From Flavobacterium croceum DSM 17960 (GTDB taxonomy: Bacteria > Bacteroidota > Bacteroidia > Flavobacteriales > Flavobacteriaceae): a stretch of 64,000 nucleotides of DNA. The stretch is taken from NCBI RefSeq assembly GCF_002917885.1, contig NZ_PQNY01000001.1, forward strand, positions 248,001 through 312,000. The letters run 5' to 3'. A model generated the notes under the pieces. That model was not told the DNA's origin, made no database searches, and was given only the letters and a program-made list of their open reading frames with translations. Within the stretch, counting starts at the first letter, position 1, and each line of letters begins with the position of its first letter. Made by a program: the position numbers and the translations under genes. Below are positions 1 to 64,000 of the stretch, piece by piece.

Positions 1-475
1 CGAACAAATAAAATTATTTTATTCTCTACAAGACGAAGTAGAAATTTCTTTTACAGAAAACGCCTTTACTATTACAGAATATGTTCCGCTTGGGCTCAAC
101 GATAAAACAAGCTATTACCCGCTAGAGCAACAAAAGCTCTCTTTTTTTGACAACGGATATTACAAACTAGAAACACAAATGTTATTTGAGCCTCCGCAAT
201 ACAATAAAAAAATATTGTATCATATTTACAACTCTAATGTATCTTTGTTGCACAAAATGGAAAAGAAAAGCGCATTGTCTGTTCATGAAAACAATGATGT
301 AAAAAATATTCCGTACACATTAATGATTTGTTTTTTAAATGATTTTAAAGAAGCAAAACAATTATTAATAAACTACAAGCAGCTATTTAAACAATTTGAA
401 AATCCAGAAGCATATACCAATTTTAAAGAAGTAATGCGCATTTTGAGAAAAATAAAATATGAAAACAAAACCTAA
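1..475 (+). CDS. hypothetical protein, 5' end outside the window
   Basis: The frame is open from the first complete codon (base 2) to the stop at 473-475, so the gene begins upstream of the window; the internal ATG at 179 is not a convincing start because good coding sequence continues before it. About 157 residues are visible. They are mixed alpha/beta without signal peptide or membrane segment, and the C-terminal half is Lys/Asn/Phe-rich and probably helical. I do not recognise a family. The last 17 bases overlap the start of the phosphatase gene in another frame, suggesting the two are co-transcribed and translationally coupled. Confidence 0.7.
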   Translation, partial: EQIKLFYSLQDEVEISFTENAFTITEYVPLGLNDKTSYYPLEQQKLSFFDNGYYKLETQMLFEPPQYNKKILYHIYNSNVSLLHKMEKKSALSVHENNDVKNIPYTLMICFLNDFKEAKQLLINYKQLFKQFENPEAYTNFKEVMRILRKIKYENKT

Positions 476-1208
476 TCGAACTTTGGTAATAGGCGATATT
501 CATGGCGGATATAAAGCATTACTCCAAATACTTGATCGAGCTGGTGTTTCAGAAACCGATACCTTAATTTTTTTGGGAGATTATGTAGATGGTTGGAGCC
601 AATCGCCACAAATATTAGATTTTTTAATAGAATTGCAAACCCAACAAAATTGTATTTTTATTAAAGGAAATCATGATGATTTGCTTTTAGATTGGCTTAC
701 CAATAATACCCAAAATATTGATGAAACCATGTGGTACAAACACGGTGGTAAGGCTACAGTAGAAGCCTATAAAACAATTTCAGACGAACAAAAATCAAAA
801 CATATATTATTTTTACAAAATCTTCGTAATTCATACATAGACAGTCAAAACCGATTGTTTGTTCATGCAGGTTTTACCAATCAAAACGGAATCGATTCTG
901 AATATTTTCCAGCCATGCTTTATTGGGATAGAACCCTTTGGGAAACGGCTTTATCTTTAAACCCTGCATTAGAAAAAAACAATACTTTATATCCAAAACG
1001 ATTGCTTTTGTATACTGAAATTTACATTGGGCATACACCTACTACAAAAATAAATAAAGACACACCTGTAAATGCTGCTAATGTTTGGAATATAGATACA
1101 GGAGCAGGTTTTTGGGGAAAACTAACAGCATTAGACATCGATACCAAACAATTTTGGCAAAGCGATAGTTTGCCCAGCTTGTACCCAAACGAAAATGGAC
1201 GAAATTAG
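459..1208 (+). CDS. metallophosphoesterase, PPP-family serine/threonine phosphatase
   Basis: A 249-residue soluble protein with the full set of metal-binding signatures of PPP phosphatases: GDIHG (residues 12-16), GDYVDGW (40-46), GNHD (70-73), HAGF (136-139) and GHTPT (191-195). These residues bind two metal ions and cut phosphomonoesters. The family includes the bacterial phosphoprotein phosphatases PrpA/PrpB and diadenosine tetraphosphatase ApaH; the substrate cannot be told from sequence. The ATG at 459 overlaps the end of the previous gene by 17 bp. The short length, without regulatory extensions, is typical of bacterial members. Confidence 0.88.
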   Translation: MKTKPNRTLVIGDIHGGYKALLQILDRAGVSETDTLIFLGDYVDGWSQSPQILDFLIELQTQQNCIFIKGNHDDLLLDWLTNNTQNIDETMWYKHGGKATVEAYKTISDEQKSKHILFLQNLRNSYIDSQNRLFVHAGFTNQNGIDSEYFPAMLYWDRTLWETALSLNPALEKNNTLYPKRLLLYTEIYIGHTPTTKINKDTPVNAANVWNIDTGAGFWGKLTALDIDTKQFWQSDSLPSLYPNENGRN

Positions 1209-1220
1209 TACTAGAATTCT

Positions 1221-1228
1221 TATATTTG
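1221..1228 (+). promoter_or_regulatory. -7 promoter element TATATTTG
   Basis: Exact match to the Bacteroidetes -7 consensus TAnnTTTG, 21 bp before the ATG at 1250. It overlaps the upstream TTG at 1226, so that codon cannot be the start. No clear TTG -33 box. The 8-mer is common by chance in AT-rich DNA. Confidence 0.5.
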
Positions 1229-1249
1229 CACAAACTAAAAAATAACGAA

Positions 1250-1744
1250 ATGAAAAAAATTGTATTTTTAACAATGCTATTAGCAGGCACTTTTGCACAC
1301 GCACAAGCATTTAAAGGAAAAGGAGACATAAAAGGACAAGTTGGACTTAATGTACAAGACGGAGGAACAGGAATTACTGCTACAGCCGATTTTGGTTTAG
1401 GAGAAAACTTATCGTACGGATTTACAGCTACTTATTTATTAAATGCTGATAGAATTTATGATATAAAACCAGGCTTTGATGATAGAGCAGACCTTAAAGC
1501 GCGAATTAATGCAAACATAGGAAATGTGCTTAAAATAGACCCAAAACTAGATGTATACCCAGGTCTTAATTTAGGATTAAGAAATTTTGGAGCTCATCTA
1601 GGAGCACGCTATTTCTTTACAGATGGATTTGGTCTTTTTGCAGAAGGAGGAGTACCATTAGCAAAATATAAAACAGACCCAGTTGGTTTCGATTATTACA
1701 ACAACCAGTTTACGTTTGTAATAGGAGCCAGCTTCAATTTATAA
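1250..1744 (+). CDS. small secreted outer-membrane beta-barrel-like protein
   Basis: A 164-residue protein read from ATG 1250. The N-terminus MKKIVFLTMLLAGTFAHAQA is a signal peptide with cleavage after AHA/AQA. The rest is rich in Gly, aromatic residues and alternating strands and ends in a hydrophobic-aromatic strand (FVIGASFNL), as in small 8-stranded outer-membrane barrels. I recall similar Flavobacterium proteins under DUF6646, but cannot check this. The longer frame from 1226 uses a TTG lying inside the promoter box. The function is unknown; a surface or porin-like structural role is an inference. The next gene follows after 7 bp. Confidence 0.75.
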   Translation: MKKIVFLTMLLAGTFAHAQAFKGKGDIKGQVGLNVQDGGTGITATADFGLGENLSYGFTATYLLNADRIYDIKPGFDDRADLKARINANIGNVLKIDPKLDVYPGLNLGLRNFGAHLGARYFFTDGFGLFAEGGVPLAKYKTDPVGFDYYNNQFTFVIGASFNL

Positions 1745-1751
1745 TAAACAA

Positions 1752-2324
1752 ATGACAATTACAGAAAAAAAACTTCACGAACGAAGCGGTTCAATTTGCG
1801 AAATAAGTGGATCGACAGATAATTTGGTTGTATATACCGTAGCTCCAAAAACAACAGAAAGTTTAGAGAACAGTATATTAATTTCAAAAAATCTTTTAGA
1901 TCAAATAAACAATCCCGAAACCACCAATGCAAATGATTGGAGAGGTCTAAGCGAAAGCATGTGGAGCGAACATTTACCCGTACAAATTGTATCTTGGCGA
2001 ATGCTTGCCCGACTTAAAAATCACGATTTGCTAGACATGATGTACCTCGATGAAGAAGCATTAGAATGGGCAAAAGCAACAGGAGAGGCCGACGATGACG
2101 AAGGTAAAATAATACATAAAGATTGTAATGGAAACATTCTTCAAGACGGAGATTCGGTTGTCCTTATTAAAGATTTAGATGTAAAAGGAGCCAATTTTAC
2201 AGCCAAAAGAGGTGCTCCTGTGCACAACATTAAATTGGTTTGGGATAATGCCGAGCAAATAGAAGGGCGTGTAGAAGGACAACACATTGTTATTCTTACA
2301 CAATATGTAAAGAAAACAAAATAA
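1752..2324 (+). CDS. PhnA-domain protein
   Basis: A 190-residue cytoplasmic protein. The C-terminal ~60 residues (DGDSVVLIKDLDVKG, then a strand-rich segment ending in VILTQYVKK) match the PhnA/YjdM C-terminal SH3-like domain. The N-terminal part (ERSGSICEISG) corresponds to the region that is a zinc ribbon in other PhnA proteins but keeps only one Cys here, so zinc binding is doubtful. 'Alkylphosphonate uptake' names for this family are historical: no other phosphonate gene is nearby, and the role is unknown. It follows the barrel gene closely and ends at a strong terminator. Confidence 0.75.
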   Translation: MTITEKKLHERSGSICEISGSTDNLVVYTVAPKTTESLENSILISKNLLDQINNPETTNANDWRGLSESMWSEHLPVQIVSWRMLARLKNHDLLDMMYLDEEALEWAKATGEADDDEGKIIHKDCNGNILQDGDSVVLIKDLDVKGANFTAKRGAPVHNIKLVWDNAEQIEGRVEGQHIVILTQYVKKTK

Positions 2325-2345
2325 TACATACCACACATACATAGT

Positions 2346-2374
2346 AAAAGCGAGAAACCACCATTCTCGCTTTT
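2346..2374 (+). terminator. rho-independent terminator
   Basis: A perfect 11-bp stem AAAAGCGAGAA / TTCTCGCTTTT with a 7-nt loop, located 21 bp after the PhnA-domain gene and followed by a T-rich tract. Confidence 0.85.
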
Positions 2375-2449
2375 ATTATTTTGATAAATGATTTTTAAAG
2401 TTCAATTTATTGGTTAAATTTACAAACCATTCTTAACAGTCATTCAAAT

Positions 2450-3148
2450 ATGATAAACAGAAAAGTAAACACAGTACAAGAAGCCTTACAAGGTATAGAA
2501 AACGGTATGACCATTATGCTTGGTGGTTTTGGTTTGTGCGGAATTCCCGAAAATAGTATTGCAGAATTAGTAAATAAAAATGTAACCAATTTAACTTGTA
2601 TTTCAAACAACGCAGGTGTAGACGATTTTGGTTTGGGTTTGTTATTACAAAAAAAACAAATTAAAAAAATGATTTCATCTTATGTAGGTGAAAATGCCGA
2701 ATTTGAACGCCAAATGCTTTCAGGTGAATTAGAAGTAGAACTTACTCCACAAGGTACATTAGCCGAAAAATGTAGAGCGGCACAAGCAGGTATTCCTGCG
2801 TTTTTTACGCCCGCAGGTTATGGAACAGAGGTTGCAGAAGGGAAAGAAGTTCGTGAGTTTAATGGAAAAATGCACATTTTGGAACACGCCTACAAGGCCG
2901 ATTTTTCTATAGTAAAAGCATGGAAAGGCGACGAAGCAGGAAATCTTATTTTTAAAGGAACAGCTCGTAATTTTAATGCTCCAATGGCAGGCGCAGCAAA
3001 AATAACTATTGCTGAGGTAGAAGAATTAGTACCAGCAGGAACATTAGATCCCAACGAAATTCATATACCAGGTATTATGATAAATCGAATTTTTCAAGGA
3101 GAGAAATTTGAAAAACGAATTGAGCAAAGAACTGTTCGTCAAAAATAA
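2450..3148 (+). CDS. scoA: 3-oxoacid (succinyl-CoA) CoA-transferase subunit A
   Basis: A 232-residue alpha subunit of a family I CoA-transferase (SCOT/AtoD type). The glycine-rich segment [10 protein letters not shown] (25-34) is the family signature, followed by the CoA-binding N-terminal fold. With the B subunit it moves CoA from succinyl-CoA to acetoacetate or a related 3-oxoacid, letting ketone bodies and products of amino acid breakdown enter central metabolism. The catalytic glutamate lies in the B subunit. Length is normal. The partner gene starts 104 bp later, an unusually wide gap for this operon because a repeat element fills it. Confidence 0.92.
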
Positions 3149-3252
3149 TTAGACAATGTGCCAATGAGACAATTGGCACATTGACACATTATCACATAGA
3201 CTAATTAAATTGGAACATCGACACATGAACTAATTGACAAATTATTAAAAAA
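3149..3252. repeat. degenerate CACATTGACACATT word-repeat (copy A)
   Basis: The whole 104-bp scoA-scoB spacer consists of variations on a few words (CAATTGGCACATTGACACATT, ACTAATTAAATTGG, CATCGACACATG, ACTAATTGACA). The same words in the same orientation recur at 3913-4045 and 4410-4528. Confidence 0.7.
3154..3183. repeat. inverted repeat hairpin in the scoA-scoB gap
   Basis: Perfect 12-bp arms CAATGTGCCAAT (3154-3165) and ATTGGCACATTG (3172-3183) with a 6-nt loop, starting 5 bp after the scoA stop. It forms the 5' part of the word-repeat that fills 3149-3252. It lacks a T-tract, so it is not a classical terminator. Confidence 0.75.
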
Positions 3253-3912
3253 ATGGCTTTAGATAAAAATCAAATAGCAAAACGCATTGCACAAGAAGTA
3301 AAAGATGGTTACTATGTAAACCTTGGTATTGGTATTCCTACTTTGGTAGCCAATTTTGTACGCAATGATATATCGGTTGAATTTCAAAGTGAAAATGGAG
3401 TTTTGGGCATGGGGCCTTTTCCGTTTGAAGGCGAAGAAGATGCCGATATTATTAATGCAGGTAAACAAACGATAACCACATTACCTGGCGCAAGTTTTTT
3501 TGATTCGGCTTTTAGTTTCGGAATGATTCGTAGCCAAAAAGTAGATTTAACCATTTTGGGTGCTATGGAAGTTTCTGAAAATGGAGATATCGCCAATTGG
3601 AAAATTCCAGGAAAAATGGTAAAAGGTATGGGCGGCGCTATGGATTTAGTAGCATCGGCAGAAAACATTATTGTTGCCATGATGCACGTGAATAAAGCAG
3701 GAGAATCAAAAATCTTAAAAAAATGTACCTTGCCTTTAACAGGGGTGGGTTGTGTGAAAAAAGTAGTTACCGAATTAGCAGTTTTAGATATTACTCCACA
3801 AGGATTTAAATTATTGGAAAGAGCACCAGGTGTTTCTGTGGAAGATATTATAAAAGCTACAGAAGCCAACTTAATTGTTGAAGGAGAAATTCCAGAAATG
3901 GATATAAATTAG
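3253..3912 (+). CDS. scoB: 3-oxoacid (succinyl-CoA) CoA-transferase subunit B
   Basis: A 219-residue beta subunit. It contains the SENG motif with the catalytic glutamate (E47) that forms the covalent glutamyl-CoA thioester in family I CoA-transferases. Further family landmarks are NLGIGIPT (23-30), a GMGGAMDL segment near residue 136 and a TPQGF motif near the C-terminus. It pairs with ScoA to make the active enzyme. The ATG at 3253 gives the typical N-terminus (MALDKNQIAKRIAQE). Because the repeat-filled spacer separates it from scoA, stoichiometric expression would depend on read-through of that spacer or on a separate promoter, which I do not see. Confidence 0.93.
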   Translation: MALDKNQIAKRIAQEVKDGYYVNLGIGIPTLVANFVRNDISVEFQSENGVLGMGPFPFEGEEDADIINAGKQTITTLPGASFFDSAFSFGMIRSQKVDLTILGAMEVSENGDIANWKIPGKMVKGMGGAMDLVASAENIIVAMMHVNKAGESKILKKCTLPLTGVGCVKKVVTELAVLDITPQGFKLLERAPGVSVEDIIKATEANLIVEGEIPEMDIN

Positions 3913-4045
3913 TCAATGGGGCAATTAGTCAATGTGCCAATAATATATTGAGGCAATTTGCCATAAACTAATTAGTAAATTTGCTAATGAAAAAAAATCG
4001 ACACATTGACACATTCTCTCATTCACACATTAAATAAATATATAA
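3913..4045. repeat. degenerate word-repeat (copy B)
   Basis: The spacer after scoB repeats the words TCAATGGGGCAATTAGTC, AATGTGCCAAT, CGACACATTGACACATTC and ATTCACACATTA found in copies A and C. It ends just upstream of the start-less four-helix-bundle frame, so that gene is bordered on both sides by the same repeat family. Confidence 0.7.
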
Positions 4046-4417
4046 GCCACGATAACGTTTCAAGACAAGTACAAAAACAATATAATTCTTTTAAAATCAT
4101 TTGAATTTGCTAAAAAAGTAGTTCAATACACAGAAAAATTAGAAGAAGACAGAAAGTATGTAATTGCCAATCAACTATTAAAATCAGGAACTTCAATAGG
4201 AGCAAATATTAAAGAAGCTCAAAATTCTGAAAGCAAAGCAGATTTTATTCATAAAATGAAAATTGCAATCAAAGAAGCTGATGAAACCGAATTTTGGTTA
4301 TTCCTCTGTAATGAGTTGGAAAATTATCCAAATACAGAAGAATTATTATCTGAAGTTTTTGATATATTGAAAATTACAAACAAAATCATTTCAACCACTA
4401 AAAAAATAAGTCAATGA
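4046..4417 (+). pseudogene. four-helix-bundle (S23/IVS-type) protein gene without a start codon
   Basis: Following an in-frame stop at 4043-4045, the frame is open to TGA 4415-4417 (about 123 codons) and encodes a clear four-helix-bundle protein: KSFEFAKKVVQYTEKL, then QLLKSGTSIGANIKEA, then SKADFIHKMKIAIKEADE and a last helix. This matches the '23S rRNA-intervening-sequence' family. No ATG, GTG or TTG lies upstream of the domain; the first in-frame ATG (4255) falls mid-protein. The usual N-terminal position shows ACG codons at 4049 and 4055, each one base from ATG. It is therefore either a dead gene by start-codon loss or uses a rare start such as ATA or ACG. The stop codon lies inside an inverted-repeat arm. 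Family function is unknown. Confidence 0.72.
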
Positions 4418-4484
4418 GGCAATTAGCCAATATATCAACGAGTAAATGAAGGAATTGCCACATTGGCTAATTGCCTCATTGACT
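4409..4484. repeat. 23-bp perfect inverted repeat (copy C)
   Basis: Arms at 4409-4431 and 4462-4484 are perfectly complementary over 23 bp (core GGCAATTAGCCAAT / ATTGGCTAATTGCC) with a 30-nt loop. The left arm contains the stop codon of the four-helix-bundle frame. A transcript would form a long stable hairpin. The words are those of copies A and B. Confidence 0.9.
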
Positions 4485-4528
4485 AATTGAATAGGGACAT
4501 TGACACATTTTCAAATTGACGCATTACT
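4485..4528. repeat. word-repeat tail before rlmI
   Basis: The words GGGACATTGACACATT and CAAATTGACGCATTA lead directly into the rlmI ATG. The same tail (ACATTGACACATT then ATT.AC.CATTA) closes copy B, and a related string occurs in copy A. Confidence 0.6.
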
Positions 4529-5692
4529 ATGTTTTCAAAAATAATTTTAAAAAAAGGTAAAGAAAAGTCTATTCAGCGCAAGCATCCATGGGTTTTTAGT
4601 GGAGCGGTTTATGGTGTAACGCAAGAGTTGAATGATGGCGAATTGGTAGATGTAGTAGACAGCAACAATCAGCATTTAGGTACAGGATATTTTAGTGATA
4701 AAGGCAGTATTGTAGTTCGATTATTAACATTTGCAAACGAAACTTTTTCAGATAATTTTTGGAATGAAAAACTACAATCGGCTTGGGCATTACGTTTAAA
4801 ATTAGTAGATATTGAAACAACCAATGCTTTTCGTGTTATACATGGTGAAGGTGACGGTATTCCAGGATTAATTATTGATTATTACAATAAAAATTGGGTA
4901 ATTCAGGCTCATTCGTCTGGTATATTCTATCAAATAGAGCGTATTGCAGAAGCTATTCAAGCAAATTTCTCAGAGTTTTGCGAAACCATTTATTGCAAAA
5001 GTTCGGGGACATTACCCAATACAGGAACCGATTATTTTTTATTTGGAACCAATTCAGAAACCATAGCAAAAGAAAACAATATAGTATTTGCTGTAAATTG
5101 GGTTGAAGGTCAAAAAACAGGTTTCTTTTTAGACCAAAGAGACAATCGTAAATTGTTAAGCACCTTTTCCAAAGGCAAAAAAGTATTAAATACATTTTGC
5201 TATACAGGTGGTTTTTCTATTTATGCTATGAGCGCTGGTGCAGAGTTGGTAACATCTGTAGATATTTCTCAAAAAGCAGTTGATTTAGCCTCAAAAAATA
5301 TGGAATTGAATTTTCCAAAATCCAATCATACAGCAGTAGCCGATGATGTTTTTAACTTTATGAAAGAGAATCATCAAGTTTACGATGTAATAGTACTCGA
5401 TCCGCCCGCTTTTGCTAAAAGTATAAAAAGTAAACACACGGCAACACAAGCCTACAAACGCTTAAATATTGCAGGGTTAAAAGCTTTAGCACCCAAAGGG
5501 ATTTTGTTTACATTTTCGTGTTCGCAAGTTATAGACGATGTTTTGTTTTACAACACTGTAGCCGCAGCAGCCATAGAAACAGGGCGAAATATTAGAGTAC
5601 TACATAAGCTAACACAAGGCCCAGATCATCCTACCAATATTTACCACCCAGAAGGGCATTATTTGAAAGGATTGGTGTTGTATGTGGAATAA
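4529..5692 (+). CDS. rlmI: RlmI-like 23S rRNA (cytosine-5-)-methyltransferase
   Basis: A 387-residue SAM-dependent RNA methyltransferase. The N-terminal ~80 residues form a PUA RNA-binding domain (KHPWVFSGAV, 19-28). The central GQKTGFFLDQRDNR (194-207) is the RlmI/RlmK family signature. NTFCYTGGFS (221-230) is SAM-binding motif I, DPPAFAK (291-297) is motif IV, and SCSQ with C331 is the second catalytic motif. In E. coli RlmI makes m5C1962 of 23S rRNA; assignment to the same site is by family. Length is normal (E. coli 396). It overlaps the next frame by 11 bp. Confidence 0.88.
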   Translation: MFSKIILKKGKEKSIQRKHPWVFSGAVYGVTQELNDGELVDVVDSNNQHLGTGYFSDKGSIVVRLLTFANETFSDNFWNEKLQSAWALRLKLVDIETTNAFRVIHGEGDGIPGLIIDYYNKNWVIQAHSSGIFYQIERIAEAIQANFSEFCETIYCKSSGTLPNTGTDYFLFGTNSETIAKENNIVFAVNWVEGQKTGFFLDQRDNRKLLSTFSKGKKVLNTFCYTGGFSIYAMSAGAELVTSVDISQKAVDLASKNMELNFPKSNHTAVADDVFNFMKENHQVYDVIVLDPPAFAKSIKSKHTATQAYKRLNIAGLKALAPKGILFTFSCSQVIDDVLFYNTVAAAAIETGRNIRVLHKLTQGPDHPTNIYHPEGHYLKGLVLYVE

Positions 5693-6134
5693 AAAGATGT
5701 TCAAAAAATCACATACTATAAAGACCTCGCTTTCCAAAGAAGAAATCATTAAAATCCTTCAACCTAAAGTTGAAAATTATTATCGAGATAATTCTAAATT
5801 TGATTTTGAAGGAAATGTAAATTTAAATGGTAATTTCTTTATAAAACCTACATTTAATTTTGGTCCAAGAAACCAATTTCGACCTGAAATAATTGGAAAG
5901 ATTCAGGATTCTTTAATAGAATTAGAATTTGCAATCAACACTTTTTTAAAACGATTGTTTTTATTTATTATTACTATAGAATTTGTATTTGTACTATTCA
6001 TTTATGATAAATTTGAGGTTTTACAAGTTTTATTATTCTTTCCTTTTTTACTTATTTTTATCTTGACTTTAAAATTAACATTTGATAGTAAGGTCAAAAA
6101 ATCAATAGTGTTATTAGAATCTTATTTCAAATAA
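5682..6134 (+). CDS. small membrane protein, unknown
   Basis: A 150-residue protein, or 145 if the second ATG at 5697 is used; the first ATG overlaps rlmI by 11 bp. The N-terminal ~85 residues are hydrophilic, with a strand-rich segment (FEGNVNLNGNFFIKPTFNF). Two adjacent hydrophobic helices follow, roughly residues 92-109 (LFLFIITIEFVFVLFIY) and 115-133 (LQVLLFFPFLLIFILTLKL). Both ends are likely cytoplasmic. I do not recognise the family. A hairpin terminator follows, shared with convergent fumarase. Confidence 0.6.
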   Translation: MWNKKMFKKSHTIKTSLSKEEIIKILQPKVENYYRDNSKFDFEGNVNLNGNFFIKPTFNFGPRNQFRPEIIGKIQDSLIELEFAINTFLKRLFLFIITIEFVFVLFIYDKFEVLQVLLFFPFLLIFILTLKLTFDSKVKKSIVLLESYFK

Positions 6135-6136
6135 AA

Positions 6137-6166
6137 AAACCTGTAAGTCTTTCAACTAACAGGTTT
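6137..6166. terminator. bidirectional hairpin terminator
   Basis: Stem AAACCTGT (6137-6144) / ACAGGTTT (6159-6166) between convergent genes, with an A-tract on the left and a T-rich tract on the right, so it could stop transcripts from both sides. Confidence 0.7.
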
Positions 6167-6188
6167 GTCTTTTTCTATTTTTCTAAGA

Positions 6189-7790
6189 TTAAAGATTCAT
6201 AAAGAAATCATTTCCTTTATCATCTGTAATAATGAAAGCAGGAAAATCTTTTACTTCAATTTTTCGTACGGCTTCCATACCCAATTCAGGAAAATCTACT
6301 ACTTCTACAGATAAGATATTTTCTTTGGCCAAAATGGCGGCTGGGCCACCAATAGAACCTAGATAAAATCCACCGTATTTTTTACATGCATTCATTACAT
6401 CGGCACTACGGTTGCCTTTTGCCAACATAATCATGCTTCCGCCAGCAGCTTGAAATTCATCTACATAAACATCCATTCTACCGGCTGTTGTTGGTCCAAA
6501 ACTACCACTTGGCATACCGTCTGGAGTTTTTGCTGGTCCAGCATAATAAATAGGATGATTTTTAAAATATTCTGGCATAGGTTTGCCAGCATCAAGTAGT
6601 TCTTTAATTTTAGCATGCGCAATATCTCGAGCTACTATTAAAGTTCCGTTTAGTTTTAATCTTGTTTTAATAGGATATTTTGAAAGTTCTGCTAAAATTT
6701 CTGGCATAGGTTTGTTCAAATCAACCATAACAGGTGGCTCTAGGTGCGGAGCAGCAGCAGGTAAAAATTGAGCAGGGTTGGTTTCTAGTTGTTCAATAAA
6801 AATACCTTCTTCTGTAATTTTTCCTTTAATATTTCTATCTGCCGAGCACGAAACACCAAGCCCAACAGGACACGAAGCTGCATGACGAGGTAGGCGTATA
6901 ACACGCACATCGTGTACAAAGTATTTTCCGCCAAATTGAGCTCCAATGCCGCTTTCTTGACAAATTTGTTGCACACGAGCTTCCCATTCCAAATCGCGAA
7001 AAGCTTGACCAGCCATGTTGCCCGAAGTAGGTAATTCATCAAAATATTTAGCAGATGCTTTTTTTACTGCTGCCAAATTTGCTTCTGCCGATGTGCCACC
7101 AATAACCAAGGCTAAGTGATACGGAGGGCAAGCCGATGTACCTAAATCTTTTATTTTTTCACGAATGAATTCTTCCAAAGATTTATCGTTTAGTAACGAT
7201 TTTGTTTTTTGATATAAAAAAGTTTTGTTTGCAGATCCGCCTCCTTTTGTAAGAATTAAAAACTCATATTTCATTCCTTTTTTTGCATAAATATCTATTT
7301 GAGCAGGAAGGTTTGAGCCTGAATTTTTTTCTTCAAACATCGATATTGGCACAATTTGCGAATAGCGTAAATTTTTGTTTTTGTAGGTATTGTAAATCCC
7401 TTTTGACAACCATTCTGCATCATCTACACCCGTATACACATCTTCTCCTTTTTTTGCCATTACTATAGCGGTTCCTGTATCTTGGCAAGAAGGCAATTGA
7501 CCTTGAGCGGCTACTACGGCATTTTGCAGTAAATTGTAGGCTACAAAGCGGTCGTTATCAGTAGCTTCTGGATCGTCTATAATGCGTTTTAAGCTTTGTA
7601 AATGATTGGTTCTTAATAAAAAAGAAACATCGTTTGAGGCTTCTTGCGCCAATAACTCTAAACCTTTTGGGTCTACTTTTAAAATTTTTCTGTCGCCGTA
7701 TTGTTCTACCGAAACGTAATCGGAAGTAAGTTTTTTATAAACAGTATCATCTTTTTGTAAAGGATACGGGTCTTGATATAAAAAGTCCAT
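6189..7790 (-). CDS. fumarate hydratase, class I (iron-sulfur)
   Basis: A 533-residue class I fumarase of the one-chain FumA/FumB type, converting fumarate to L-malate in the TCA cycle. The three cysteines expected to hold the [4Fe-4S] cluster are seen: PSCQDTGTA (C102), SACPPYHLA (C221) and AASCPVGLG (C307). The N-terminal catalytic domain is followed by the C-terminal swivelling domain ([13 protein letters not shown] and the IGGPAAILA segment). Length fits the family (E. coli FumA 548). It is transcribed divergently from the DUF5686-like gene. Confidence 0.93.
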
Positions 7791-7816
7791 TTTGATAAAA
7801 TTAAAACGTAAAGTTA

Positions 7817-7824
7817 CAAATTTA
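7817..7824 (-). promoter_or_regulatory. -7 element for fumarase (TAAATTTG on minus)
   Basis: CAAATTTA on the plus strand, 27 bp upstream of the fumarase ATG, reads as the exact Bacteroidetes -7 box on the minus strand. No clear -33 TTG. Confidence 0.45.
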
Positions 7825-7913
7825 CTATCATAATAAATAGATATTCTTGGTTATTTACTATAGTTATAATCATAAAAACATCGTAAAAAAACTACAACAC
7901 ACTGATATATTTT

Positions 7914-7921
7914 TAAATTTG
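7914..7921 (+). promoter_or_regulatory. -7 element TAAATTTG
   Basis: Exact TAnnTTTG match 26 bp before the ATG at 7948. With the fumarase box it makes a divergent promoter region of 157 bp. Confidence 0.5.
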
Positions 7922-7947
7922 TATTACTTAGCAAGAAATCACCACAC

Positions 7948-10434
7948 ATGATAAAGCGATTTTTGATTGTTTTTGTATTGTTTATCACTACATTAAATTG
8001 GTCACAAAAAAAATATTCGGGTCAAGTTTTAGACTTTGATAGTTCTGTACCTGTAGCTTTTGCCAAAATTACCTACAATACTAAAACACTCTATACAAAT
8101 TGGGAAGGGAAATTTGTGTTTGAGTATCAAAACGATAAAAAACCTTTGCTGCTTTCTTACAAAGGGTATTACGACAAAACGTATTATTTGCCAGAACAGA
8201 AACAAAATTTGCTCATAAAAATGGTAGCTCTAGAAAACAGAGATCATTTTGAGATATATTCTGAAAATGAAGTCAATAAAATTCTGAAAAAAGTTATAGA
8301 AAATCGCGACAAAAACCAACCAGAGCGAGCAATACCTTATTTTGAATATAAAAATTATGAATTAGCAACCATTTCTGCAAGTCCAGATTCTATTTCGTCA
8401 AAAATCGATACGATTTATACTAAAAATCTATTTGGAAAAACAAAAGTAAAATTAGATTCAACCAATTATAAATTTAAAAAATTCATTCAAAAACAACATA
8501 TTTACCAAACAGAAAAAGTAAATTTTATTCAGCATAATAATCACGGTACAAAAGAAACAGTACTTGCTGCTCGAATGGCAGGTTTTCAAAAACCACTTTA
8601 TGAATATTTGGGTTTAAGTTTGGTTCCATACTCACTTTACGATAGAAAACTTGATATATTTGAAGTGCCTGTAAAAAACCCTATTTCTAGAGATGGTCGA
8701 AAAACATTTGTATACAAAATGTTAGACACTATCAGTTTAAAAAACAGAAAAGTGTATAGAATATATTTTCAACCCAAAAATTTAAAGTCTAGTAATTTAA
8801 GAGGTTTATTGTTTATTGATGCTCAAACTTATGGTGTAGCCAAAGCATACTATAGAATTTATGGTGTGGTAAACATAAATGCTACCTATACTTTTAATTA
8901 TAATGAAGAGTATAAACTTTGGTTTCCAGAGAAAAGAAAATTTCATATTATAAAAGGAGAAAATGCAGAAGATATCAGTATATTGGGCAATACTATTAAG
9001 TTTGACTCTTCGGTAAAAGACCGAATAAAAACAGATGCTTCAGACCATGTTTATTTAAAAATAGAATCAATTCCTTTTGATATTTCGCTTTCCAAAAAAA
9101 CCGAATTTAAAAACAAATACATCAAAATAGATGTTCAAGAAGCAGAGCTTTCCAAACCAGAGTCTTATTGGAAAACTTTTGAGAAAGATTCTACAGATGT
9201 TAGAAAACTTACTACTTACACTTCGCTAGATAGTATTGTTGCTTCTGAAAAAATAGAAAAGAAAATATTATTTGGACGACGCATTATTAACGGTTATGTG
9301 CCTATAAATCAAATAGATTTAGACCTTAGAAGCCTTGTTAAATATAATAATTATGAAGGTTTTCGGTTTGGTGTAGGCGGTGTTACCAACGATAAACTCT
9401 CTACACAATACAAACTAGCAGCCTATATTGGTTATGGGTTAAAAGACCATGCATTCAAATACGGAATAACACCTTCGTATTCTATAGATAGAAAAACGAA
9501 TTCTTGGTTTTCGGTTTCTTATATTGATGATTTGCAAGAAATAGGGCAAATACAATTTCTTACTCAAAATAAGAGGTTTAAAATTTATGACCCTAGACCT
9601 TTTAATATTCCAACTTTTTTTAATCAAAAAGTTGCATCATTATTTTTGGAAAGTAAATTTTTACCCAAAACCGATGCTTATTTTGGGTTGTCTACAAGTC
9701 AGATAAACCCACTATTTAGCTATGCTTATCAAAAAGGAGATGCAATTTTAGATAACTATAAAATAGCTTCAACAACATTTTCTTTACAATGGTCACCTTT
9801 TAGCGATTTTATGCAAACTTCTTTGGGTATTATCGAAATTAATAAGCGTTTTCCAAAAATTAATTTTCAAGCAACACAAGCTTTTAATCATGTTTTTGGT
9901 AGCGATTTTAATTTTACAAAGCTTGAAGCTAAAGTAACGTATGATATTCCTTATTTATCAGGACAAATAACATCTTTTGTTTGGCAAGGTGGTTTAGGCT
10001 TTGGGCAAATACCTATTACTCATTTATATAGTATTGCTCCCAACAATCTTAACCACGATTCGGTGCTTAGAAGAGTAACTTTTGCTGGAAAAAATAGCTT
10101 CGAAACCATGTATTACAACGAATTTTTCTCGAGCAATTATACCTCTTTGCATATAAAACATACATTGAAAAGATTAGAAATAACACCTGATATAAAGCCA
10201 GTATTAAGCCTAGTAACTCGTATGGCTTTTGGCTCTACAAAAGACAAAGAAAATCATCTTTACAAAGAATTTAATACACTAGAAAAAGGTTATTTTGAAA
10301 GTGGTATAGAATTAAATAAAATATGGAAAGGATTTGGTTTGGTTGCCTTTTATAGATATGGCGCTTATCAACTGCCAAATTTTGATGATAATGTGGCAAT
10401 AAAAGTGAGTTATTACCTAGATTTAGGATTTTAG
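7948..10434 (+). CDS. DUF5686/carboxypeptidase-regulatory-like outer-membrane protein
   Basis: An 828-residue exported protein. The N-terminus (MIKRFLIVFVLFITTLNWSQ) is a signal peptide. Residues ~22-95 form a carboxypeptidase regulatory-like beta-sandwich (SGQVLDFDSSVPVAFAKI), the same module found at the N-terminus of SusC/TonB-dependent proteins. The remainder is strand-rich, Tyr/Phe-rich and repetitive, and ends in an aromatic-terminated strand (SYYLDLGF), as in an outer-membrane barrel. Flavobacteria carry several such DUF5686 proteins of unknown function. There is no TonB plug, so I do not call it a TonB-dependent receptor. Confidence 0.78.
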   Translation: MIKRFLIVFVLFITTLNWSQKKYSGQVLDFDSSVPVAFAKITYNTKTLYTNWEGKFVFEYQNDKKPLLLSYKGYYDKTYYLPEQKQNLLIKMVALENRDHFEIYSENEVNKILKKVIENRDKNQPERAIPYFEYKNYELATISASPDSISSKIDTIYTKNLFGKTKVKLDSTNYKFKKFIQKQHIYQTEKVNFIQHNNHGTKETVLAARMAGFQKPLYEYLGLSLVPYSLYDRKLDIFEVPVKNPISRDGRKTFVYKMLDTISLKNRKVYRIYFQPKNLKSSNLRGLLFIDAQTYGVAKAYYRIYGVVNINATYTFNYNEEYKLWFPEKRKFHIIKGENAEDISILGNTIKFDSSVKDRIKTDASDHVYLKIESIPFDISLSKKTEFKNKYIKIDVQEAELSKPESYWKTFEKDSTDVRKLTTYTSLDSIVASEKIEKKILFGRRIINGYVPINQIDLDLRSLVKYNNYEGFRFGVGGVTNDKLSTQYKLAAYIGYGLKDHAFKYGITPSYSIDRKTNSWFSVSYIDDLQEIGQIQFLTQNKRFKIYDPRPFNIPTFFNQKVASLFLESKFLPKTDAYFGLSTSQINPLFSYAYQKGDAILDNYKIASTTFSLQWSPFSDFMQTSLGIIEINKRFPKINFQATQAFNHVFGSDFNFTKLEAKVTYDIPYLSGQITSFVWQGGLGFGQIPITHLYSIAPNNLNHDSVLRRVTFAGKNSFETMYYNEFFSSNYTSLHIKHTLKRLEITPDIKPVLSLVTRMAFGSTKDKENHLYKEFNTLEKGYFESGIELNKIWKGFGLVAFYRYGAYQLPNFDDNVAIKVSYYLDLGF

Positions 10435-10568
10435 TATTAAAATATATTCTGAACACTAAAATAGTATTTTAAAATCAACACATTAGAATATAACACCTTA
10501 TAGTGTAGTTTTTATACCAAAACAAACAAGAAACTAGATAAGTTCTTTTAAATTGTTAAAGTTCTCGT

Positions 10569-10576
10569 TACCTTTG
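10569..10576 (+). promoter_or_regulatory. -7 element TACCTTTG
   Basis: Exact TAnnTTTG match 18 bp before the ATG at 10595. A TTG lies 13 bp further upstream (10553-10555), shorter than the usual 17-23 bp spacing. Confidence 0.5.
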
Positions 10577-10594
10577 TAGTCTTTTTGTTTACAA

Positions 10595-13021
10595 ATGAAA
10601 AAAATGTTAAGTATAGGATTTTGGGAACTGGTTGCCCGTGCAATCCTTAGAAATAGAATTACAATACTTGTAGGAATAATCGCTATAACCGTTTTATTAG
10701 GTCTACAATGGAAAAACGTAAAATTTACTCAAACCGAAGCCAATCTGATACCAGCAGATGATAAAGTTAATGTAGATTACAATACCTTTTTACAGAATTT
10801 TGGAGAAGAGGGCAACTTGATTGTTGTGGCCACAAAAGACCAAAAATTATTTACTCCCAAAGTATTTACTGCTTGGACAGCTTTGATGGAAAAAGTAAGA
10901 AATGATAAACAAATTAGTTTAGTTATTTCTATAAACAACCTTCAAGAGTTAGTTAAAAACGATACACTTCAATCATTTCAATTAAAGCCATTTGTAAACC
11001 CACAAAAGGCAAACGATGCACTTTATTTGCAAAACCTTAAAAAGAAATTGTTTCAAAATCAACCTTTTTACGAAGGTCTTTTGTACAACAAAAACACAGG
11101 TGCAGTTCGTTCGGCAATTTATTTAGACAAAAAAATTGTAAATACAAAAGCCAGAAAAGACTATGTTTTACACACTTTTATACCTTATCTAGATACTTTT
11201 TATAAAGAAACAGGAATACGCCTTCACGCATCGGGTATGCCTTATATACGCACATTAAATTCTAAAACCATTATAGACGAAATAGGATTGTTTATTGGTG
11301 CAGCTTTGCTTGTAACAGCGCTTATTTTCTTTTTCTTTTTCCGATCTTTTAGAGCTACACTTATTTCGATGGTTGTAGTAATAATAGGAGTTATGTGGTC
11401 TTTTGGTATTATGGGCGGTATGGGTTATGAAATTACAGTACTTACGGCTTTAGTACCAACATTAGTTATTGTAATAGGAATACCCAATTGTATATTTTTT
11501 ATTAATAAATACCACCAAGAGTATTACAAACACGCCAATAAGGCAAAAGCACTACAGAGGGTAATTACCAAAACAGGTACCGCTACGTTAATGACCAATA
11601 TTACCACTGCGGTAGGTTTTGCAACCTTTATTATCACCAATAATGTATTACTTAGAGAATTTGGTGTAGTAACAACAATCAATATATTGGCAATTTATAT
11701 TTTAAGTTTATTGCTAATACCTATATTTTTTAGTTACATTCCTGCTCCAATACCAAGACATTTAGGGCATCTAGAACGAGAGTCGCTTACAAGTTTTTTT
11801 ACATGGATTGTAAACACAGTAAAATACAATCGTTTTGGAGTTTATGTGACCTCAATTGTGTTACTCATTTTTGGAATAATAGGTATTTACGAGATTAAAA
11901 TTTCGGGAAGTATTATTGAAGATATGCCTAAGAAAACAGCTTTTTTTGATGATATTCGTTTCTTTGAAAAAGAGTTTGACGGTGTAATGCCTCTTGAAAT
12001 AATGATCGATACCAAACGTAAAAACGGAGCTATGAAGCTTTCTACTTTACGAAGAATGGAAGATTTAGAACAAACCATAAGCGATATCCCCGAACTTTCC
12101 AAACCACTATCTATAGTAAACTTAGCCAAAAGTTTTAAGCAAGCTTACTATAATGGCAATGCCGAGTATTACGAACTACCAACTTCGCAAGAAGAAGCAT
12201 TTTTATTGCCTTATATTAAAAACTCTTTAAAAAATGGCAAAGACAATCAATTAAAAAGTTATATTACTTCAGATGGTAAAATAGCCCGAATGACTTGCTT
12301 TATAAAAGATGAGAATGGCGAAAAAATGGAAGAAATAGAGTCGAGATTACGCACCAAAATCAATAAAATTTTTCCCGAGCCTAAATACGAAGTAATCATT
12401 ACAGGAAAACCCTCTGTTTTTCAAAAAGGAACAAAATATTTGTTAGACAATTTATTGTCATCACTATTGTTTGCCTTTGCTTTAACAGGTGGTTTGGTTG
12501 CGTTAATGTTTCGCTCGTTCAAAATGGTTATGGTTTCTATCATTCCAAATTTATTACCGTTGTTAATGACTGCTGGCTTAATGGGGTTTTTAGGTATTCC
12601 GTTAAAACCATCAACTTTGTTAGTGTTTGGAATTGCTTTTGGCATGTCTGTAGACGATACATTGCGCTTTTTGGCACAATACCGCATGGAACTTTCTCGA
12701 AATGGTTGGCGTATTCGTAAAGCTGTATTTGCAACGTTTGAAGATGCAGGTATTAGTATGTTTTATACCTCTATTGTATTGTTTTTTGGATTTTCGGTAT
12801 TTATGCTTTCTAGCTTTGGTGGTACTGTAGCATTGGGTGGTTTAGTGGCAATTACCTTAAGTTTTGGAATGCTTTCCAATTTGGTGTTATTGCCTTCGTT
12901 GGTGCTTACTTTAAATAAAAAATTAGCAAATAAGCAAGAATTTATAGAGCCAACCATAGATATACTAGAACATACAGATGAAGAACTAGATGCTCTAGAA
13001 GAAAATAAAGACCAAAAATAG
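10595..13021 (+). CDS. RND-superfamily (MMPL/HAE3-type) exporter
   Basis: An 808-residue inner-membrane protein of the MMPL/patched branch of the RND superfamily. The layout is duplicated: one N-terminal membrane helix (~21-39), a periplasmic domain, five helices (~230-385), a linker, a helix near 418-436, a second periplasmic domain and five C-terminal helices (~630-780). Motifs such as FGIAFGMSVDDTLRFLAQYR near the seventh/eighth helices match the sterol-sensing-like core with paired Asp residues used for proton coupling. The C-terminal tail is acidic. Substrates of this family are lipids or hydrophobic molecules; the substrate here is unknown. No membrane-fusion or outer-membrane factor gene is adjacent. 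Confidence 0.85.
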   Translation: MKKMLSIGFWELVARAILRNRITILVGIIAITVLLGLQWKNVKFTQTEANLIPADDKVNVDYNTFLQNFGEEGNLIVVATKDQKLFTPKVFTAWTALMEKVRNDKQISLVISINNLQELVKNDTLQSFQLKPFVNPQKANDALYLQNLKKKLFQNQPFYEGLLYNKNTGAVRSAIYLDKKIVNTKARKDYVLHTFIPYLDTFYKETGIRLHASGMPYIRTLNSKTIIDEIGLFIGAALLVTALIFFFFFRSFRATLISMVVVIIGVMWSFGIMGGMGYEITVLTALVPTLVIVIGIPNCIFFINKYHQEYYKHANKAKALQRVITKTGTATLMTNITTAVGFATFIITNNVLLREFGVVTTINILAIYILSLLLIPIFFSYIPAPIPRHLGHLERESLTSFFTWIVNTVKYNRFGVYVTSIVLLIFGIIGIYEIKISGSIIEDMPKKTAFFDDIRFFEKEFDGVMPLEIMIDTKRKNGAMKLSTLRRMEDLEQTISDIPELSKPLSIVNLAKSFKQAYYNGNAEYYELPTSQEEAFLLPYIKNSLKNGKDNQLKSYITSDGKIARMTCFIKDENGEKMEEIESRLRTKINKIFPEPKYEVIITGKPSVFQKGTKYLLDNLLSSLLFAFALTGGLVALMFRSFKMVMVSIIPNLLPLLMTAGLMGFLGIPLKPSTLLVFGIAFGMSVDDTLRFLAQYRMELSRNGWRIRKAVFATFEDAGISMFYTSIVLFFGFSVFMLSSFGGTVALGGLVAITLSFGMLSNLVLLPSLVLTLNKKLANKQEFIEPTIDILEHTDEELDALEENKDQK

Positions 13022-13066
13022 AACACCTTTAGTCTTTTATCGTTTTCTTTCACTAAAAAATTGAAT

Positions 13067-13074
13067 TATATTTG
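13067..13074 (+). promoter_or_regulatory. -7 element TATATTTG for asnS
   Basis: Exact TAnnTTTG match 22 bp before ATG 13097. It lies inside the longer reading frame that opens at 13061, ruling out that upstream start. Confidence 0.55.
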
Positions 13075-13096
13075 CAAAAATTTAGTTTACAAAACG

Positions 13097-14533
13097 ATGA
13101 AATATTCAAAAATTAAAGAATTACTAAATAGTGATAAAGCAGGTTTTGACGTAGTAACTAGAGGTTGGGTACGCACTTTTAGAAATAAACAATTTTTAGC
13201 CTTAAACGATGGTTCTACTATTCACAATATACAGTGTGTAATAGATTTTGAAAATACACCCGAAGAACAACTTAAACGCATAACCACCAGCGCTGCCATT
13301 CAGGTAGAAGGAACTTTGGTAGAAAGCCAAGGAAGCGGACAAAAGTTTGAAATTCAAGTTAAAAAATTTGAAATACTTGGCGATTCTGATGCCGAAAAAT
13401 ATCCTATTCAATTAAGAAATAGACCAAGTTTAGAATTTCTTAGAGAAAATGCTCATTTGCGTGTGCGCACCAATACCTTTAGTGCGGTAATGCGTGTACG
13501 CTCTATATTGGCGTATGCTGTGCATAAATATTTTAACGAAAAAGGATTTTTCTATTTCAATGCGCCTATTATTACAGGTAGCGATGCTGAAGGTGCAGGC
13601 GAAATGTTTAGAGTAACCGCACTCCCTTTTGACAATACACCTCGTACCGAAGAAGGTGCTGTAAACTACAGAGAAGATTTTTTTGGTAGAGAAACCAACC
13701 TTACCGTTTCTGGGCAATTGGAGGCAGAAACCTACGCTATGGCATTAGGTCAAGTATATACTTTTGGGCCTACTTTTAGGGCAGAAAACTCCAATACATC
13801 GCGCCATTTGGCAGAATTTTGGATGATAGAACCCGAAGTTGCCTTTAACGACTTAAATGATAACATGGATTTGGCAGAAGATTTTATTCGTTATGTAGTA
13901 AAATATGCCACAGAACATTGTGCCGATGATTTAAAGTTTTTAGAGCAACGCTTGCTTGACGAAGAAAAAAACAAACCACAAGCAGAACGCAGCGAAATGG
14001 CTTTGTTGGAAAAATTAAACTTTGTATTGGAAAACAATTTTAAACGCGTTTCTTATACCGAAGCCATAGATATTTTAAGAAATTGCAAACCCAACAAAAA
14101 CAAAAAATTCCAATATAGTATAGACGAATGGGGCGCCGATTTACAAAGCGAACACGAACGTTATTTAGTAGAAAAGCATTTTAAATGCCCAGTAATTTTG
14201 TTTGATTATCCTGCGAAAATAAAAGCTTTCTATATGCGCCTCAATGAAGACGGAAAAACAGTACGTGCCATGGATATTCTTTTTCCAGGAATTGGAGAAA
14301 TTGTAGGCGGTTCGCAACGTGAAGAACGCTACGATGTTTTGGTACAAAAAATGAAAGAACTTAACATTCCCGAAGAAGATTTATGGTGGTATTTAGATAC
14401 TCGTAAATTTGGAACCGCTATCCATTCTGGATTTGGACTTGGTTTTGAACGTTTAGTGCTTTTTGTAACAGGTATGACAAACATTCGCGATGTAATACCA
14501 TTTCCAAGAACACCTCAAAGTGCAGAATTTTAA
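13097..14533 (+). CDS. asnS: asparaginyl-tRNA synthetase
   Basis: A 478-residue class IIb synthetase charging tRNA-Asn. Residues ~15-105 are the OB-fold anticodon-binding domain ([19 protein letters not shown]). The catalytic core carries motif 2 ([17 protein letters not shown]) and motif 3 ([15 protein letters not shown]). The AsnRS rather than AspRS assignment rests on the overall length, the absence of the GAD insertion found in bacterial AspRS, and recognisable Bacteroidetes AsnRS sequence. The start at 13097 was chosen because the upstream in-frame start at 13061 is part of the promoter. A word-repeat and a four-helix-bundle gene separate it from rpoN. Confidence 0.93.
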
Positions 14534-14537
14534 ATAA

Positions 14538-14561
14538 AAGTTTCACGTTTAATGTTTCAGG
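14538..14561. repeat. left imperfect inverted-repeat arm of four-helix-bundle cassette
   Basis: GTTTAATGTTTCAGG (14547-14561) matches 13 of 15 bases of the reverse complement of CTTGAAACCTTAAAC (14963-14977). The arms begin right after the asnS stop and bracket the four-helix-bundle gene. The preceding GTTTCAC is another unit of the same word. Confidence 0.65.
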
Positions 14562-14565
14562 CTAT

Positions 14566-14955
14566 ATGGCTACAATTAATAAGTTTGAAGATTTAGAAAT
14601 ATGGCAAGAAGCAAGAAACTTATCAAAAGAAATATTTATTATTTCAAAAGAAACAGATTTAAAATTAGATTATAGATTTAAAGAGCAAATTAAGTCAGCA
14701 TCAGCATCTGTAATGGACAATATTGCTGAAGGATTTGAAAGAGATGGAAATTTAGAATTTAGACAATTTTTATCTATAGCGAAAGGTTCTGCGGGAGAAG
14801 TTAGATCGCAAATTTACAGGCTATTTGATTATCAATATATCAACGAAGAAAAATTTTTAGAATTAAAAAATAAATATGAAATTTTAAGTAGTAAATTAAA
14901 AAATTTCATAACCTATTTAAACAAGAAAGATTTTAAAGGAAACAAATTTCAATAA
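14566..14955 (+). CDS. four-helix-bundle protein (S23/IVS family)
   Basis: A 129-residue all-helical protein. FEDLEIWQEARNLSKEIF (residues 7-24), FKEQIKSASASVMDNIAEGF (38-57) and the following helices are diagnostic for the TIGR02436-type four-helix-bundle family, first noticed as the 23S rRNA intervening-sequence protein. These proteins pentamerise, bind nucleic acid weakly, and are structurally related to the Avd protein of diversity-generating retroelements; no reverse transcriptase is present here. The gene is intact, unlike the related frame at 4046-4417, shares little sequence identity with it, and is bordered by short inverted word-repeats between asnS and rpoN. Confidence 0.85.
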   Translation: MATINKFEDLEIWQEARNLSKEIFIISKETDLKLDYRFKEQIKSASASVMDNIAEGFERDGNLEFRQFLSIAKGSAGEVRSQIYRLFDYQYINEEKFLELKNKYEILSSKLKNFITYLNKKDFKGNKFQ

Positions 14956-14982
14956 CTTGAAACTTGAAACCTTAAACAATAG
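14955..14982. repeat. right inverted-repeat arm of four-helix-bundle cassette
   Basis: ACTTGAAACTTGAAACCTT is two units of the word (A)CTTGAAAC followed by CTTAAAC. It is the mirror of the arm at 14547-14561 and ends 7 bp before the rpoN ATG region. Confidence 0.65.
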
Positions 14983-14988
14983 TAAAAA

Positions 14989-16458
14989 ATGATCAAACAA
15001 AATCTACAATTCAAATTATCACAAAAGCTATCGCCTCAACAAATTCAGTTAATGAAGTTGATACAATTGCCTACGCAAGCATTTGAACAACGACTTAAAG
15101 AAGAATTGGTAGAAAATCCAGCTCTAGAAGGCAATACCGAACAAGAAGAATTGTATGATAAAGATGAGTTTGACACAAATGATGATTACGACGATTATGA
15201 TGGAAACGAAAGCATAGATGCCGAAGATATCAATATAGACGAATATCTTAGCGATGATGAAATTCCAGATTACAAGTTGAGTGCAAACAACTACAGCGAT
15301 GACGATGATGATCGAGAAACACCTTTTGCAGCAACAGTAAGTTTTCATCAAGATTTAATAAATCAGCTTAATACATTTATTCTCACAGATACAGAAAGAG
15401 AAGTAGCAGAATTTGTAGTAGGTAGTATAGATGACGATGGTTATTTACGCAGAAGCATACTCGATATGGTAGACGATATGGCATTTACACAAGCTATATA
15501 TACTGATGAAGTTACTGTAGAACGTATTGTTAAACAAGTAATACACGAGTTAGAACCATCTGGTGTGGGAGCCAAAGATTTGCAGGAATGTTTGTTGTTA
15601 CAACTCAAACACAAAACCCCTACAGAATCGGTAGAATTGGCTACTAAAATTATAGAAGAACAATTTGATGCTTTTACTAAAAAACATTACGATAAACTAC
15701 TTCAAAAATTTTCAATTTCGCAAGAACAACTTAAAAAAGCCATTTCAGAAATTGAAAAACTTAATCCAAAACCTGGAGGCGCATTTACAGGAAGTGCTCG
15801 CGTTACCGAAAATATTGTTCCCGATTTTACCATTCGTATTGTAGATGGAGAATTGGAACTTGCATTAAATGGTAGAAACGCACCTCATTTGCACGTATCC
15901 AAAGATTACCAAGAAATGTTGCAGACCTACAAGGAATCTCGCGAAAAATCTACAGCTCAAAAAGATGCAGTACAATTTATAAAACAAAAACTAGATTCTG
16001 CCAAATGGTTTATAGATGCTATACGCCAACGTCAAGAAACTTTGTATGTAACAATGAATGCCATTATGCACTTTCAACAAGAGTATTTTCTTGATGGTGA
16101 AGAAACCAAATTAAAACCCATGATACTCAAAGATATTGCAGATATGGTAGGTTTGGATATTTCTACTGTTTCTCGTGTGGCTAACAGCAAATATGTAGAA
16201 ACACCTTATGGCACAAAATTGATTAAAGAGTTTTTCTCTGAAGCGATGAAAAACGACCAAGGAGAAGATGTTTCAACATTAGAGATTAAAAAAATTCTGA
16301 AAACGGTAATTGAAGACGAAGATAAGCGCAAGCCATTACCAGATGAAGATTTAGCCGAAATTTTAAAAGAAAAAGGGTATCCAATAGCACGAAGAACAGT
16401 AGCAAAATATCGAGAACAAATGGATATTCCAGTAGCAAGAATGCGCAAAAAAATATAA
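14989..16458 (+). CDS. rpoN: RNA polymerase sigma-54 factor
   Basis: A 489-residue RpoN. Region I, the activator-interacting part, is seen at the N-terminus (LSQKLSPQQIQLMKLIQLPT, ~11-30). A strongly acidic Asp/Glu-rich region II spans ~45-105. The core-binding region III follows. The helix-turn-helix (DIADMVGLDISTVSRVANSK) and the RpoN box ARRTVAKYRE near the C-terminus contact the -12 and -24 promoter elements. It directs transcription needing an AAA+ enhancer-binding activator; no such activator lies in this window. It ends in a strong terminator, facing the convergent PLP-enzyme gene. Confidence 0.95.
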   Translation: MIKQNLQFKLSQKLSPQQIQLMKLIQLPTQAFEQRLKEELVENPALEGNTEQEELYDKDEFDTNDDYDDYDGNESIDAEDINIDEYLSDDEIPDYKLSANNYSDDDDDRETPFAATVSFHQDLINQLNTFILTDTEREVAEFVVGSIDDDGYLRRSILDMVDDMAFTQAIYTDEVTVERIVKQVIHELEPSGVGAKDLQECLLLQLKHKTPTESVELATKIIEEQFDAFTKKHYDKLLQKFSISQEQLKKAISEIEKLNPKPGGAFTGSARVTENIVPDFTIRIVDGELELALNGRNAPHLHVSKDYQEMLQTYKESREKSTAQKDAVQFIKQKLDSAKWFIDAIRQRQETLYVTMNAIMHFQQEYFLDGEETKLKPMILKDIADMVGLDISTVSRVANSKYVETPYGTKLIKEFFSEAMKNDQGEDVSTLEIKKILKTVIEDEDKRKPLPDEDLAEILKEKGYPIARRTVAKYREQMDIPVARMRKKI

Positions 16459-16490
16459 AAAATGCCCGAATTTGTTTTCGGGCATTTTTT
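16457..16490. terminator. strong bidirectional terminator
   Basis: A perfect 14-bp stem AAAAAATGCCCGAA / TTCGGGCATTTTTT with a 6-nt loop, with A-tract and T-tract flanks, between convergent rpoN and the PLP-enzyme gene. Confidence 0.92.
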
Positions 16491-16498
16491 TTTAGTGT

Positions 16499-17641
16499 TT
16501 ATGATAATGCTTGTGTCAAGTCTGCCAAAAGATCTTCAATATCTTCTACGCCTACACTAAGTCTTACTAAATCATCTTTAATACCTATTTCTTTTCTTTT
16601 GTCTTCGGGTATCGAAGCGTGTGTCATTAAAGCCGGATGATTTGCCAAAGACTCTACACCGCCTAAAGATTCTGCCAAAGTAAAAACTTTTAATTTTTCT
16701 AAAAACGAAATAGCATCTTCTTTTTTACCCGATTTAAACGTAAACGATACCATACCCCCAAAACCAGCCATTTGTTTTTTGGCAATGTCATAATGAGGGT
16801 GCGATGCCAAACCTGGGTAATATACTTTTTCTACAGCAGCATGATTGCTTAAAAAAGCAGCAACTTTTTCGCCGTTTTCGCAATGGCGTTGTACTCTTAA
16901 GTGTAATGTTTTTATACCTCGTAGCACTAAAAAACTATCCATTGGGCCTAGAGTTCCTCCTGTGGCAAATTGTTTAAAATGAAGCTCGTCGCCAAGTTCT
17001 TTGTTTTTTATAATTAATGCACCCGCAATAACATCGCTATGTCCACCAAGATATTTTGTAGCCGAATGCATTACAATATCGGCGCCTAAATCGAGGGGTT
17101 TTTGTAAATAAGGTGTTGCAAAGGTGTTATCTACCGCAAAAAGAATAGCATGTTTTTTAGCAATTTTAGCAATAGCTTCAATATCGGCCAACTTCATTAA
17201 AGGATTGGTAGGGGTTTCAACCCAAACCAATTTGGTGTTTTTATTGATAAGCGATTCAAATTTCTCAAAATCATTCATGTCTACAAAATGAAATTTGATA
17301 CCACTATCTTTATACAATCGAGTAAATAAACGATAAGTGCCACCATACAAATCATCCATTGCAATAATTTCGTCGCCAGCCTTAAATAAACGTAATAAAC
17401 AATCGGTTGCTGCTAATCCAGACGAAAAAGCCAATCCTCTAGAACCATTTTCTATAGATGCCAAAGCGTCTTCTAGTGCTTGACGTGTAGGGTTTGCTGC
17501 ACGGCTGTATTCGTAATCACCCACGGGTATTCCGGGAGAAGTTTGAGCATAGGTTGAGGTTTGAAATACGGGAGGCATTACAGCTCCTGTTACTTTTTCA
17601 TGGTGTTGGTTGCCATGTATTACTTTGGTATTGAATTTCAT
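16499..17641 (-). CDS. cystathionine gamma-synthase/gamma-lyase family PLP enzyme
   Basis: A 380-residue member of the Cys/Met metabolism PLP-dependent family. The PLP lysine is K196 in SATKYLGGHSD (193-203). Other landmarks are YSRAANPTR (45-53), which binds substrate and PLP phosphate, SSGLAA (73-78), and the DNTFATP segment (171-177). These enzymes make cystathionine from an activated homoserine (MetB) or break it to cysteine (gamma-lyase). The two cannot be separated from sequence alone, and no met or cys partner is adjacent. It has its own promoter and terminator, i.e. is monocistronic. Confidence 0.88.
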   Translation of the reverse strand: MKFNTKVIHGNQHHEKVTGAVMPPVFQTSTYAQTSPGIPVGDYEYSRAANPTRQALEDALASIENGSRGLAFSSGLAATDCLLRLFKAGDEIIAMDDLYGGTYRLFTRLYKDSGIKFHFVDMNDFEKFESLINKNTKLVWVETPTNPLMKLADIEAIAKIAKKHAILFAVDNTFATPYLQKPLDLGADIVMHSATKYLGGHSDVIAGALIIKNKELGDELHFKQFATGGTLGPMDSFLVLRGIKTLHLRVQRHCENGEKVAAFLSNHAAVEKVYYPGLASHPHYDIAKKQMAGFGGMVSFTFKSGKKEDAISFLEKLKVFTLAESLGGVESLANHPALMTHASIPEDKRKEIGIKDDLVRLSVGVEDIEDLLADLTQALS

Positions 17642-17700
17642 GTGTAGATAATTAGTTTTTTAGGATTTATACCTATTCAATTTTGAATAAAATATTTTTA

Positions 17701-17708
17701 CAAAGATA
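17701..17708 (-). promoter_or_regulatory. -7 element for the PLP-enzyme gene
   Basis: CAAAGATA on the plus strand reads TATCTTTG on the minus strand, 60 bp upstream of the ATG at 17641, in the gap to the DinB-like gene. Confidence 0.45.
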
Positions 17709-17713
17709 CAATC

Positions 17714-18169
17714 TTATACAAATTTGCGCAACGAAAGTATAATGCCCAAATGCATACCTTCGTGGTAGTTGTTAAAAGCTATAGCGTCTTGTATAGAAGT
17801 AAGTTTAAACCCTTGTGAGGTTGTGTAAGGTTGGTAAGTTCCAAAAGCAGAATTCTTATAATCGGTATCTAAGGCTTGCGTGGTAGATGCTAAAAACGTT
17901 TTTATTTGCTCTAGTTCTAGCTCGTTTACAGGAGCTTCGGGTTTGGTTCCTTTTTTGTATTTTAAAATAAAATCTTGTGTAACACTACATTTTGTACCCG
18001 ATAGTTGGTACAACAATATTTGTTGTGTAGCTACAATATGAGCTATGTTCCAAATAATATTGTTGTTAAAACCTTCTGGAATTTTATTGAGTTGTTCCAA
18101 ATTAAAATGATGCAGTAGGTCTAGGTAGATTTTTCGGTTAATGTTAAAGATAGAAATAGTTTCTTGCAT
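17714..18169 (-). CDS. DinB-family protein
   Basis: A 151-residue all-alpha protein of the DinB/YfiT-like metal-binding four-helix family. The helix-1 segment (IFNINRKIYLDLLHHFNLEQL), NIAHIVATQQILLYQL with the first conserved His, and the C-terminal NNYHEGMHLGIILSLRK (His pair) carry the three-His metal site expected of the family. Members include thiol transferases (bacillithiol- or mycothiol-dependent) and DNA-damage-induced proteins; no specific role can be given. It shares an upstream region of 182 bp with the next, divergent gene, and this region holds a structured RNA. Confidence 0.75.
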   Translation of the reverse strand: MQETISIFNINRKIYLDLLHHFNLEQLNKIPEGFNNNIIWNIAHIVATQQILLYQLSGTKCSVTQDFILKYKKGTKPEAPVNELELEQIKTFLASTTQALDTDYKNSAFGTYQPYTTSQGFKLTSIQDAIAFNNYHEGMHLGIILSLRKFV

Positions 18170-18204
18170 GATTTTTTTTACGAAGATAACAAAATTATGG
18201 CGTA

Positions 18205-18292
18205 CTATTTAGCCCTGGTTGCAGCGGCATCCTTTTGGGTGTTTTGCCAAAAATACCCAAAAGATAAAGCGAAAAACAGGAAAATGGCTGGC
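18205..18292 (+). ncRNA. Flavo-1-like structured RNA (copy 1)
   Basis: The words TAGCCCTG (18210-18217), GCAGCGGCATCCTTTT, a central hairpin CTTTTGGGT (18232-18240) / ACCCAAAAG (18255-18263), then CAGG (18277-18280) and GGCT (18286-18289) fold as a closed structure: AGCC pairs with GGCT and CCTG with CAGG, separated by a small bulge. The order and spelling match what I remember of the Flavo-1 RNA motif of Flavobacteria and match copy 2 in this window (TAGCCCTG, ATCCTTTT, hairpin, AAAAGAT, CAGGAA). It does not code for protein and its function is unknown. Strand is inferred from that pattern. Confidence 0.72.
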
Positions 18293-18351
18293 AAAAATGC
18301 CCGAAACTTTCGCTACTAAAAAGAAAAAAGTACCTTTACAAAAATATTTTT

Positions 18352-18708
18352 ATGCGTAAGATATACTACTTAAAAACCTGCGATACGTGCAAAAAAATTA
18401 TAAAATCGTTACCCAATACTACTGGGTTTGTTTTTCAAGATGTTAAAGAACAGCCTATTACGGCTTCTCAACTGCAAGAAATGAGAGATTTGGCAGGTAG
18501 TTATGAAGTATTGTTTAGTAAGCGTGCTAAGCTTTATAAAGAAATGGGTTTGAAAGATGAAAAGCTTACAGAAGACGATTTTAAACGATATATTTTGGAA
18601 CATTATACTTTTTTGAGCCGCCCTGTTGTGCTTATAGACAATCATATTTTTGTTGGAAATAGCCCTAAAAACACTACTAAACTTATAGATTTTTTAACTC
18701 ATGAATAG
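18352..18708 (+). CDS. ArsC/Spx-family thioredoxin-fold protein
   Basis: A 118-residue protein with a thioredoxin-like fold and the CDTC motif (C10-x-x-C13), matching the ArsC/Spx/YffB family. The TFLSRPVVLID segment near residues 83-93 contains the conserved cis-proline-containing RPV element. The family covers glutaredoxin-dependent arsenate reductases and the Spx redox regulator; there is no ars gene nearby, so I leave the substrate open. A near-consensus -7 box TACCTTTA lies 14 bp upstream. The stop overlaps the next start by 8 bp, implying coupled translation. Confidence 0.8.
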   Translation: MRKIYYLKTCDTCKKIIKSLPNTTGFVFQDVKEQPITASQLQEMRDLAGSYEVLFSKRAKLYKEMGLKDEKLTEDDFKRYILEHYTFLSRPVVLIDNHIFVGNSPKNTTKLIDFLTHE

Positions 18709-19603
18709 TAGAGCTTGGGCGCTAGTAGCTGCTACTTTGGTGTCTATAATTTATGGAGTTACTTTTACTGTAGCCAAAGATGTTATGCCAAATTATGTGG
18801 CTCCTTATGGTTTTATTGTAATGCGAGTAGGCGGTTCGGTTGTTTTGTTTTGGTTGCTTACGCTTTTTGTAAAGACTGAAAAAATAGACAAAAAAGATTT
18901 TCTACGCATTATAGCTTGCTCTTTTTTTGGCATAGCTTTTAATATGCTCACTTTTTTTAAAGGCTTAAGTTATACATCTCCTATTATGGGTGCTGTGCTT
19001 ATGGTTACTACCCCTATGATTGTTTTGGCATTATCATCAATAGTAATTAAAGAGCGCATAAATGCTAAAAAGGCTATAGGTATTCTGCTTGGTTTTTGTG
19101 GTACACTATTGTTAATATTATACGGAAAATCTATGGCAAATGCTACCAATGCTATGCTTGGTAATGTGCTTGTGTTTGTAAATGCTATTTCGTATGCTTT
19201 TTACTTAATATTGGTAAAAAAACTTATGGATAAGTACAATGCTTTTTCGTTTGTACAATGGATTTATACTTTTGGCTTCTTTATGGTTTTGCCCTTTGGT
19301 TGGCAAGAGTTTAGGGCAATAGCATGGGCAGAAATCCCTGTAGATATTACTTGGAAAATTGGTTTTGTAGTTGTTTTTTCTACTTTTCTTACCTATATGC
19401 TCAACTTGGTTTCTATGCGAACTTTAAAGCCTACTACAGTAGCAGTTTTTATATATTTACAACCTCTTTTTGCTAGTTTGTTTGCCATAGGTTTGGGTAA
19501 AGATACTATAGATTGGGTAAAAATATTTTCGGCAGTTTTAATATTTACAGGTGTTTATTTAGTAACCCAAAATACATCTAAACACAGCAAACAATCACGG
19601 TAA
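18701..19603 (+). CDS. EamA/DMT-superfamily transporter
   Basis: A 300-residue inner-membrane protein with ten predicted helices arranged as two EamA repeats (first ~8-135, second ~150-290). It begins inside the previous gene (8-bp overlap). The second repeat holds the conserved LKPTTVAVFIYLQPLFASLFA segment. Such permeases export or import small metabolites such as amino acids and nucleobases. The substrate is not predictable. Confidence 0.85.
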   Translation: MNSRAWALVAATLVSIIYGVTFTVAKDVMPNYVAPYGFIVMRVGGSVVLFWLLTLFVKTEKIDKKDFLRIIACSFFGIAFNMLTFFKGLSYTSPIMGAVLMVTTPMIVLALSSIVIKERINAKKAIGILLGFCGTLLLILYGKSMANATNAMLGNVLVFVNAISYAFYLILVKKLMDKYNAFSFVQWIYTFGFFMVLPFGWQEFRAIAWAEIPVDITWKIGFVVVFSTFLTYMLNLVSMRTLKPTTVAVFIYLQPLFASLFAIGLGKDTIDWVKIFSAVLIFTGVYLVTQNTSKHSKQSR

Positions 19604-19639
19604 TTATTACGGCCAAGAGCATGACTAAAAACTTTTATA

Positions 19640-19647
19640 TATCTTTG
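19640..19647 (+). promoter_or_regulatory. -7 element TATCTTTG for yicC-gmk-nadD
   Basis: Exact TAnnTTTG match 18 bp before the yicC ATG at 19665. It is the only candidate promoter seen for this three-gene run. Confidence 0.5.
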
Positions 19648-19664
19648 ACGACATTTTACAGCAT

Positions 19665-20525
19665 ATGATACAATCTATGACGGGTTTTGGTAAAGCATTC
19701 GTGCAATTACCTACCAAAAAAATTACCGTAGAAATTAAATCTTTAAATAGTAAAGGGCTCGATTTAAACACCCGATTTCCATCGGTATACAGAGAAATGG
19801 AACTAGGGATACGCAATAAAATAGCTCAAAATTTACAACGCGGAAAAATAGATTTCTCTTTATTTATAGAAATAACAGGCGAAGAAACATCGTCAAAACT
19901 TAATATTCCTATAATAAAAGGCTATATTCATCAAATGAAAGAAGTAGTAGGGCAAGCTGATGAAACAGAGTTGATGAAAATGGCAGTAAGAATGCCCGAT
20001 GCTTTAAAAACAGAACGCGATGAAGTTGATGAAACAGAATGGCATCAAATAGAAGCTGTAATACATGAAGCATTACAAAATATTTGTAATTTTAGAATTT
20101 CCGAAGGAAAATCGCTTGAAAATGAGTTTCTATTGCGCATAGAAAACATAAGACGACTTATGAACGAAGCCTCATCTTACGATGGCGAACGTGTAGAAAC
20201 CGTGAAAACAAAATTGCGCACAGCACTAGAAGAACTTAAAACAACTATTGATGAAAATAGGTTTGAACAAGAACTTATTTTTTATCTAGAAAAATACGAT
20301 ACTACCGAAGAAAAAGTAAGGCTAAACAACCATTTAAACTATTTTATTGAAACCATGAATAGCACCGATGCCAATGGTAGAAAGCTCGGGTTTATTGCTC
20401 AAGAAATGGGCAGAGAGATAAACACATTGGGTTCTAAAGCAAATCATGCCGAAATGCAAAAATTGGTTGTGATGATGAAAGATGAACTCGAAAAAATAAA
20501 AGAACAAGTATTAAACGTATTATAA
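19665..20525 (+). CDS. yicC: YicC/YloC-family endoribonuclease
   Basis: A 286-residue protein with the YicC N-terminal signature MIQSMTGFGKA (1-11) and the C-terminal DUF1732 segment (AQEMGREINTLGSKA, ~245-259). In E. coli YicC takes part in RNA turnover and, in other bacteria, YloC is an endoribonuclease. The C-terminal third is helical. Its position directly before gmk is the conserved arrangement in many bacteria, which supports the call. Gap to gmk is 42 bp. Confidence 0.9.
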   Translation: MIQSMTGFGKAFVQLPTKKITVEIKSLNSKGLDLNTRFPSVYREMELGIRNKIAQNLQRGKIDFSLFIEITGEETSSKLNIPIIKGYIHQMKEVVGQADETELMKMAVRMPDALKTERDEVDETEWHQIEAVIHEALQNICNFRISEGKSLENEFLLRIENIRRLMNEASSYDGERVETVKTKLRTALEELKTTIDENRFEQELIFYLEKYDTTEEKVRLNNHLNYFIETMNSTDANGRKLGFIAQEMGREINTLGSKANHAEMQKLVVMMKDELEKIKEQVLNVL

Positions 20526-20567
20526 TACTATAACAGATAAGTTGTACACTTATTTATTACAAAACGT

Positions 20568-21140
20568 ATGAACGGAAAACTCATTGTGTTTTCAGCCCCT
20601 TCCGGATCTGGAAAAACCACCATAGTAAAGCATTTACTAGCCCAACCCGAACTCAATTTAGAATTTTCGGTATCGTGTACTACACGTGCATTACGTGGCG
20701 AAGAAATACACGGTAAAGATTATTATTTTCTTTCGTTGGAATCATTTAAAAAACACATTAAAGCAGAAGATTTTGTAGAATGGGAAGAGGTATACCGAGA
20801 TAATTTTTATGGCACTTTAAAAAGTGAAGTAGAACGCATTTGGGCTATGGGTAAGCATGTAATTTTTGATATTGATGTAGCCGGTGGACTTCGTATAAAA
20901 AAGAAATTTCCCAACCAAACCCTTGCCGTATTTGTAAAACCACCTAGCGTAGACGAGTTAAAAAGACGCCTTAAAGAACGCTCTACCGAAAGCGAAGACA
21001 AAATTAATATGCGTATTGCCAAAGCGCACGTAGAGCTTGCTACAGCACCACAATTTGATACAATAATAAAAAATTACGATTTAGATGTGGCTAAGCAAGA
21101 AGCTTACAATTTGGTAAAAGAATTTTTAAATAAACCCTGA
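20568..21140 (+). CDS. gmk: guanylate kinase
   Basis: A 190-residue enzyme that phosphorylates GMP to GDP. The P-loop is SAPSGSGKTT (9-18). The GMP-binding residues lie in SCTTRALRGEE and YYFLS, and VFVKPPSVDELKRRLKERSTESE holds the lid. Length is normal. It lies between yicC and nadD and is probably in one operon with them. Confidence 0.95.
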   Translation: MNGKLIVFSAPSGSGKTTIVKHLLAQPELNLEFSVSCTTRALRGEEIHGKDYYFLSLESFKKHIKAEDFVEWEEVYRDNFYGTLKSEVERIWAMGKHVIFDIDVAGGLRIKKKFPNQTLAVFVKPPSVDELKRRLKERSTESEDKINMRIAKAHVELATAPQFDTIIKNYDLDVAKQEAYNLVKEFLNKP

Positions 21141-21187
21141 TGCAAAATTCAAAAACGGTGTAGGTTTTATATTCTAATGCTAAATTT

Positions 21188-21769
21188 ATGAAAATCGGAC
21201 TTTATTTTGGCACTTTTAATCCAATACACATTGGGCATCTTATTATTGCCAATCATCTAGCAGAATATTCAGATTTAGATCAAGTTTGGATGGTAGTTAC
21301 GCCCCACAATCCGCACAAACAAAAACATACTTTACTCGATGACTACCAACGCTTACACATGGTACATTTGGCTACCGAAGAGTATGGTAAAATAAAACCT
21401 TCTGATATCGAGTTTAAACTCCCGCAACCCAATTACACAGTCAATACACTCGTACATTTAAAAGAAAAGTTTCCAGCAAATGAATTTGCACTCATTATGG
21501 GAGAAGACAATATAAATTCGTTGCACAAATGGAAAAATTACGAATATATTATAGAAAACCATGATGTTTATGTGTACCCAAGGTTAAAGTCTGGAAATAT
21601 AGACCCTCAGTTTGTCAATCATTCCAAGATACATTGGGTAGATGCACCTGTTATAGAACTTTCGTCTACATTTATTCGCGAGAGTATTAAAAACAAAAAA
21701 AATATAATTCCTATGTTGCCCGCAAAAGTTTGGGAATACGTGGAACATAATTTGTTTTATAGGAAGTAA
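21188..21769 (+). CDS. nadD: nicotinate-nucleotide adenylyltransferase
   Basis: A 193-residue NaMN adenylyltransferase for NAD synthesis. It has the nucleotidyltransferase HIGH motif in FNPIHIGHL (HIGH 14-17), the GEDNINSLHKWK segment that shapes the nicotinate site, and ELSSTFIRESI, the C-terminal ISSTxIR motif binding ATP phosphates. Follows gmk by 47 bp on the same strand. Confidence 0.93.
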   Translation: MKIGLYFGTFNPIHIGHLIIANHLAEYSDLDQVWMVVTPHNPHKQKHTLLDDYQRLHMVHLATEEYGKIKPSDIEFKLPQPNYTVNTLVHLKEKFPANEFALIMGEDNINSLHKWKNYEYIIENHDVYVYPRLKSGNIDPQFVNHSKIHWVDAPVIELSSTFIRESIKNKKNIIPMLPAKVWEYVEHNLFYRK

Positions 21770-21813
21770 GTAGTTTAAAATAATTTAAATTATCTTTTAA
21801 TCAACTTAGAAAC

Positions 21814-22362
21814 ATGAATCAGATAATAGAAAATAAAATAAATGAATTAACTAAAAAAGAACGGTATGTTATAGATTATATTTTTAGTAATTCATATTTT
21901 GTGAGATCTAATGAATTTGGTTCTACAATTTCAAATTTCAAAGAAACAATTTCATTTGACAATCATGCTTCTAAAAATTATATTTATTTCGTTTTTGGAT
22001 TTATATCAATTTTAATGGGTTTACGTTCTTTTGAAGATACATTTAGTTTGAAAATATTTGTTGCATCGCTTGTACTATTGGTACTAATATATATTTATTA
22101 TCAGTTTAAGAAAAAAGAATTTATCAACATAAACGAAATAGGCATTAAAATTAAAACAGATTTTTTTGCATGGAATCAGATCTACGATTTTGGTTTTACT
22201 ATAATTCCCCAAACAAAAACCTCATTATATGTTTTAGAAATCTTTAAAAATGATGTTTCAAGAATAAGTTATAAATTACATGGATTCAATAATCCTGAAG
22301 AAATCATAAAAACAATGAATTTTTTTAGAAATAGATATAATTCTAATAGAAACCATTCTTAA
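21814..22362 (+). CDS. hypothetical membrane protein
   Basis: A 182-residue protein with two adjacent predicted helices (about residues 54-72, YIYFVFGFISILMGL, and 79-99, IFVASLVLLVLIYIYYQF), a helical N-terminal part and a C-terminal strand-rich cytoplasmic domain (EIGIKIKTDFFAWNQIYDF) that resembles bacterial PH-like domains found after two-helix membrane anchors. I do not recognise a named family. AT content is higher than its neighbours'. Confidence 0.6.
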   Translation: MNQIIENKINELTKKERYVIDYIFSNSYFVRSNEFGSTISNFKETISFDNHASKNYIYFVFGFISILMGLRSFEDTFSLKIFVASLVLLVLIYIYYQFKKKEFININEIGIKIKTDFFAWNQIYDFGFTIIPQTKTSLYVLEIFKNDVSRISYKLHGFNNPEEIIKTMNFFRNRYNSNRNHS

Positions 22363-22376
22363 CACTCCATTACAAT

Positions 22377-22404
22377 TTGTTTCAATGTAGGTTTTGTAAC
22401 TTTG
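22377..22404 (+). promoter_or_regulatory. full promoter TTG-N17-TAACTTTG
   Basis: The best promoter in the window: -33 TTG at 22377-22379, a 17-bp spacer and -7 TAACTTTG at 22397-22404, 36 bp before the dehydrogenase ATG. Just downstream is a small inverted repeat CTGAA-CTAAA-TTCAG (22413-22427), which would lie at the transcript 5' end. Confidence 0.7.
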
Positions 22405-22440
22405 CATTGATGCTGAACTAAATTCAGTATAACAATTATT

Positions 22441-23604
22441 ATGAACAATTTCGAATTATACAATCCTGTAAACTATGTCTTTGGAAAAGGACAAATAGAA
22501 AAACTCACCCATTTAATTGCACCCAATACAAAAGTATTACTTACTTATGGAGGCGGAAGCATTTTTAAAAACGGCATTTACAATCAGGTTAAACAAGCCT
22601 TGTCGCATGTGCAAATTATCGAATTTGGCGGTATAGAAGCCAATCCGCACTACGAAACTTTAATGAAAGCCGTTGAAGTAGTCCAAAAAGAAAATATTCA
22701 ATTTATACTTGCTGTAGGTGGCGGTAGCGTTATAGATGGTACCAAATTTATATCGGCAGCCGTACATTTTGAAGGAGATCCGGTAGAAATTTTGCAAAAA
22801 AGAATACTCATTACAGATACAACCAAAGTAATCCCTTTTGGAACGGTTTTAACGTTACCTGCAACAGGTTCTGAAATGAATTCGGGTTCGGTAGTAACTA
22901 TAGCAGCAACCCAAGAAAAATTATCTTTTGGAGGTAGTGCTTTGTTTCCAAAGTTTTCTATAGTAGACCCTACCGTTATTGAATCGCTGCCACAAAAACA
23001 ACTTCAAAATGGAGTAGTAGATGCTTTTACACATGTAATGGAGCAGTATTTAACCTATACTCACGATGCTTTGTTGCAAGATAGAATTGCCGAAAGTATT
23101 TTACAAACTTTAATAGATATAGGGCCAAGTGTAGTTGAAAAACCAACAGATTATAAATTGGCTTCCAATTTTGTATGGTGTTGTACTATGGCGCTAAATG
23201 GTTTAATACAAAAAGGTGTTCCTAGCGATTGGGCAACTCACATGATAGGGCATGAATTAACAGCACTATACAATATAGACCATGCAAGAACATTGGCTAT
23301 TATTGGGCCCAATTTATACAAAGTAATGTTTGATACTAAAAAAGATAAACTAGCACAATACGGCAGAAGAGTTTGGAATTTATCGGGTAATACAGAAGAT
23401 GTTGCCGAAGAAGCCATAGAAAAAACCATCAATTTTTTCCACCATATGGGTATGAAAACAAAACTTTCTGAAAATACCGATGAGTATCAAAACACAGCCG
23501 AATTTATAGCCAACAGATTTCAAGAAAGAGGTTGGCTTGCTCTTGGTGAAAAACAAAATATTACGCCCGATAAGGTAAGAGAAATAGTTGAGTTAAGTTA
23601 CTAA
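22441..23604 (+). CDS. iron-containing alcohol dehydrogenase (YqhD/BdhA type)
   Basis: A 387-residue group III alcohol dehydrogenase. The NAD(P)-binding glycine signatures are GGGSIFKNG and AVGGGSVIDGTK (~90-101). The metal site is expected from the Asp/His set in VVDAFTHVMEQYL, HMIGHELTALY and NIDHARTLAI. The best resemblance is to butanol dehydrogenases and to YqhD, an NADPH-dependent aldehyde reductase that detoxifies short aldehydes. Its precise substrate is unknown. It stands alone between its own promoter and terminator. Confidence 0.88.
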   Translation: MNNFELYNPVNYVFGKGQIEKLTHLIAPNTKVLLTYGGGSIFKNGIYNQVKQALSHVQIIEFGGIEANPHYETLMKAVEVVQKENIQFILAVGGGSVIDGTKFISAAVHFEGDPVEILQKRILITDTTKVIPFGTVLTLPATGSEMNSGSVVTIAATQEKLSFGGSALFPKFSIVDPTVIESLPQKQLQNGVVDAFTHVMEQYLTYTHDALLQDRIAESILQTLIDIGPSVVEKPTDYKLASNFVWCCTMALNGLIQKGVPSDWATHMIGHELTALYNIDHARTLAIIGPNLYKVMFDTKKDKLAQYGRRVWNLSGNTEDVAEEAIEKTINFFHHMGMKTKLSENTDEYQNTAEFIANRFQERGWLALGEKQNITPDKVREIVELSY

Positions 23605-23610
23605 AAAAAT

Positions 23611-23642
23611 AAAAAGGTGTTTGAATTTTCAAACACCTTTTT
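23611..23642 (+). terminator. rho-independent terminator
   Basis: A perfect 15-bp stem AAAAAGGTGTTTGAA / TTCAAACACCTTTTT closing on a 2-nt gap (loop formed by opening the top pairs), 6 bp after the alcohol dehydrogenase stop. Confidence 0.9.
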
Positions 23643-23816
23643 ACATAACCTAAAAACAAAAATCGTTTAATTTTAATAATTTCTTTTTTACTAGAAATTA
23701 ACCTTCTGTATATTTAAACGCTATTTCTAGTGCTTTATTGTACATATCTCAAAAAAAACATACTGGCACAATTGCACAGTAGTATTTCATGTTTTGCCCA
23801 ACTCATAAAAATTGAG

Positions 23817-23824
23817 TATTTTTG
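23817..23824 (+). promoter_or_regulatory. -7 element TATTTTTG for gpsA
   Basis: Exact TAnnTTTG match 21 bp upstream of the gpsA ATG (23845). Confidence 0.5.
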
Positions 23825-23844
23825 GTTTCTTGAATTTTTAAAAA

Positions 23845-24840
23845 ATGAATACAAAACCCAAGTTTGCAGTAATAGGAGGAGGGAGTTGGGCAACCGCTAT
23901 TGCAAAAATGCTTTGTGTAAATCTAGACGAAATAGCATGGTATATGCGCAACGATTCGGCTATAGAGCATTTACAAAAATATAAACATAATCCAAATTAC
24001 CTTAGTTCGGTAGAATTTGATATAAACAAACTAAAGCTAACAAGTGATATCAACGAAGCCGTTAGTTATGCCGACTATATTATTTTTGCTATTCCATCGG
24101 CTTTTTTAAGTGCTGAATTGCAAAAACTAGACGTGTCTTTACAAGACAAAGTTGTTTTTTCAGCAATAAAAGGTATAGTTCCCGAAACTTTTTTAATTGT
24201 TGGAGAACATTTTCATAAACAATACGATATTCCTTATCAAAATATAGGTGTTATTACAGGCCCTTGCCATGCCGAAGAAGTGGCACTCGAGCGACTTTCG
24301 TATTTAACTATTGCCTGCGGAGACTCTGGTAAAGCTAAAATAATGGCCAAAACATTGGCTGGAAATTTTATAAAAACAAAAATTACCGACGATATTATTG
24401 GTACAGAATACGCTGCCATGCTCAAAAACATTTATGCTATTGCAGCAGGTATTGCGCACGGTTTGGGTTATGGCGATAACTTTCAATCGGTAATTATGAG
24501 TAACGCCATTAGGGAAATGAAACGCTTTATTAAAAAAGTACACCGTATGAAGCGAAATATTAACAACTCTGCCTATCTAGGCGATTTGCTCGTAACAGGG
24601 TATTCGGTGTTTTCTAGAAATAGAATGTTTGGTAATATGATAGGAAAAGGCTATACTGTAAAAAGCGCTATGATGGAAATGAGTATGGTTGCCGAAGGCT
24701 ATTATGCTGTAAAAAGCGCCTACAAACTTAATCAAGAATACAAAGCCAAAACACCAATTATAGATGCCGTTTACCAAATACTTTACGAAGGTAAAGAAGC
24801 CAAAAGCACATTTAAAAAATTAACCGAAAAACTAGATTAA
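23845..24840 (+). CDS. gpsA: NAD(P)H-dependent glycerol-3-phosphate dehydrogenase
   Basis: A 331-residue enzyme reducing dihydroxyacetone phosphate to sn-glycerol 3-phosphate for phospholipid synthesis. The Rossmann signature is FAVIGGGSWATAIA (~7-20). The substrate-binding helix is TEYAAMLKNIYAIAAGIAHG, with the catalytic Lys in MLKN. The GPCHAEE segment and the C-terminal helical domain fit the family. Length is normal. A small membrane-protein gene follows after 3 bp. Confidence 0.93.
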   Translation: MNTKPKFAVIGGGSWATAIAKMLCVNLDEIAWYMRNDSAIEHLQKYKHNPNYLSSVEFDINKLKLTSDINEAVSYADYIIFAIPSAFLSAELQKLDVSLQDKVVFSAIKGIVPETFLIVGEHFHKQYDIPYQNIGVITGPCHAEEVALERLSYLTIACGDSGKAKIMAKTLAGNFIKTKITDDIIGTEYAAMLKNIYAIAAGIAHGLGYGDNFQSVIMSNAIREMKRFIKKVHRMKRNINNSAYLGDLLVTGYSVFSRNRMFGNMIGKGYTVKSAMMEMSMVAEGYYAVKSAYKLNQEYKAKTPIIDAVYQILYEGKEAKSTFKKLTEKLD

Positions 24841-24843
24841 ATA

Positions 24844-25068
24844 ATGAGCGATAGATGGAAATACCAACTTAAAATGGGTGGCCTTTGGGGTGTTTTTATG
24901 ATTGTTTTTATGACACTTTTTGAAATAAAAGAGAAGCCGTTGGCGCAACAATTATCAGATAAAAATTTTTATATTAGAGCCGTTGCGTATGTAGGTTTGG
25001 GTATCTTTTTTCTAGGATATATGAGCTGGAAAGAAAAAATAAAAAGAGAAAAACAAAACAAGCCGTAA
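24844..25068 (+). CDS. small two-helix membrane protein
   Basis: A 74-residue protein with two predicted membrane helices (about 11-27, MGGLWGVFMIVFMTLFE, and 45-61, AVAYVGLGIFFLGYM) and a Lys-rich C-terminal tail. It starts 3 bp after gpsA and is almost certainly co-transcribed. I do not recognise it. It ends 5 bp before the convergent next gene. Confidence 0.65.
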   Translation: MSDRWKYQLKMGGLWGVFMIVFMTLFEIKEKPLAQQLSDKNFYIRAVAYVGLGIFFLGYMSWKEKIKREKQNKP

Positions 25069-25073
25069 TAAAA

Positions 25074-25481
25074 TTATTTTACTACGACTCCATTTTCCCA
25101 AATAATAGGCACTTCTTCTGTGGCTCGCTCGTTTATAGTGTTTTTTCTAAAAGTAAACTTTTTATCATACAGTGTATTACCTATAAAATAGGTAACCATA
25201 AATTCGTTGTTAAGGCTCAGTACACTTTTTTCAATCATTTCGATTTTTACTACCGAAACAGATGGAACTTTCATAAACGCATGGCGCAATAACGAGGTTT
25301 TACGCATTTCGCCATCAATAGTTCCATAGGCTTTAGAAACAACCATAACACTTTCCAAATCAAAATCGGAATCATTTATCAAGTATACATACCATACTTT
25401 TTCCATAAAGTCGTCGTTCCATTCTTGTAGGGCTGCCAAAAAAACGTTTTCTACTTTAGGAATTGTGATATCAGCTTTCAT
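25074..25481 (-). CDS. conserved hypothetical protein downstream of pheS
   Basis: A 135-residue cytoplasmic protein with no signal peptide or membrane helix. It is rich in beta strands (VWYVYLINDSDFDLESVMVV near 30-49) and holds a VPSVSVVKIEMIEKSV segment. I recall homologues in Flavobacteria sometimes labelled as a phenylalanyl-tRNA synthetase subunit, but it has no class II synthetase motif, so that label is probably carried over from the neighbour. The function is unknown. It follows pheS by 80 bp on the same strand. Confidence 0.7.
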   Translation of the reverse strand: MKADITIPKVENVFLAALQEWNDDFMEKVWYVYLINDSDFDLESVMVVSKAYGTIDGEMRKTSLLRHAFMKVPSVSVVKIEMIEKSVLSLNNEFMVTYFIGNTLYDKKFTFRKNTINERATEEVPIIWENGVVVK

Positions 25482-25561
25482 GTTTTATTTATACTAAAAA
25501 TCAACGTTATGTTTTATATTGTATCAATTTACTAATGCTACAATACAAAGCTATACTAATT

Positions 25562-26581
25562 CTAAATACTAGCTTTAAATTGTTCTAGAAAACGCACATC
25601 ATTTTCATAAAACATACGAATATCTCCTATTTGATATAAAAGCATGGCAATACGCTCAATACCCATACCAAAGGCAAAACCATTGTATTCATCGGGGTTT
25701 ATATTACAGTTTTTAAGCACATTGGGGTCTACCATACCACAGCCCATTATTTCTAGCCAGCCTGTTCCTTTGGTAATTCTATAATCTGTTTCGGTTTTTA
25801 ATCCCCAATAAATATCTACTTCTGCGCTAGGTTCTGTAAACGGAAAATAACTAGGGCGTAAGCGTATTTTAGATTTGCCAAACATTTCTTTGGTAAAATA
25901 TAAAAGCGTTTGTTTTAAATCGGCAAACGATACATCTTTGTCTATATATAAGCCTTCTACTTGATGAAATATACAATGCGAACGTGATGAAACGGCTTCA
26001 TTACGAAAAACTCTCCCTGGCGAAATAGTACGGATAGGAGGGGTGTTGTTTTCCATATAGCGCACTTGTACCGATGAGGTATGTGTGCGTAATAACACAT
26101 CGGGATTTGTTTGTATAAAAAAAGTATCTTGCATATCTCTTGCTGGGTGGTACTCAGGCAAATTTAATGCTGTAAAATTGTGCCAATCGTCTTCAATTTC
26201 TGGGCCTTCAGAAACATTAAAACCTATGGTAGAAAAAATATCTATAATTTGATTTTTTACAATAGATATAGGATGACGAGACCCTACATTTATCGGGTAA
26301 CCAGGTCTTGTTAAATCGCCATACAATCCTTTAGACTCTTGTTGGTTTTCAAGCTCTTCTTGTATGGTTTTAAACTTTTCTTCAGCTACATTTTTAAGGG
26401 TATTAATAATTTGTCCAAAGTCTTTCTTTTGATCATTTGGAATATTTTTAAGTTCATTGTAAAGTTCTTTTAATAAACCTTTACTTCCTAAATATTTAAT
26501 ACGGAAATGCTCCAAAGCTTCTTTGTTTTTATCATTAAAAGCTTTGGCTTCTTCTATATGTTGTTTAATTTTATCTATCAT
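25562..26581 (-). CDS. pheS: phenylalanyl-tRNA synthetase alpha subunit
   Basis: A 339-residue class II synthetase alpha subunit. The N-terminal ~90 residues form the tRNA-binding coiled coil. The catalytic core carries motif 1 ([17 protein letters not shown]), motif 2 ([21 protein letters not shown]-type, conserved FxQ) and motif 3 ([16 protein letters not shown]). Length is normal. pheT is not in the window, which is common in Bacteroidetes, where the subunits are unlinked. Confidence 0.95.
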
Positions 26582-26601
26582 GGGGTTTATTTTGAATGAT
26601 G

Positions 26602-26609
26602 CAAAGGTA
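26602..26609 (-). promoter_or_regulatory. -7 element for pheS (TACCTTTG on minus)
   Basis: CAAAGGTA on plus, 21 bp upstream of the pheS ATG, is an exact -7 box on the minus strand. Confidence 0.5.
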
Positions 26610-26688
26610 GTTTTTTTTACTTATTGAAGAAAAGGAAATAAGAAAACACAACCAAAAACAATTCTCTACAACACGTGGTATATTTAGA

Positions 26689-27045
26689 TTAATCGATTAA
26701 TTCTTTTTCTAAAAAGTAATGTACAATAGCTTCTTTCATCAATAGTGTTTGTTCGCCCGATTTTAAAGCTGGTAATGCTTCTTTCAGTGTATAATGAGGC
26801 CATCCTTCGGCATCGGTATAATCGTATTGATAGTACCCATAGGGTTCTAATAATCTACAAATGGCTATGTGCATTAAATTTACTTTTTCGTCTTTTTGGT
26901 ACGAGGTTTTTATTTTGCCGTATTCTTGTACTCCTATAAGATAAATAATAGCATCAAGATCTAATGTTTCGCCGTCGGCAAATTTTTCTGATAGTATAGC
27001 AACCACATTTTGCCATCTTATTTTCAATTGTTCATCTCTAGACAT
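26689..27045 (-). CDS. conserved hypothetical protein
   Basis: A 118-residue acidic, mostly helical cytoplasmic protein (MSRDEQLKIRWQNVVAILSE start) with a conserved-looking LDAIIYLIGVQEYG segment near 30-43. It looks like a small Bacteroidetes-specific family that I cannot name. It has its own divergent promoter shared with cvpA. Confidence 0.65.
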   Translation of the reverse strand: MSRDEQLKIRWQNVVAILSEKFADGETLDLDAIIYLIGVQEYGKIKTSYQKDEKVNLMHIAICRLLEPYGYYQYDYTDAEGWPHYTLKEALPALKSGEQTLLMKEAIVHYFLEKELID

Positions 27046-27079
27046 GGTATTATTTTGGGTTTTGTATTTTTAGCATTTG

Positions 27080-27087
27080 CAAAGATA
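27080..27087 (-). promoter_or_regulatory. -7 element for the 118-aa gene
   Basis: CAAAGATA on plus reads TATCTTTG on minus, 35 bp upstream of the ATG at 27045. Confidence 0.45.
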
Positions 27088-27111
27088 CTAAGTAAACCAA
27101 GATATTCTCGG

Positions 27112-27119
27112 TATATTTG
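27112..27119 (+). promoter_or_regulatory. -7 element TATATTTG for cvpA
   Basis: Exact -7 match 24 bp before ATG 27143. Its last base is the first base of the GTG at 27119, excluding that codon as the start. Confidence 0.55.
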
Positions 27120-27142
27120 TGTTTCCAAAAAACAGAATCAAT

Positions 27143-27658
27143 ATGGGAGTAATAGATACAATACTTGGGGTAATGCTAGGCTATGGTGCTTACAAAGGTT
27201 TAAAAAACGGATTGTTTGTAGAGTTGGCCTCTGGCATTGCTTTTTTTGTAGGAATCTATATGGCTGTTACATGTTCTAAAACAGCAGCGCCCTATTTACA
27301 GCAACTTTTGGGTACCTCTACCAAAACAACGGCTATGTTTGCTTTTGTACTTATATTGGTTGCAGTAATTATAGGCATTCATTTTTTGGCCAAAAGTTTA
27401 TCGGCACTTGCCAATGGGCTCGCTGTAGGTTGGCTTAATCGTTTGGGTGGTGCTCTTTTTGGAACCTTAAAAATGTGTTTAATGTTGGGTGTTGTATTAA
27501 CTTTTTTTCAAAAAATAAACAGCAATAGTATTTTACTTTCGCAAAAAGAGCAAGAAGATTCTTTGTTTTTCTCGCCTATTGTTACCACATCAGATGCCTT
27601 ATTGCCTGTGGTAAAAAATGTGTTTACCAATTTAAAAAATACAACTACAGCTAACTAA
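27143..27658 (+). CDS. CvpA-family membrane protein
   Basis: A 171-residue inner-membrane protein with four predicted helices (about 4-22, 30-48, 60-82 and 100-120). It begins MGVIDTILGVMLGYGAYKGLKNG, where the first helix and the Gly-rich turn YKGLKNG are typical of CvpA (colicin V production/division-related). Family function is unclear; E. coli cvpA affects envelope stress. The start was moved from GTG 27119. The last 8 bp overlap the convergent batD stop. Confidence 0.82.
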   Translation: MGVIDTILGVMLGYGAYKGLKNGLFVELASGIAFFVGIYMAVTCSKTAAPYLQQLLGTSTKTTAMFAFVLILVAVIIGIHFLAKSLSALANGLAVGWLNRLGGALFGTLKMCLMLGVVLTFFQKINSNSILLSQKEQEDSLFFSPIVTTSDALLPVVKNVFTNLKNTTTAN

Positions 27659-29363
27659 GTTGTTTTTCTAGCGTGTTTATTAAGCGTTCTGCCTCGTCGT
27701 AATCATAATGTATAGCTGTAGATGAAGCAGGGGCATAGCGCGCCATATCTGAGTTTTCCATTAATTTAATAAAACCACTTATAGCTGTATCATCTACTTT
27801 TTTGGCTTTTAATAATTCTCTAATCGTATCTTTACTCATTTCTGAAGTTTCTATGTTTAATTTAGCTTTCAAGAAATTGTGTAAGGCTTTTTCGAGAGCC
27901 ACATAAAACACATCTTTATTGTCCAAATTGGCTTTGGCTTCTGTGAGGTAAATTTTAGATAATCTTTCAGATACAACTGTTTTTGCCTCTTCCAATACCG
28001 GTTTTTGTTTTTTCTTTTTCAGCCATACAAATGCTATTACACCCAGTATAGGTACTGCTATTAAGCTATACCACCATGCAGAAGTTTTGGTTTCTTTGGG
28101 TTTTATTGTTGCAGTGTTTGCGGTGTTTGGTTTTGGGTTATTACCCGTAGGGGCAGGGCCATCGAGCACATCTATTTTTATTTCTTTTGATGATAAGGTT
28201 TTGTATGATTTTGTTTGGGTATCAAAATACGAAAACTGCACAGGTTTAATAGCATAATTTCCTTTGTATTGTGGTATTATAGTGTATTTGTCTATAATTT
28301 TTCCTGTCATACCACTTTCGTTGGTAACCACTTGTTCTTTATGTTCAGGGTCATATATTTCAAGCTCATCATCGGCTTTAGGTTTGGGTAAATTAAATAA
28401 TTTTAAGTTTCCGTTACCCGAAACGATTAACTCGAGGTCTATAGGTTCTCCATTTTTTACAGAAGTTCGAGTAGGTGTCATCGAAAATTGAAAATTCCCT
28501 ACAGCTCCTGCAAAATCAGCAGGTTTACCCGCCTCTGGTAAAGGTTTTATTTGTAAAGATTGTACTCCCGAAGAAACTCTTTTAGAATCTCGAATTCCTA
28601 TAGGGTCGCCCCAAAAATCGGTTTTACCGGTTATTGTTTCATAATCTATTTGTAGTATTAAAGGATCAATTTGCAATAATCCAGCTTTTTGAGGATATAA
28701 TACCACTTTTTTTAGTATAGTATACCGCATTTTATTCCCTTTGTAGCTTCCTTCGTAGCCTACAAAATTGGTAATTGGAAAATTTTGACTCCAAAAATTA
28801 TTGTATTTGGGCACGCTTATTTCTCCAAAATCGTTGGTAATTCTTAAGTTATATCCAAAATACAATTTGTAGGTTATTGTAACAGGTTCATTTACATACG
28901 GAGAAGTATTAGAAATATCGGCTACCAAAAACAACCCAGAAGTATTGGTTTTGTTTGGTGTAATCGTATTTGGGTCTGGCGCATCATTACCATCAATTAC
29001 ATTGATTTTAATAGGTGCCGTTTTATAGATTTTTCCGTTATATTCTATAGCGGCTTGTTTTATGGTTGTTAAACCTTTTTTGTTGGGTTTTAGTACAAAA
29101 GAATAGGTTTTTGTATAACTGGCTTTACCATAAATAATTGAAGAACTTATCGATTGGCTCGGCCCAAATACTACGGTAAACCCAGATGCTTCAAAATTGG
29201 GTTCTTCAAAATTATCGCCATCAAAATTCATGATAAAATCTACCGAGAAGCGCTCGTTGTAGTGTACATTGTTTTTGCTAGACTCGGCATAAAACTGCAT
29301 TTGAGACCAGCTTAGTTGGCCAACACAAAAGAGCAAGAATATAACTATTCGATTCATTTTCAT
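27651..29363 (-). CDS. batD: BatD-family protein
   Basis: A ~570-residue exported membrane protein. With the start at ATG 29363 the N-terminus MKMNRIVIFLLFCVGQLSWS is a clean signal peptide; the longer frame from 29393 would overlap batC. The N-terminal ~400 residues are a series of Ig-like/BatD repeats (FSVDFIMNFDGDNFEEPNF, PVTITYKLYFGYNLR, NGEPIDLELIVSGNGNLK). One membrane helix follows (WWYSLIAVPILGVIAFVWLKKK) with a cytoplasmic helical tail. In Bacteroides and other bacteria the Bat proteins support aerotolerance or envelope function together with a MoxR AAA+ ATPase. It is the last gene of the cluster. Confidence 0.85.
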   Translation of the reverse strand: MKMNRIVIFLLFCVGQLSWSQMQFYAESSKNNVHYNERFSVDFIMNFDGDNFEEPNFEASGFTVVFGPSQSISSSIIYGKASYTKTYSFVLKPNKKGLTTIKQAAIEYNGKIYKTAPIKINVIDGNDAPDPNTITPNKTNTSGLFLVADISNTSPYVNEPVTITYKLYFGYNLRITNDFGEISVPKYNNFWSQNFPITNFVGYEGSYKGNKMRYTILKKVVLYPQKAGLLQIDPLILQIDYETITGKTDFWGDPIGIRDSKRVSSGVQSLQIKPLPEAGKPADFAGAVGNFQFSMTPTRTSVKNGEPIDLELIVSGNGNLKLFNLPKPKADDELEIYDPEHKEQVVTNESGMTGKIIDKYTIIPQYKGNYAIKPVQFSYFDTQTKSYKTLSSKEIKIDVLDGPAPTGNNPKPNTANTATIKPKETKTSAWWYSLIAVPILGVIAFVWLKKKKQKPVLEEAKTVVSERLSKIYLTEAKANLDNKDVFYVALEKALHNFLKAKLNIETSEMSKDTIRELLKAKKVDDTAISGFIKLMENSDMARYAPASSTAIHYDYDEAERLINTLEKQLS

Positions 29364-29386
29364 TGTCGTTTCTTTTACAAATATTG

Positions 29387-30172
29387 TTACCAATCTTTAT
29401 CTGTTTTTATAGGTTGTTTCATTTTTTTGCCATTTACTTTTTGCTGTACTTTTAGTTCTTCGTTGTTTACAGCATCGAGCAAATTGTCGTAGTCTTTTTT
29501 CTGTTTTGCTTGAGTAGGCTTTGGTAAATTGTTTTTTTCTTTTTTGGTTTCGTCTTGTTCTTGATTGTCTTTTTGGTTGTTTTTATCTTGATTTTTTTGT
29601 TGTTCTTTACTTTTGTTTTTGCCTTCGTTTTGGTCTTTGTTTTCGTTTTTATCTTTGTCTTTTGTTTGCGAATCTCTTTTTTGAGGAGCCACGTTTTTGT
29701 TAGCACCTTCTTTTTTAGGATCGTTTACCTGCGGAGGCATTTCTTTTTGTTTTTTATTGGCAAGTGCAAAATTGTAACGCGTTTGCTCATCATGAGGGTT
29801 GTTTCTTAAAGCAGATTTGTATGCTTCGGCAGCTTCAGAATACTTTTTTTGATTCATTAACGTATTGCCCAAATTATGGTATGCTTTGTATTTTTCTTCT
29901 TTGGTTTTTGCTTTTAGTATAGCGTTTGAAAAATACTTTTCGGCCTCTTGCATTTGATTTTGTTTGTATATACTATTGCCAAGGTTGTATTCGGTAACCG
30001 ATTTTTCTTTTTGTTTTGCATTGGCAAATCTATAGTTAGCTTCGGCTTCATTATATTGTTGTTGGCTGTATTGTGTATCGGCTTTTTTTAGTTCTTTTTG
30101 TTGTGCTTGCATTACAAAACAAAAGAACAAACAACAATAGGTTCCAATTTTTAGTATATTATTGTTTTGCAT
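29387..30172 (-). CDS. batC: BatC-like TPR protein with charged low-complexity tail
   Basis: A 261-residue exported protein. Signal-like N-terminus (IGTYCCLFFCFVMQAQ). Tetratricopeptide repeats lie at ~30-145 (QYNEAEANYRFANAKQKEKS, YNLGNSIYKQNQMQEAEKYF, KAYHNLGNTLMNQKKYSEAA). A Lys/Asn/Gln/Asp-rich low-complexity stretch spans ~150-225 before a short conserved-looking end (YDNLLDAVNNEELKVQQKV). Family role: partner of VWA proteins BatA/BatB. It overlaps batB by 14 bp, so translation is coupled. Confidence 0.82.
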   Translation of the reverse strand: MQNNNILKIGTYCCLFFCFVMQAQQKELKKADTQYSQQQYNEAEANYRFANAKQKEKSVTEYNLGNSIYKQNQMQEAEKYFSNAILKAKTKEEKYKAYHNLGNTLMNQKKYSEAAEAYKSALRNNPHDEQTRYNFALANKKQKEMPPQVNDPKKEGANKNVAPQKRDSQTKDKDKNENKDQNEGKNKSKEQQKNQDKNNQKDNQEQDETKKEKNNLPKPTQAKQKKDYDNLLDAVNNEELKVQQKVNGKKMKQPIKTDKDW

Positions 30173-31181
30173 GATACAAGTTTTTGTTTTTGGTTGTATG
30201 TATAAAAAAGTCCAAAAGTACTAGAAAAATAGCAAATCCTAAAAACCATTGAAACTGCGATTCAAAGCGTGAAATTTGCACCATAGTGTTTTCTGTTTTT
30301 TGGTACGAACCCACTTTTTGTTCTACATAATCTACTACTTGTTTCGTGTTGTTACCGTCAAGATAGTTTTCTTGTGTAGCTTGTGCAATAGCTTTAAGAA
30401 CCTCGCTATTACGTTTGCTTACCACTACATTATTATCTTTATCTCTTTGCAAACTTACCACTTCGCCATTTTCATCACGGAACGGAATAGGCGCTCCTTT
30501 TTCGGTACCTAAGCCTACGGTTATTATTTTTATTTCATTTCCAACAACAGCTTTGGCAGCACTCTCGGCGTTGTCTGAGTGGTCTTCTCCATCAGATAAT
30601 ATAATCAATACTTTACTCGATTTTGATTTTTTGTTAAATGATTCCGAAGCCATTTCAATAGCTTGGTCTATAGAGGTGCCTTGCTCAGATATAATACTTG
30701 GATCTAGATTTTTTAAAAACATTTTGGCCACAGCATAATCGGTAGTAATAGGCAGCACCGGAAAAGCACTGCCAGAATAAGCAATAATACCAACCCTATC
30801 GCCTTGTAATTTGCTAATAATTTGCGAGGCAATTAGTTTTGCTCTTTCTAGCCTATTGGGTGCTACATCTTCTGCCAGCATACTTTTGGAAACATCAATG
30901 GCAAAAATAATATCAATGCCTTTGCTTTTTATTTTTTCGGTTTTTAACCCAGATTTTGGATTGGCTAGTGCTACAATTAAAAATGTTATGGTTAGTAAAA
31001 ACAATACAAGTTTTACGATTTCTTTGGTGTTTGATTTTGAATGAGAAAGCAATGCAAACAGCGATTTATCGGCATACATAGCAGTTGCTTTTTGTTGCCA
31101 TTTTTTCATATACCAAAAAAGTACCACCAAAATAGGGAACAACAGCAAGAGATATAAATAATTTTTTTCTTCTACTATCAT
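30159..31181 (-). CDS. batB: VWA-domain protein BatB
   Basis: A 340-residue inner-membrane protein. Two N-terminal helices (~8-24 and 56-74) are followed by a von Willebrand A domain with the MIDAS motif DVSKS (96-100) for a divalent metal ion. LSDGEDHSD later in the domain supplies the conserved acidic metal ligand. A C-terminal helix (FQWFLGFAIFLVLLDFFI) ends the protein. BatB pairs with BatA in the periplasm or at the membrane. It starts 1 bp after the batA stop and overlaps batC. Confidence 0.88.
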   Translation of the reverse strand: MIVEEKNYLYLLLLFPILVVLFWYMKKWQQKATAMYADKSLFALLSHSKSNTKEIVKLVLFLLTITFLIVALANPKSGLKTEKIKSKGIDIIFAIDVSKSMLAEDVAPNRLERAKLIASQIISKLQGDRVGIIAYSGSAFPVLPITTDYAVAKMFLKNLDPSIISEQGTSIDQAIEMASESFNKKSKSSKVLIILSDGEDHSDNAESAAKAVVGNEIKIITVGLGTEKGAPIPFRDENGEVVSLQRDKDNNVVVSKRNSEVLKAIAQATQENYLDGNNTKQVVDYVEQKVGSYQKTENTMVQISRFESQFQWFLGFAIFLVLLDFFIHTTKNKNLYHAKQ

Positions 31182-31182
31182 T

Positions 31183-32172
31183 TTATACTATTCCTTTTAA
31201 AACTGTTTTTTTCAACACAAACCAAAGCAATAATAAGAGTAGGGCAGGTATAGCAAACCAGCGGTATTGTTCTATATAGCTTGTAGGTGTAAAGTCTTCT
31301 AGTTTGGTTTTTTCGAGCTTATTAATTTCGTTGTAAATCGATTCTAGTTTTTCGGTATTTACAGCTCTAAAGTATTTGCCGTTGGTTTTGTTGGCAATAA
31401 CTTTAAGCAAATCTTCATCTATATTTACAGGAACTTTTTGGTACACAATTTCTCCCGTTATTGGGTTTTGGGTTGGATAATCGGCAAAGCCATTTGTACC
31501 AATACCAATAGTATATACTTTTATGCCGTTTTCGTTGGCGATTTCGGCTGCGGTTTCAGGTTCTATAAAACCTGTAGTATTTTCTCCATCGGTAAGTAAA
31601 ATAATTACTTTGCTTTTGGCTGTACTTTTTACAAGTCTGTTTACAGCGGTAGTAAGCCCCATGCCTATAGCAGTCCCATCATCAACAATTCTATCAAAAT
31701 TAAGAGCATGTATTGCCTCGCCGAGCATTTTTTTATCAGATGTAAGCGGAACTCTTGTAAATGCTTCTCCGGCATAAACTACAAGCCCTATACGGTCATT
31801 TTCACGTTCTGCTACAAATTTTTCGGCTACTTTTTTTAGTGCTTCCAAACGGTTGGGTTGCAAATCGGCAGCCATCATACTTGTCGATACATCTACAGCC
31901 ATAACAATATCGATACCTTCTACATCTTGAGCATCAATACTTCTCGGACGTGCTAACGCTATACTAAGCAGTGCCAAAGCTACTAGAGGCAACCAATACA
32001 TATTTTTGTAGAGCTGTGTACGCCAAGTATTTTTTTTGCTAATTCCAGATACCGAGCTTACACGTAGTGTGGCCTTTTGTGTCAGTTGTTTTTTTGAATG
32101 CCAGTACGCCAATAGTGGAATAAGCAACAGCAAGCCTAAAAAGTACGGATGTAAAAACGAAAACCCTCCCAT
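31183..32172 (-). CDS. batA: VWA-domain protein BatA
   Basis: A 329-residue inner-membrane VWA protein, the paralogue of BatB. N-terminal helices lie at ~8-24 and 58-75. MIDAS motif DVSTS (94-98), LTDGENTTG for the second metal loop, and a C-terminal helix (YRWFAIPALLLLLLWFVL). Its start codon overlaps the stop of the preceding gene by 1 bp (TAATG). The layout matches the Bat operon of Bacteroidetes. Confidence 0.88.
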   Translation of the reverse strand: MGGFSFLHPYFLGLLLLIPLLAYWHSKKQLTQKATLRVSSVSGISKKNTWRTQLYKNMYWLPLVALALLSIALARPRSIDAQDVEGIDIVMAVDVSTSMMAADLQPNRLEALKKVAEKFVAERENDRIGLVVYAGEAFTRVPLTSDKKMLGEAIHALNFDRIVDDGTAIGMGLTTAVNRLVKSTAKSKVIILLTDGENTTGFIEPETAAEIANENGIKVYTIGIGTNGFADYPTQNPITGEIVYQKVPVNIDEDLLKVIANKTNGKYFRAVNTEKLESIYNEINKLEKTKLEDFTPTSYIEQYRWFAIPALLLLLLWFVLKKTVLKGIV

Positions 32173-33770
32173 TATTGTATTACGTTTAAAGGTTCGATAG
32201 AATTTTCAATACGAGTAACCATTTTTTTGGCATAGTCGTCGTTATCTTTATAGGTAATCAATACAGCTTGCAAACCACCATATTGGGTAAATAATAAGAT
32301 TTGGTATTGTAGTTTTTCGGGTTCTTTACTTAGGGCGTTGGCTACCGTCATAGAACCATAGGCTTTCAATCCTTTTGACCCCAATTGTGTATCATACGAT
32401 TCTGATTTTACTATAATATTACGAGCTCCTTCTTTTTCATAATCTTTTATTATTCCTTCTGCCAAAGATTCTAAATTTACATTGGAAGGCGCTTCAAATT
32501 TTTGTGTACTAAGTACAATATAAAAATCGCTGAGCAAACTTCCGTATACAAATTTTTGTAAAGCAGGTATTTTACTTTGTTTGTTTTGGGGTTGTTGTGC
32601 CACCCGTTTTAATACTTTTGGGGTTTCTATTTTTAATGCCGGATTTCCATATTCACTATACACCCATTCGCCCTCTGCCAGTTCTTTGGTAGGATGCCCG
32701 AGTATGTTGTCTTTTAAACTTATCAATACTTCACTAAATACAAATCCAAGTAGTAAAAGAAGCAAAGCTACTGCTGTAACTATTATTTTTGTTTTTTGTT
32801 TTTTCTTTTTAGCAAGTAAAGCTTTTTGTTCGGCAAGTAGTTTCGCTTCTTCTTGTGCAGAAGCTAATTTTTCTTTTGGTATGGCTTCATAAATATGCGA
32901 AACAGTTTGTGTTATGGTGGTTTTGTCGCTTAAAATTTCATGAGCATCGGGTTTCGATTTGGCAAACTTAACCAAATCAGCTTTTCTAAGTACTTTTTCC
33001 AAATCGGTTAGAGTTTGTGTACTTAGTATTACTTTTTTTTCATCGGCAGCTATTTGCAAAGCAACCAATAGTTCGCTGGTAGTACTTTCCATCGCTGGAA
33101 TACGTAGTTCGTTTTCAATATAGCGTCGGGCAATATCGGTAAGTTCCGAATAGTATTTTTTTACATCATGGCTGTGGCCTCCGTCCAAAATACTCAGTTC
33201 TGCCATAGCTCTTTCTAGTGGCGAGCGTTTATCTACAATTGGTGTAGTTTGATTGTTTTGCGGTTTTTTGTTTACAAAATAGTAAACAAGATAACCTATT
33301 ACGCCTACAAATACAACACCCAAAAAGTACCACCACCAAGATGTTTTACTTTCGGTTTTGGTAATTTGCTTTATGTCGTACATTTTTTGTTTTAGGGTAT
33401 CAACCTTTACATCTACTACCTCTAGGTTTATAGTGTCTGTATAATATTTTTTTTGATTTATACTAACGGGTAGTTTGGGTATGGTATATTTACCTGCGTC
33501 AAATTGAGTTATACCATATCGTTTGCTCAATTCTATTTTATTTCCCTTTTCTACCGTATCGGTTTTGTAGTTTTCAAGCACTTCCAATAATCCAAAATTG
33601 GAATCTTTTGGAAAAATTACTTTATCTTTTGAGCCAACAATAGCTTTTAGTGTAATATAAAATTCTGATCCTATTTTCTTTTTGGTAGAATCGATACTCG
33701 TAGAAACCAATTGGCAATACCCCCATTGGTATACCATACAACACACAAGTAGATACAATTTCAACTTCAT
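32172..33770 (-). CDS. Bat-cluster two-helix membrane protein, unknown
   Basis: A 532-residue protein with a signal-like N-terminus (MKLKLYLLVCCMVYQWGYCQ), a periplasmic Ig-like domain (~20-125), a membrane helix (145-167, WWWYFLGVVFVGVIGYLVYY), a charged cytoplasmic segment rich in Ala/Glu/Lys helices (~185-325), a second helix (329-350) and a periplasmic mixed alpha/beta C-terminal domain. The gene sits exactly between DUF58 and batA with no gaps, as the DUF4381-like membrane protein does in MoxR-type clusters. The function is unknown. Confidence 0.75.
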   Translation of the reverse strand: MKLKLYLLVCCMVYQWGYCQLVSTSIDSTKKKIGSEFYITLKAIVGSKDKVIFPKDSNFGLLEVLENYKTDTVEKGNKIELSKRYGITQFDAGKYTIPKLPVSINQKKYYTDTINLEVVDVKVDTLKQKMYDIKQITKTESKTSWWWYFLGVVFVGVIGYLVYYFVNKKPQNNQTTPIVDKRSPLERAMAELSILDGGHSHDVKKYYSELTDIARRYIENELRIPAMESTTSELLVALQIAADEKKVILSTQTLTDLEKVLRKADLVKFAKSKPDAHEILSDKTTITQTVSHIYEAIPKEKLASAQEEAKLLAEQKALLAKKKKQKTKIIVTAVALLLLLLGFVFSEVLISLKDNILGHPTKELAEGEWVYSEYGNPALKIETPKVLKRVAQQPQNKQSKIPALQKFVYGSLLSDFYIVLSTQKFEAPSNVNLESLAEGIIKDYEKEGARNIIVKSESYDTQLGSKGLKAYGSMTVANALSKEPEKLQYQILLFTQYGGLQAVLITYKDNDDYAKKMVTRIENSIEPLNVIQ

Positions 33771-34640
33771 TTACTCTCTAGCTTTAAAATATCCTAATAA
33801 TTTGGTTACATAACTTTCGTCTACACGAGTGTGTACTAAGCCTGCACCACTTTTGGCAAACACCTCTTTACATTGTGCGAGTTGGTGTTTGTAATGGTTT
33901 TCAAAATAGGCTCTCACATTGGCATCGTTGGTATCGGCAAGCACTATATTGCCTGTTTCTGCATCTTGTAGCGGTATAATACCTACATTGGGTATTTTTT
34001 CTTCGTGAGGATCAAAAACACGAATAGCTGTTACATCGTGTTTTTTGGTAGCCATTTTCAATGGTTTTTCATAATCGTCTTGTGTAATAAAATCGGAGAT
34101 TAAAAATACAATGGCTCTTTTTTTCTGAACATTTGTCAAATAGGCTAAAGCTTGAGATAGGTTTGTTCCTTTGCTTTTGGGCTGAAACTCGATAAGCTCT
34201 CTAATGATGCGCAATACGTGCGATTTTCCTTTTTTGGGAGGAATAAATAGTTCTACGTGATCTGAAAATAAAATAAGACCAATTTTATCGTTGTTTTGCG
34301 TAGCAGAAAAAGCCATAGTAGCGGCAATTTCCGTTACTATTTCACTTTTTAATTGGTTTTTGGTACCAAAATGTTCAGAGCCCGAAACGTCTACCATAAG
34401 CATCATGGTAAGTTCACGTTCTTCTTCAAATACTTTTACATAGGGTTCGTTGTAGCGTGCCGTAACATTCCAATCTATAGCACGAACATCATCGCCATAC
34501 TGGTATTGGCGCACTTCCGAAAAAGTCATTCCCCTACCTTTGAAAGAGGTGTGGTATTCTCCCGAAAAAATATGATCGCTTAACCGTTTGGTTTTGATTT
34601 CTATTTTGCGAACTTTTTTTAATAAGTCTTTGGTTTCCAT
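33771..34640 (-). CDS. DUF58-domain protein
   Basis: A 289-residue soluble protein of the DUF58 family. SGEYHTSFKGRGMTFSEV (27-44), then EVRQYQYGDDVRAIDWNVTA is the family signature, and it is followed by a degenerate VWA fold (MLMVDVSGSEHFGT carries a DxSxS motif). In MoxR clusters DUF58 proteins are thought to be partners or substrates of the AAA+ ATPase. Its stop abuts the next start with zero spacing, but an 82-bp repeat-filled gap separates it from moxR. Confidence 0.85.
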   Translation of the reverse strand: METKDLLKKVRKIEIKTKRLSDHIFSGEYHTSFKGRGMTFSEVRQYQYGDDVRAIDWNVTARYNEPYVKVFEEERELTMMLMVDVSGSEHFGTKNQLKSEIVTEIAATMAFSATQNNDKIGLILFSDHVELFIPPKKGKSHVLRIIRELIEFQPKSKGTNLSQALAYLTNVQKKRAIVFLISDFITQDDYEKPLKMATKKHDVTAIRVFDPHEEKIPNVGIIPLQDAETGNIVLADTNDANVRAYFENHYKHQLAQCKEVFAKSGAGLVHTRVDESYVTKLLGYFKARE

Positions 34641-34722
34641 TTTATTAGCTTTAAGCTATTAGCATTAAGCCATTAGCCATCAGTATTTAGCTGATTGCTG
34701 ACAGCTGACAGCTAAAAGCTAA
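34641..34722. repeat. AGCTAAT/TTAGC word-repeat inside the moxR-bat operon
   Basis: The spacer is built from TTAGC/AGCT words (TTAGCTTTAAGCTATTAGC, ATTAGCCATCAG, GCTGACAGCTGACAGC). Its ends form an inverted pair: TTAGCTTTAAGC (34645-34656) and GCTAAAAGCTAA (34711-34722) match 11 of 12. It is the only wide junction in a cluster whose other junctions overlap or abut. Confidence 0.75.
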
Positions 34723-35727
34723 TTAAGGTACTTCTACCTCGTTTACTATTTTGTTTATTATATCTACAGAGGTCATGTTTTCGGCTTCGGCTTCGTAGGT
34801 AATGCCTATTCTATGGCGCAATACATCGTGAACTACTGCACGTACATCTTCGGGTATTACATAGCCACGACGTTTAATAAACGCATGACATTTGGCTGCC
34901 GTAGCCAAGTTTATACTACCACGAGGAGATGAACCAAAAGCGATATAAGGTTTTAAGTTTTCCAATCGGTATTTTTCGGGATATCGGGTAGCAAAAATTA
35001 AATCGAGTATATATTTTTCAATTTTTTCGTCCATATATACTTCTTTTACAGCCTCTTGAGCTCTTAGAATTTGTTCTACAGATACAACTGCATTTACCGC
35101 AGTAGTAGTACCCATAAGATTTTGACGAATTACCAAACGCTCTTCATCCATTTTAGGATAATCAATTACTGTTTTGAGCATAAAACGGTCTACTTGAGCT
35201 TCGGGTAACGGGTAGGTACCTTCTTGCTCTATAGGGTTTTGTGTAGCCAGTACCAAAAAAGGTTTTTCGAGCTTAAAGGTAGTATCGCCTATCGTTACTT
35301 GTTTTTCTTGCATGGCTTCAAGCAAAGCCGATTGTACTTTGGCAGGAGCTCTATTAATTTCGTCTGCTAGTACAAAATTGGCAAAAACAGGGCCTTTTTT
35401 TATAGAAAATTCGTTTTGCTTTATGTTGTATATCATGGTACCTACTACATCTGCAGGCAATAAATCGGGGGTAAATTGTATACGGCTAAAACTGCCTTGT
35501 ATGGCTTTTGAAAGCGTATTAATGGCCAAAGTTTTTGCCAAGCCTGGAACCCCTTCTAGTAAAATATGACCTTGACCAAGCAAGCCAATAAGCAATCGTT
35601 CTACCATGTGTTTTTGACCCACAATTACTTTGTTCATTTCCAAAGTAAGAAGGTCTATAAAAGCACTTTCTCTTTCTATTTTTTCATTAATGGCTCTAAT
35701 GTCCAAAGTGGTATGTTCTGATTCCAT
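34723..35727 (-). CDS. MoxR-family AAA+ ATPase
   Basis: A 334-residue AAA+ ATPase of the MoxR branch. Walker A is GVPGLAKT (59-66) and Walker B/sensor lies in VLADEINRAPAKVQSALLEAMQEK; the GTYPLPEAQVDRF segment carries the arginine finger region and the C-terminal lid domain follows. MoxR ATPases act as chaperones that mature VWA-protein complexes; the downstream DUF58 and VWA genes fit this. A near-consensus -7 box (CGAAATTA on plus, 35734-35741) lies just upstream. Confidence 0.92.
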   Translation of the reverse strand: MESEHTTLDIRAINEKIERESAFIDLLTLEMNKVIVGQKHMVERLLIGLLGQGHILLEGVPGLAKTLAINTLSKAIQGSFSRIQFTPDLLPADVVGTMIYNIKQNEFSIKKGPVFANFVLADEINRAPAKVQSALLEAMQEKQVTIGDTTFKLEKPFLVLATQNPIEQEGTYPLPEAQVDRFMLKTVIDYPKMDEERLVIRQNLMGTTTAVNAVVSVEQILRAQEAVKEVYMDEKIEKYILDLIFATRYPEKYRLENLKPYIAFGSSPRGSINLATAAKCHAFIKRRGYVIPEDVRAVVHDVLRHRIGITYEAEAENMTSVDIINKIVNEVEVP

Positions 35728-36013
35728 AATGCACGAAATTATGTTCTAAATTTTAACATTTCAAAATTGAAAATTAAAAACCAATGCCAATGTTAATAAT
35801 CAGTTAAAACTTATATATACAGTGCTACTTTAAGTATCCTTTAGCATTTTGTTTACAATAGATTAAGGGTTTTTAAAAATAAAATAAGATTAAGCAAGAA
35901 AAAATCATTATTACGATCTTGTTTTTATAAAACAAAAATTAGCATAAAAAACTATTTTTGATAATAAAATTTTATGAAATACATATCTTAGCTCTTTTAA
36001 TTTTATAAAAATA

Positions 36014-36499
36014 ATGATACGAAAAGCCCAACCACAAGATATGGTACAAGTATTACAATTAATACAAGAACTTGCTGTTTTTGAAAAAGAGCCTCATGCA
36101 GTAGAGATAACGGTAGAAGATTTATTGCGTGATGGGTTTAGTAATCCGCCGTTATTTAATTGCTATGTAGCAGAGGTAGAAAACACAATAGTAGGTATGG
36201 CATTGTATTACTTTCGTTATTCTACTTGGAAAGGCAAAACCATACACCTTGAAGATCTTATTGTTAAGCACGACTACAGAGGTGCAGGAATAGGCTATAA
36301 GTTGTACAAAAAAATAATCGAACAAGCTAAAATAGAAAAGGTAAAGCGTATAGAATGGGCCGTACTCGAATGGAATACACCAGCCATTACATTTTATAAA
36401 AAAACAGGAGCTACCATTTTTACAGATTGGCGCATTGCCCAAATGGATGAAGCCACAATAAATAAGTTTTTAGAAAACACGAGAGATAAATTAGATTAA
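36014..36499 (+). CDS. GNAT N-acetyltransferase (diamine acetyltransferase-like)
   Basis: A 161-residue GNAT enzyme. Acetyl-CoA binding motif A is seen as HLEDLIVKHDYRGAGIGYKL (RGAGIG pyrophosphate loop, ~95-101). VLEWNTPAITFYKKTGA contains motif B with the catalytic-region Tyr. The EDLIV..RGxGIG and WNxxAIxFY combination resembles spermidine/spermine or thialysine N-acetyltransferases (SSAT type), but the substrate is uncertain. It precedes the aspartate kinase gene by 72 bp. Confidence 0.85.
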   Translation: MIRKAQPQDMVQVLQLIQELAVFEKEPHAVEITVEDLLRDGFSNPPLFNCYVAEVENTIVGMALYYFRYSTWKGKTIHLEDLIVKHDYRGAGIGYKLYKKIIEQAKIEKVKRIEWAVLEWNTPAITFYKKTGATIFTDWRIAQMDEATINKFLENTRDKLD

Positions 36500-36535
36500 A
36501 ACAAAAAGAATATTTATACAAAACACAAGATTTAC

Positions 36536-36543
36536 TAGTTTTG
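36536..36543 (+). promoter_or_regulatory. -7 element TAGTTTTG for the aspartate kinase gene
   Basis: Exact TAnnTTTG match 28 bp before the ATG at 36572. Confidence 0.45.
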
Positions 36544-36571
36544 CAGTATAATTTTTTACAGTAAAAAATAA

Positions 36572-37825
36572 ATGAAAGTTTACAAATTTGGGGGTGCATC
36601 GGTAAAAGATGCAAAAGGAGTACAAAACGTGCTTCACGTATTACAAACCGTAGGATATACAGATACCTTGTTGGTTATATCGGCTATGGGAAAAACAACC
36701 AACGCTTTGGAGATGGTTATTAAGCATTATTTTGAAAAATCAAACGAGCTTAATGCCTCTTTACTTGAAGTCAAGAAATACCACTACCAAATACTAGATG
36801 AACTTTTTAACAACGAGGAACATGAAGTTTATTTTGATGTAAACAATCATTTTGCCGATTTGGAATATTTTATTCGTAGCAATAAATCGCCCAACTACAA
36901 TTTTGTGTACGACCAAATAGTAAGTTATGGCGAAATTATATCAACAACCATTGTGAGCCATTATTTTAAGGCACAAGGGCTTACAAACAACTGGCTCGAT
37001 GTACGCAATTTTGTAAAAACAGATACTACTTATCGAGACGCTGTAGTAGATTGGAATACAACACAAGAGCTTATTACAAAAGGAGTAAATCGCAATGCTC
37101 TTAATATTACTCAAGGTTTTTTAGGTTCAGATCCGAATAGTTTTACCACAACTTTGGGTAGAGAAGGCTCAGACTATACCGCTGCTATATTTGCTTATTG
37201 TCTAGATGCTGAAAGTGTTACTATATGGAAAGATGTTCCTGGAGTTCTCAATGCCGACCCGCGTTATTTTGAAAATGCTACACTGCTACATCAAATATCG
37301 TATAGAGAAGCTATAGAACTTGCCTTTTATGGTGCTACTGTAATTCACCCAAAAACATTACAGCCACTGCAAAAAAAAGAAATACCCTTGTATGTAAAAT
37401 CGTTTGTAAACCCTATGTTGGCTGGTACAAGCGTGTCTAAAGGAGCCGATTTGGAACCTCAAACCTCGTGTTTTATTGTAAAGAAAAATCAGTTGTTGCT
37501 TTCGTTATCTTCTCTAGATTTTTCGTTTATTATGGAAGAAAATATCAGCGAAATTTTTGCATTACTACATCAGTTTAAAATAAAAGTAAGTTTAATACAA
37601 AATACAGCCATTAGTTTTTCTATTTGTATTGAAGATAAGTTTACTAATTTTGAAGCCTTAAAAACAATATTGTCTCAAAAGTTTAGTGTATCGTACAACG
37701 AAAACGTGTCGCTCTATACCATTCGTCATTTTGATAAAGCAGCTTCTGAATTGGTAGAAAAAGATAAAACAGTTTTAGTAAAACAAATTTCTAGAGAAAC
37801 ACTTCAATTGGTTACCAAAGAGTAA
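36572..37825 (+). CDS. lysC: aspartate kinase (monofunctional)
   Basis: A 417-residue aspartokinase making aspartyl phosphate, the first step towards Lys, Met and Thr. The kinase signature VYKFGGASV (2-10) binds ATP/aspartate; TLGREGSDYTAAIFAYCL (~192-209) is the nucleotide-binding segment. The C-terminal ~130 residues hold ACT-like regulatory domains (VSLIQNTAISFSICIEDKF). It is not fused to homoserine dehydrogenase. Symbol lysC is used by analogy for a lone aspartokinase. Confidence 0.9.
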   Translation: MKVYKFGGASVKDAKGVQNVLHVLQTVGYTDTLLVISAMGKTTNALEMVIKHYFEKSNELNASLLEVKKYHYQILDELFNNEEHEVYFDVNNHFADLEYFIRSNKSPNYNFVYDQIVSYGEIISTTIVSHYFKAQGLTNNWLDVRNFVKTDTTYRDAVVDWNTTQELITKGVNRNALNITQGFLGSDPNSFTTTLGREGSDYTAAIFAYCLDAESVTIWKDVPGVLNADPRYFENATLLHQISYREAIELAFYGATVIHPKTLQPLQKKEIPLYVKSFVNPMLAGTSVSKGADLEPQTSCFIVKKNQLLLSLSSLDFSFIMEENISEIFALLHQFKIKVSLIQNTAISFSICIEDKFTNFEALKTILSQKFSVSYNENVSLYTIRHFDKAASELVEKDKTVLVKQISRETLQLVTKE

Positions 37826-37870
37826 AACGTTTTAAAATTTGTACCATTCCATTTTTTGGGTATTAAATAC

Positions 37871-37878
37871 TACTTTTG
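37871..37878 (+). promoter_or_regulatory. -7 element TACTTTTG
   Basis: Exact -7 match 21 bp before ATG 37900. It overlaps the TTG at 37876, so that codon is not the start of the large protein. Confidence 0.5.
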
Positions 37879-37899
37879 ACTTTTAGGAGTTATATAGTC

Positions 37900-40800
37900 A
37901 TGATAAAAAAAGTAGTACAGATAATTTTTATGCTTTTGTGTTGGCATACCTATGCCCAACAAGAGCCTACTGTTACTACCAAAAAGATGGCTGTTGCTCA
38001 AGATACACTCATTATTTATACAACCAGTATCCCTACCGAAAAATTTGAATTGACAGACAAAAAAGGGCTTGCAATAGACAGTTTATTGTATAAGGTAGAT
38101 TTTAAAAAAGGAATATTGGTTTGGAAACAACGTCCAAAAAATATAGATACTATACTAGTAAAACATAGCGTTTATCCAACATTTGTTACCAAAACATATA
38201 CTAAGTTTGAAAACGCCATTGTAGTACCCAATGGCAAAGGCACTTTGTATAGCCTAGACACACCTAAACCTAATACTTTTAAACCGTTTGACGGGCTCAA
38301 CACTTCGGGTAGTATTACTCGTGGGGTTACGGTGGGGAACAATCAAAATGCAACGGTAAATTCAAATCTTGATTTACAAATAACAGGTAAAATTTCAGAC
38401 AAAGTAGGCATTAGAGCCTCAATACAAGATAGCAACATACCTTTGCAAAACAACGGTTACTCCCAAAAAATAGATGAGTTTGACCAAATATTTATAGAGT
38501 TATTTTCTGATAAATGGAACATAAGAGCAGGTGATTTGTTTCTCGAAAACAGAAAAAGTCGTTTTATGAATTTTAACAAAAAAGTACAAGGACTTTCTAC
38601 CAAAGTAACGCTAGGAACTCCAGATAAAAGCACCGAAATATACGCATCGGGGGCTGTAGTGCGAGGTCAATATGCCAAGAGTAGTTTTACGGGGCAAGAA
38701 GGCAACCAAGGGCCATACAAACTCAAAGGAAATAATGGAGAATTGTATGTGCTTGTTATTTCTGGTTCAGAACAAGTTTATGTAAACGGAATAGTACTTA
38801 AACGCGGAGAAAACAATGATTATGTAATAGATTACAACGCAGGAGAAATAAAATTCACATCGTTATTTCCTATTAATTCAGAAATGCGTATTGTGGTAGA
38901 ATATCAATATTCTGATAGAAATTTCACCCGATTTGTATCGTATGGTGGAACAATATATAAACAAAAAAAATGGAGTGTAGGTGGTTATTGGTACAATGAA
39001 AACGATGTAAAAAACCAACCTCTGCAGCAAAATTTAAGTCAAGAGCAAATAGCTATTTTACAAAATGCGGGTGATAATCCTAATAGTATGTTTGCCCTAT
39101 CTGCATACCAAGACACCTATTCTGAAAATAAAATATTGTATAAAAAACACACAATAGGGAGTACCATAATTTATGAATTTTCTACCGATGCCACACAAAC
39201 ACTGTACAACGTACGTTTTACATGGGTTGGTAATAATATGGGCAATTATATAGTAAGTAATACATCGGCTATAGGAAAAATTTACCAATATGTTGCCCCT
39301 ATAGCAGGAATACCACAAGGAAATTATGAGCCAACCATAAAACTTATTGCGCCAACCAAACTACAAATAGCAACGGTAACATCTAAAATAAATCTTGGTG
39401 AAAAAACAGACATAGATTTTGAATTGGGAGTAAGTAATAACGATTTAAACCTATATTCAACATTAGATGATGCCAACAACAAAGGCTTAGCAGGAGTGCT
39501 ACAAGCAAAACAACGATTGTTTACCGGGAAATACAATTGGAACACCTTTGCTACGGTACAATTTGTACAAAAAAACTTTAAAACTATAGAACGATTATAT
39601 GCTATAGAATTTAATAGAGATTGGAATGTTGCTGCATTTACAGGCAATCAAAGCCTTATAAAAACAGGATTGCAATTAGATTTAAAAGAAAAAGGAAACG
39701 TAAATTATCAAGTTGAATCGTTGGCAGACTCTGGTTCATTTTCCGGAATTAAGCATACAATAACAGCGCATGTAACCAGCTCAAAGTGGTTGGTACAAAG
39801 CGATAATAGTTACTTAAATAGTCGTTCTGAAACTAATAAAAGTTCTTTTTTGCGAACACGAACCAAAGTAAATTATCATTTTTATAAAAATTGGACTGGA
39901 GCGACATACAAAACAGAAAACAATAAATTAATTTTAAATACAACAAACGAAATTCTTCAACCCTCTCAACGGTTTTCAGAATTAGGCACGCATTTAGGAA
40001 GAGGCGATAGCACGAAAGTTTTTGTAGAAACAGGCTATAAATATAGAGTAAACGATAGTTTGCAGATGGGTATACTAAAAAGAGTAAATACATCGCACAA
40101 CGGTTATATAAAATCAAAATTAATACAAAATCAAAAAACCAATTTGTCAGCCTATATAAACTATAGAACGCTTTATTACCCGCAAAACAGCAAGCCTACA
40201 GAACCTTCATTAAACTCAAGAATTTTATACAACGATACTTTTTTTAATCAAAAAATACAAATTTCCACATCCTACGAAAACCAATCGGGGAGTATAGCCC
40301 AACAAGAGTTTACTTATATTGAGGTGCCTCCGTCACAAGGTGTTTATATGTGGAACGATTACAACAACAACGGTATTCAAGAGTTGCAAGAATTTGAAGT
40401 AGCTCCGTTTCCCGATTTGGCAAAATATGTGCGTATATTTCTACCAAATCAAGTTTTTATCAAAACCCATCAAAACAAGTTTTCTCAAGCATTGGTGTGC
40501 AATCCGGCAGGTTGGAATACCAGCAATGGGGTAAAAAAGTTTTTATCTCATTTTTACAATCAAACCAATTTTTCGTTAGACAGAAAAATAAAAAAGCAAC
40601 AAGATAATTTCGATTTGAATCCTTTTTCTACAGCTACCGAAAATTTATTAGGTTTAAATACCAGTTTTAGAAACAGTTTGTTTTACAACAAAGGAAAACA
40701 ACACCACACAACAACCTACACTTATACCAACAATCATATAAAATCGTTGCTAAATAGTGGCTCATTAGAAAATAATTTAAAATCACACCAATTGCAATAT

Positions 40801-41298
40801 GTGCACCTTATTCAAAAAACATGGCAACTGAGTAGCCTATTTGTATACTCAAACACATTGAGTTTTTCCGACACCTATGCCTCTAGAAATTACGAAGTAA
40901 AAAATTACGGTTTAGAACCCAAAGTGTCCTATTTATTTTCCAATAATGCTTCGGTATCGTGTTTTTACAGCTTCAAAAACAAACAAAATAGTTTAGGCAA
41001 CTTAGAGACTTTACAACAAAACCAATGGGGTGTAACTTGTAATTATTTAAGCGAAAAACAATTTACATTAAATGCCGAATACGCATTTTACACCAACAAA
41101 TTTTCTGGCAATGCGCTTTCTCCAGTAGGGTTTACTATGCTCGAAGGGTTACAGTCGGGCAAAAATGCTACTTGGCGTTTATTGTTGCAAAAAAAACTCA
41201 CACAATACTTAGATATCAACATTAATTATCTAGGCAGAAAATCAGAAAATTCAACAGCTATTCATACAGGAACTATTCAGCTAAGAGCTTATTTTTAA
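37900..41298 (+). CDS. very large outer-membrane beta-barrel-like protein
   Basis: An 1132-residue exported protein. The N-terminus MIKKVVQIIFMLLCWHTYAQ is a signal peptide. Residues ~20-115 form a small strand-rich domain. From about 125 a Gly/Ser/Asn-rich region (GSITRGVTVGNNQNATVN) leads into an outer-membrane-like part full of alternating strands. DYNNNGIQELQEFEV (~820-834) is a conserved acidic loop resembling a calcium-binding DxNxNG motif. The C-terminus (TIQLRAYF) ends in Phe, as barrels do. It recalls large Bacteroidetes surface proteins. Function is unknown. It is monocistronic, after lysC. Confidence 0.72.
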   Translation: MIKKVVQIIFMLLCWHTYAQQEPTVTTKKMAVAQDTLIIYTTSIPTEKFELTDKKGLAIDSLLYKVDFKKGILVWKQRPKNIDTILVKHSVYPTFVTKTYTKFENAIVVPNGKGTLYSLDTPKPNTFKPFDGLNTSGSITRGVTVGNNQNATVNSNLDLQITGKISDKVGIRASIQDSNIPLQNNGYSQKIDEFDQIFIELFSDKWNIRAGDLFLENRKSRFMNFNKKVQGLSTKVTLGTPDKSTEIYASGAVVRGQYAKSSFTGQEGNQGPYKLKGNNGELYVLVISGSEQVYVNGIVLKRGENNDYVIDYNAGEIKFTSLFPINSEMRIVVEYQYSDRNFTRFVSYGGTIYKQKKWSVGGYWYNENDVKNQPLQQNLSQEQIAILQNAGDNPNSMFALSAYQDTYSENKILYKKHTIGSTIIYEFSTDATQTLYNVRFTWVGNNMGNYIVSNTSAIGKIYQYVAPIAGIPQGNYEPTIKLIAPTKLQIATVTSKINLGEKTDIDFELGVSNNDLNLYSTLDDANNKGLAGVLQAKQRLFTGKYNWNTFATVQFVQKNFKTIERLYAIEFNRDWNVAAFTGNQSLIKTGLQLDLKEKGNVNYQVESLADSGSFSGIKHTITAHVTSSKWLVQSDNSYLNSRSETNKSSFLRTRTKVNYHFYKNWTGATYKTENNKLILNTTNEILQPSQRFSELGTHLGRGDSTKVFVETGYKYRVNDSLQMGILKRVNTSHNGYIKSKLIQNQKTNLSAYINYRTLYYPQNSKPTEPSLNSRILYNDTFFNQKIQISTSYENQSGSIAQQEFTYIEVPPSQGVYMWNDYNNNGIQELQEFEVAPFPDLAKYVRIFLPNQVFIKTHQNKFSQALVCNPAGWNTSNGVKKFLSHFYNQTNFSLDRKIKKQQDNFDLNPFSTATENLLGLNTSFRNSLFYNKGKQHHTTTYTYTNNHIKSLLNSGSLENNLKSHQLQYVHLIQKTWQLSSLFVYSNTLSFSDTYASRNYEVKNYGLEPKVSYLFSNNASVSCFYSFKNKQNSLGNLETLQQNQWGVTCNYLSEKQFTLNAEYAFYTNKFSGNALSPVGFTMLEGLQSGKNATWRLLLQKKLTQYLDININYLGRKSENSTAIHTGTIQLRAYF

Positions 41299-41389
41299 GT
41301 AAAATAAATTCTACAAAATAAATAATGGAATACTATTTGCGTAAAAAATAAATCAGTAAATTTAACATCTAAAATAAAATTTTAAAATC

Positions 41390-41983
41390 ATGAAAAAACT
41401 TATTGCACTTGCATTGATATTTATGTTTTCAAACACCATCTTTGCACAAGAAACTGCCGAAAAAAAGGCTAAAAAAACAAAAGCTAGAACCGAAAAAGTA
41501 GTTAAAGAAAAAAAAGAAAAGGCTGAAAAAGTTAAAGAAGAAAAAACAAAAGCCAAAAAAGAAGCCGAAGATAAAGCTAAAGACGTAGAGAAAAAAGCAA
41601 AAGCTAAAAAAGAAAAAGCTACAAAAGATGCCGAAGAAAAAGCACCAAGACTAAAAAAAGACGGAACGGTAGACAAACGTTTTAAAAACGGTGAGGCTAA
41701 GGCGAAAGAAAGCAGCGCTTCTGCAACAGGAAAAGCAAAATCTGCAGAAGGTAAAGCAAAAGCCGAAGTAAATAAAACCAAAGCAAAAGTTAAAAAAACA
41801 GCTGCCGAAGAAAAAGAAGACATGAAAGAAACTGCAGCCTCAAAAGCAGCAGAAAAAAAGGTAGCCGATAAAGCAACAGGTACTTACAAAGGTAAAAAAG
41901 TATTTACAGGACCAAGAGGTGGAAAATACTACATCAATAAAAACGGAAACAAAACCTATATTGATAGAGACGCCGAAGAATAA
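41390..41983 (+). CDS. secreted Lys/Ala/Glu-rich protein with PBCV-type basic adaptor motif
   Basis: A 197-residue exported protein. Signal peptide MKKLIALALIFMFSNTIFAQ. Residues ~21-160 are a charged helical stretch of AEKKAKK/KAKE repeats, likely a coiled or extended rod. Near residue 85 LKKDGTVDKRFKNGE, and at the C-terminus KKVFTGPRGGKYYINKNGNK (~167-186), are copies of the GPRGG-x-YY-x-N-x-G-x-K pattern of the 'PBCV-specific basic adaptor' domain known from chlorella viruses and from some bacterial surface proteins. Role unknown; the basic composition suggests binding of acidic polymer. It ends in a terminator. Confidence 0.75.
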   Translation: MKKLIALALIFMFSNTIFAQETAEKKAKKTKARTEKVVKEKKEKAEKVKEEKTKAKKEAEDKAKDVEKKAKAKKEKATKDAEEKAPRLKKDGTVDKRFKNGEAKAKESSASATGKAKSAEGKAKAEVNKTKAKVKKTAAEEKEDMKETAASKAAEKKVADKATGTYKGKKVFTGPRGGKYYINKNGNKTYIDRDAEE

Positions 41984-42010
41984 TTAAGCGAAATTAATTA
42001 CAAAAAACCA

Positions 42011-42042
42011 AAACAGATTCTAATGTATTTTAGAATCTGTTT
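42011..42042 (+). terminator. rho-independent terminator
   Basis: A perfect 12-bp stem AAACAGATTCTA (42011-42022) / TAGAATCTGTTT (42031-42042) with an 8-nt loop and a following T-tract, 28 bp after the Lys-rich gene. Confidence 0.88.
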
Positions 42043-42334
42043 TTTTTGTTTCAGCACCATGTAAAATTACGTACGAAAACTTTTCGAAAACTTTTTGAGC
42101 AACCATTCAAAACACCTTATAAAACAAGGACTTTGGCAGTTTTTGGTAGTATTTATTGTTTTTTAAAAACCTAAAAACCAAACAATTACAAAACAAACCA
42201 GAGATCGTTTAGAAATAACATATTGTTAAAAACTCATGCGATTTGTGAATAAGTTTGGCTTTCATTTTTCATTTCAAATACCAATCTTTGTAGAGCTAAA
42301 AGTAACATAATAATAACTACAAAATTCCCTAAAA
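42043..42334 (+). promoter_or_regulatory. nrdB upstream region with tandem repeat
   Basis: About 290 bp without a gene. It contains a tandem 11-bp repeat CGAAAACTTTT (42074-42084 and 42085-42095), whose core GAAAACTTTTC is palindromic, and a near -7 box AATCTTTG (42283-42290, 7 of 8) with a TTG 25 bp further upstream. I see no convincing NrdR box and no riboswitch fold. The promoter call is tentative. Confidence 0.35.
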
Positions 42335-43312
42335 ATGTCTTTTATAGAACCCATCCTACAGGAAAACAAAGACCGATTTGTTATATTCCCAATCAAGCAC
42401 CATGATATTTGGGAATGGTATAAAAAACAAGAAGCCTGTATTTGGACAGCCGAAGAAATTGACTTACACCAAGATCTTCACGACTGGAATAACAAGTTAA
42501 ACGACGAGGAACGTTATTTTATCAAACATATTTTGGCATTTTTTGCCGCTTCAGACGGTATTGTTAATGAAAACCTAGCCGAAAATTTTGTTTCCGAAGT
42601 GCAATATCCAGAAGCAAAATTTTTCTATGGATTTCAACTCATGATGGAAAATATCCACAGCGAAACCTATTCGTTGCTTATAGATACTTATGTAAAAGAT
42701 GAAGCCGAAAAAAATCAGCTTTTCCACGCCATAGAAGTTTTTCCTGCTATTAAAGAAAAAGCCGATTGGGCTTTAAAATGGATACAATCGCCAAGCTTTG
42801 CAGAACGACTTATTGCCTTTGCAGCAGTAGAAGGCATATTCTTTTCAGGGTCTTTCTGCTCAATTTATTGGCTCAAAAAAAGAGGTTTAATGCCAGGTCT
42901 TACCTTTTCCAACGAACTTATTTCAAGAGACGAAGGTATGCACTGCGACTTTGCCGTACATTTACACAACCACCATTTGGTAAACAAAGTTTCACCTCAA
43001 AGAATTACAGAAATCATTACCAATGCACTCGATATAGAGCGTAAATTTATTACAGAATCTCTACCTGTAAGCCTTATAGGCATGAATGCTACCCTTATGA
43101 CGCAGTATTTAGAATTTGTTACCGATAGGCTTTTGGTAGAATTAGGGTGCAATAAAGTATACAACGTAACCAATCCGTTCGACTTTATGGATATGATTTC
43201 GCTACAAGGAAAAACCAATTTCTTTGAAAAAAGAGTAGGCGAGTACCAAAAAGCAGGCGTAATGAACAACGATTCGCAAGCCAGTAAAATAAGTTTCGAC
43301 GCCGATTTTTAA
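42335..43312 (+). CDS. nrdB: class Ia ribonucleotide reductase, beta subunit (R2)
   Basis: A 325-residue diferric-tyrosyl R2 subunit. Iron-ligand regions are WTAEEIDL near the N-terminus, [17 protein letters not shown] (residues ~105-121) and [15 protein letters not shown] (Glu, His ligands). The Tyr in [10 protein letters not shown] is the likely radical site by alignment with the mouse R2 segment [10 protein letters not shown]. The C-terminal ISFDADF is the tail that docks into R1. This is the eukaryote-like branch rather than the E. coli branch. nrdA follows 217 bp later, with an antisense RNA in the gap. Confidence 0.94.
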
Positions 43313-43354
43313 CCTACTACAACAAGATACAGTAGCGAATGGTTTGAGCCCCAA

Positions 43355-43445
43355 CAAATGCCTTATTCCTGCTGTACGTTTCAATCTTTTAAACTATTGT
43401 ACAACAATAGTTTAAAAGGATTTGCACTTCCATCAGGGCTAGGAA
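43355..43445 (-). ncRNA. Flavo-1-like structured RNA (copy 2), antisense in nrdB-nrdA gap
   Basis: On the minus strand this reads TAGCCCTG (complement of 43434-43441), ATCCTTTT, a long central hairpin of 15 perfect pairs (plus-strand arms CTTTTAAACTATTGT 43386-43400 and ACAATAGTTTAAAAG 43404-43418, loop 3 nt), AAAAGATTG, then CAGGAATAAGGC (complement of 43360-43371). The order equals copy 1 at 18205-18292. A further pairing AGGGCTA (43434-43441 region) with TAGCCCT (43454-43460) flanks it and could compete with the closing stem. The plus-strand hairpin could also affect nrdB-nrdA read-through. Confidence 0.72.
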
Positions 43446-43529
43446 GTAAACCATAGCCCTAAAAAATCAGTACAAATACACCAAAACAAATAAGGGATTA
43501 TTTGTTTTATAACCCAAAAATTAACGCTT

Positions 43530-45950
43530 ATGTATGTAGTAAAAAGAGACGGGCACAAAGAACCCGTAATGTTCGACAAAATTACCGATAGAATCAAAAA
43601 ATTATGTTACGGGCTCAACGATTTAGTCGATGCAGTAAAAGTAGCCATGAGAGTTATAGAAGGGTTGTATGATGGTGTAACGACTTCAGAACTAGACAAC
43701 CTTGCCGCAGAAACCGCAGCAGCCATGACGGTAACCCACCCAGATTACGCCCTATTGGCCGCTAGAATAGCCATATCCAACTTACATAAAAATACCAAAA
43801 AATCGTTCTCCGAAACCATGAACGATATGTATCACTATGTAAACCCAAGAACCAATCAAGAAGCGCCTCTTATATCCCAAGAAGTACATCAAGTTATTAT
43901 GGCAAATGCCGAATTTTTAGATTCGCACGTTATATACAACCGAGATTTTAACTACGATTACTTCGGGTTTAAAACCTTAGAACGTTCGTATTTATTAAAA
44001 ATAAATGGAAAAATAGTAGAAAGACCACAACACATGCTTATGCGTGTAGCTGTTGGTATTCATTTAGACGATTTAACATCGGTAATAGAAACCTACGACC
44101 TTATGTCAAAAAAATTCTTTACCCATGCCACTCCTACACTATTTAATGCAGGAACACCAAAACCTCAAATGTCGTCTTGTTTTTTATTAACCATGAAAGA
44201 CGATAGCATAGACGGAATTTACGATACCCTAAAACAAACCGCCAAAATATCACAATCTGCGGGAGGTATAGGGCTTTCTATACACAATGTTCGAGCAACA
44301 GGCTCTTACATTCGCGGAACCAATGGTACCTCAAACGGTATTGTGCCTATGCTTAGAGTATTTAACGATACTGCTCGCTATGTAGACCAAGGAGGCGGAA
44401 AAAGAAAAGGAAGTTTTGCGGTATATATAGAAACGTGGCATGCAGATATTTTTGACTTTTTAGACCTTAAAAAAAATACAGGAAAAGAAGAAATGCGCGC
44501 GCGCGACCTTTTCTACGCTATGTGGATTTCAGATTTGTTTATGAAGCGTGTAGAAGAAGATGCCAACTGGACATTAATGTGTCCTAATGAGTGCCCAGGT
44601 TTATACGATGTATATGGCGAAGAATTTGAAGCATTATATGCCTCTTACGAGCAATCAGGAAAAGGTAGAAAAACAATAAAAGCTAGAGAATTATGGGAAA
44701 AAATACTCGAATCTCAAATAGAAACAGGTACTCCATACATGCTCTATAAAGATGCTGCCAACAGAAAATCAAACCAAAAAAATTTAGGTACTATACGTTC
44801 GTCAAACCTATGTACCGAGATTATGGAGTACACCTCCGAAGATGAAATAGCGGTATGTAACTTAGCATCTATTTCCTTACCTATGTTTATCGAAAACAAC
44901 ACATTCAATCACGAATTGTTGTACAATGTAACCAAGCGAGTAACAAGAAACCTAAACAAAGTAATCGACAGAAACTATTATCCTGTAAAAGAAGCCGAAA
45001 ATTCCAATATGCGTCATAGACCCGTAGGATTAGGCGTTCAAGGTTTGGCAGATGCTTTTATTATGTTAAGAATGCCTTTTACGAGCGATGAGGCTAAAAA
45101 ACTTAACCAAGAAATTTTCGAAACCATTTATTTTGCAGCCGTTACTGCATCTATGGAAATGGCAAAAGAAGAAGGCCCATATAGCACCTTTGATGGTTCT
45201 CCTATTTCAAAAGGAGAGTTTCAATACAACCTATGGGGGCTTAAAGATGAAGACTTATCAGGCAGATGGGATTGGGCATCATTAAGAAAAGAAGTAGTGC
45301 AACATGGAGTGCGCAATTCATTACTTATGGCGCCAATGCCTACAGCATCAACCTCGCAAATATTAGGAAACAACGAAGCTTTTGAACCTTATACCTCAAA
45401 TATTTACACCCGCAGAGTGCTTTCGGGCGAATTTATTGTAGTAAACAAGCATTTACTTCACGACTTAGTTCACAGAGGGCTTTGGAATGAAAGTCTAAAA
45501 CAAGAAATTATGCGAAATAATGGCTCTATTCAAAACATTGAGTCAATTCCGCAAGATTTAAAAGAACTTTACAAAACCGTATGGGAAATGTCTATGAAAG
45601 ATATTATAGATATGAGCCGTCAAAGAGGTTATTTTATAGATCAATCACAATCGCTCAACTTGTTTATGCAAGATGCCAATTATGCAAAACTTACTTCTAT
45701 GCACTTTTATGCTTGGAAAAGCGGTTTGAAAACAGGTATGTATTATTTAAGAACAAAAGCAGCGGTAGACGCTATTAAATTCACATTAAATAATGAAAAA
45801 AAGGCTGAGCCTATTGCTGTTGCCGAGCCCAAAGCTGTAGAGGTGTTAGTGCCCAATGAAACGGGCGAAATGACCGCAGAAGATTTTAGAGCCATGATTG
45901 AACAAGCCCGCAATGCAGGCCCAGATGAATGTGAAATGTGTGGTTCTTAA
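43530..45950 (+). CDS. nrdA: class Ia ribonucleotide reductase, alpha subunit (R1)
   Basis: An 806-residue R1 subunit. An ATP-cone ([18 protein letters not shown], 1-90) gives allosteric control by ATP/dATP. Catalytic cysteines are in PQMSSCFLL, in the thiyl-radical segment NLCTEIMEY and in [10 protein letters not shown]. The C-terminal CEMCGS carries the cysteine pair that re-reduces the active site. The sequence is very close in style to human RRM1 (for example KRDG...VMFDKIT.RI.KLCYGLN and the terminal CxMCGS), so it belongs to the eukaryote-like NrdA group. It ends in a terminator. Confidence 0.95.
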
Positions 45951-45975
45951 TCTTATCTTTTTAAAAATACAACGC

Positions 45976-46001
45976 AAAGCCGTCTATGTATAGATGGCTT
46001 T
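45976..46001 (+). terminator. rho-independent terminator
   Basis: Stem AAAGCCGTCTAT / ATAGATGGCTTT with one G-T wobble and a T-tract, 26 bp after nrdA. Confidence 0.85.
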
Positions 46002-46031
46002 TTTGTGTAATTTTTTTTAGGATAAAAGACA

Positions 46032-46063
46032 TTGACATCATAAACTAAAATGTAATATCTTTA
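46032..46063 (+). promoter_or_regulatory. near-consensus promoter for ricT operon
   Basis: TTG at 46032-46034, a 21-bp spacer and TATCTTTA (7 of 8 to TAnnTTTG) at 46056-46063, 57 bp before the ricT ATG. Confidence 0.5.
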
Positions 46064-46119
46064 CACACTTAACGTTTAATAGCAAGAGTATACAATACTC
46101 ATCTAGATAAAATATAAAT

Positions 46120-47313
46120 ATGGCATGTGCAAATTGCTCAACCTCTGGAAAATCGCACGATAACAAGGGGTGTAAAAATAGTGGTTCTTGTAGCGAAAGT
46201 AGTTGTAATAAACTTACTGTTTTCGATTGGCTTTCCAATATGGGATTGCCTACAGGAGAAAAAATGTTTGATTGTGTAGAAGTTCGATTTAAAAACGGAA
46301 GAAAAGAGTTTTTTAAAAACTCAGAAAGCCTTTCTATAGCTATTGGCGATGTGGTAGCCACCGAAACGGCTCCAGGTCATGATGTGGGTATTGTATCACT
46401 TACTGGTGAGCTGGTAAAAGTGCAAATGAAGAAAAAAAACATAGACTACCATACTGCAGAACTTCCAAAAATTTACAGAAAAGCAACTCAAAAAGATATC
46501 GACATTTGGAGTGAAGCTAGAGCCAAAGAAGAAACAACACAAGTAAAAGCTCGCGAAATAGCCATTAAACTCAATTTAGAAATGAAAATATCTGATATTG
46601 AGTACCAAGGCGATGGCTCTAAAATTACTTTTTATTATACAGCCAATGATAGAGTAGATTTTAGACAACTGATAAAAGAGTATGCGCAAGAGTTTAAAAC
46701 CCGTATCGAAATGAAACAAGTAGGGTTTAGACAAGAAGCTTCTCGTTTGGGTGGTATAGGTTCTTGCGGTAGAGAATTATGTTGTTCTACATGGCTTACA
46801 GATTTTAGAAGTGTTAATACTTCTGCGGCGAGATACCAACAACTTTCTCTTAATCCTCAAAAATTGGCTGGACAATGCGGAAAACTTAAATGTTGTTTAA
46901 ATTATGAATTAGACACTTATTTAGATGCTTTAAAAGGTTTTCCAGATTTAGACACTAGAATCAAAACAGAAAAAGGCGAGGCAATTTGCCAAAAGCAAGA
47001 TATTTTTAAAGGATTGATGTGGTTTTCATACAAAGATAATGCCGCCAATTGGCATAAACTTCACATTAGTCAAGTAAAAGAGATGATTGCTTTAAACAAG
47101 CAAAACAAATTGGTTTCAGCTCTAGAAGATTATATTGAAGAAACTACCGAAGAGCCCGAAGTTACTTTCAACAACGCCATGGGACAAGAAAGTCTTACAC
47201 GTTTTGATCAGCCAAAAAGAAAGAAAAAAAGAAGAAATAACAACCAACCGCAACAAAAACGAAAAGAGAATTTTTCAAAAGGTAACGAAAATAACAAACC
47301 TGTTAAAAAGTAG
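46120..47313 (+). CDS. ricT: PSP1/RicT-like regulatory protein
   Basis: A 397-residue protein of the PSP1/RicT (YaaT) family. The conserved core includes GIGSCGRELCCSTWLTDF (cysteines ~208-214) and GQCGKLKCCLNYE, cysteines that in B. subtilis RicT take part in Fe-S binding in the RicAFT complex, which controls RNase Y and mRNA maturation. The N-terminus has an extra cysteine-rich leader (C3, C6, C17, C23, C28). The C-terminal tail is Lys/Arg-rich (KRKKKRRNNNQ). It precedes gldH by 4 bp and so is likely co-transcribed. Confidence 0.85.
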   Translation: MACANCSTSGKSHDNKGCKNSGSCSESSCNKLTVFDWLSNMGLPTGEKMFDCVEVRFKNGRKEFFKNSESLSIAIGDVVATETAPGHDVGIVSLTGELVKVQMKKKNIDYHTAELPKIYRKATQKDIDIWSEARAKEETTQVKAREIAIKLNLEMKISDIEYQGDGSKITFYYTANDRVDFRQLIKEYAQEFKTRIEMKQVGFRQEASRLGGIGSCGRELCCSTWLTDFRSVNTSAARYQQLSLNPQKLAGQCGKLKCCLNYELDTYLDALKGFPDLDTRIKTEKGEAICQKQDIFKGLMWFSYKDNAANWHKLHISQVKEMIALNKQNKLVSALEDYIEETTEEPEVTFNNAMGQESLTRFDQPKRKKKRRNNNQPQQKRKENFSKGNENNKPVKK

Positions 47314-47317
47314 TGTA

Positions 47318-47821
47318 ATGAACAAAAAGTCTATTTTTTTCGATGCTAAAAACCTACTCTTTTTGATGATGGTATTTGTGCTATTTTCATGTGATGAAAA
47401 AAGAGTTTTCGATGAATACCAATCTGTAAATAATGCTTGGGAGAAATCCAAAAAAATTAATTTTGAACTCCCAGCTCTAGATGTAAACAAACCATTCAAC
47501 TTGTTTGTAAACCTTAGAGACAACAATAGTTATCCATACAACAATATTTTTTTAATAGTATCTATGGAACAGCCTAACCGCAAAATATTGGTAGACACTT
47601 TAGAATATCAAATGGCAAATCCAGATGGTACGCTTATGGGGCAAGGTTTTTCAGACATTAAAGAAAGTAAATTAGTTTATAAAGAAAATTTTAAATTTTC
47701 GCAAAAAGGAAAATACAAATTAAGTATACAACAAGCTGTAAGACAAATAGGAAAAACAGAAGGAATAGTAAAACTACCAGGTATTACAGAGGTTGGCTTT
47801 AGAATAGAATCTGCAAATTAA
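47318..47821 (+). CDS. gldH: gliding motility lipoprotein GldH
   Basis: A 167-residue lipoprotein. ATG 47318 (4 bp after ricT) gives a signal ending in the lipobox FVLFSC (Cys as the acylated residue). The DEKRVFDEYQSVNNAWEKS segment and the following strand-rich domain match GldH, needed for gliding of Flavobacterium cells on surfaces. A longer frame from 47135 lies inside ricT and would destroy the signal peptide. Neighbours ricT and the PBP gene reproduce the usual Flavobacterium order. Confidence 0.88.
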   Translation: MNKKSIFFDAKNLLFLMMVFVLFSCDEKRVFDEYQSVNNAWEKSKKINFELPALDVNKPFNLFVNLRDNNSYPYNNIFLIVSMEQPNRKILVDTLEYQMANPDGTLMGQGFSDIKESKLVYKENFKFSQKGKYKLSIQQAVRQIGKTEGIVKLPGITEVGFRIESAN

Positions 47822-47827
47822 TACAAT

Positions 47828-50149
47828 ATGGCACAAAAAAATAATCAAGCAGTAGTAAAAGATAGTAGCTATTACAAAAGAAAATTTTGGAGGTTTTTCT
47901 TTTATGGTTTAGGAGGCATATTTTTATTTTTCTTATTTGCTTCGTGGGGATTATTTGGAGCAATGCCCTCATTTGAAGAACTAGAAAATCCAGAATCAAA
48001 TCTAGCAACCGAAATTATTTCGAGTGATGGTGAGGTTTTGGGTAAATTTTATAACGAAAATAGAACAGCAATAAAATATAAAGACTTGCCAAAATCATTA
48101 GTAGATGCACTTGTTTCTACAGAAGATGAACGTTTTTATGAACATTCGGGCATTGATGCTAAACGAACAGTTGGAGCAGCACTAAAACTAGGCTCAAATG
48201 GAGGGGCAAGTACTATAACACAGCAACTTGCCAAATTGCTTTTTCATGGTGAAGGTTCCAAGTTTTTACCTTTTAGAATCATTCAAAAAGCAAAAGAATG
48301 GATTATTGCCATAAGACTTGAAAGACAATATACCAAAAACGAAATCATTGCTTTGTATTTTAATCAGGTAGATTTTGTAAATGGTGCTGTAGGAATTAGA
48401 TCGGCAGCCAAGGTGTATTTTAATAAAGAACCTCGCGACCTTACCATAAACGAGAGTGCTACTTTAGTAGGAATGCTTACCAATCCTTCTCGATACAATC
48501 CAAAACGCTTTCCAGAAAGAGCTATAGAGCGCAGAAACATTGTGCTTGGGCAAATGGTTCGAAACCATAAGCTAGAAGAGTCTGCCAAAAAAATGTTGCA
48601 AAGCAAACCCATAGTTCTCGATTTTCATCCAGAAAGTCATTATGATGGATTAGCCACTTACTTTAGAGAATATCTTCGTGATTACATGAAAGAATGGGTA
48701 AAAGAACATAAACGACCAGATGGCGAAGAATATGATGTATACGGCGATGGTTTAAAAATTTATACCACAATAGATTCAAAAATTCAAGAATATGCCGAAG
48801 AAGCCGTTACAGAGCACATGAAAAATCTGCAACAAGAATTTATGAATCAGCAAAAAGGAAACAAAAATGCGCCTTTTGTAAACATTACGCCCCAAGAAAC
48901 AGATAAGATAATCAAACAGGCGATGAAAAATTCTGATAGATGGCGTATTCTAAAAGACAAAGAGATGAGTGATGACGATATTGTGGCTACCTTTAGTAAA
49001 AAAACTAAAATGACCATTTTTACTTGGAAAGGAGAACGCGATACCGTGATGACGCCGTTAGACTCTATACGCTATTACAAACACTTTCTTCAAGCGGGAG
49101 TAATGTCTATGGAGCCTCAAACAGGTCAAATAAAAGCATGGGTAGGTGGTATAAACTATAAGTATTTTCAGTACGACCATGTAGGGCAAGGAGCACGTCA
49201 GGTAGGTTCTACTTTTAAACCTTTTGTGTATGCCACAGCAATAGAACAACTAGGTAAAACACCATGCGATACCATGCTTGATGAACCTTTTATGATAAGA
49301 AAAGGCAGACACCATGTTACCGAAGATTGGGAACCTCGAAATTCCGATCAAAAATACCGTGGTATGGTTACGCTAAAATATGCTTTGGCAAACTCAATAA
49401 ACATTATTTCGGCCAAACTTATAGACCAAACTGGGCCAGAAGCTGTAGTAGATTTAACTAAAAAATTGGGTGTAAAATCCGATATACCAGTACAGCCAGC
49501 CATATCACTTGGAGCTGTAGATATTACTGTTGAAGATATGGTAGCAGCATACAGTACTTTTGCCAATCAAGGGGTATATATAAAACCTTATTTTATTTCG
49601 AGAATTGAAGATAAAAACGGTGCCGTATTGTATGAACCTGTGGCTGAATCTCATGATGTATTGAATAAAGATGTAGCTTTTGCGGTAATTAAACTTCTAG
49701 AAGGAGTAACAGAAAGCGGTTCGGGTGTGCGACTAAGAACCGAAACAGGAGGTAGTGGAGACAACCGCTGGACAGGTTATCCATATATGTTTAAAAATCC
49801 AATAGCAGGAAAAACAGGTACAACTCAAAACCAATCAGACGGTTGGTTTATAGGTATGGTTCCAAATTTAGTAACGGGAGTTTGGGTAGGTTGCGAAGAT
49901 CGTTCAGCACGTTTTAAAAGTTTAGTATACGGGCAAGGTGCTACGGCAGCATTACCAATATGGGGTTATATGATGGAAAAATGTTATGCCGATCCCGACT
50001 TGCAAATTTCTAAAGATGAATTTGAAAGACCTGATGGTTTTGATATGAAAGTAGATTGTTGGTCTGCGCCAAGAAGTAGTAGTGGCAGTCATAAAGAGGC
50101 TGACTCTACAGGTACCGAAGAACAAAATATAGACGAATTCGGACTATAA
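47828..50149 (+). CDS. mrcA: penicillin-binding protein 1A (bifunctional PBP)
   Basis: A 773-residue class A PBP. A cytoplasmic N-terminal segment and one membrane helix (~19-38) are followed by the glycosyltransferase domain (TEDERFYEHSGID, then GASTITQQLAKLL, residues ~95-145). The transpeptidase has STFK (S461 in GSTFKPF), the SIN motif (KYALANSINII) and KTG (about 661, GKTGTT). It polymerises and cross-links peptidoglycan in the periplasm. The start lies 6 bp after gldH. A terminator follows. Confidence 0.94.
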   Translation: MAQKNNQAVVKDSSYYKRKFWRFFFYGLGGIFLFFLFASWGLFGAMPSFEELENPESNLATEIISSDGEVLGKFYNENRTAIKYKDLPKSLVDALVSTEDERFYEHSGIDAKRTVGAALKLGSNGGASTITQQLAKLLFHGEGSKFLPFRIIQKAKEWIIAIRLERQYTKNEIIALYFNQVDFVNGAVGIRSAAKVYFNKEPRDLTINESATLVGMLTNPSRYNPKRFPERAIERRNIVLGQMVRNHKLEESAKKMLQSKPIVLDFHPESHYDGLATYFREYLRDYMKEWVKEHKRPDGEEYDVYGDGLKIYTTIDSKIQEYAEEAVTEHMKNLQQEFMNQQKGNKNAPFVNITPQETDKIIKQAMKNSDRWRILKDKEMSDDDIVATFSKKTKMTIFTWKGERDTVMTPLDSIRYYKHFLQAGVMSMEPQTGQIKAWVGGINYKYFQYDHVGQGARQVGSTFKPFVYATAIEQLGKTPCDTMLDEPFMIRKGRHHVTEDWEPRNSDQKYRGMVTLKYALANSINIISAKLIDQTGPEAVVDLTKKLGVKSDIPVQPAISLGAVDITVEDMVAAYSTFANQGVYIKPYFISRIEDKNGAVLYEPVAESHDVLNKDVAFAVIKLLEGVTESGSGVRLRTETGGSGDNRWTGYPYMFKNPIAGKTGTTQNQSDGWFIGMVPNLVTGVWVGCEDRSARFKSLVYGQGATAALPIWGYMMEKCYADPDLQISKDEFERPDGFDMKVDCWSAPRSSSGSHKEADSTGTEEQNIDEFGL

Positions 50150-50153
50150 TTAA

Positions 50154-50184
50154 AAAAACCCGACTTTAAATGAGTCGGGTTTTT
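50154..50184 (+). terminator. rho-independent terminator
   Basis: A perfect 12-bp stem AAAAACCCGACT (50154-50165) / AGTCGGGTTTTT (50173-50184) with a 7-nt loop, 4 bp after the PBP gene. Confidence 0.9.
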
Positions 50185-50229
50185 AATACAACAAAAGCAA
50201 TATTTTTTAATAATTACAAAAAGAGTATT

Positions 50230-51669
50230 ATGGTTTTAAGTAGATTTTGGCTCGTTATTTTTATATCTTCTATACTTTTTGTTATAATTAGTTTATTTAC
50301 AGGTACTAATTATAGCTTAGATTATATATTAAATGGTAAAAAAGACGATCCTATTTTAATTTCCGAAAAATACATACAACAAGTTCCTTTTTTTGTAAAA
50401 GATAGTATTGAAAACGCAACAAACAAAACAATGGTAGTCAATAAAGACACCATTAACCCAGATACTACCTATGTTTTTAATAACAAAACCGTAAAAATAT
50501 ACAGTGGTGTTCAAAAAAGCGATGGTTTGCTACCTACTTGCAAAAACACATTGGTAGATTTAATACTTCCGTTAATTGCTTATTTAGCTTTTTTTTGTGG
50601 GTTAATGCAATTGCTTATAGACTCTGGAGCATCAGAAAAATTAGCCAAAAAATTAAGCCCTTTATTCTCCAAAATATTCCCTACAGTACCAAAAAACCAT
50701 GAGTCTATTTCGTATATGACTTTAAATTTTGCAGCCAATTTTTTAGGTTTAGACTCTGCCGCTACACCATTTGGACTTAAAGCCATGCAAAGTCTTCAAG
50801 AAATAAACCCAGATAAAGATAAAGCGAGCGACGCACAAATTATGTTTATGTGTCTTCATGCGGCAGGACTTACACTTATACCTACATCAATAATAGGCTA
50901 TAGAGCCGCTCAAAACGCTACAAATCCTGCAGATGTTATGTTGCCATGTATAATTACATCTTTTATTGGCACACTAGCAGCATTTATTATTGTAGGTATA
51001 CGCCAGAAAATAAATTTTAAAAGTGCTAGTTTATTGGTAGGAATATTTGCTTTATTAGCAGCAATTATCGGATTACTTTTTTATATAAATAGACTAGATT
51101 TGATAGGTAAAAATTTCTTTACTTCCAATTTATCTGGATTGATGCTTGTACTTATTATTGGAGCAACATTAATTTTTTCTTTTATCAATGAAAATAAGTT
51201 TACTGAAAAACAGACGACTATATTTGATGCTTTTGTAACGGGAGCAAAAAATGGTTTAGAAACAGGAGTGAAAATTTTCCCTTATGTTTTAGGTATGCTT
51301 GTAGCCATTTCTTTCTTTAGAAATAGCGGTTTGTTTGAAATTGTTTCCAACGGTATTGCCTTTGTATTTTCTCATTTAGGCGTAAGCAAACCAATTACAG
51401 ATTCTTTGCCCGTAGCGATGCTTCGCCCTTTTAGTTCTGGAGGCTCTCGCGGATTTATGATAGATGCTATGCAAAATTTTGGTCCCGATTCTTTTACAGG
51501 TCGATTGGTATGTATTTTTCAATGTAGTGCCGAAACTACATTTTATGTTATAGCAGTATATTTTGGTTCTGTAAACATCAAAAACACACGCTATACATTA
51601 GCAACAATGCTTCTAGTTGATTTAATTTGTGTTATTGCAGCTATAGCCGTTGCTATGTGGTTTTTTTAG
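50230..51669 (+). CDS. SpmA/SpmB-like nucleoside-recognition domain membrane protein
   Basis: A 479-residue inner-membrane protein with about ten helices. It is a fusion of two nucleoside-recognition (gate) domains: the SpmA-type half (LVDLILPLIAYLAFFCGLMQ onwards) and the SpmB-type half (GLETGVKIFPYVLGMLVAIS, LPVAMLRPFSSGGSRGFMID). The family is called spore maturation although flavobacteria do not sporulate; the transported or sensed substrate is unknown. ATG 50230 is preferred because the first ATG of the frame (50170) sits within the terminator hairpin loop. Confidence 0.8.
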   Translation: MVLSRFWLVIFISSILFVIISLFTGTNYSLDYILNGKKDDPILISEKYIQQVPFFVKDSIENATNKTMVVNKDTINPDTTYVFNNKTVKIYSGVQKSDGLLPTCKNTLVDLILPLIAYLAFFCGLMQLLIDSGASEKLAKKLSPLFSKIFPTVPKNHESISYMTLNFAANFLGLDSAATPFGLKAMQSLQEINPDKDKASDAQIMFMCLHAAGLTLIPTSIIGYRAAQNATNPADVMLPCIITSFIGTLAAFIIVGIRQKINFKSASLLVGIFALLAAIIGLLFYINRLDLIGKNFFTSNLSGLMLVLIIGATLIFSFINENKFTEKQTTIFDAFVTGAKNGLETGVKIFPYVLGMLVAISFFRNSGLFEIVSNGIAFVFSHLGVSKPITDSLPVAMLRPFSSGGSRGFMIDAMQNFGPDSFTGRLVCIFQCSAETTFYVIAVYFGSVNIKNTRYTLATMLLVDLICVIAAIAVAMWFF

Positions 51670-51716
51670 TTGAATACTAAAGTTAATTTATTTTCGTTTA
51701 CAACTAAAATGTAAAT

Positions 51717-52216
51717 ATGAAAATATGGTTTTTAGTATGCCTTTTGTACAGTACAGTACAAGCACAATCAGTATACAATAAAAACGAGAAAATTGTAAAT
51801 TTTGTAAAGACAAATGGGTCAAAAATAGCACCAACTTACAAACAAGCAGTTTGTACGGAACTAGTAATTGAGGTACTACAACACTTTTATGCCTTAAACA
51901 GCACAGATAAAAACGTATTAGAATTATTACTTCAAAAAATATTTACGAGTTACTCAACCAAAATTCATCTATTCCCAAAGGAGTCTATTTTGCTTTAATA
52001 AAGAAAAAGATAGGCAAATCAATACCTAAAAATCAAGTTAAGGAAGGGGATTTTGTTCAATTTTGGAACGATGCTTGGGGGCACTGCGGAATTGTAAAAA
52101 GTATTAATTATGACAATAATAGCATGGAGCTATACTCTTCGTTTCCTACCACTAATGGCTATGGAATTCAAAGTTTTAATATTCCAAAATACTGTTTTTT
52201 TGTAAGGCTTAAGTAG
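51717..52216 (+). pseudogene. secreted NlpC/CHAP-like cysteine hydrolase gene with -1 frameshift
   Basis: The reading frame from ATG 51717 begins MKIWFLVCLLYSTVQAQ (signal peptide) and includes YKQAVCTELVIEVL with a possible nucleophile C46, then stops at 51996-51998. The -1 frame, open from the A-run (CTTCAAAAAATATT, ~51929-51942) to TAG 52214-52216, continues the same protein (IYELLNQNSSIPKGVYFAL, GDFVQFWNDAWGHCGIVKSI, ending FFVRLK) with a possible catalytic His in WGHCG. One more A in the run would give one ~166-residue protein. Either the gene is dead, or the run is a sequencing error, or slippage at the A-run makes the full protein. Confidence 0.72.
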
Positions 52217-52221
52217 TATGT

Positions 52222-52983
52222 TTAGTAAAAACGAACATTACTAAAATAGTAAACATACCCAATACTAAAGCCTAAATTGTAATCGTTGGCTTTGTTTTCG
52301 GTATATACTTTTCGGTCAGGGTTTAAACCATCTACCCAATCAGAGAAATAAAATTGACCTCTTACTTCAGCTGTTAAAGCATGATAATCAGATAGTTTAT
52401 AACGAACCCCTACACTAGCACATACAGATGGAACCCAAAAACTCTCATTTTTGTATGCACCCATATATTTTTCTGGAGTAGTAATAGGAGAACCTAGTTT
52501 ACCTAATGTAGATTCTGCCTTGGTACTAACATAATTAATTTGAGGGCCAATACCAAAGTATGGATTGAACATTTCTCCTCTATTATAATCATCAGTTCTT
52601 AAAGGGTAGAATTCAAATTGGGTTCCAAAATTTATAGTTTCTGTAGAACCATACATACCACGTAATTGATTGGCAAAAGTATTTGTTCTTTCAGGCGCTA
52701 CCCATTCTCCATAATGTTTCAAATCGGCTTTCATGTAGGTTAAATCAAAACGAAGTTTAATATGTTCCCAAAAACCGCCATAAAAATTGTTTGGAGTAGT
52801 GTAATAGTTTACACCAATAGAAAAACCATTATTTTTTACAAAGTTTTCAAAATCGTTTCTCGCACCATAATCAGATTTAAAAAATACAGGCCCAGCAGAA
52901 ACCCCCAATTCAGTATAAGAATACTGAGCAGAAGTTTTAGTATAAAGAACTAAAAAAAGTAGGATATAGGCTTTTTTTAACAT
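52222..52983 (-). CDS. outer-membrane beta-barrel protein
   Basis: A 253-residue exported barrel-like protein. ATG at 52983 gives the signal peptide MLKKAYILLFLVLYTKTSAQ; the longer frame to 53037 has a poor N-terminus and overlaps the promoter. The mature part shows amphipathic strands (YTELGVSAGPVFFKSDYG, FSIGVNYYTTPNNFYGGFW, GVRYKLSDYHALTAEVRG) and ends in YVYYFSNVRFY with a terminal aromatic. It resembles a family found next to gdhA in Flavobacteria, function unknown. It is convergent with the frameshifted hydrolase gene and divergent from gdhA. Confidence 0.75.
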   Translation of the reverse strand: MLKKAYILLFLVLYTKTSAQYSYTELGVSAGPVFFKSDYGARNDFENFVKNNGFSIGVNYYTTPNNFYGGFWEHIKLRFDLTYMKADLKHYGEWVAPERTNTFANQLRGMYGSTETINFGTQFEFYPLRTDDYNRGEMFNPYFGIGPQINYVSTKAESTLGKLGSPITTPEKYMGAYKNESFWVPSVCASVGVRYKLSDYHALTAEVRGQFYFSDWVDGLNPDRKVYTENKANDYNLGFSIGYVYYFSNVRFY

Positions 52984-52997
52984 CAGATTTAAGTTTG

Positions 52998-53005
52998 CAA
53001 AAATA
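52998..53005 (-). promoter_or_regulatory. -7 element for the barrel gene
   Basis: CAAAAATA on plus reads TATTTTTG on minus, 15 bp upstream of ATG 52983. Confidence 0.45.
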
Positions 53006-53193
53006 TCGATGGACAAATATATAAAAACAATATACAATAAAGAAAATAAATAATGAAATACTTATGTTTTGCAATAAAATACAGTCAAAAAGCATTTGTT
53101 TGATTTAGTTTTTATTAATTATTAAAAAAAACAGCATTTATAATAAAAATAATTATCAGATTAAAAATTTAATGTAATTTATACTAATAAATG

Positions 53194-53201
53194 TATATTT
53201 G
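53194..53201 (+). promoter_or_regulatory. -7 element TATATTTG for gdhA
   Basis: Exact TAnnTTTG match 68 bp upstream of the gdhA ATG. No clear -33 TTG. The surrounding 286-bp divergent spacer (52984-53269) is very AT-rich with no other feature I can support. Confidence 0.5.
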
Positions 53202-53269
53202 TAAACTTTTACGAAATCGTTTTCTAAAAGCGTAGTTTTTTAATTTTCAAATTTATTTGAACCTTATTT

Positions 53270-54613
53270 ATGGAACAAAAAATCAATGATTTTATGGCTC
53301 ACGTAGAGGCCAAAAATCCAAATGAACCAGAATTTATTCAAGCAGTAAGGGAATTTGCAGAAACCGTAATTCCTTTTATATCAGAACAAAAAAAATACGA
53401 CGGCAAAAACTTATTGTTGCGCATAGCCGAGCCCGAAAGATCTATCATTTTTAGAGTGCCTTGGGTAGATGATAAAGGAGAAATACAAGTAAACAGAGGT
53501 TTTAGAATTCAAATGAATTCAGCTATTGGCCCTTATAAAGGAGGTATTCGTTTTCACCATACTGTAAACCTATCAGTACTTAAGTTTTTGGCTTTTGAGC
53601 AAGTTTTTAAAAACAGTTTAACTACTTTGCCTATGGGTGGAGGTAAAGGAGGTTCTGATTTTGACCCGCAAGGAAAATCAGATGCTGAGATTATGCGTTT
53701 TTGCCAATCATTTATGACTGAATTATGCAGACACATAGGTCCAGATTTGGACGTTCCAGCCGGAGATATTGGGGTTGGAGCTAGAGAAATTGGTTATTTA
53801 TTTGGTCAATACAAAAGAATAAGAAACGAGTTTACAGGTGTTTTAACAGGTAAAGGATTGGCCTATGGAGGATCACTTATACGTCCTGAAGCTACAGGCT
53901 ATGGTGTGGTTTACTTTACAGAGCAAATGTTAAAAACAATTGGCGAAGAAATAAAAGGCAAAACAGTAGCTATTTCAGGATTTGGAAATGTTGCATGGGG
54001 AGTAGCATTAAAAATTAATGAATTGGGCGGAAAATTGGTTACAATTTCTGGACCTGATGGTTATATATACGATGAAGAAGGTATTTCTGGAGAGAAAATC
54101 GAATTTATGCTTGAAATGCGTAACAGTGGTACCAATAGAGCAGAAATGTATGCAGAGAGATACCCAAGCGCTAAATTTTTTAAAGGCAAAAGCCCTTGGG
54201 AAGTAAAAGTTGATATTGCAATACCTTGTGCTACTCAAAACGAGTTGAATGAGCAAGATGCAATACAACTTATCAATAATGGAGTTATGTGTGTTACAGA
54301 AGCGGCCAATATGCCATCTACATTAGATGCTATTAAGCAGTTTTTAAATGCAAAAGTACTTTTTGCACCAGGTAAAGCTGCCAATGCAGGTGGTGTTGCT
54401 GCGTCAGGACTAGAGATGACTCAAAATTCTATACGTTTAAATTGGACTAGTGAAGAGGTAGATTTGAGACTTAAAGATATCATGGTAGGTATTCACAGTC
54501 AATGTAAACAATATGGAAAAGAAGAAGATGGCTATGTAAATTACGTAAAAGGAGCAAATATTGCAGGTTTTGTAAAAGTAGCCGATGCAATGCTCGCTCA
54601 AGGCGTAGTATAA
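53270..54613 (+). CDS. gdhA: NADP-type hexameric glutamate dehydrogenase
   Basis: A 447-residue glutamate dehydrogenase of the small hexameric type. PYKGGIRFH, then PMGGGKGGSDFDP (~122-134) contains the substrate-binding Lys; PAGDIGVGAREIGYL follows. The coenzyme domain starts at VAISGFGNVAWG (Rossmann GFGNVA). Length and the S-x-N..-rich sequence fit the anabolic, NADP-linked enzyme; coenzyme preference is by family. It stands alone before a strong terminator. Confidence 0.94.
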   Translation: MEQKINDFMAHVEAKNPNEPEFIQAVREFAETVIPFISEQKKYDGKNLLLRIAEPERSIIFRVPWVDDKGEIQVNRGFRIQMNSAIGPYKGGIRFHHTVNLSVLKFLAFEQVFKNSLTTLPMGGGKGGSDFDPQGKSDAEIMRFCQSFMTELCRHIGPDLDVPAGDIGVGAREIGYLFGQYKRIRNEFTGVLTGKGLAYGGSLIRPEATGYGVVYFTEQMLKTIGEEIKGKTVAISGFGNVAWGVALKINELGGKLVTISGPDGYIYDEEGISGEKIEFMLEMRNSGTNRAEMYAERYPSAKFFKGKSPWEVKVDIAIPCATQNELNEQDAIQLINNGVMCVTEAANMPSTLDAIKQFLNAKVLFAPGKAANAGGVAASGLEMTQNSIRLNWTSEEVDLRLKDIMVGIHSQCKQYGKEEDGYVNYVKGANIAGFVKVADAMLAQGVV

Positions 54614-54635
54614 TCATACTTACTTAATTTTGTTG

Positions 54636-54670
54636 AAAAACCTTTTATCAAATTTTGGTAAAAGGTTTTT
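54636..54670 (+). terminator. rho-independent terminator
   Basis: A perfect 12-bp stem AAAAACCTTTTA (54636-54647) / TAAAAGGTTTTT (54659-54670) with an 11-nt loop, 23 bp after gdhA. Confidence 0.88.
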
Positions 54671-54708
54671 GTTTTTTATACACGAAAAGAGCTTTATTTA
54701 CGTTTCAT

Positions 54709-54716
54709 TATATTTG
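54709..54716 (+). promoter_or_regulatory. -7 element TATATTTG for porZ
   Basis: Exact -7 match 31 bp before the ATG at 54747. It lies within the longer frame opening at 54630, which also overlaps the gdhA terminator, so the internal ATG is the start. Confidence 0.55.
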
Positions 54717-54746
54717 TATAAATTTATAACAGCAACTCAAAATAAG

Positions 54747-57035
54747 ATGCTTAAAAAAACAGTATTGCTTCTTCTATTTTCTTGTGCCACTTTTGCACAA
54801 ACCAATCAATTATGGCAAAGCTATTTTTCTTACAACAACATAAAAGATGTAGCAAACTTAGGAGGTAATGTAGTTGCAGCTACAGAAAATGCACTTTTTT
54901 ATAAAAATTTTATAACAAACGAACTCAAAACAATCACTACCGTAGATGGGTTTAAGGCCGAGAATATTACAGCAATATATTACCAACCTACTTTAAAATT
55001 AATTTTTGTAGGTAATGAAAAAGGTATGCTACTTATTCACAAAGCAGACGGAACTGTATTGCAAAAAAGAGGTATTATAGACGAGGTTCCTGTACCACCT
55101 TCTATAAAACAAATCAACCATTTCTACGAATACAACAATAAGATTTATATAGCCACCAATTACGGTATTTCGGTATTCAAATTGGATACTATGGAGTTTG
55201 GAGAAACCTACTATATGGGGCCAAATGGCAATACAACCAAAGTGTTACAAATAGCTGTAAAAGAACCTTATATATATGCTGCAACAGAATATAATGGAAT
55301 ACGAAGAGCCTTAATTTCTAGTCAATTTCTAGATGATTATAACCAATGGAACCAATTGTTGGGAGATTATTTTAAAGGAGTGATTTCATTTGCAAACGAA
55401 ATTTACTGTATTAATTCTTCCAATGCAATGGAAAGGGTAAATAACATGACCAATACAGTTATCACGACATTTCCAGAAAATGTTATTGATTTTAGAAATA
55501 CAGAAGATTATGTAATAGTAACCACGCAAAACCACGTTTATGTTTACAACACTTCTTTGGTATTGGTGTTTCATTTTCAATCTACTCAAAATCCAAAAAA
55601 CCCTAAATTTACTTGCACTACTATTGTAAACAACACAGTCTATATAGGCACCACCACACAAGGTATCCTTACAATACCCCTAAACAACAGTTCTCAACAA
55701 GAGTTTGTGCTCCCAAATGGGCCTTTTAGGAATAGTGTTTTTAGAATAAAAAAAGCTTCAAAATACCTTTGGGCTACATACGGAACATACGATCCTGTAG
55801 ATTACAACCCTTATTATGATGGAGGTCCACATTCTTATCCTATGAACAAATATAGTAAAGAAGCAGGTTGGGAATTACTCGATCTCCCTGAAATTTTTAA
55901 TGCAAGATGTATGACTCGCATTATTCTTAATCCAAAAAACGATAACGATTTTTTTGTAGGAAGCAGTTTTTCGGGTTTACTAAAGTTTGTAAATAATACG
56001 CCAACTATTTTGTATGACGATACCAACACAGGTTCAGATCCATTGCAACCGCTCGAATCTAATGGCGATCAAATAAGAGTTAATGGAGGCGGTTATGATA
56101 GTAATGGAGACTTTTGGTTTACCACCTCACTTACCACAAAAGGATTAAATATATTGAAAAAAAATGGGCAATTGACTAGAATAGACTTAACACCAGGTGT
56201 GTCAGAACCCTATTACGAACAATATCCTAACATGTTAGTAGATAAAAACAACACAAAGTGGTTAGCATCGTATAGATCTAACGGTGTAATTGGTTACAAT
56301 GAAAAAAACAACAAGTTTGTATCGATTAAAATGGGAACAGAAGGTAATTTACCATTTCAAGATACAAGAGCTTTAGCTATAGATAATAAAAATCAACTTT
56401 GGATAGGTACTATCAGAGGTTTAAGAGTAGTGCAAACAGATGCTTTTTTTTCAGATGATCAAATACAATCAAAATCGATTATTATTCTTGAAAATGGGCA
56501 AGCGCAAGAATTGTTTTACGATCAATTTATTACCGATATAGAAGTAGACGGTGCTAATAGAAAATGGGTGTCACTGGCAGATGCAGGTGTATATTTGGTT
56601 TCTCCTGATGGGCAAAATACAATTTATCATTTTACAAAAGACAACAGCCCTTTACCAAGTAATAACATTAATGATATAGATATAGATGGGGTTACAGGAG
56701 AAGTGTTTTTTGCTACCGATAAAGGATTGGTTTCTTTTAAAGGGACAGCCACCAAAGCAAGTGATAACTTGAATAATGTATTTGTATATCCAAATCCAGT
56801 ACGGCCAGAATTTACAGGAACAGTAAAAATAGCAGCTTTAACAAACAAAGCAAATGTAAAAATTACAGATATTGAAGGAAATTTAGTTTTTGAAACCACC
56901 TCAGAAGGAGGTACAGTAGAATGGGATACCACAGCTTTTGGTAGTTATAAAGTTGCCTCTGGAGTATATATGGTTTTTATTTCTGCCGAAGATGGCATAG
57001 AAACTACGGTAAAAAAAATAATGATTGTACGATAA
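54747..57035 (+). CDS. porZ: type IX secretion system protein PorZ
   Basis: A 762-residue exported protein. The signal peptide MLKKTVLLLLFSCATFAQ is followed by two beta-propellers built of ~45-residue repeats (IYIATNYGISVFKL, LWIGTIRGLRVVQ, VFFATDKGLVSF resemble the two-component-regulator propeller repeat). The C-terminal ~85 residues (VFVYPNPVRPEFTGTVKI ... KIMIVR) are a type A T9SS C-terminal sorting domain. In Porphyromonas PorZ sits on the outer membrane and delivers anionic LPS to the PorU sortase complex. A radical SAM gene begins at the very next base after its stop. Confidence 0.88.
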   Translation: MLKKTVLLLLFSCATFAQTNQLWQSYFSYNNIKDVANLGGNVVAATENALFYKNFITNELKTITTVDGFKAENITAIYYQPTLKLIFVGNEKGMLLIHKADGTVLQKRGIIDEVPVPPSIKQINHFYEYNNKIYIATNYGISVFKLDTMEFGETYYMGPNGNTTKVLQIAVKEPYIYAATEYNGIRRALISSQFLDDYNQWNQLLGDYFKGVISFANEIYCINSSNAMERVNNMTNTVITTFPENVIDFRNTEDYVIVTTQNHVYVYNTSLVLVFHFQSTQNPKNPKFTCTTIVNNTVYIGTTTQGILTIPLNNSSQQEFVLPNGPFRNSVFRIKKASKYLWATYGTYDPVDYNPYYDGGPHSYPMNKYSKEAGWELLDLPEIFNARCMTRIILNPKNDNDFFVGSSFSGLLKFVNNTPTILYDDTNTGSDPLQPLESNGDQIRVNGGGYDSNGDFWFTTSLTTKGLNILKKNGQLTRIDLTPGVSEPYYEQYPNMLVDKNNTKWLASYRSNGVIGYNEKNNKFVSIKMGTEGNLPFQDTRALAIDNKNQLWIGTIRGLRVVQTDAFFSDDQIQSKSIIILENGQAQELFYDQFITDIEVDGANRKWVSLADAGVYLVSPDGQNTIYHFTKDNSPLPSNNINDIDIDGVTGEVFFATDKGLVSFKGTATKASDNLNNVFVYPNPVRPEFTGTVKIAALTNKANVKITDIEGNLVFETTSEGGTVEWDTTAFGSYKVASGVYMVFISAEDGIETTVKKIMIVR

Positions 57036-58067
57036 ATGAATATTTACAAACTACTTCAAATCAATCAAAAAATAAACAACCACCGAATTAAGTTTTTCGG
57101 ACTATGGCTACTTAGCGTTTTTAATAAAAGGTATTTGTCAATACAATTCGATCCTGTTTTAGCGTGTAATTTGCGCTGTAAGATGTGTTATTTTACAGAT
57201 CCTAATTTTACTAAAAAACTTAAAGGAATTTTTAAAGAAGAAGATTTGCCAAAAATAGCATCTGTAAATTTTAAAAATGCACTAAAAATTCAAATTGGAT
57301 GTGGGGCAGAACCCACGCTATTTAAAAATATTGACAAAATAATAGAGCTTGCTTGCCAATATAAAATTCCGCATATAAGTATGGTTACCAATGGTAATTT
57401 ACTCACAAAACAAGATATTTCTACTTACTCAGAAAAAGGATTGCATGAGTTTATTATTTCGATGCACGGCGTATACAAAGACACGTATGAAAACTTTATG
57501 GATAAGGGTAATTACGATACTTTTCATAAATTACTTGAAAATATTTCTCTTGAGAAAAAAAACAATCCAAAATTAAGTTTGCGAATAAATTATACGTTTA
57601 ATAAAGATAATTTTTACGAAATAAAAGACTTTTTTAAATGGTTTGGTCAGTATGACATTAATACTATTCAATTTCGTCCAATAGATAAAATAGGAGAAAC
57701 GACCTACAATAATTTTAGTCTAAAAGAAATAGAACAAGATTATTCAAAAATAATGCAAGACTTTGGTGTTGAAGCGCAACTAAGAAAAATAAATGTACTT
57801 GCTCCCACTTCTATTAAAAGAGATGAAGAACGCAATGTGGTACAAAACAAAAACAACAGCTCTTATTTAGTTCCGTATGCCACATGCTATATAGCTCCAG
57901 ATTTTTTTTGGAAAGAAAATTTTGATTGGAAAAATCAAACATTTCATCAATGGAAAAAAGAGAACCATTGGGATTGGAAACTCTTCAAAAACATATTTAT
58001 TTCACGAAAAAAACTCGATCAAATAAATAGAAACATGCTGAACTATTCAGTAGAAATGAACGGATAA
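57036..58067 (+). CDS. radical SAM protein without SPASM domain
   Basis: A 343-residue radical SAM enzyme. The [4Fe-4S] motif is CNLRCKMC (C44-x3-C48-x2-C51), with a GCGAEPTL segment (~90-97) for SAM binding and SMVTNGNLL, SMHGVYKDTYENFM later in the barrel. The C-terminal region has a single TC motif and many Trp residues (FFWKENFDWKNQTFHQWKK), so no multi-Cys SPASM cluster is present. Substrate is unknown. It starts right after the porZ stop with no gap and lies 10 bp before recO, so the three are probably co-transcribed. Confidence 0.85.
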   Translation: MNIYKLLQINQKINNHRIKFFGLWLLSVFNKRYLSIQFDPVLACNLRCKMCYFTDPNFTKKLKGIFKEEDLPKIASVNFKNALKIQIGCGAEPTLFKNIDKIIELACQYKIPHISMVTNGNLLTKQDISTYSEKGLHEFIISMHGVYKDTYENFMDKGNYDTFHKLLENISLEKKNNPKLSLRINYTFNKDNFYEIKDFFKWFGQYDINTIQFRPIDKIGETTYNNFSLKEIEQDYSKIMQDFGVEAQLRKINVLAPTSIKRDEERNVVQNKNNSSYLVPYATCYIAPDFFWKENFDWKNQTFHQWKKENHWDWKLFKNIFISRKKLDQINRNMLNYSVEMNG

Positions 58068-58077
58068 TACACTAAAA

Positions 58078-58791
58078 ATGCTTATTAAAACGAAAGCTAT
58101 TGTTTTTTCAACAGTAAAATTTCAAGAAAAAAGTCTTATTGTAAAGTGTTTTACAGAAAGTAATGGTATTAAAACGTATTTCGTTCCAAATGCTTTTTCA
58201 AGCTCAAAAAATAATAGAAAAATAGCTTATTTTCAGCCATTAACCATTTTAGAAATAGAAGCCAACCATAAAAACAAAGGAACACTAGAACATTTTAAAG
58301 AAATAAAATTAGCTACATCGTACCAAACCATTCCAAACGATATTTACAAGAGTACTATTGTTATTTTTATCTCAGAAATAGTACACCATTGTATTCATGA
58401 AGAAGAAAAAAACACCGAATTATTTCATTTTTTAGAAACCGCATTACTTTGGCTAGATACACACGAAGAAATAGCTAATTTCCACCTCATTTTACTCGTA
58501 CAACTTACAAAGTTTTTAGGCTTTTATCCTGATAGTTCCAATAGTTCCAATTCTTTTTTTGATATAAACGAAGGAAACTTTATAACACACCAAACGCTCA
58601 ATTCTATTTCAGAAACAGAAACATTGTTATTTAAAATGCTCTTAGAATTAAAATTCAGTACGCCTCAAAAAATATTTACTGCATCTCATAGACAATTACT
58701 ATTAAAAATACTACTACAATATTACGCCATTCACCTAGACGGTTTTAAAAAACCAAAATCTCTTGAAGTCTTAAAGGAGGTTTTTGCTTAA
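58078..58791 (+). CDS. recO: DNA repair protein RecO
   Basis: A 237-residue RecO. The N-terminal ~80 residues form the OB-fold (TKAIVFSTVKFQEKSLIVKC), followed by the helical part; the zinc-binding cysteines found in some RecO proteins are absent. RecO loads RecA onto SSB-covered DNA with RecR in gap repair. The neighbours porZ and the radical SAM gene are on the same strand. The last 21 bp overlap the convergent acyltransferase gene. Confidence 0.88.
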   Translation: MLIKTKAIVFSTVKFQEKSLIVKCFTESNGIKTYFVPNAFSSSKNNRKIAYFQPLTILEIEANHKNKGTLEHFKEIKLATSYQTIPNDIYKSTIVIFISEIVHHCIHEEEKNTELFHFLETALLWLDTHEEIANFHLILLVQLTKFLGFYPDSSNSSNSFFDINEGNFITHQTLNSISETETLLFKMLLELKFSTPQKIFTASHRQLLLKILLQYYAIHLDGFKKPKSLEVLKEVFA

Positions 58792-59862
58792 AGCAGATTT
58801 ATTTCGATAAAGATTTATAAAATACTTCTCAAAATATTGATAAGAAAAATGTGAAATAATAATAGTCGCTACTAATACAATACTATTATAAATCACAATT
58901 ATTACATAATTATTTAGACCAAGATTTGAAAAAATTTTGATATAAATTAAACCAATCAATTGAATAACAATTAAATGATAAACATAAATTCCATAGGAAA
59001 TCTTTCCTAAATATGTGGTAATTCGATGATTTAAAATGAAATAAGACCTCTTACTCAATACGCCAATTGTTAAACAAAATAGCAACATACTGAAAAAGTT
59101 ATAGTTGCTAGTTGAAAATAAATTCACAAAAATATTAGTTGTAAAATAGAGGGTAAAACTAATTATAGAAACATAGACAACTAATTTATTAGTAAGTAGT
59201 TGTGGTTTTTTTAATAATAGAATCGAAATAATGCCACTGGAGGTAAAATAAAAAAACAATATATTGTATTTTCTTAAAATACTTCCTTCAATGTTAAAAT
59301 ACAACACAAAAAATATAAAGGTTGAAACCAATAAAAAAGGAATTAATTTCCTTATAGGTAAAAACATTAATACTGGAGCAATAAACAAATAAAATTGTTC
59401 TTCAACACCTATAGACCAAAGAATTTCTATTATTCCACCAGGATTGTATAGAGTAGCAAAAACATTTGGCATAAAGAATATAGAGAGTAGTAATCCTTCA
59501 TATAAATTATAATCCATATTGAATCCACCAATGAAGCCAAGTTTTGGAAGAATATAATTGTAATATGTCAAGCCGAAAATTAAAATCAAAAAGTAAAGTG
59601 GAAAAATTCGTAAAGCTCTTCTAAAATAAAAGTTTTTTAGAGAAATGGTTTTAGTTGTTACTTTTTCAAGATAAAGCTGTCGAATAATTAAAAATCCGCT
59701 TAAAGAAAAAAAGACACAAACAGCTTCATGTCCCTTGTGAAATAGCGGTATTGAATTGTAAAATGGGATGTCATGTTTACTACAAAATTCTGAAATGTGG
59801 AAAATCATCACAAAAACCGACAAAAAGAAACGTAGCCCTGTAATATTTGGTATTCTTTCCAT
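58771..59862 (-). CDS. acyltransferase family 3 membrane protein
   Basis: A 363-residue inner-membrane protein of the acyltransferase-3 (OatA/NodX) family with about ten helices. The N-terminal NITGLRFFLSVFVMIFHISE contains the family's Arg and His in helix 1, and SIGVEEQFYLFIAPVLMFLP the second conserved segment (E at ~153). These enzymes add acetyl or other acyl groups to sugars of the surface polysaccharide or peptidoglycan. It ends inside recO (21-bp overlap). No sugar-modifying neighbour is seen. Confidence 0.82.
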   Translation of the reverse strand: MERIPNITGLRFFLSVFVMIFHISEFCSKHDIPFYNSIPLFHKGHEAVCVFFSLSGFLIIRQLYLEKVTTKTISLKNFYFRRALRIFPLYFLILIFGLTYYNYILPKLGFIGGFNMDYNLYEGLLLSIFFMPNVFATLYNPGGIIEILWSIGVEEQFYLFIAPVLMFLPIRKLIPFLLVSTFIFFVLYFNIEGSILRKYNILFFYFTSSGIISILLLKKPQLLTNKLVVYVSIISFTLYFTTNIFVNLFSTSNYNFFSMLLFCLTIGVLSKRSYFILNHRITTYLGKISYGIYVYHLIVIQLIGLIYIKIFSNLGLNNYVIIVIYNSIVLVATIIISHFSYQYFEKYFINLYRNKSALSKNLL

Positions 59863-60016
59863 TTCGTATTCACTAAAAATTTAGAATATTTCACAAAAAT
59901 GCGATTTATAATTTTATGTTGCAAAATCAAACTAAGTAAAGTCCAAAATCTTTGGTATTTTAAAGAAGTTTTTTCTCTCATTCTTAAAAAAAATATATCT
60001 TCTCTTCACAATTGCA

Positions 60017-60052
60017 AAAACTGAAACCTGAAAACCGAAAACTGAAAACTAT
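60017..60052. repeat. CTGAAAAC word-repeat upstream of ileS
   Basis: ACTGAAACCTGAAAACCG and AAAACTGAAAAC are repeats of one 8-9-bp word in tandem, just before the ileS promoter region. It is the fourth word family of this kind in the window. The rest of the 227-bp spacer (59863-60089) shows nothing else; TACTTTCG near 60056 is a weak -7 candidate. Confidence 0.6.
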
Positions 60053-60089
60053 TTACTACTTTCGCAACCTGATTTAAGAATACGACAAA

Positions 60090-63000
60090 ATGAGCACAAA
60101 ATTTACTGAATACAAAGGACTTGACTTGCCAACAGTAGCATCAGAAGTTCTTGATTTTTGGAAAAAAAATAATGTATTTGAACAAAGTGTAACTTCGCGC
60201 GAAGGTGCAACGCCATATGTGTTTTTTGAAGGGCCACCTTCTGCCAACGGATTGCCAGGAATTCACCACGTGATGGCTCGCGCTATTAAAGATATTTTTT
60301 GTCGTTATAAAACTCAAAAAGGATATCAAGTAAAACGTAAAGCAGGTTGGGATACACATGGTTTACCCGTAGAACTAGGTACCGAAAAAGAACTAGGTAT
60401 TACCAAAGAAGATATTGGAAAAACCATTTCGGTTACAGAATATAATGAAGCCTGCAAACGCACTGTAATGCGCTATACCGATGTATGGAACGACCTTACC
60501 GAAAAAATGGGGTATTGGGTAGATATGGAAGATCCGTATGTAACCTACAAATCCAAATACATGGAATCGGTTTGGTGGTTGTTAAAAAAAATTTACAACA
60601 AAGATTTATTATATAAGGGTTACACAATTCAGCCGTATTCGCCAAAAGCAGGTACAGGTTTGTCTTCACACGAAGTAAACCAACCTGGAGCTTATCGCGA
60701 TGTAACCGATACTACAATAGTAGCACAATTCAAAACAAAATTGGAAACGTTACCTAGCTTTTTGCAAGGTTTTGGTGATATTCACATTTTGGCTTGGACA
60801 ACAACACCTTGGACTTTACCAAGTAACACAGCTTTGACTGTTGGCCCAAAAATAGATTATGTTTTGGTTGAAACTTTCAATCAATATACTTATCGTCCTA
60901 TAAAAGTAATTTTAGCTAAAAACCTTGTTGGAAAACAATTTGGAAAAGGATTTTTTGCTTCTGTTGAACCATCTGATTTCGAAAATTTTAAAGAAGGCGA
61001 TAAAAATATTCCATACCAAATTCTTGCCGAATGTAAAGGAGCCGATTTAGTTGGAATTCGTTACGAGCAATTATTGCCATTGGCTTTACCTTATCAAAAT
61101 CCTGAAAATGCTTTTAGAGTTATTGCGGGTGATTTTGTTACTACCGAAGACGGAACGGGTATTGTGCATACAGCGCCAACTTTTGGTGCAGATGATGCTA
61201 AAGTTGCCAAAGAAGCAACACCCGAAGTGCCACCAATGTTGGTTTTAGACGAGAATGGAAATCCTGTTCCTTTGGTAGATTTACAAGGTAAATTTATTCA
61301 AGACTTAGGAGAGTTTTCAGGAAAGTATGTAAAAAATGAATATTATAACGATGGCGAAGCTCCAGAAAAATCTGTCGATGTAGAAATTGCTATTCTATTA
61401 AAAGAGCAAAATAAAGCCTTTAAAGTTGAAAAATACGTGCACAGTTACCCACATTGTTGGAGAACTGACAAACCAATTTTATATTATCCGTTAGATTCTT
61501 GGTTCATCAAAGTAACCGAAATCAAAGATAGAATGTTCGATTTAAACGAAACGATCAACTGGAAACCAAAGGCTACAGGAGAAGGGCGTTTTGGGAATTG
61601 GCTAAAAAACGCCAACGATTGGAACTTGTCACGCTCAAGATATTGGGGAATTCCATTGCCAATTTGGAGAACCGAAGATAAAACCGAAGAAATTTGTATT
61701 GGCTCTGTTGAAGAATTGTATGCTGAAATTGAAAAATCTATCGCAGCAGGTTTCCAAAAAGAAAACCCATTTAAAGGTTTTGTGGTTGGAAATATGAGCG
61801 AAGAAAACTACGATTTGGTAGATTTACATAAAAACGTAGTTGATGATATTGTATTGGTATCAGCTACAGGTAAACCTATGAAACGCGAAACCGATTTAAT
61901 TGACGTTTGGTTTGATAGTGGCGCAATGCCTTATGCACAATGGCATTATCCATTTGAAAACAAAGAGTTGATTGACGAAAACAAAGCATTTCCAGCCGAT
62001 TTTATTGCCGAAGGTGTCGATCAAACTCGTGGTTGGTTTTACACATTACACGCCATTGGAACGTTGGTTTTTGATAAAATTGCGTATAAAAATGTAGTAT
62101 CAAACGGTTTAGTTCTAGACAAAAACGGACAAAAAATGTCGAAACGTTTGGGTAATGCTGTTGATCCATTTACTACTTTGGCAGAGTATGGTCCAGATGC
62201 AACGCGTTGGTATATGATTTCGAATGCTAATCCGTGGGATAATTTGAAATTTGATATAGAAGGTGTTGCTGAAGTTCGTAGAAAATTCTTTGGAACTTTA
62301 TACAACACGTATTCATTCTTTAGCTTATACGCTAATATAGATGGCTTTACTTATGCTGAAGCCGAAATTCCATTGGCAGAAAGACCAGAAATTGACCGAT
62401 GGATTTTATCAGAATTACATTCTTTAATTGCTTTGGTAGATGAGGCTTATGCCGATTACGAACCTACAAAGGCAGCTCGAGCTATATCCGATTTTGTTCA
62501 AGAGAATTTAAGTAATTGGTATGTTCGTTTATGCCGAAGAAGATTTTGGAAAGGCGAATACGGCACAGATAAAATAGCAGCTTACCAAACCCTTTACACT
62601 TGTTTGGTTACCATAGCCAAGTTGTCTGCTCCAATTGCTCCGTTTTTTATGGATAGGCTTTACAAAGATTTGAACACGGCTACAAACAACGAGAAATTTG
62701 ATAGTGTACACTTGTCAGAGTTTCCTGTTTTGGTTGAAAACTTTGTTGATAAATCGCTAGAAAGCAAAATGTTGAAAGCACAAACCGTTTCTTCATTGGT
62801 GTTGTCACTTCGAAAAAAAGAAATGATAAAAGTAAGACAACCTTTGCAAAGGGTTATGATTCCTGTACTTGATGAGGTTTTTAAAGCAGAAATAGAAGCT
62901 GTTGCAGACCTTATTAAAGCAGAAGTAAATGTAAAAGAAATCGAACTTCTAGATGATGCTTCGGGTGTATTGGTAAAACAAATTAAACCAAATTTTAAAG

Positions 63001-63491
63001 CACTAGGGCCTAAGTTTGGAAAAGATATTAATCTAGTTTCCAAAGAGATACAGGCTTTTTCTCAAGATCAAATTAATGAAATAGACACAAAAGGAGAAAT
63101 TTCTATTGTTATTTCAGGAAAAAGCATAATTTTAACTTCTCAAGAAGTAGAAATAACTTCTCAAGATATTCCAGGTTGGTTGGTAGCTAGTGCAAACGGA
63201 ATTACTGTTGCCTTAGATATTACAATATCGGATGCCTTGAAAAAAGAAGGAATTTCTAGAGAATTGGTAAACCGAATTCAAAATATACGTAAAGATTCAG
63301 GTTTTGAAGTAACCGATAAAATAAAAGTAACTTTGGAGCGTTTTGGTAATTTGGAAGATGCGATACTCAGTAATCAAGAGTATATTAAATCGGAAACTTT
63401 AACCGAAGAATTAAATTTTTCTGATAATTTAGAAAATGGTATAGAAATTGAATTTGACGATATCAAAACAAAAATATTAATTTCAAAATAG
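60090..63491 (+). CDS. ileS: isoleucyl-tRNA synthetase with GXHH signature
   Basis: An 1133-residue class I synthetase, of the long IleRS2-like type with eukaryotic features. The ATP-binding signature, normally H-x-G-H, is here G57-I58-H59-H60 in SANGLPGIHHVMAR. The second signature is KMSKRLGN. An editing (CP1) domain with the TTPWTLPSNTA segment near residues 235-245 is present. The anticodon-binding domain and a C-terminal extension follow; no Zn-finger cysteines are seen at the C-terminus. It charges tRNA-Ile. The DksA-like gene follows after 7 bp. Confidence 0.94.
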   Translation: MSTKFTEYKGLDLPTVASEVLDFWKKNNVFEQSVTSREGATPYVFFEGPPSANGLPGIHHVMARAIKDIFCRYKTQKGYQVKRKAGWDTHGLPVELGTEKELGITKEDIGKTISVTEYNEACKRTVMRYTDVWNDLTEKMGYWVDMEDPYVTYKSKYMESVWWLLKKIYNKDLLYKGYTIQPYSPKAGTGLSSHEVNQPGAYRDVTDTTIVAQFKTKLETLPSFLQGFGDIHILAWTTTPWTLPSNTALTVGPKIDYVLVETFNQYTYRPIKVILAKNLVGKQFGKGFFASVEPSDFENFKEGDKNIPYQILAECKGADLVGIRYEQLLPLALPYQNPENAFRVIAGDFVTTEDGTGIVHTAPTFGADDAKVAKEATPEVPPMLVLDENGNPVPLVDLQGKFIQDLGEFSGKYVKNEYYNDGEAPEKSVDVEIAILLKEQNKAFKVEKYVHSYPHCWRTDKPILYYPLDSWFIKVTEIKDRMFDLNETINWKPKATGEGRFGNWLKNANDWNLSRSRYWGIPLPIWRTEDKTEEICIGSVEELYAEIEKSIAAGFQKENPFKGFVVGNMSEENYDLVDLHKNVVDDIVLVSATGKPMKRETDLIDVWFDSGAMPYAQWHYPFENKELIDENKAFPADFIAEGVDQTRGWFYTLHAIGTLVFDKIAYKNVVSNGLVLDKNGQKMSKRLGNAVDPFTTLAEYGPDATRWYMISNANPWDNLKFDIEGVAEVRRKFFGTLYNTYSFFSLYANIDGFTYAEAEIPLAERPEIDRWILSELHSLIALVDEAYADYEPTKAARAISDFVQENLSNWYVRLCRRRFWKGEYGTDKIAAYQTLYTCLVTIAKLSAPIAPFFMDRLYKDLNTATNNEKFDSVHLSEFPVLVENFVDKSLESKMLKAQTVSSLVLSLRKKEMIKVRQPLQRVMIPVLDEVFKAEIEAVADLIKAEVNVKEIELLDDASGVLVKQIKPNFKALGPKFGKDINLVSKEIQAFSQDQINEIDTKGEISIVISGKSIILTSQEVEITSQDIPGWLVASANGITVALDITISDALKKEGISRELVNRIQNIRKDSGFEVTDKIKVTLERFGNLEDAILSNQEYIKSETLTEELNFSDNLENGIEIEFDDIKTKILISK

Positions 63492-63498
63492 TTGTATT

Positions 63499-63879
63499 AT
63501 GACAGATGAAGTAGTAAGATATTCCGATGCTGATTTGGCGGAATTCAAAGAAATTATTTTAAAAAAAATAGAAAAAGCTCAAAAAGATCTTGAACTTATC
63601 AAGAGTGCTTATATGAATGATTTGAATAACGGCACCGATGATACTTCGCCTACATTTAAAGCGTTTGAAGAAGGTAGCGAAACCATGAGTAAAGAGGCAA
63701 ATTCGCAATTGGCAATTCGTCAAGAAAAATTTATTCGCGACCTTAAAAATGCTCTTTTTAGAGTAGAAAACAAAACCTATGGTGTGTGTAAAATTACAGG
63801 AAAATTAATAGGTAAAGATAGACTTAAAATTGTGCCTCATGCTACGATGAGTATCGAGGCTAAAAATATGCAACGATAA
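63499..63879 (+). CDS. TraR/DksA-family protein lacking zinc cysteines
   Basis: A 126-residue protein with an N-terminal coiled coil (AEFKEIILKKIEKAQKDLELIKSAYMND, two acidic residues at its tip DGTDDTSP) and a C-terminal globular end (YGVCKITGKLIGKDRLKIVPHATMSIEAK). That end is the DksA C-terminal domain, but of the usual four zinc cysteines only one remains. DksA-like proteins bind in the RNA polymerase secondary channel and respond to ppGpp. It is likely expressed with ileS. Confidence 0.85.
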   Translation: MTDEVVRYSDADLAEFKEIILKKIEKAQKDLELIKSAYMNDLNNGTDDTSPTFKAFEEGSETMSKEANSQLAIRQEKFIRDLKNALFRVENKTYGVCKITGKLIGKDRLKIVPHATMSIEAKNMQR

Positions 63880-63907
63880 GTTAAACTTTATTTAAAACAA
63901 AGTATAG

Positions 63908-63929
63908 AAACACTCTTTTTAGGGTGTTT
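63908..63929 (+). terminator. probable terminator after the DksA-like gene
   Basis: Stem AAACACTC / GGGTGTTT with one G-T wobble and a T-rich tail, 28 bp after the stop. Confidence 0.65.
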
Positions 63930-63943
63930 TTGTATTTTTATAC

Positions 63944-63951
63944 TACTTTTG
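63944..63951 (+). promoter_or_regulatory. -7 element TACTTTTG at window end
   Basis: Exact TAnnTTTG match just after a terminator. A gene probably starts beyond the window; no ATG is visible in the remaining 49 bp. Confidence 0.4.
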
Positions 63952-64000
63952 CCAAAAATAATAGAAAAAATCAACAAAGGATTTATCTATATTTTATTAG

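Follow-up and report, generated by a model that had tools for sequence, protein, structure and literature searches.

Word-repeat arrays around an S23p-family gene at a Flavobacterium sco locus suggest a family of small mobile elements

Results

Layout of the scoA-scoB-IVP-rlmI locus

The window analyzed here is a 64-kb stretch of DNA (GC content, 33%) from the 2.95-Mb genome of Flavobacterium croceum, designated G000. It contains scoA, scoB, a gene for a 23S-rRNA-intervening-sequence protein (IVP, also called S23p) and an rlmI-like gene in the same orientation, with three spacers of repetitive appearance between them (Table 1). An earlier note on this DNA had delimited the spacers correctly with respect to scoA, scoB and rlmI, but its third spacer (4409-4528) covers the last 9 nt of the IVP frame; the hairpin located there starts within the final codons of that frame. 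The IVP frame is open, but none of the codons ATG, GTG and TTG precedes the domain, so this copy has probably lost its start.

The window contains a second IVP element, locus L006, between genes that we took by eye to be asnS and rpoN. Here and below, names such as asnS, rpoN, accB, accC, sdhA, sufC and metH are presumed from reading the sequence, with no family search behind them. The whole genome has 12 IVP matches. Short-word arrays were seen by eye at nearly all of them; the words mostly differ and are inverted across the gene. One of the genome's IVP genes (L008, G000:C1:234165-234476) has two in-frame stops and lies between genes that we read as sufA and sufB.

An Rfam search of positions 1-12000 gave no match, and the whole window at the gathering threshold yielded only two RNAs, both Flavo-1. 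No rRNA match was found in the window. Two gene-less arrays were also noted further downstream (Table 1); the gene that follows the second of them reads like ileS.

Table 1. Features of the window discussed in the text
Feature	Position	Strand	Evidence or description
scoA, CoA-transferase subunit A, upstream host gene	2450-3148	+	PF01144, E 2e-75
Gene-less hairpin array 1, scoA-scoB gap	3149-3252	+	Period 8; 12-bp perfect arms 3154-3165/3172-3183
scoB, CoA-transferase subunit B	3253-3912	+	PF01144
Upstream array of the IVP gene	3913-4045	+	Words reverse-type, then forward-type
IVP gene (S23p, four-helix bundle)	4046-4417	+	PF05635, E 2e-23
Downstream array of the IVP gene	4418-4528	+	23-bp perfect hairpin, arms 4409-4431 and 4462-4484
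rlmI-like methyltransferase, downstream host gene	4529-5692	+	PF10672/PF17785
Second IVP element, L006	14538-14977	+	Arms AAAGTTTCACGTTTAATGTTTCAGG / CTTGAAACTTGAAACCTTAAAC around IVP gene
Flavo-1 RNA	18207-18287	+	RF01705, 63 bits
Gene-less hairpin array	34643-34722		TATTAGCATTAAGC-like words with CTGACAGCTAAAAGC; no significant match to any G000 IVP word
Flavo-1 RNA	43361-43444	-	RF01705, 75 bits
Array without adjoining IVP gene	60017-60050		AAAACTG/CCGAAAACTGAAAAC, 7-nt period

The three spacers share one 8-nt word family

All three spacers are built from a single 8-nt word family that occurs in both orientations, reverse-type words first and forward-type words second. Their autocorrelation peaks at lags 8 (0.26), 16 (0.21) and 24 (0.14). 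In the 64 kb, all three occurrences of TTGACACATT (shuffle mean 0.15), both of CACATTGACACATT (0.0) and both of ACTAATTGA (0.6) fell within the spacers, as did three of the four occurrences of CACATTGA (0.9). When up to three mismatches were allowed, ACACATTGACACATT had 16 matches in the window, 12 of them in the spacers, compared to a shuffle mean of 3.5 and a largest shuffled count of 9. Shorter words are not rare across the window overall: ACACATT was found 19 times (5 within spacers; shuffle, 10.7) and CAATTAG 7 times (5 within spacers; shuffle, 8.3). The longer words exceed background.

The lag-8 signal and the longer words fit the earlier proposal that the spacers were assembled from the same words as diversified products of one process, and the perfect inverted repeats reported for two of them (12-bp and 23-bp arms) were found. 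GGCAATTAGCCAAT is not common to the spacers; its two copies are in spacer 3, one in each hairpin arm. The supposed shared 3' ending consists of period-8 words in common at the ends, not of a single exact sequence. Genome-wide, spacer 1 had two short matches beyond itself and spacer 2. The period is 8 rather than 7 nt both in the window's three arrays and in gene-less sco arrays from five relatives, and TRF also assigned period 8 to an array at the copy in G034, a relative described below.

The IVP protein

PF05635 is the sole Pfam domain of the window IVP, which has no transposase-like domain. Of 247 genomes sampled in the phylum, 193 carry the family. Structures have been solved for two relatives, 2gsc and 2rld; the accessible parts of PMC10053308 and PMC4990558 describe 2gsc, from Xanthomonas, as a pentamer of four-helix bundles. 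The family also resembles Avd according to the accessible part of PMC10053308, a likeness to diversity-generating retroelements. Unlike these, G000 has no reverse transcriptase (0 matches to PF00078, RVT_1), and a reverse-transcriptase route was rejected on this ground. A role as a defence gene was likewise rejected, as PADLOC gave no match for the IVP.

In the IVP lineage found between sufC and sufD, the median dN/dS was 0.066, based on the 29 usable pairs out of 45 and with dS close to saturation. This value indicates purifying selection and hence some function of the protein. In-frame stops were present in 14 of 139 IVP matches from G000 and its relatives, showing that decay is common.

Inverted arrays flank IVP genes in many phyla

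We compiled a relatives' set of 64 distinct IVP genes, drawn from G000 and 29 related genomes (30 in total), and a named set consisting of the best 80 of at least 571 confirmed IVP loci in named genomes, with flanks displayed for 42 of the 80. The loci represent Bacteroidota, Acidobacteria, Elusimicrobia, Ignavibacteriae, Nitrospira, Verrucomicrobia, Saccharibacteria, Planctomycetes, Spirochaetes, Proteobacteria and others; two-sided arrays are not present at every one. Among the named loci listed, those closest to the IVPs of the source genome are from Flavobacterium. Enough flanking sequence was available for 138 of 144 IVP genes. At least three inverted 8-mers were shared between the two flanks at 92 of these 138 loci (relatives, 41/63; named, 51/75), compared to 87 of 479 control genes drawn from the same loci and 9% of cross pairs. 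Three loci (L008, L025 and L047) have visible arrays with low exact-8-mer scores, so exact-match counts understate the pattern; at L008, an in-frame stop also shifts the downstream flank to the wrong place.

Local alignment of the arms was performed with 176 distinct IVP genes, 7 of which were removed for short flanks. A score of at least 36 was reached with the gene's own partner arm in 95 of 169 cases vs 11 of 502 permuted pairs. A later phylum-wide sample yielded 43 genes, of which 41 had flanks and four or more duplicated earlier loci; paired arms were seen in 17 of the 41 vs 4 of 403, a lower rate than 95/169.

Across 119 upstream and 104 downstream IVP flanks, the lag-7 autocorrelation was 0.137 and 0.132, respectively, and harmonics appeared at 14, 21 and 28; control spacers gave 0.022 at lag 7. 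The flanks are also skewed in base composition: G (21.5%) exceeds C (10.2%) upstream, and C (19.3%) exceeds G (13.5%) downstream. Both neighbors were codirectional for 118 of 131 IVP genes vs 339 of 603 control genes. By reading, the host gene pairs include sdhA/sdhB, sufC/sufD, sufA/sufB and parts of metH.

Two unusual repeats were seen along the way. At L052 (G018:C22, 10953-14319), very long 7-nt arrays of GATTAGCAGTTAGC-type words lie around and near an IVP gene, with TRF scores of up to 286. In G010, two spacers (L118, 16567-16954; L119, 744-1313) carry another type of repeat, about 21-22 nt in length (AAAATTTTAGG..ACGT).

Insertion states at scoA-scoB and sufC-sufD

The width of the scoA-scoB gap was taken as the distance between the scoA stop and the scoB match; the end of scoA was located in 27 of 30 loci. 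The gap is 1-4 nt wide in 10 of the 27, contains a gene-less array in 6 (74-112 nt, including G000) and an IVP gene in 3 (423-437 nt; G021, G007 and G034). The remaining 8 are gaps of 22-27 nt, gaps of 42-139 nt that contain CAGT-type words, and two long gaps (589 and 643 nt). The long gaps, in G005 and G003, have apparent other open frames, which possibly represent alternative cargo at the same junction. By eye, the G003 frame (L078) is methyltransferase-like, and the G005 frame (L083) adjoins CAGT-type words. An IVP gene is also located between scoA and scoB in G030.

The sufC-sufD gap was examined in 27 of 30 loci. It is empty in 5 (0-3 nt), contains gene-less hairpins with several different words in 11 (66-88 nt) and confirmed IVP genes in 7 (446-524 nt), and is in some other state in 4. 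Ten of the eleven gene-less spacers, tested together, gave a lag-7 signal of 0.29.

The same junctions are thus just 0-4 nt wide in some relatives, so that gain or loss is real. Because an empty gap measures 0-4 nt, the elements recur at stop/start junctions, which may be due either to targeting or to counterselection at other sites. By eye, no target-site duplication was visible at either junction in the relatives compared, where empty gaps are 0-4 nt. With junction widths varying among relatives, the spacers are not base-for-base conserved DNA, and a conserved regulatory spacer was rejected because several relatives have only 0-4 nt there.

A FastTree phylogeny built from 176 IVP domains placed the window IVP together with those located between scoA and scoB in G021, G007 and G034 (clade support 0.992), the four being 55-66% identical. 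G021 and G007 belong to the same genus as the source genome and G034 to another family; the scoA-scoB IVP of G030 is of a different lineage. In the simplest reading, the sco lineage would once have resided in the scoA-scoB gap, its gene now lying one gene downstream with array copies, and the gene-less hairpin would be a remnant at the old site.

Words partly follow the protein lineage

Two IVP lineages, sharing 43-46% identity, are found between sufC and sufD. They occupy this site in different species, and their words differ: four genomes have the AAAGTCG type and three the GTTTCAAG type. The IVP associated with GTTTCAAG-type words is 73-79% identical to the G000 IVP at about 14566-14955 (L006), which has a GTTTCA-type word too.

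We then compared 152 IVP genes having a different-site neighbor of at least 50% identity. The nearest different-site IVP shared 7.4 words vs 3.4 for distant ones; it shared more in 95 of 152 cases and ranked in the top 5% in 40 of 152 (p 2.6e-9). One locus with an unclear site, L138, accounts for 15 of the 40 top-5% cases. Without it, the values were 6.0 vs 3.4 words, more in 80 of 151 and top 5% in 25 of 151 (about 8 expected; p 0.0016). When all different-site pairs were considered, word similarity did not follow IVP identity (r -0.02, a value equaled or exceeded in 372 of 500 permutations). The link is real at close range and weaker than the first test implied.

Pairs from the same site were richer in shared words than different-site pairs despite distant IVPs (11.3 vs 5.3 below 20% identity, 19 pairs; 7.9 vs 4.6 at 40-50% identity), showing that the site matters too. 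Part of this excess may come from homologous host-gene sequence within the flank windows. An acidobacterial and a deltaproteobacterial IVP are 77% identical and have similar words; cross-group pairs of this kind suggest that gene and arrays were transferred together.

Gene-less arrays and the GGGAATC repeat

Arrays were counted using fixed TRF settings (score of at least 40) and an order-3 Markov null per locus. Arrays of 7/8 nt located away from IVP genes were detected in 18 of 444 spacers of IVP-bearing genomes, whereas IVP-less genomes had none in 387 (Fisher p 1e-5). The null was computed over all periods jointly, not for period 7/8 alone; with any period, IVP-less genomes had 5 spacers with arrays vs 6.2 expected and IVP-bearing genomes 44 vs 10.2 (group sums). 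The 387 spacers comprise 168 from eight order-level relatives (two less than 90% complete), 153 from G295/G299 and 66 from G102; L111, from a 0.3-Mb genome, was excluded from the final count. In one genus represented in the IVP-less set by two species, all other species sampled carry IVP, and within one genus the counts were 0 of 153 IVP-less vs 6 of 154 IVP-bearing (p 0.03). IVP genes are not always accompanied by such arrays elsewhere: G083 has 13 IVP genes, yet 0 of 75 arrays away from them, and G034/G026 gave 0 of 18.

For G000, G231 and G313, we also compared array-like spacers not adjoining an IVP gene (period 7/8, score of at least 34; two rows adjoining IVP genes omitted) with the IVP words present in the respective genome. 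Only 3 of 15 matched at p 0.005, indicating that some gene-less arrays are orphan or unrelated.

According to the accessible part of PMC4692102, GGGAATC heptamers of Xanthomonas often occur in inverted pairs, 70 and 75 in two genomes. We searched for (GGGAATC)3, regardless of IVP, in 369 genomes of the class to which a gammaproteobacterial locus belongs, and found it in one, G907. This genome has a single PF05635 match (positions 1-64 of 106), with GGGAATC words upstream and GATTCCC words downstream; by reading, the gene ends in a frameshift. Its neighbors are, again by reading, presumably accB-like and accC-like genes. The gene-less hairpin L357 of G907 has GTTCAAGC beside the array in common with the IVP copy, and other copies are without it; three more places, when read, were two inverted pairs and one single array. 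The predicted association of GGGAATC with an IVP gene was found in the one genome available, a single case.

Discussion

A family of IVP elements with gene-less derivatives

We consider it probable, judging from the sequence comparisons above, that the three spacers represent one family of small mobile insertion elements with gene-less derivatives. The full form would consist of a 7-8-nt word array, an IVP (S23p) gene and an inverted array, and gene-less hairpins of the same words would be an internally deleted or nonautonomous form. Both would occupy gaps between codirectional operon genes. At the present locus, a sco-lineage element would follow scoB, with a gene-less copy in the scoA-scoB gap, the site of the IVP gene in some relatives. 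The IVP would act in trans, binding its cognate word in single-stranded hairpins and promoting their copying, probably as single-stranded DNA, and copies would spread into and between junctions. We assume help from host replication, since the sole Pfam domain has no known catalytic activity and the genome has no RVT_1.

The earlier suggestion of an undescribed small mobile or hairpin-expansion element was thus largely right and the scope is broader, but hairpin expansion as the mechanism is a guess. Two spacers do bracket the four-helix-bundle gene, as claimed; what was missed is that this gene appears to be a part of the element and not a bystander, given that the same family is array-flanked in many phyla, that related genes tend to have related words, and that gene-less hairpins represent a second form.

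More tentatively, such elements could form a mobile class across many phyla whose sole gene is a noncatalytic IVP that recognizes its own 7-8-nt word and propagates it as inverted hairpin arrays at operon stop/start junctions, by a mechanism for which the element itself supplies neither a transposase nor a reverse transcriptase of any known type. The long-unexplained heptanucleotide repeats such as GGGAATC would then, in considerable part, be gene-less footprints of this class.

Alternative explanations

The arrays might instead be kept for pairing in the mRNA, with RNase III excising the IVP segment and the operon halves being processed, so that DNA mobility would be unnecessary today. Predicted RNA folds of the spacers are strong (z -5.4 for spacer 1, -3.1 for 3913-4012 and -6.1 for 4405-4528; -8.0 for 3900-4540, from 20 shuffles), codirectional placement of IVP genes suits the idea, and an S23p-bearing intervening sequence (IVS) of 23S rRNA is excised by RNase III (PMC4990558, accessible part). 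However, mismatches in the arms were G.U-type in 152 and A.C-type in 144 cases (p 0.68). With A.C as frequent as G.U, the complementary arms seem to have arisen by DNA copying, contrary to selection on RNA pairing, and RNA-level selection on the stems is unsupported. Moreover, the insertions are missing from the same junctions in some relatives, and gene-less copies contain nothing to excise. We regard this explanation as unlikely.

Slightly less credence goes to the possibility that the arrays came first, as ordinary simple repeats made by slippage in which IVP genes settled as passengers. Heptanucleotide repeats are known to be abundant (PMC4679880, citing Mrazek 2007; accessible part), gene-less arrays outnumber IVP copies between sufC and sufD (11 vs 7 of 27), 12 of the 15 gene-less array-like spacers have no match to a present IVP word, and both site and lineage predict the word. 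Against this, the arrays are inverted across the gene instead of forming one interrupted array, and none was found in the 387 spacers of IVP-less genomes, even in the two species of an otherwise IVP-bearing sampled genus. In addition, one IVP lineage carries the same word at two sites, one site has two words with two lineages, and the only IVP match of G907 carries GGGAATC.

Old regulatory hairpins of operon spacers, similar to terminators or ribosome-binding sites, which diverged and gained a gene by chance, would fit the placement just ahead of start codons and the often A-rich 3' ends, but are very improbable in view of gaps of only 1-4 or 0-3 nt in several relatives, the exact 7- or 8-nt periodicity, and the recurrence of one gene family in such arrays in many phyla.

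Relation to known systems

Our preferred reading, a family of mobile IVP elements, has partial parallels. In 23S rRNA, the IVS contains an S23p frame between complementary sequences, is patchily distributed and has been called selfish or parasitic, and the S23p frame of Coxiella is decaying (PMC4990558, accessible part). The elements described here have the protein family, the complementary flanks and the patchy distribution in common with it. Unlike the rRNA IVS, they are located in gaps between protein genes (here, scoB-rlmI) and in no rRNA helix, their arms are arrays of 7-8-nt words that vary by lineage, and gene-less copies exist elsewhere in the genome. They thus differ from that family by location.

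Heptanucleotide repeats such as TAACTGA in Beggiatoaceae, GGGAATC in Xanthomonas and GGACCGG in Geobacter have been attributed to slippage, quadruplexes or regulation in the accessible parts of PMC2700814, PMC4679880, PMC4692102 and PMC6749651; the main texts of these four papers contain neither "S23" nor "four helix". Like these repeats, IVP flanks have a 7-nt unit, are largely intergenic and use one word in many places, whereas the window's own arrays have an 8-nt unit. Among the open-licence papers listed in our searches, none tied S23p/PF05635 genes outside rRNA to heptamer arrays.

A further parallel is functional. In REP/REPIN systems, a RAYT gene is flanked by inverted palindromic words with gene-less copies elsewhere; RAYT is a Y1-type tyrosine transposase, and word and protein lineage partly go together. 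The IVP gene is likewise flanked by inverted words, has gene-less copies, and its word partly follows the protein lineage. In contrast to RAYT, the IVP is not a Y1 transposase, PF05635 being its only Pfam match. By analogy, IVP elements would work like a REP/RAYT pair with an unrelated protein.

Significance

Our analysis links two orphan facts, namely, S23p/IVP genes, which are of unknown function and often located in operons, and heptanucleotide arrays. Look-alike elements with other repeat words appear to occur in many kinds of bacteria. If IVP proteins propagate their cognate words, mobility would be driven by a protein without a known catalytic domain. What S23p does has been an enigma ever since 23S rRNA intervening sequences were first reported, and its function thereby becomes directly testable.
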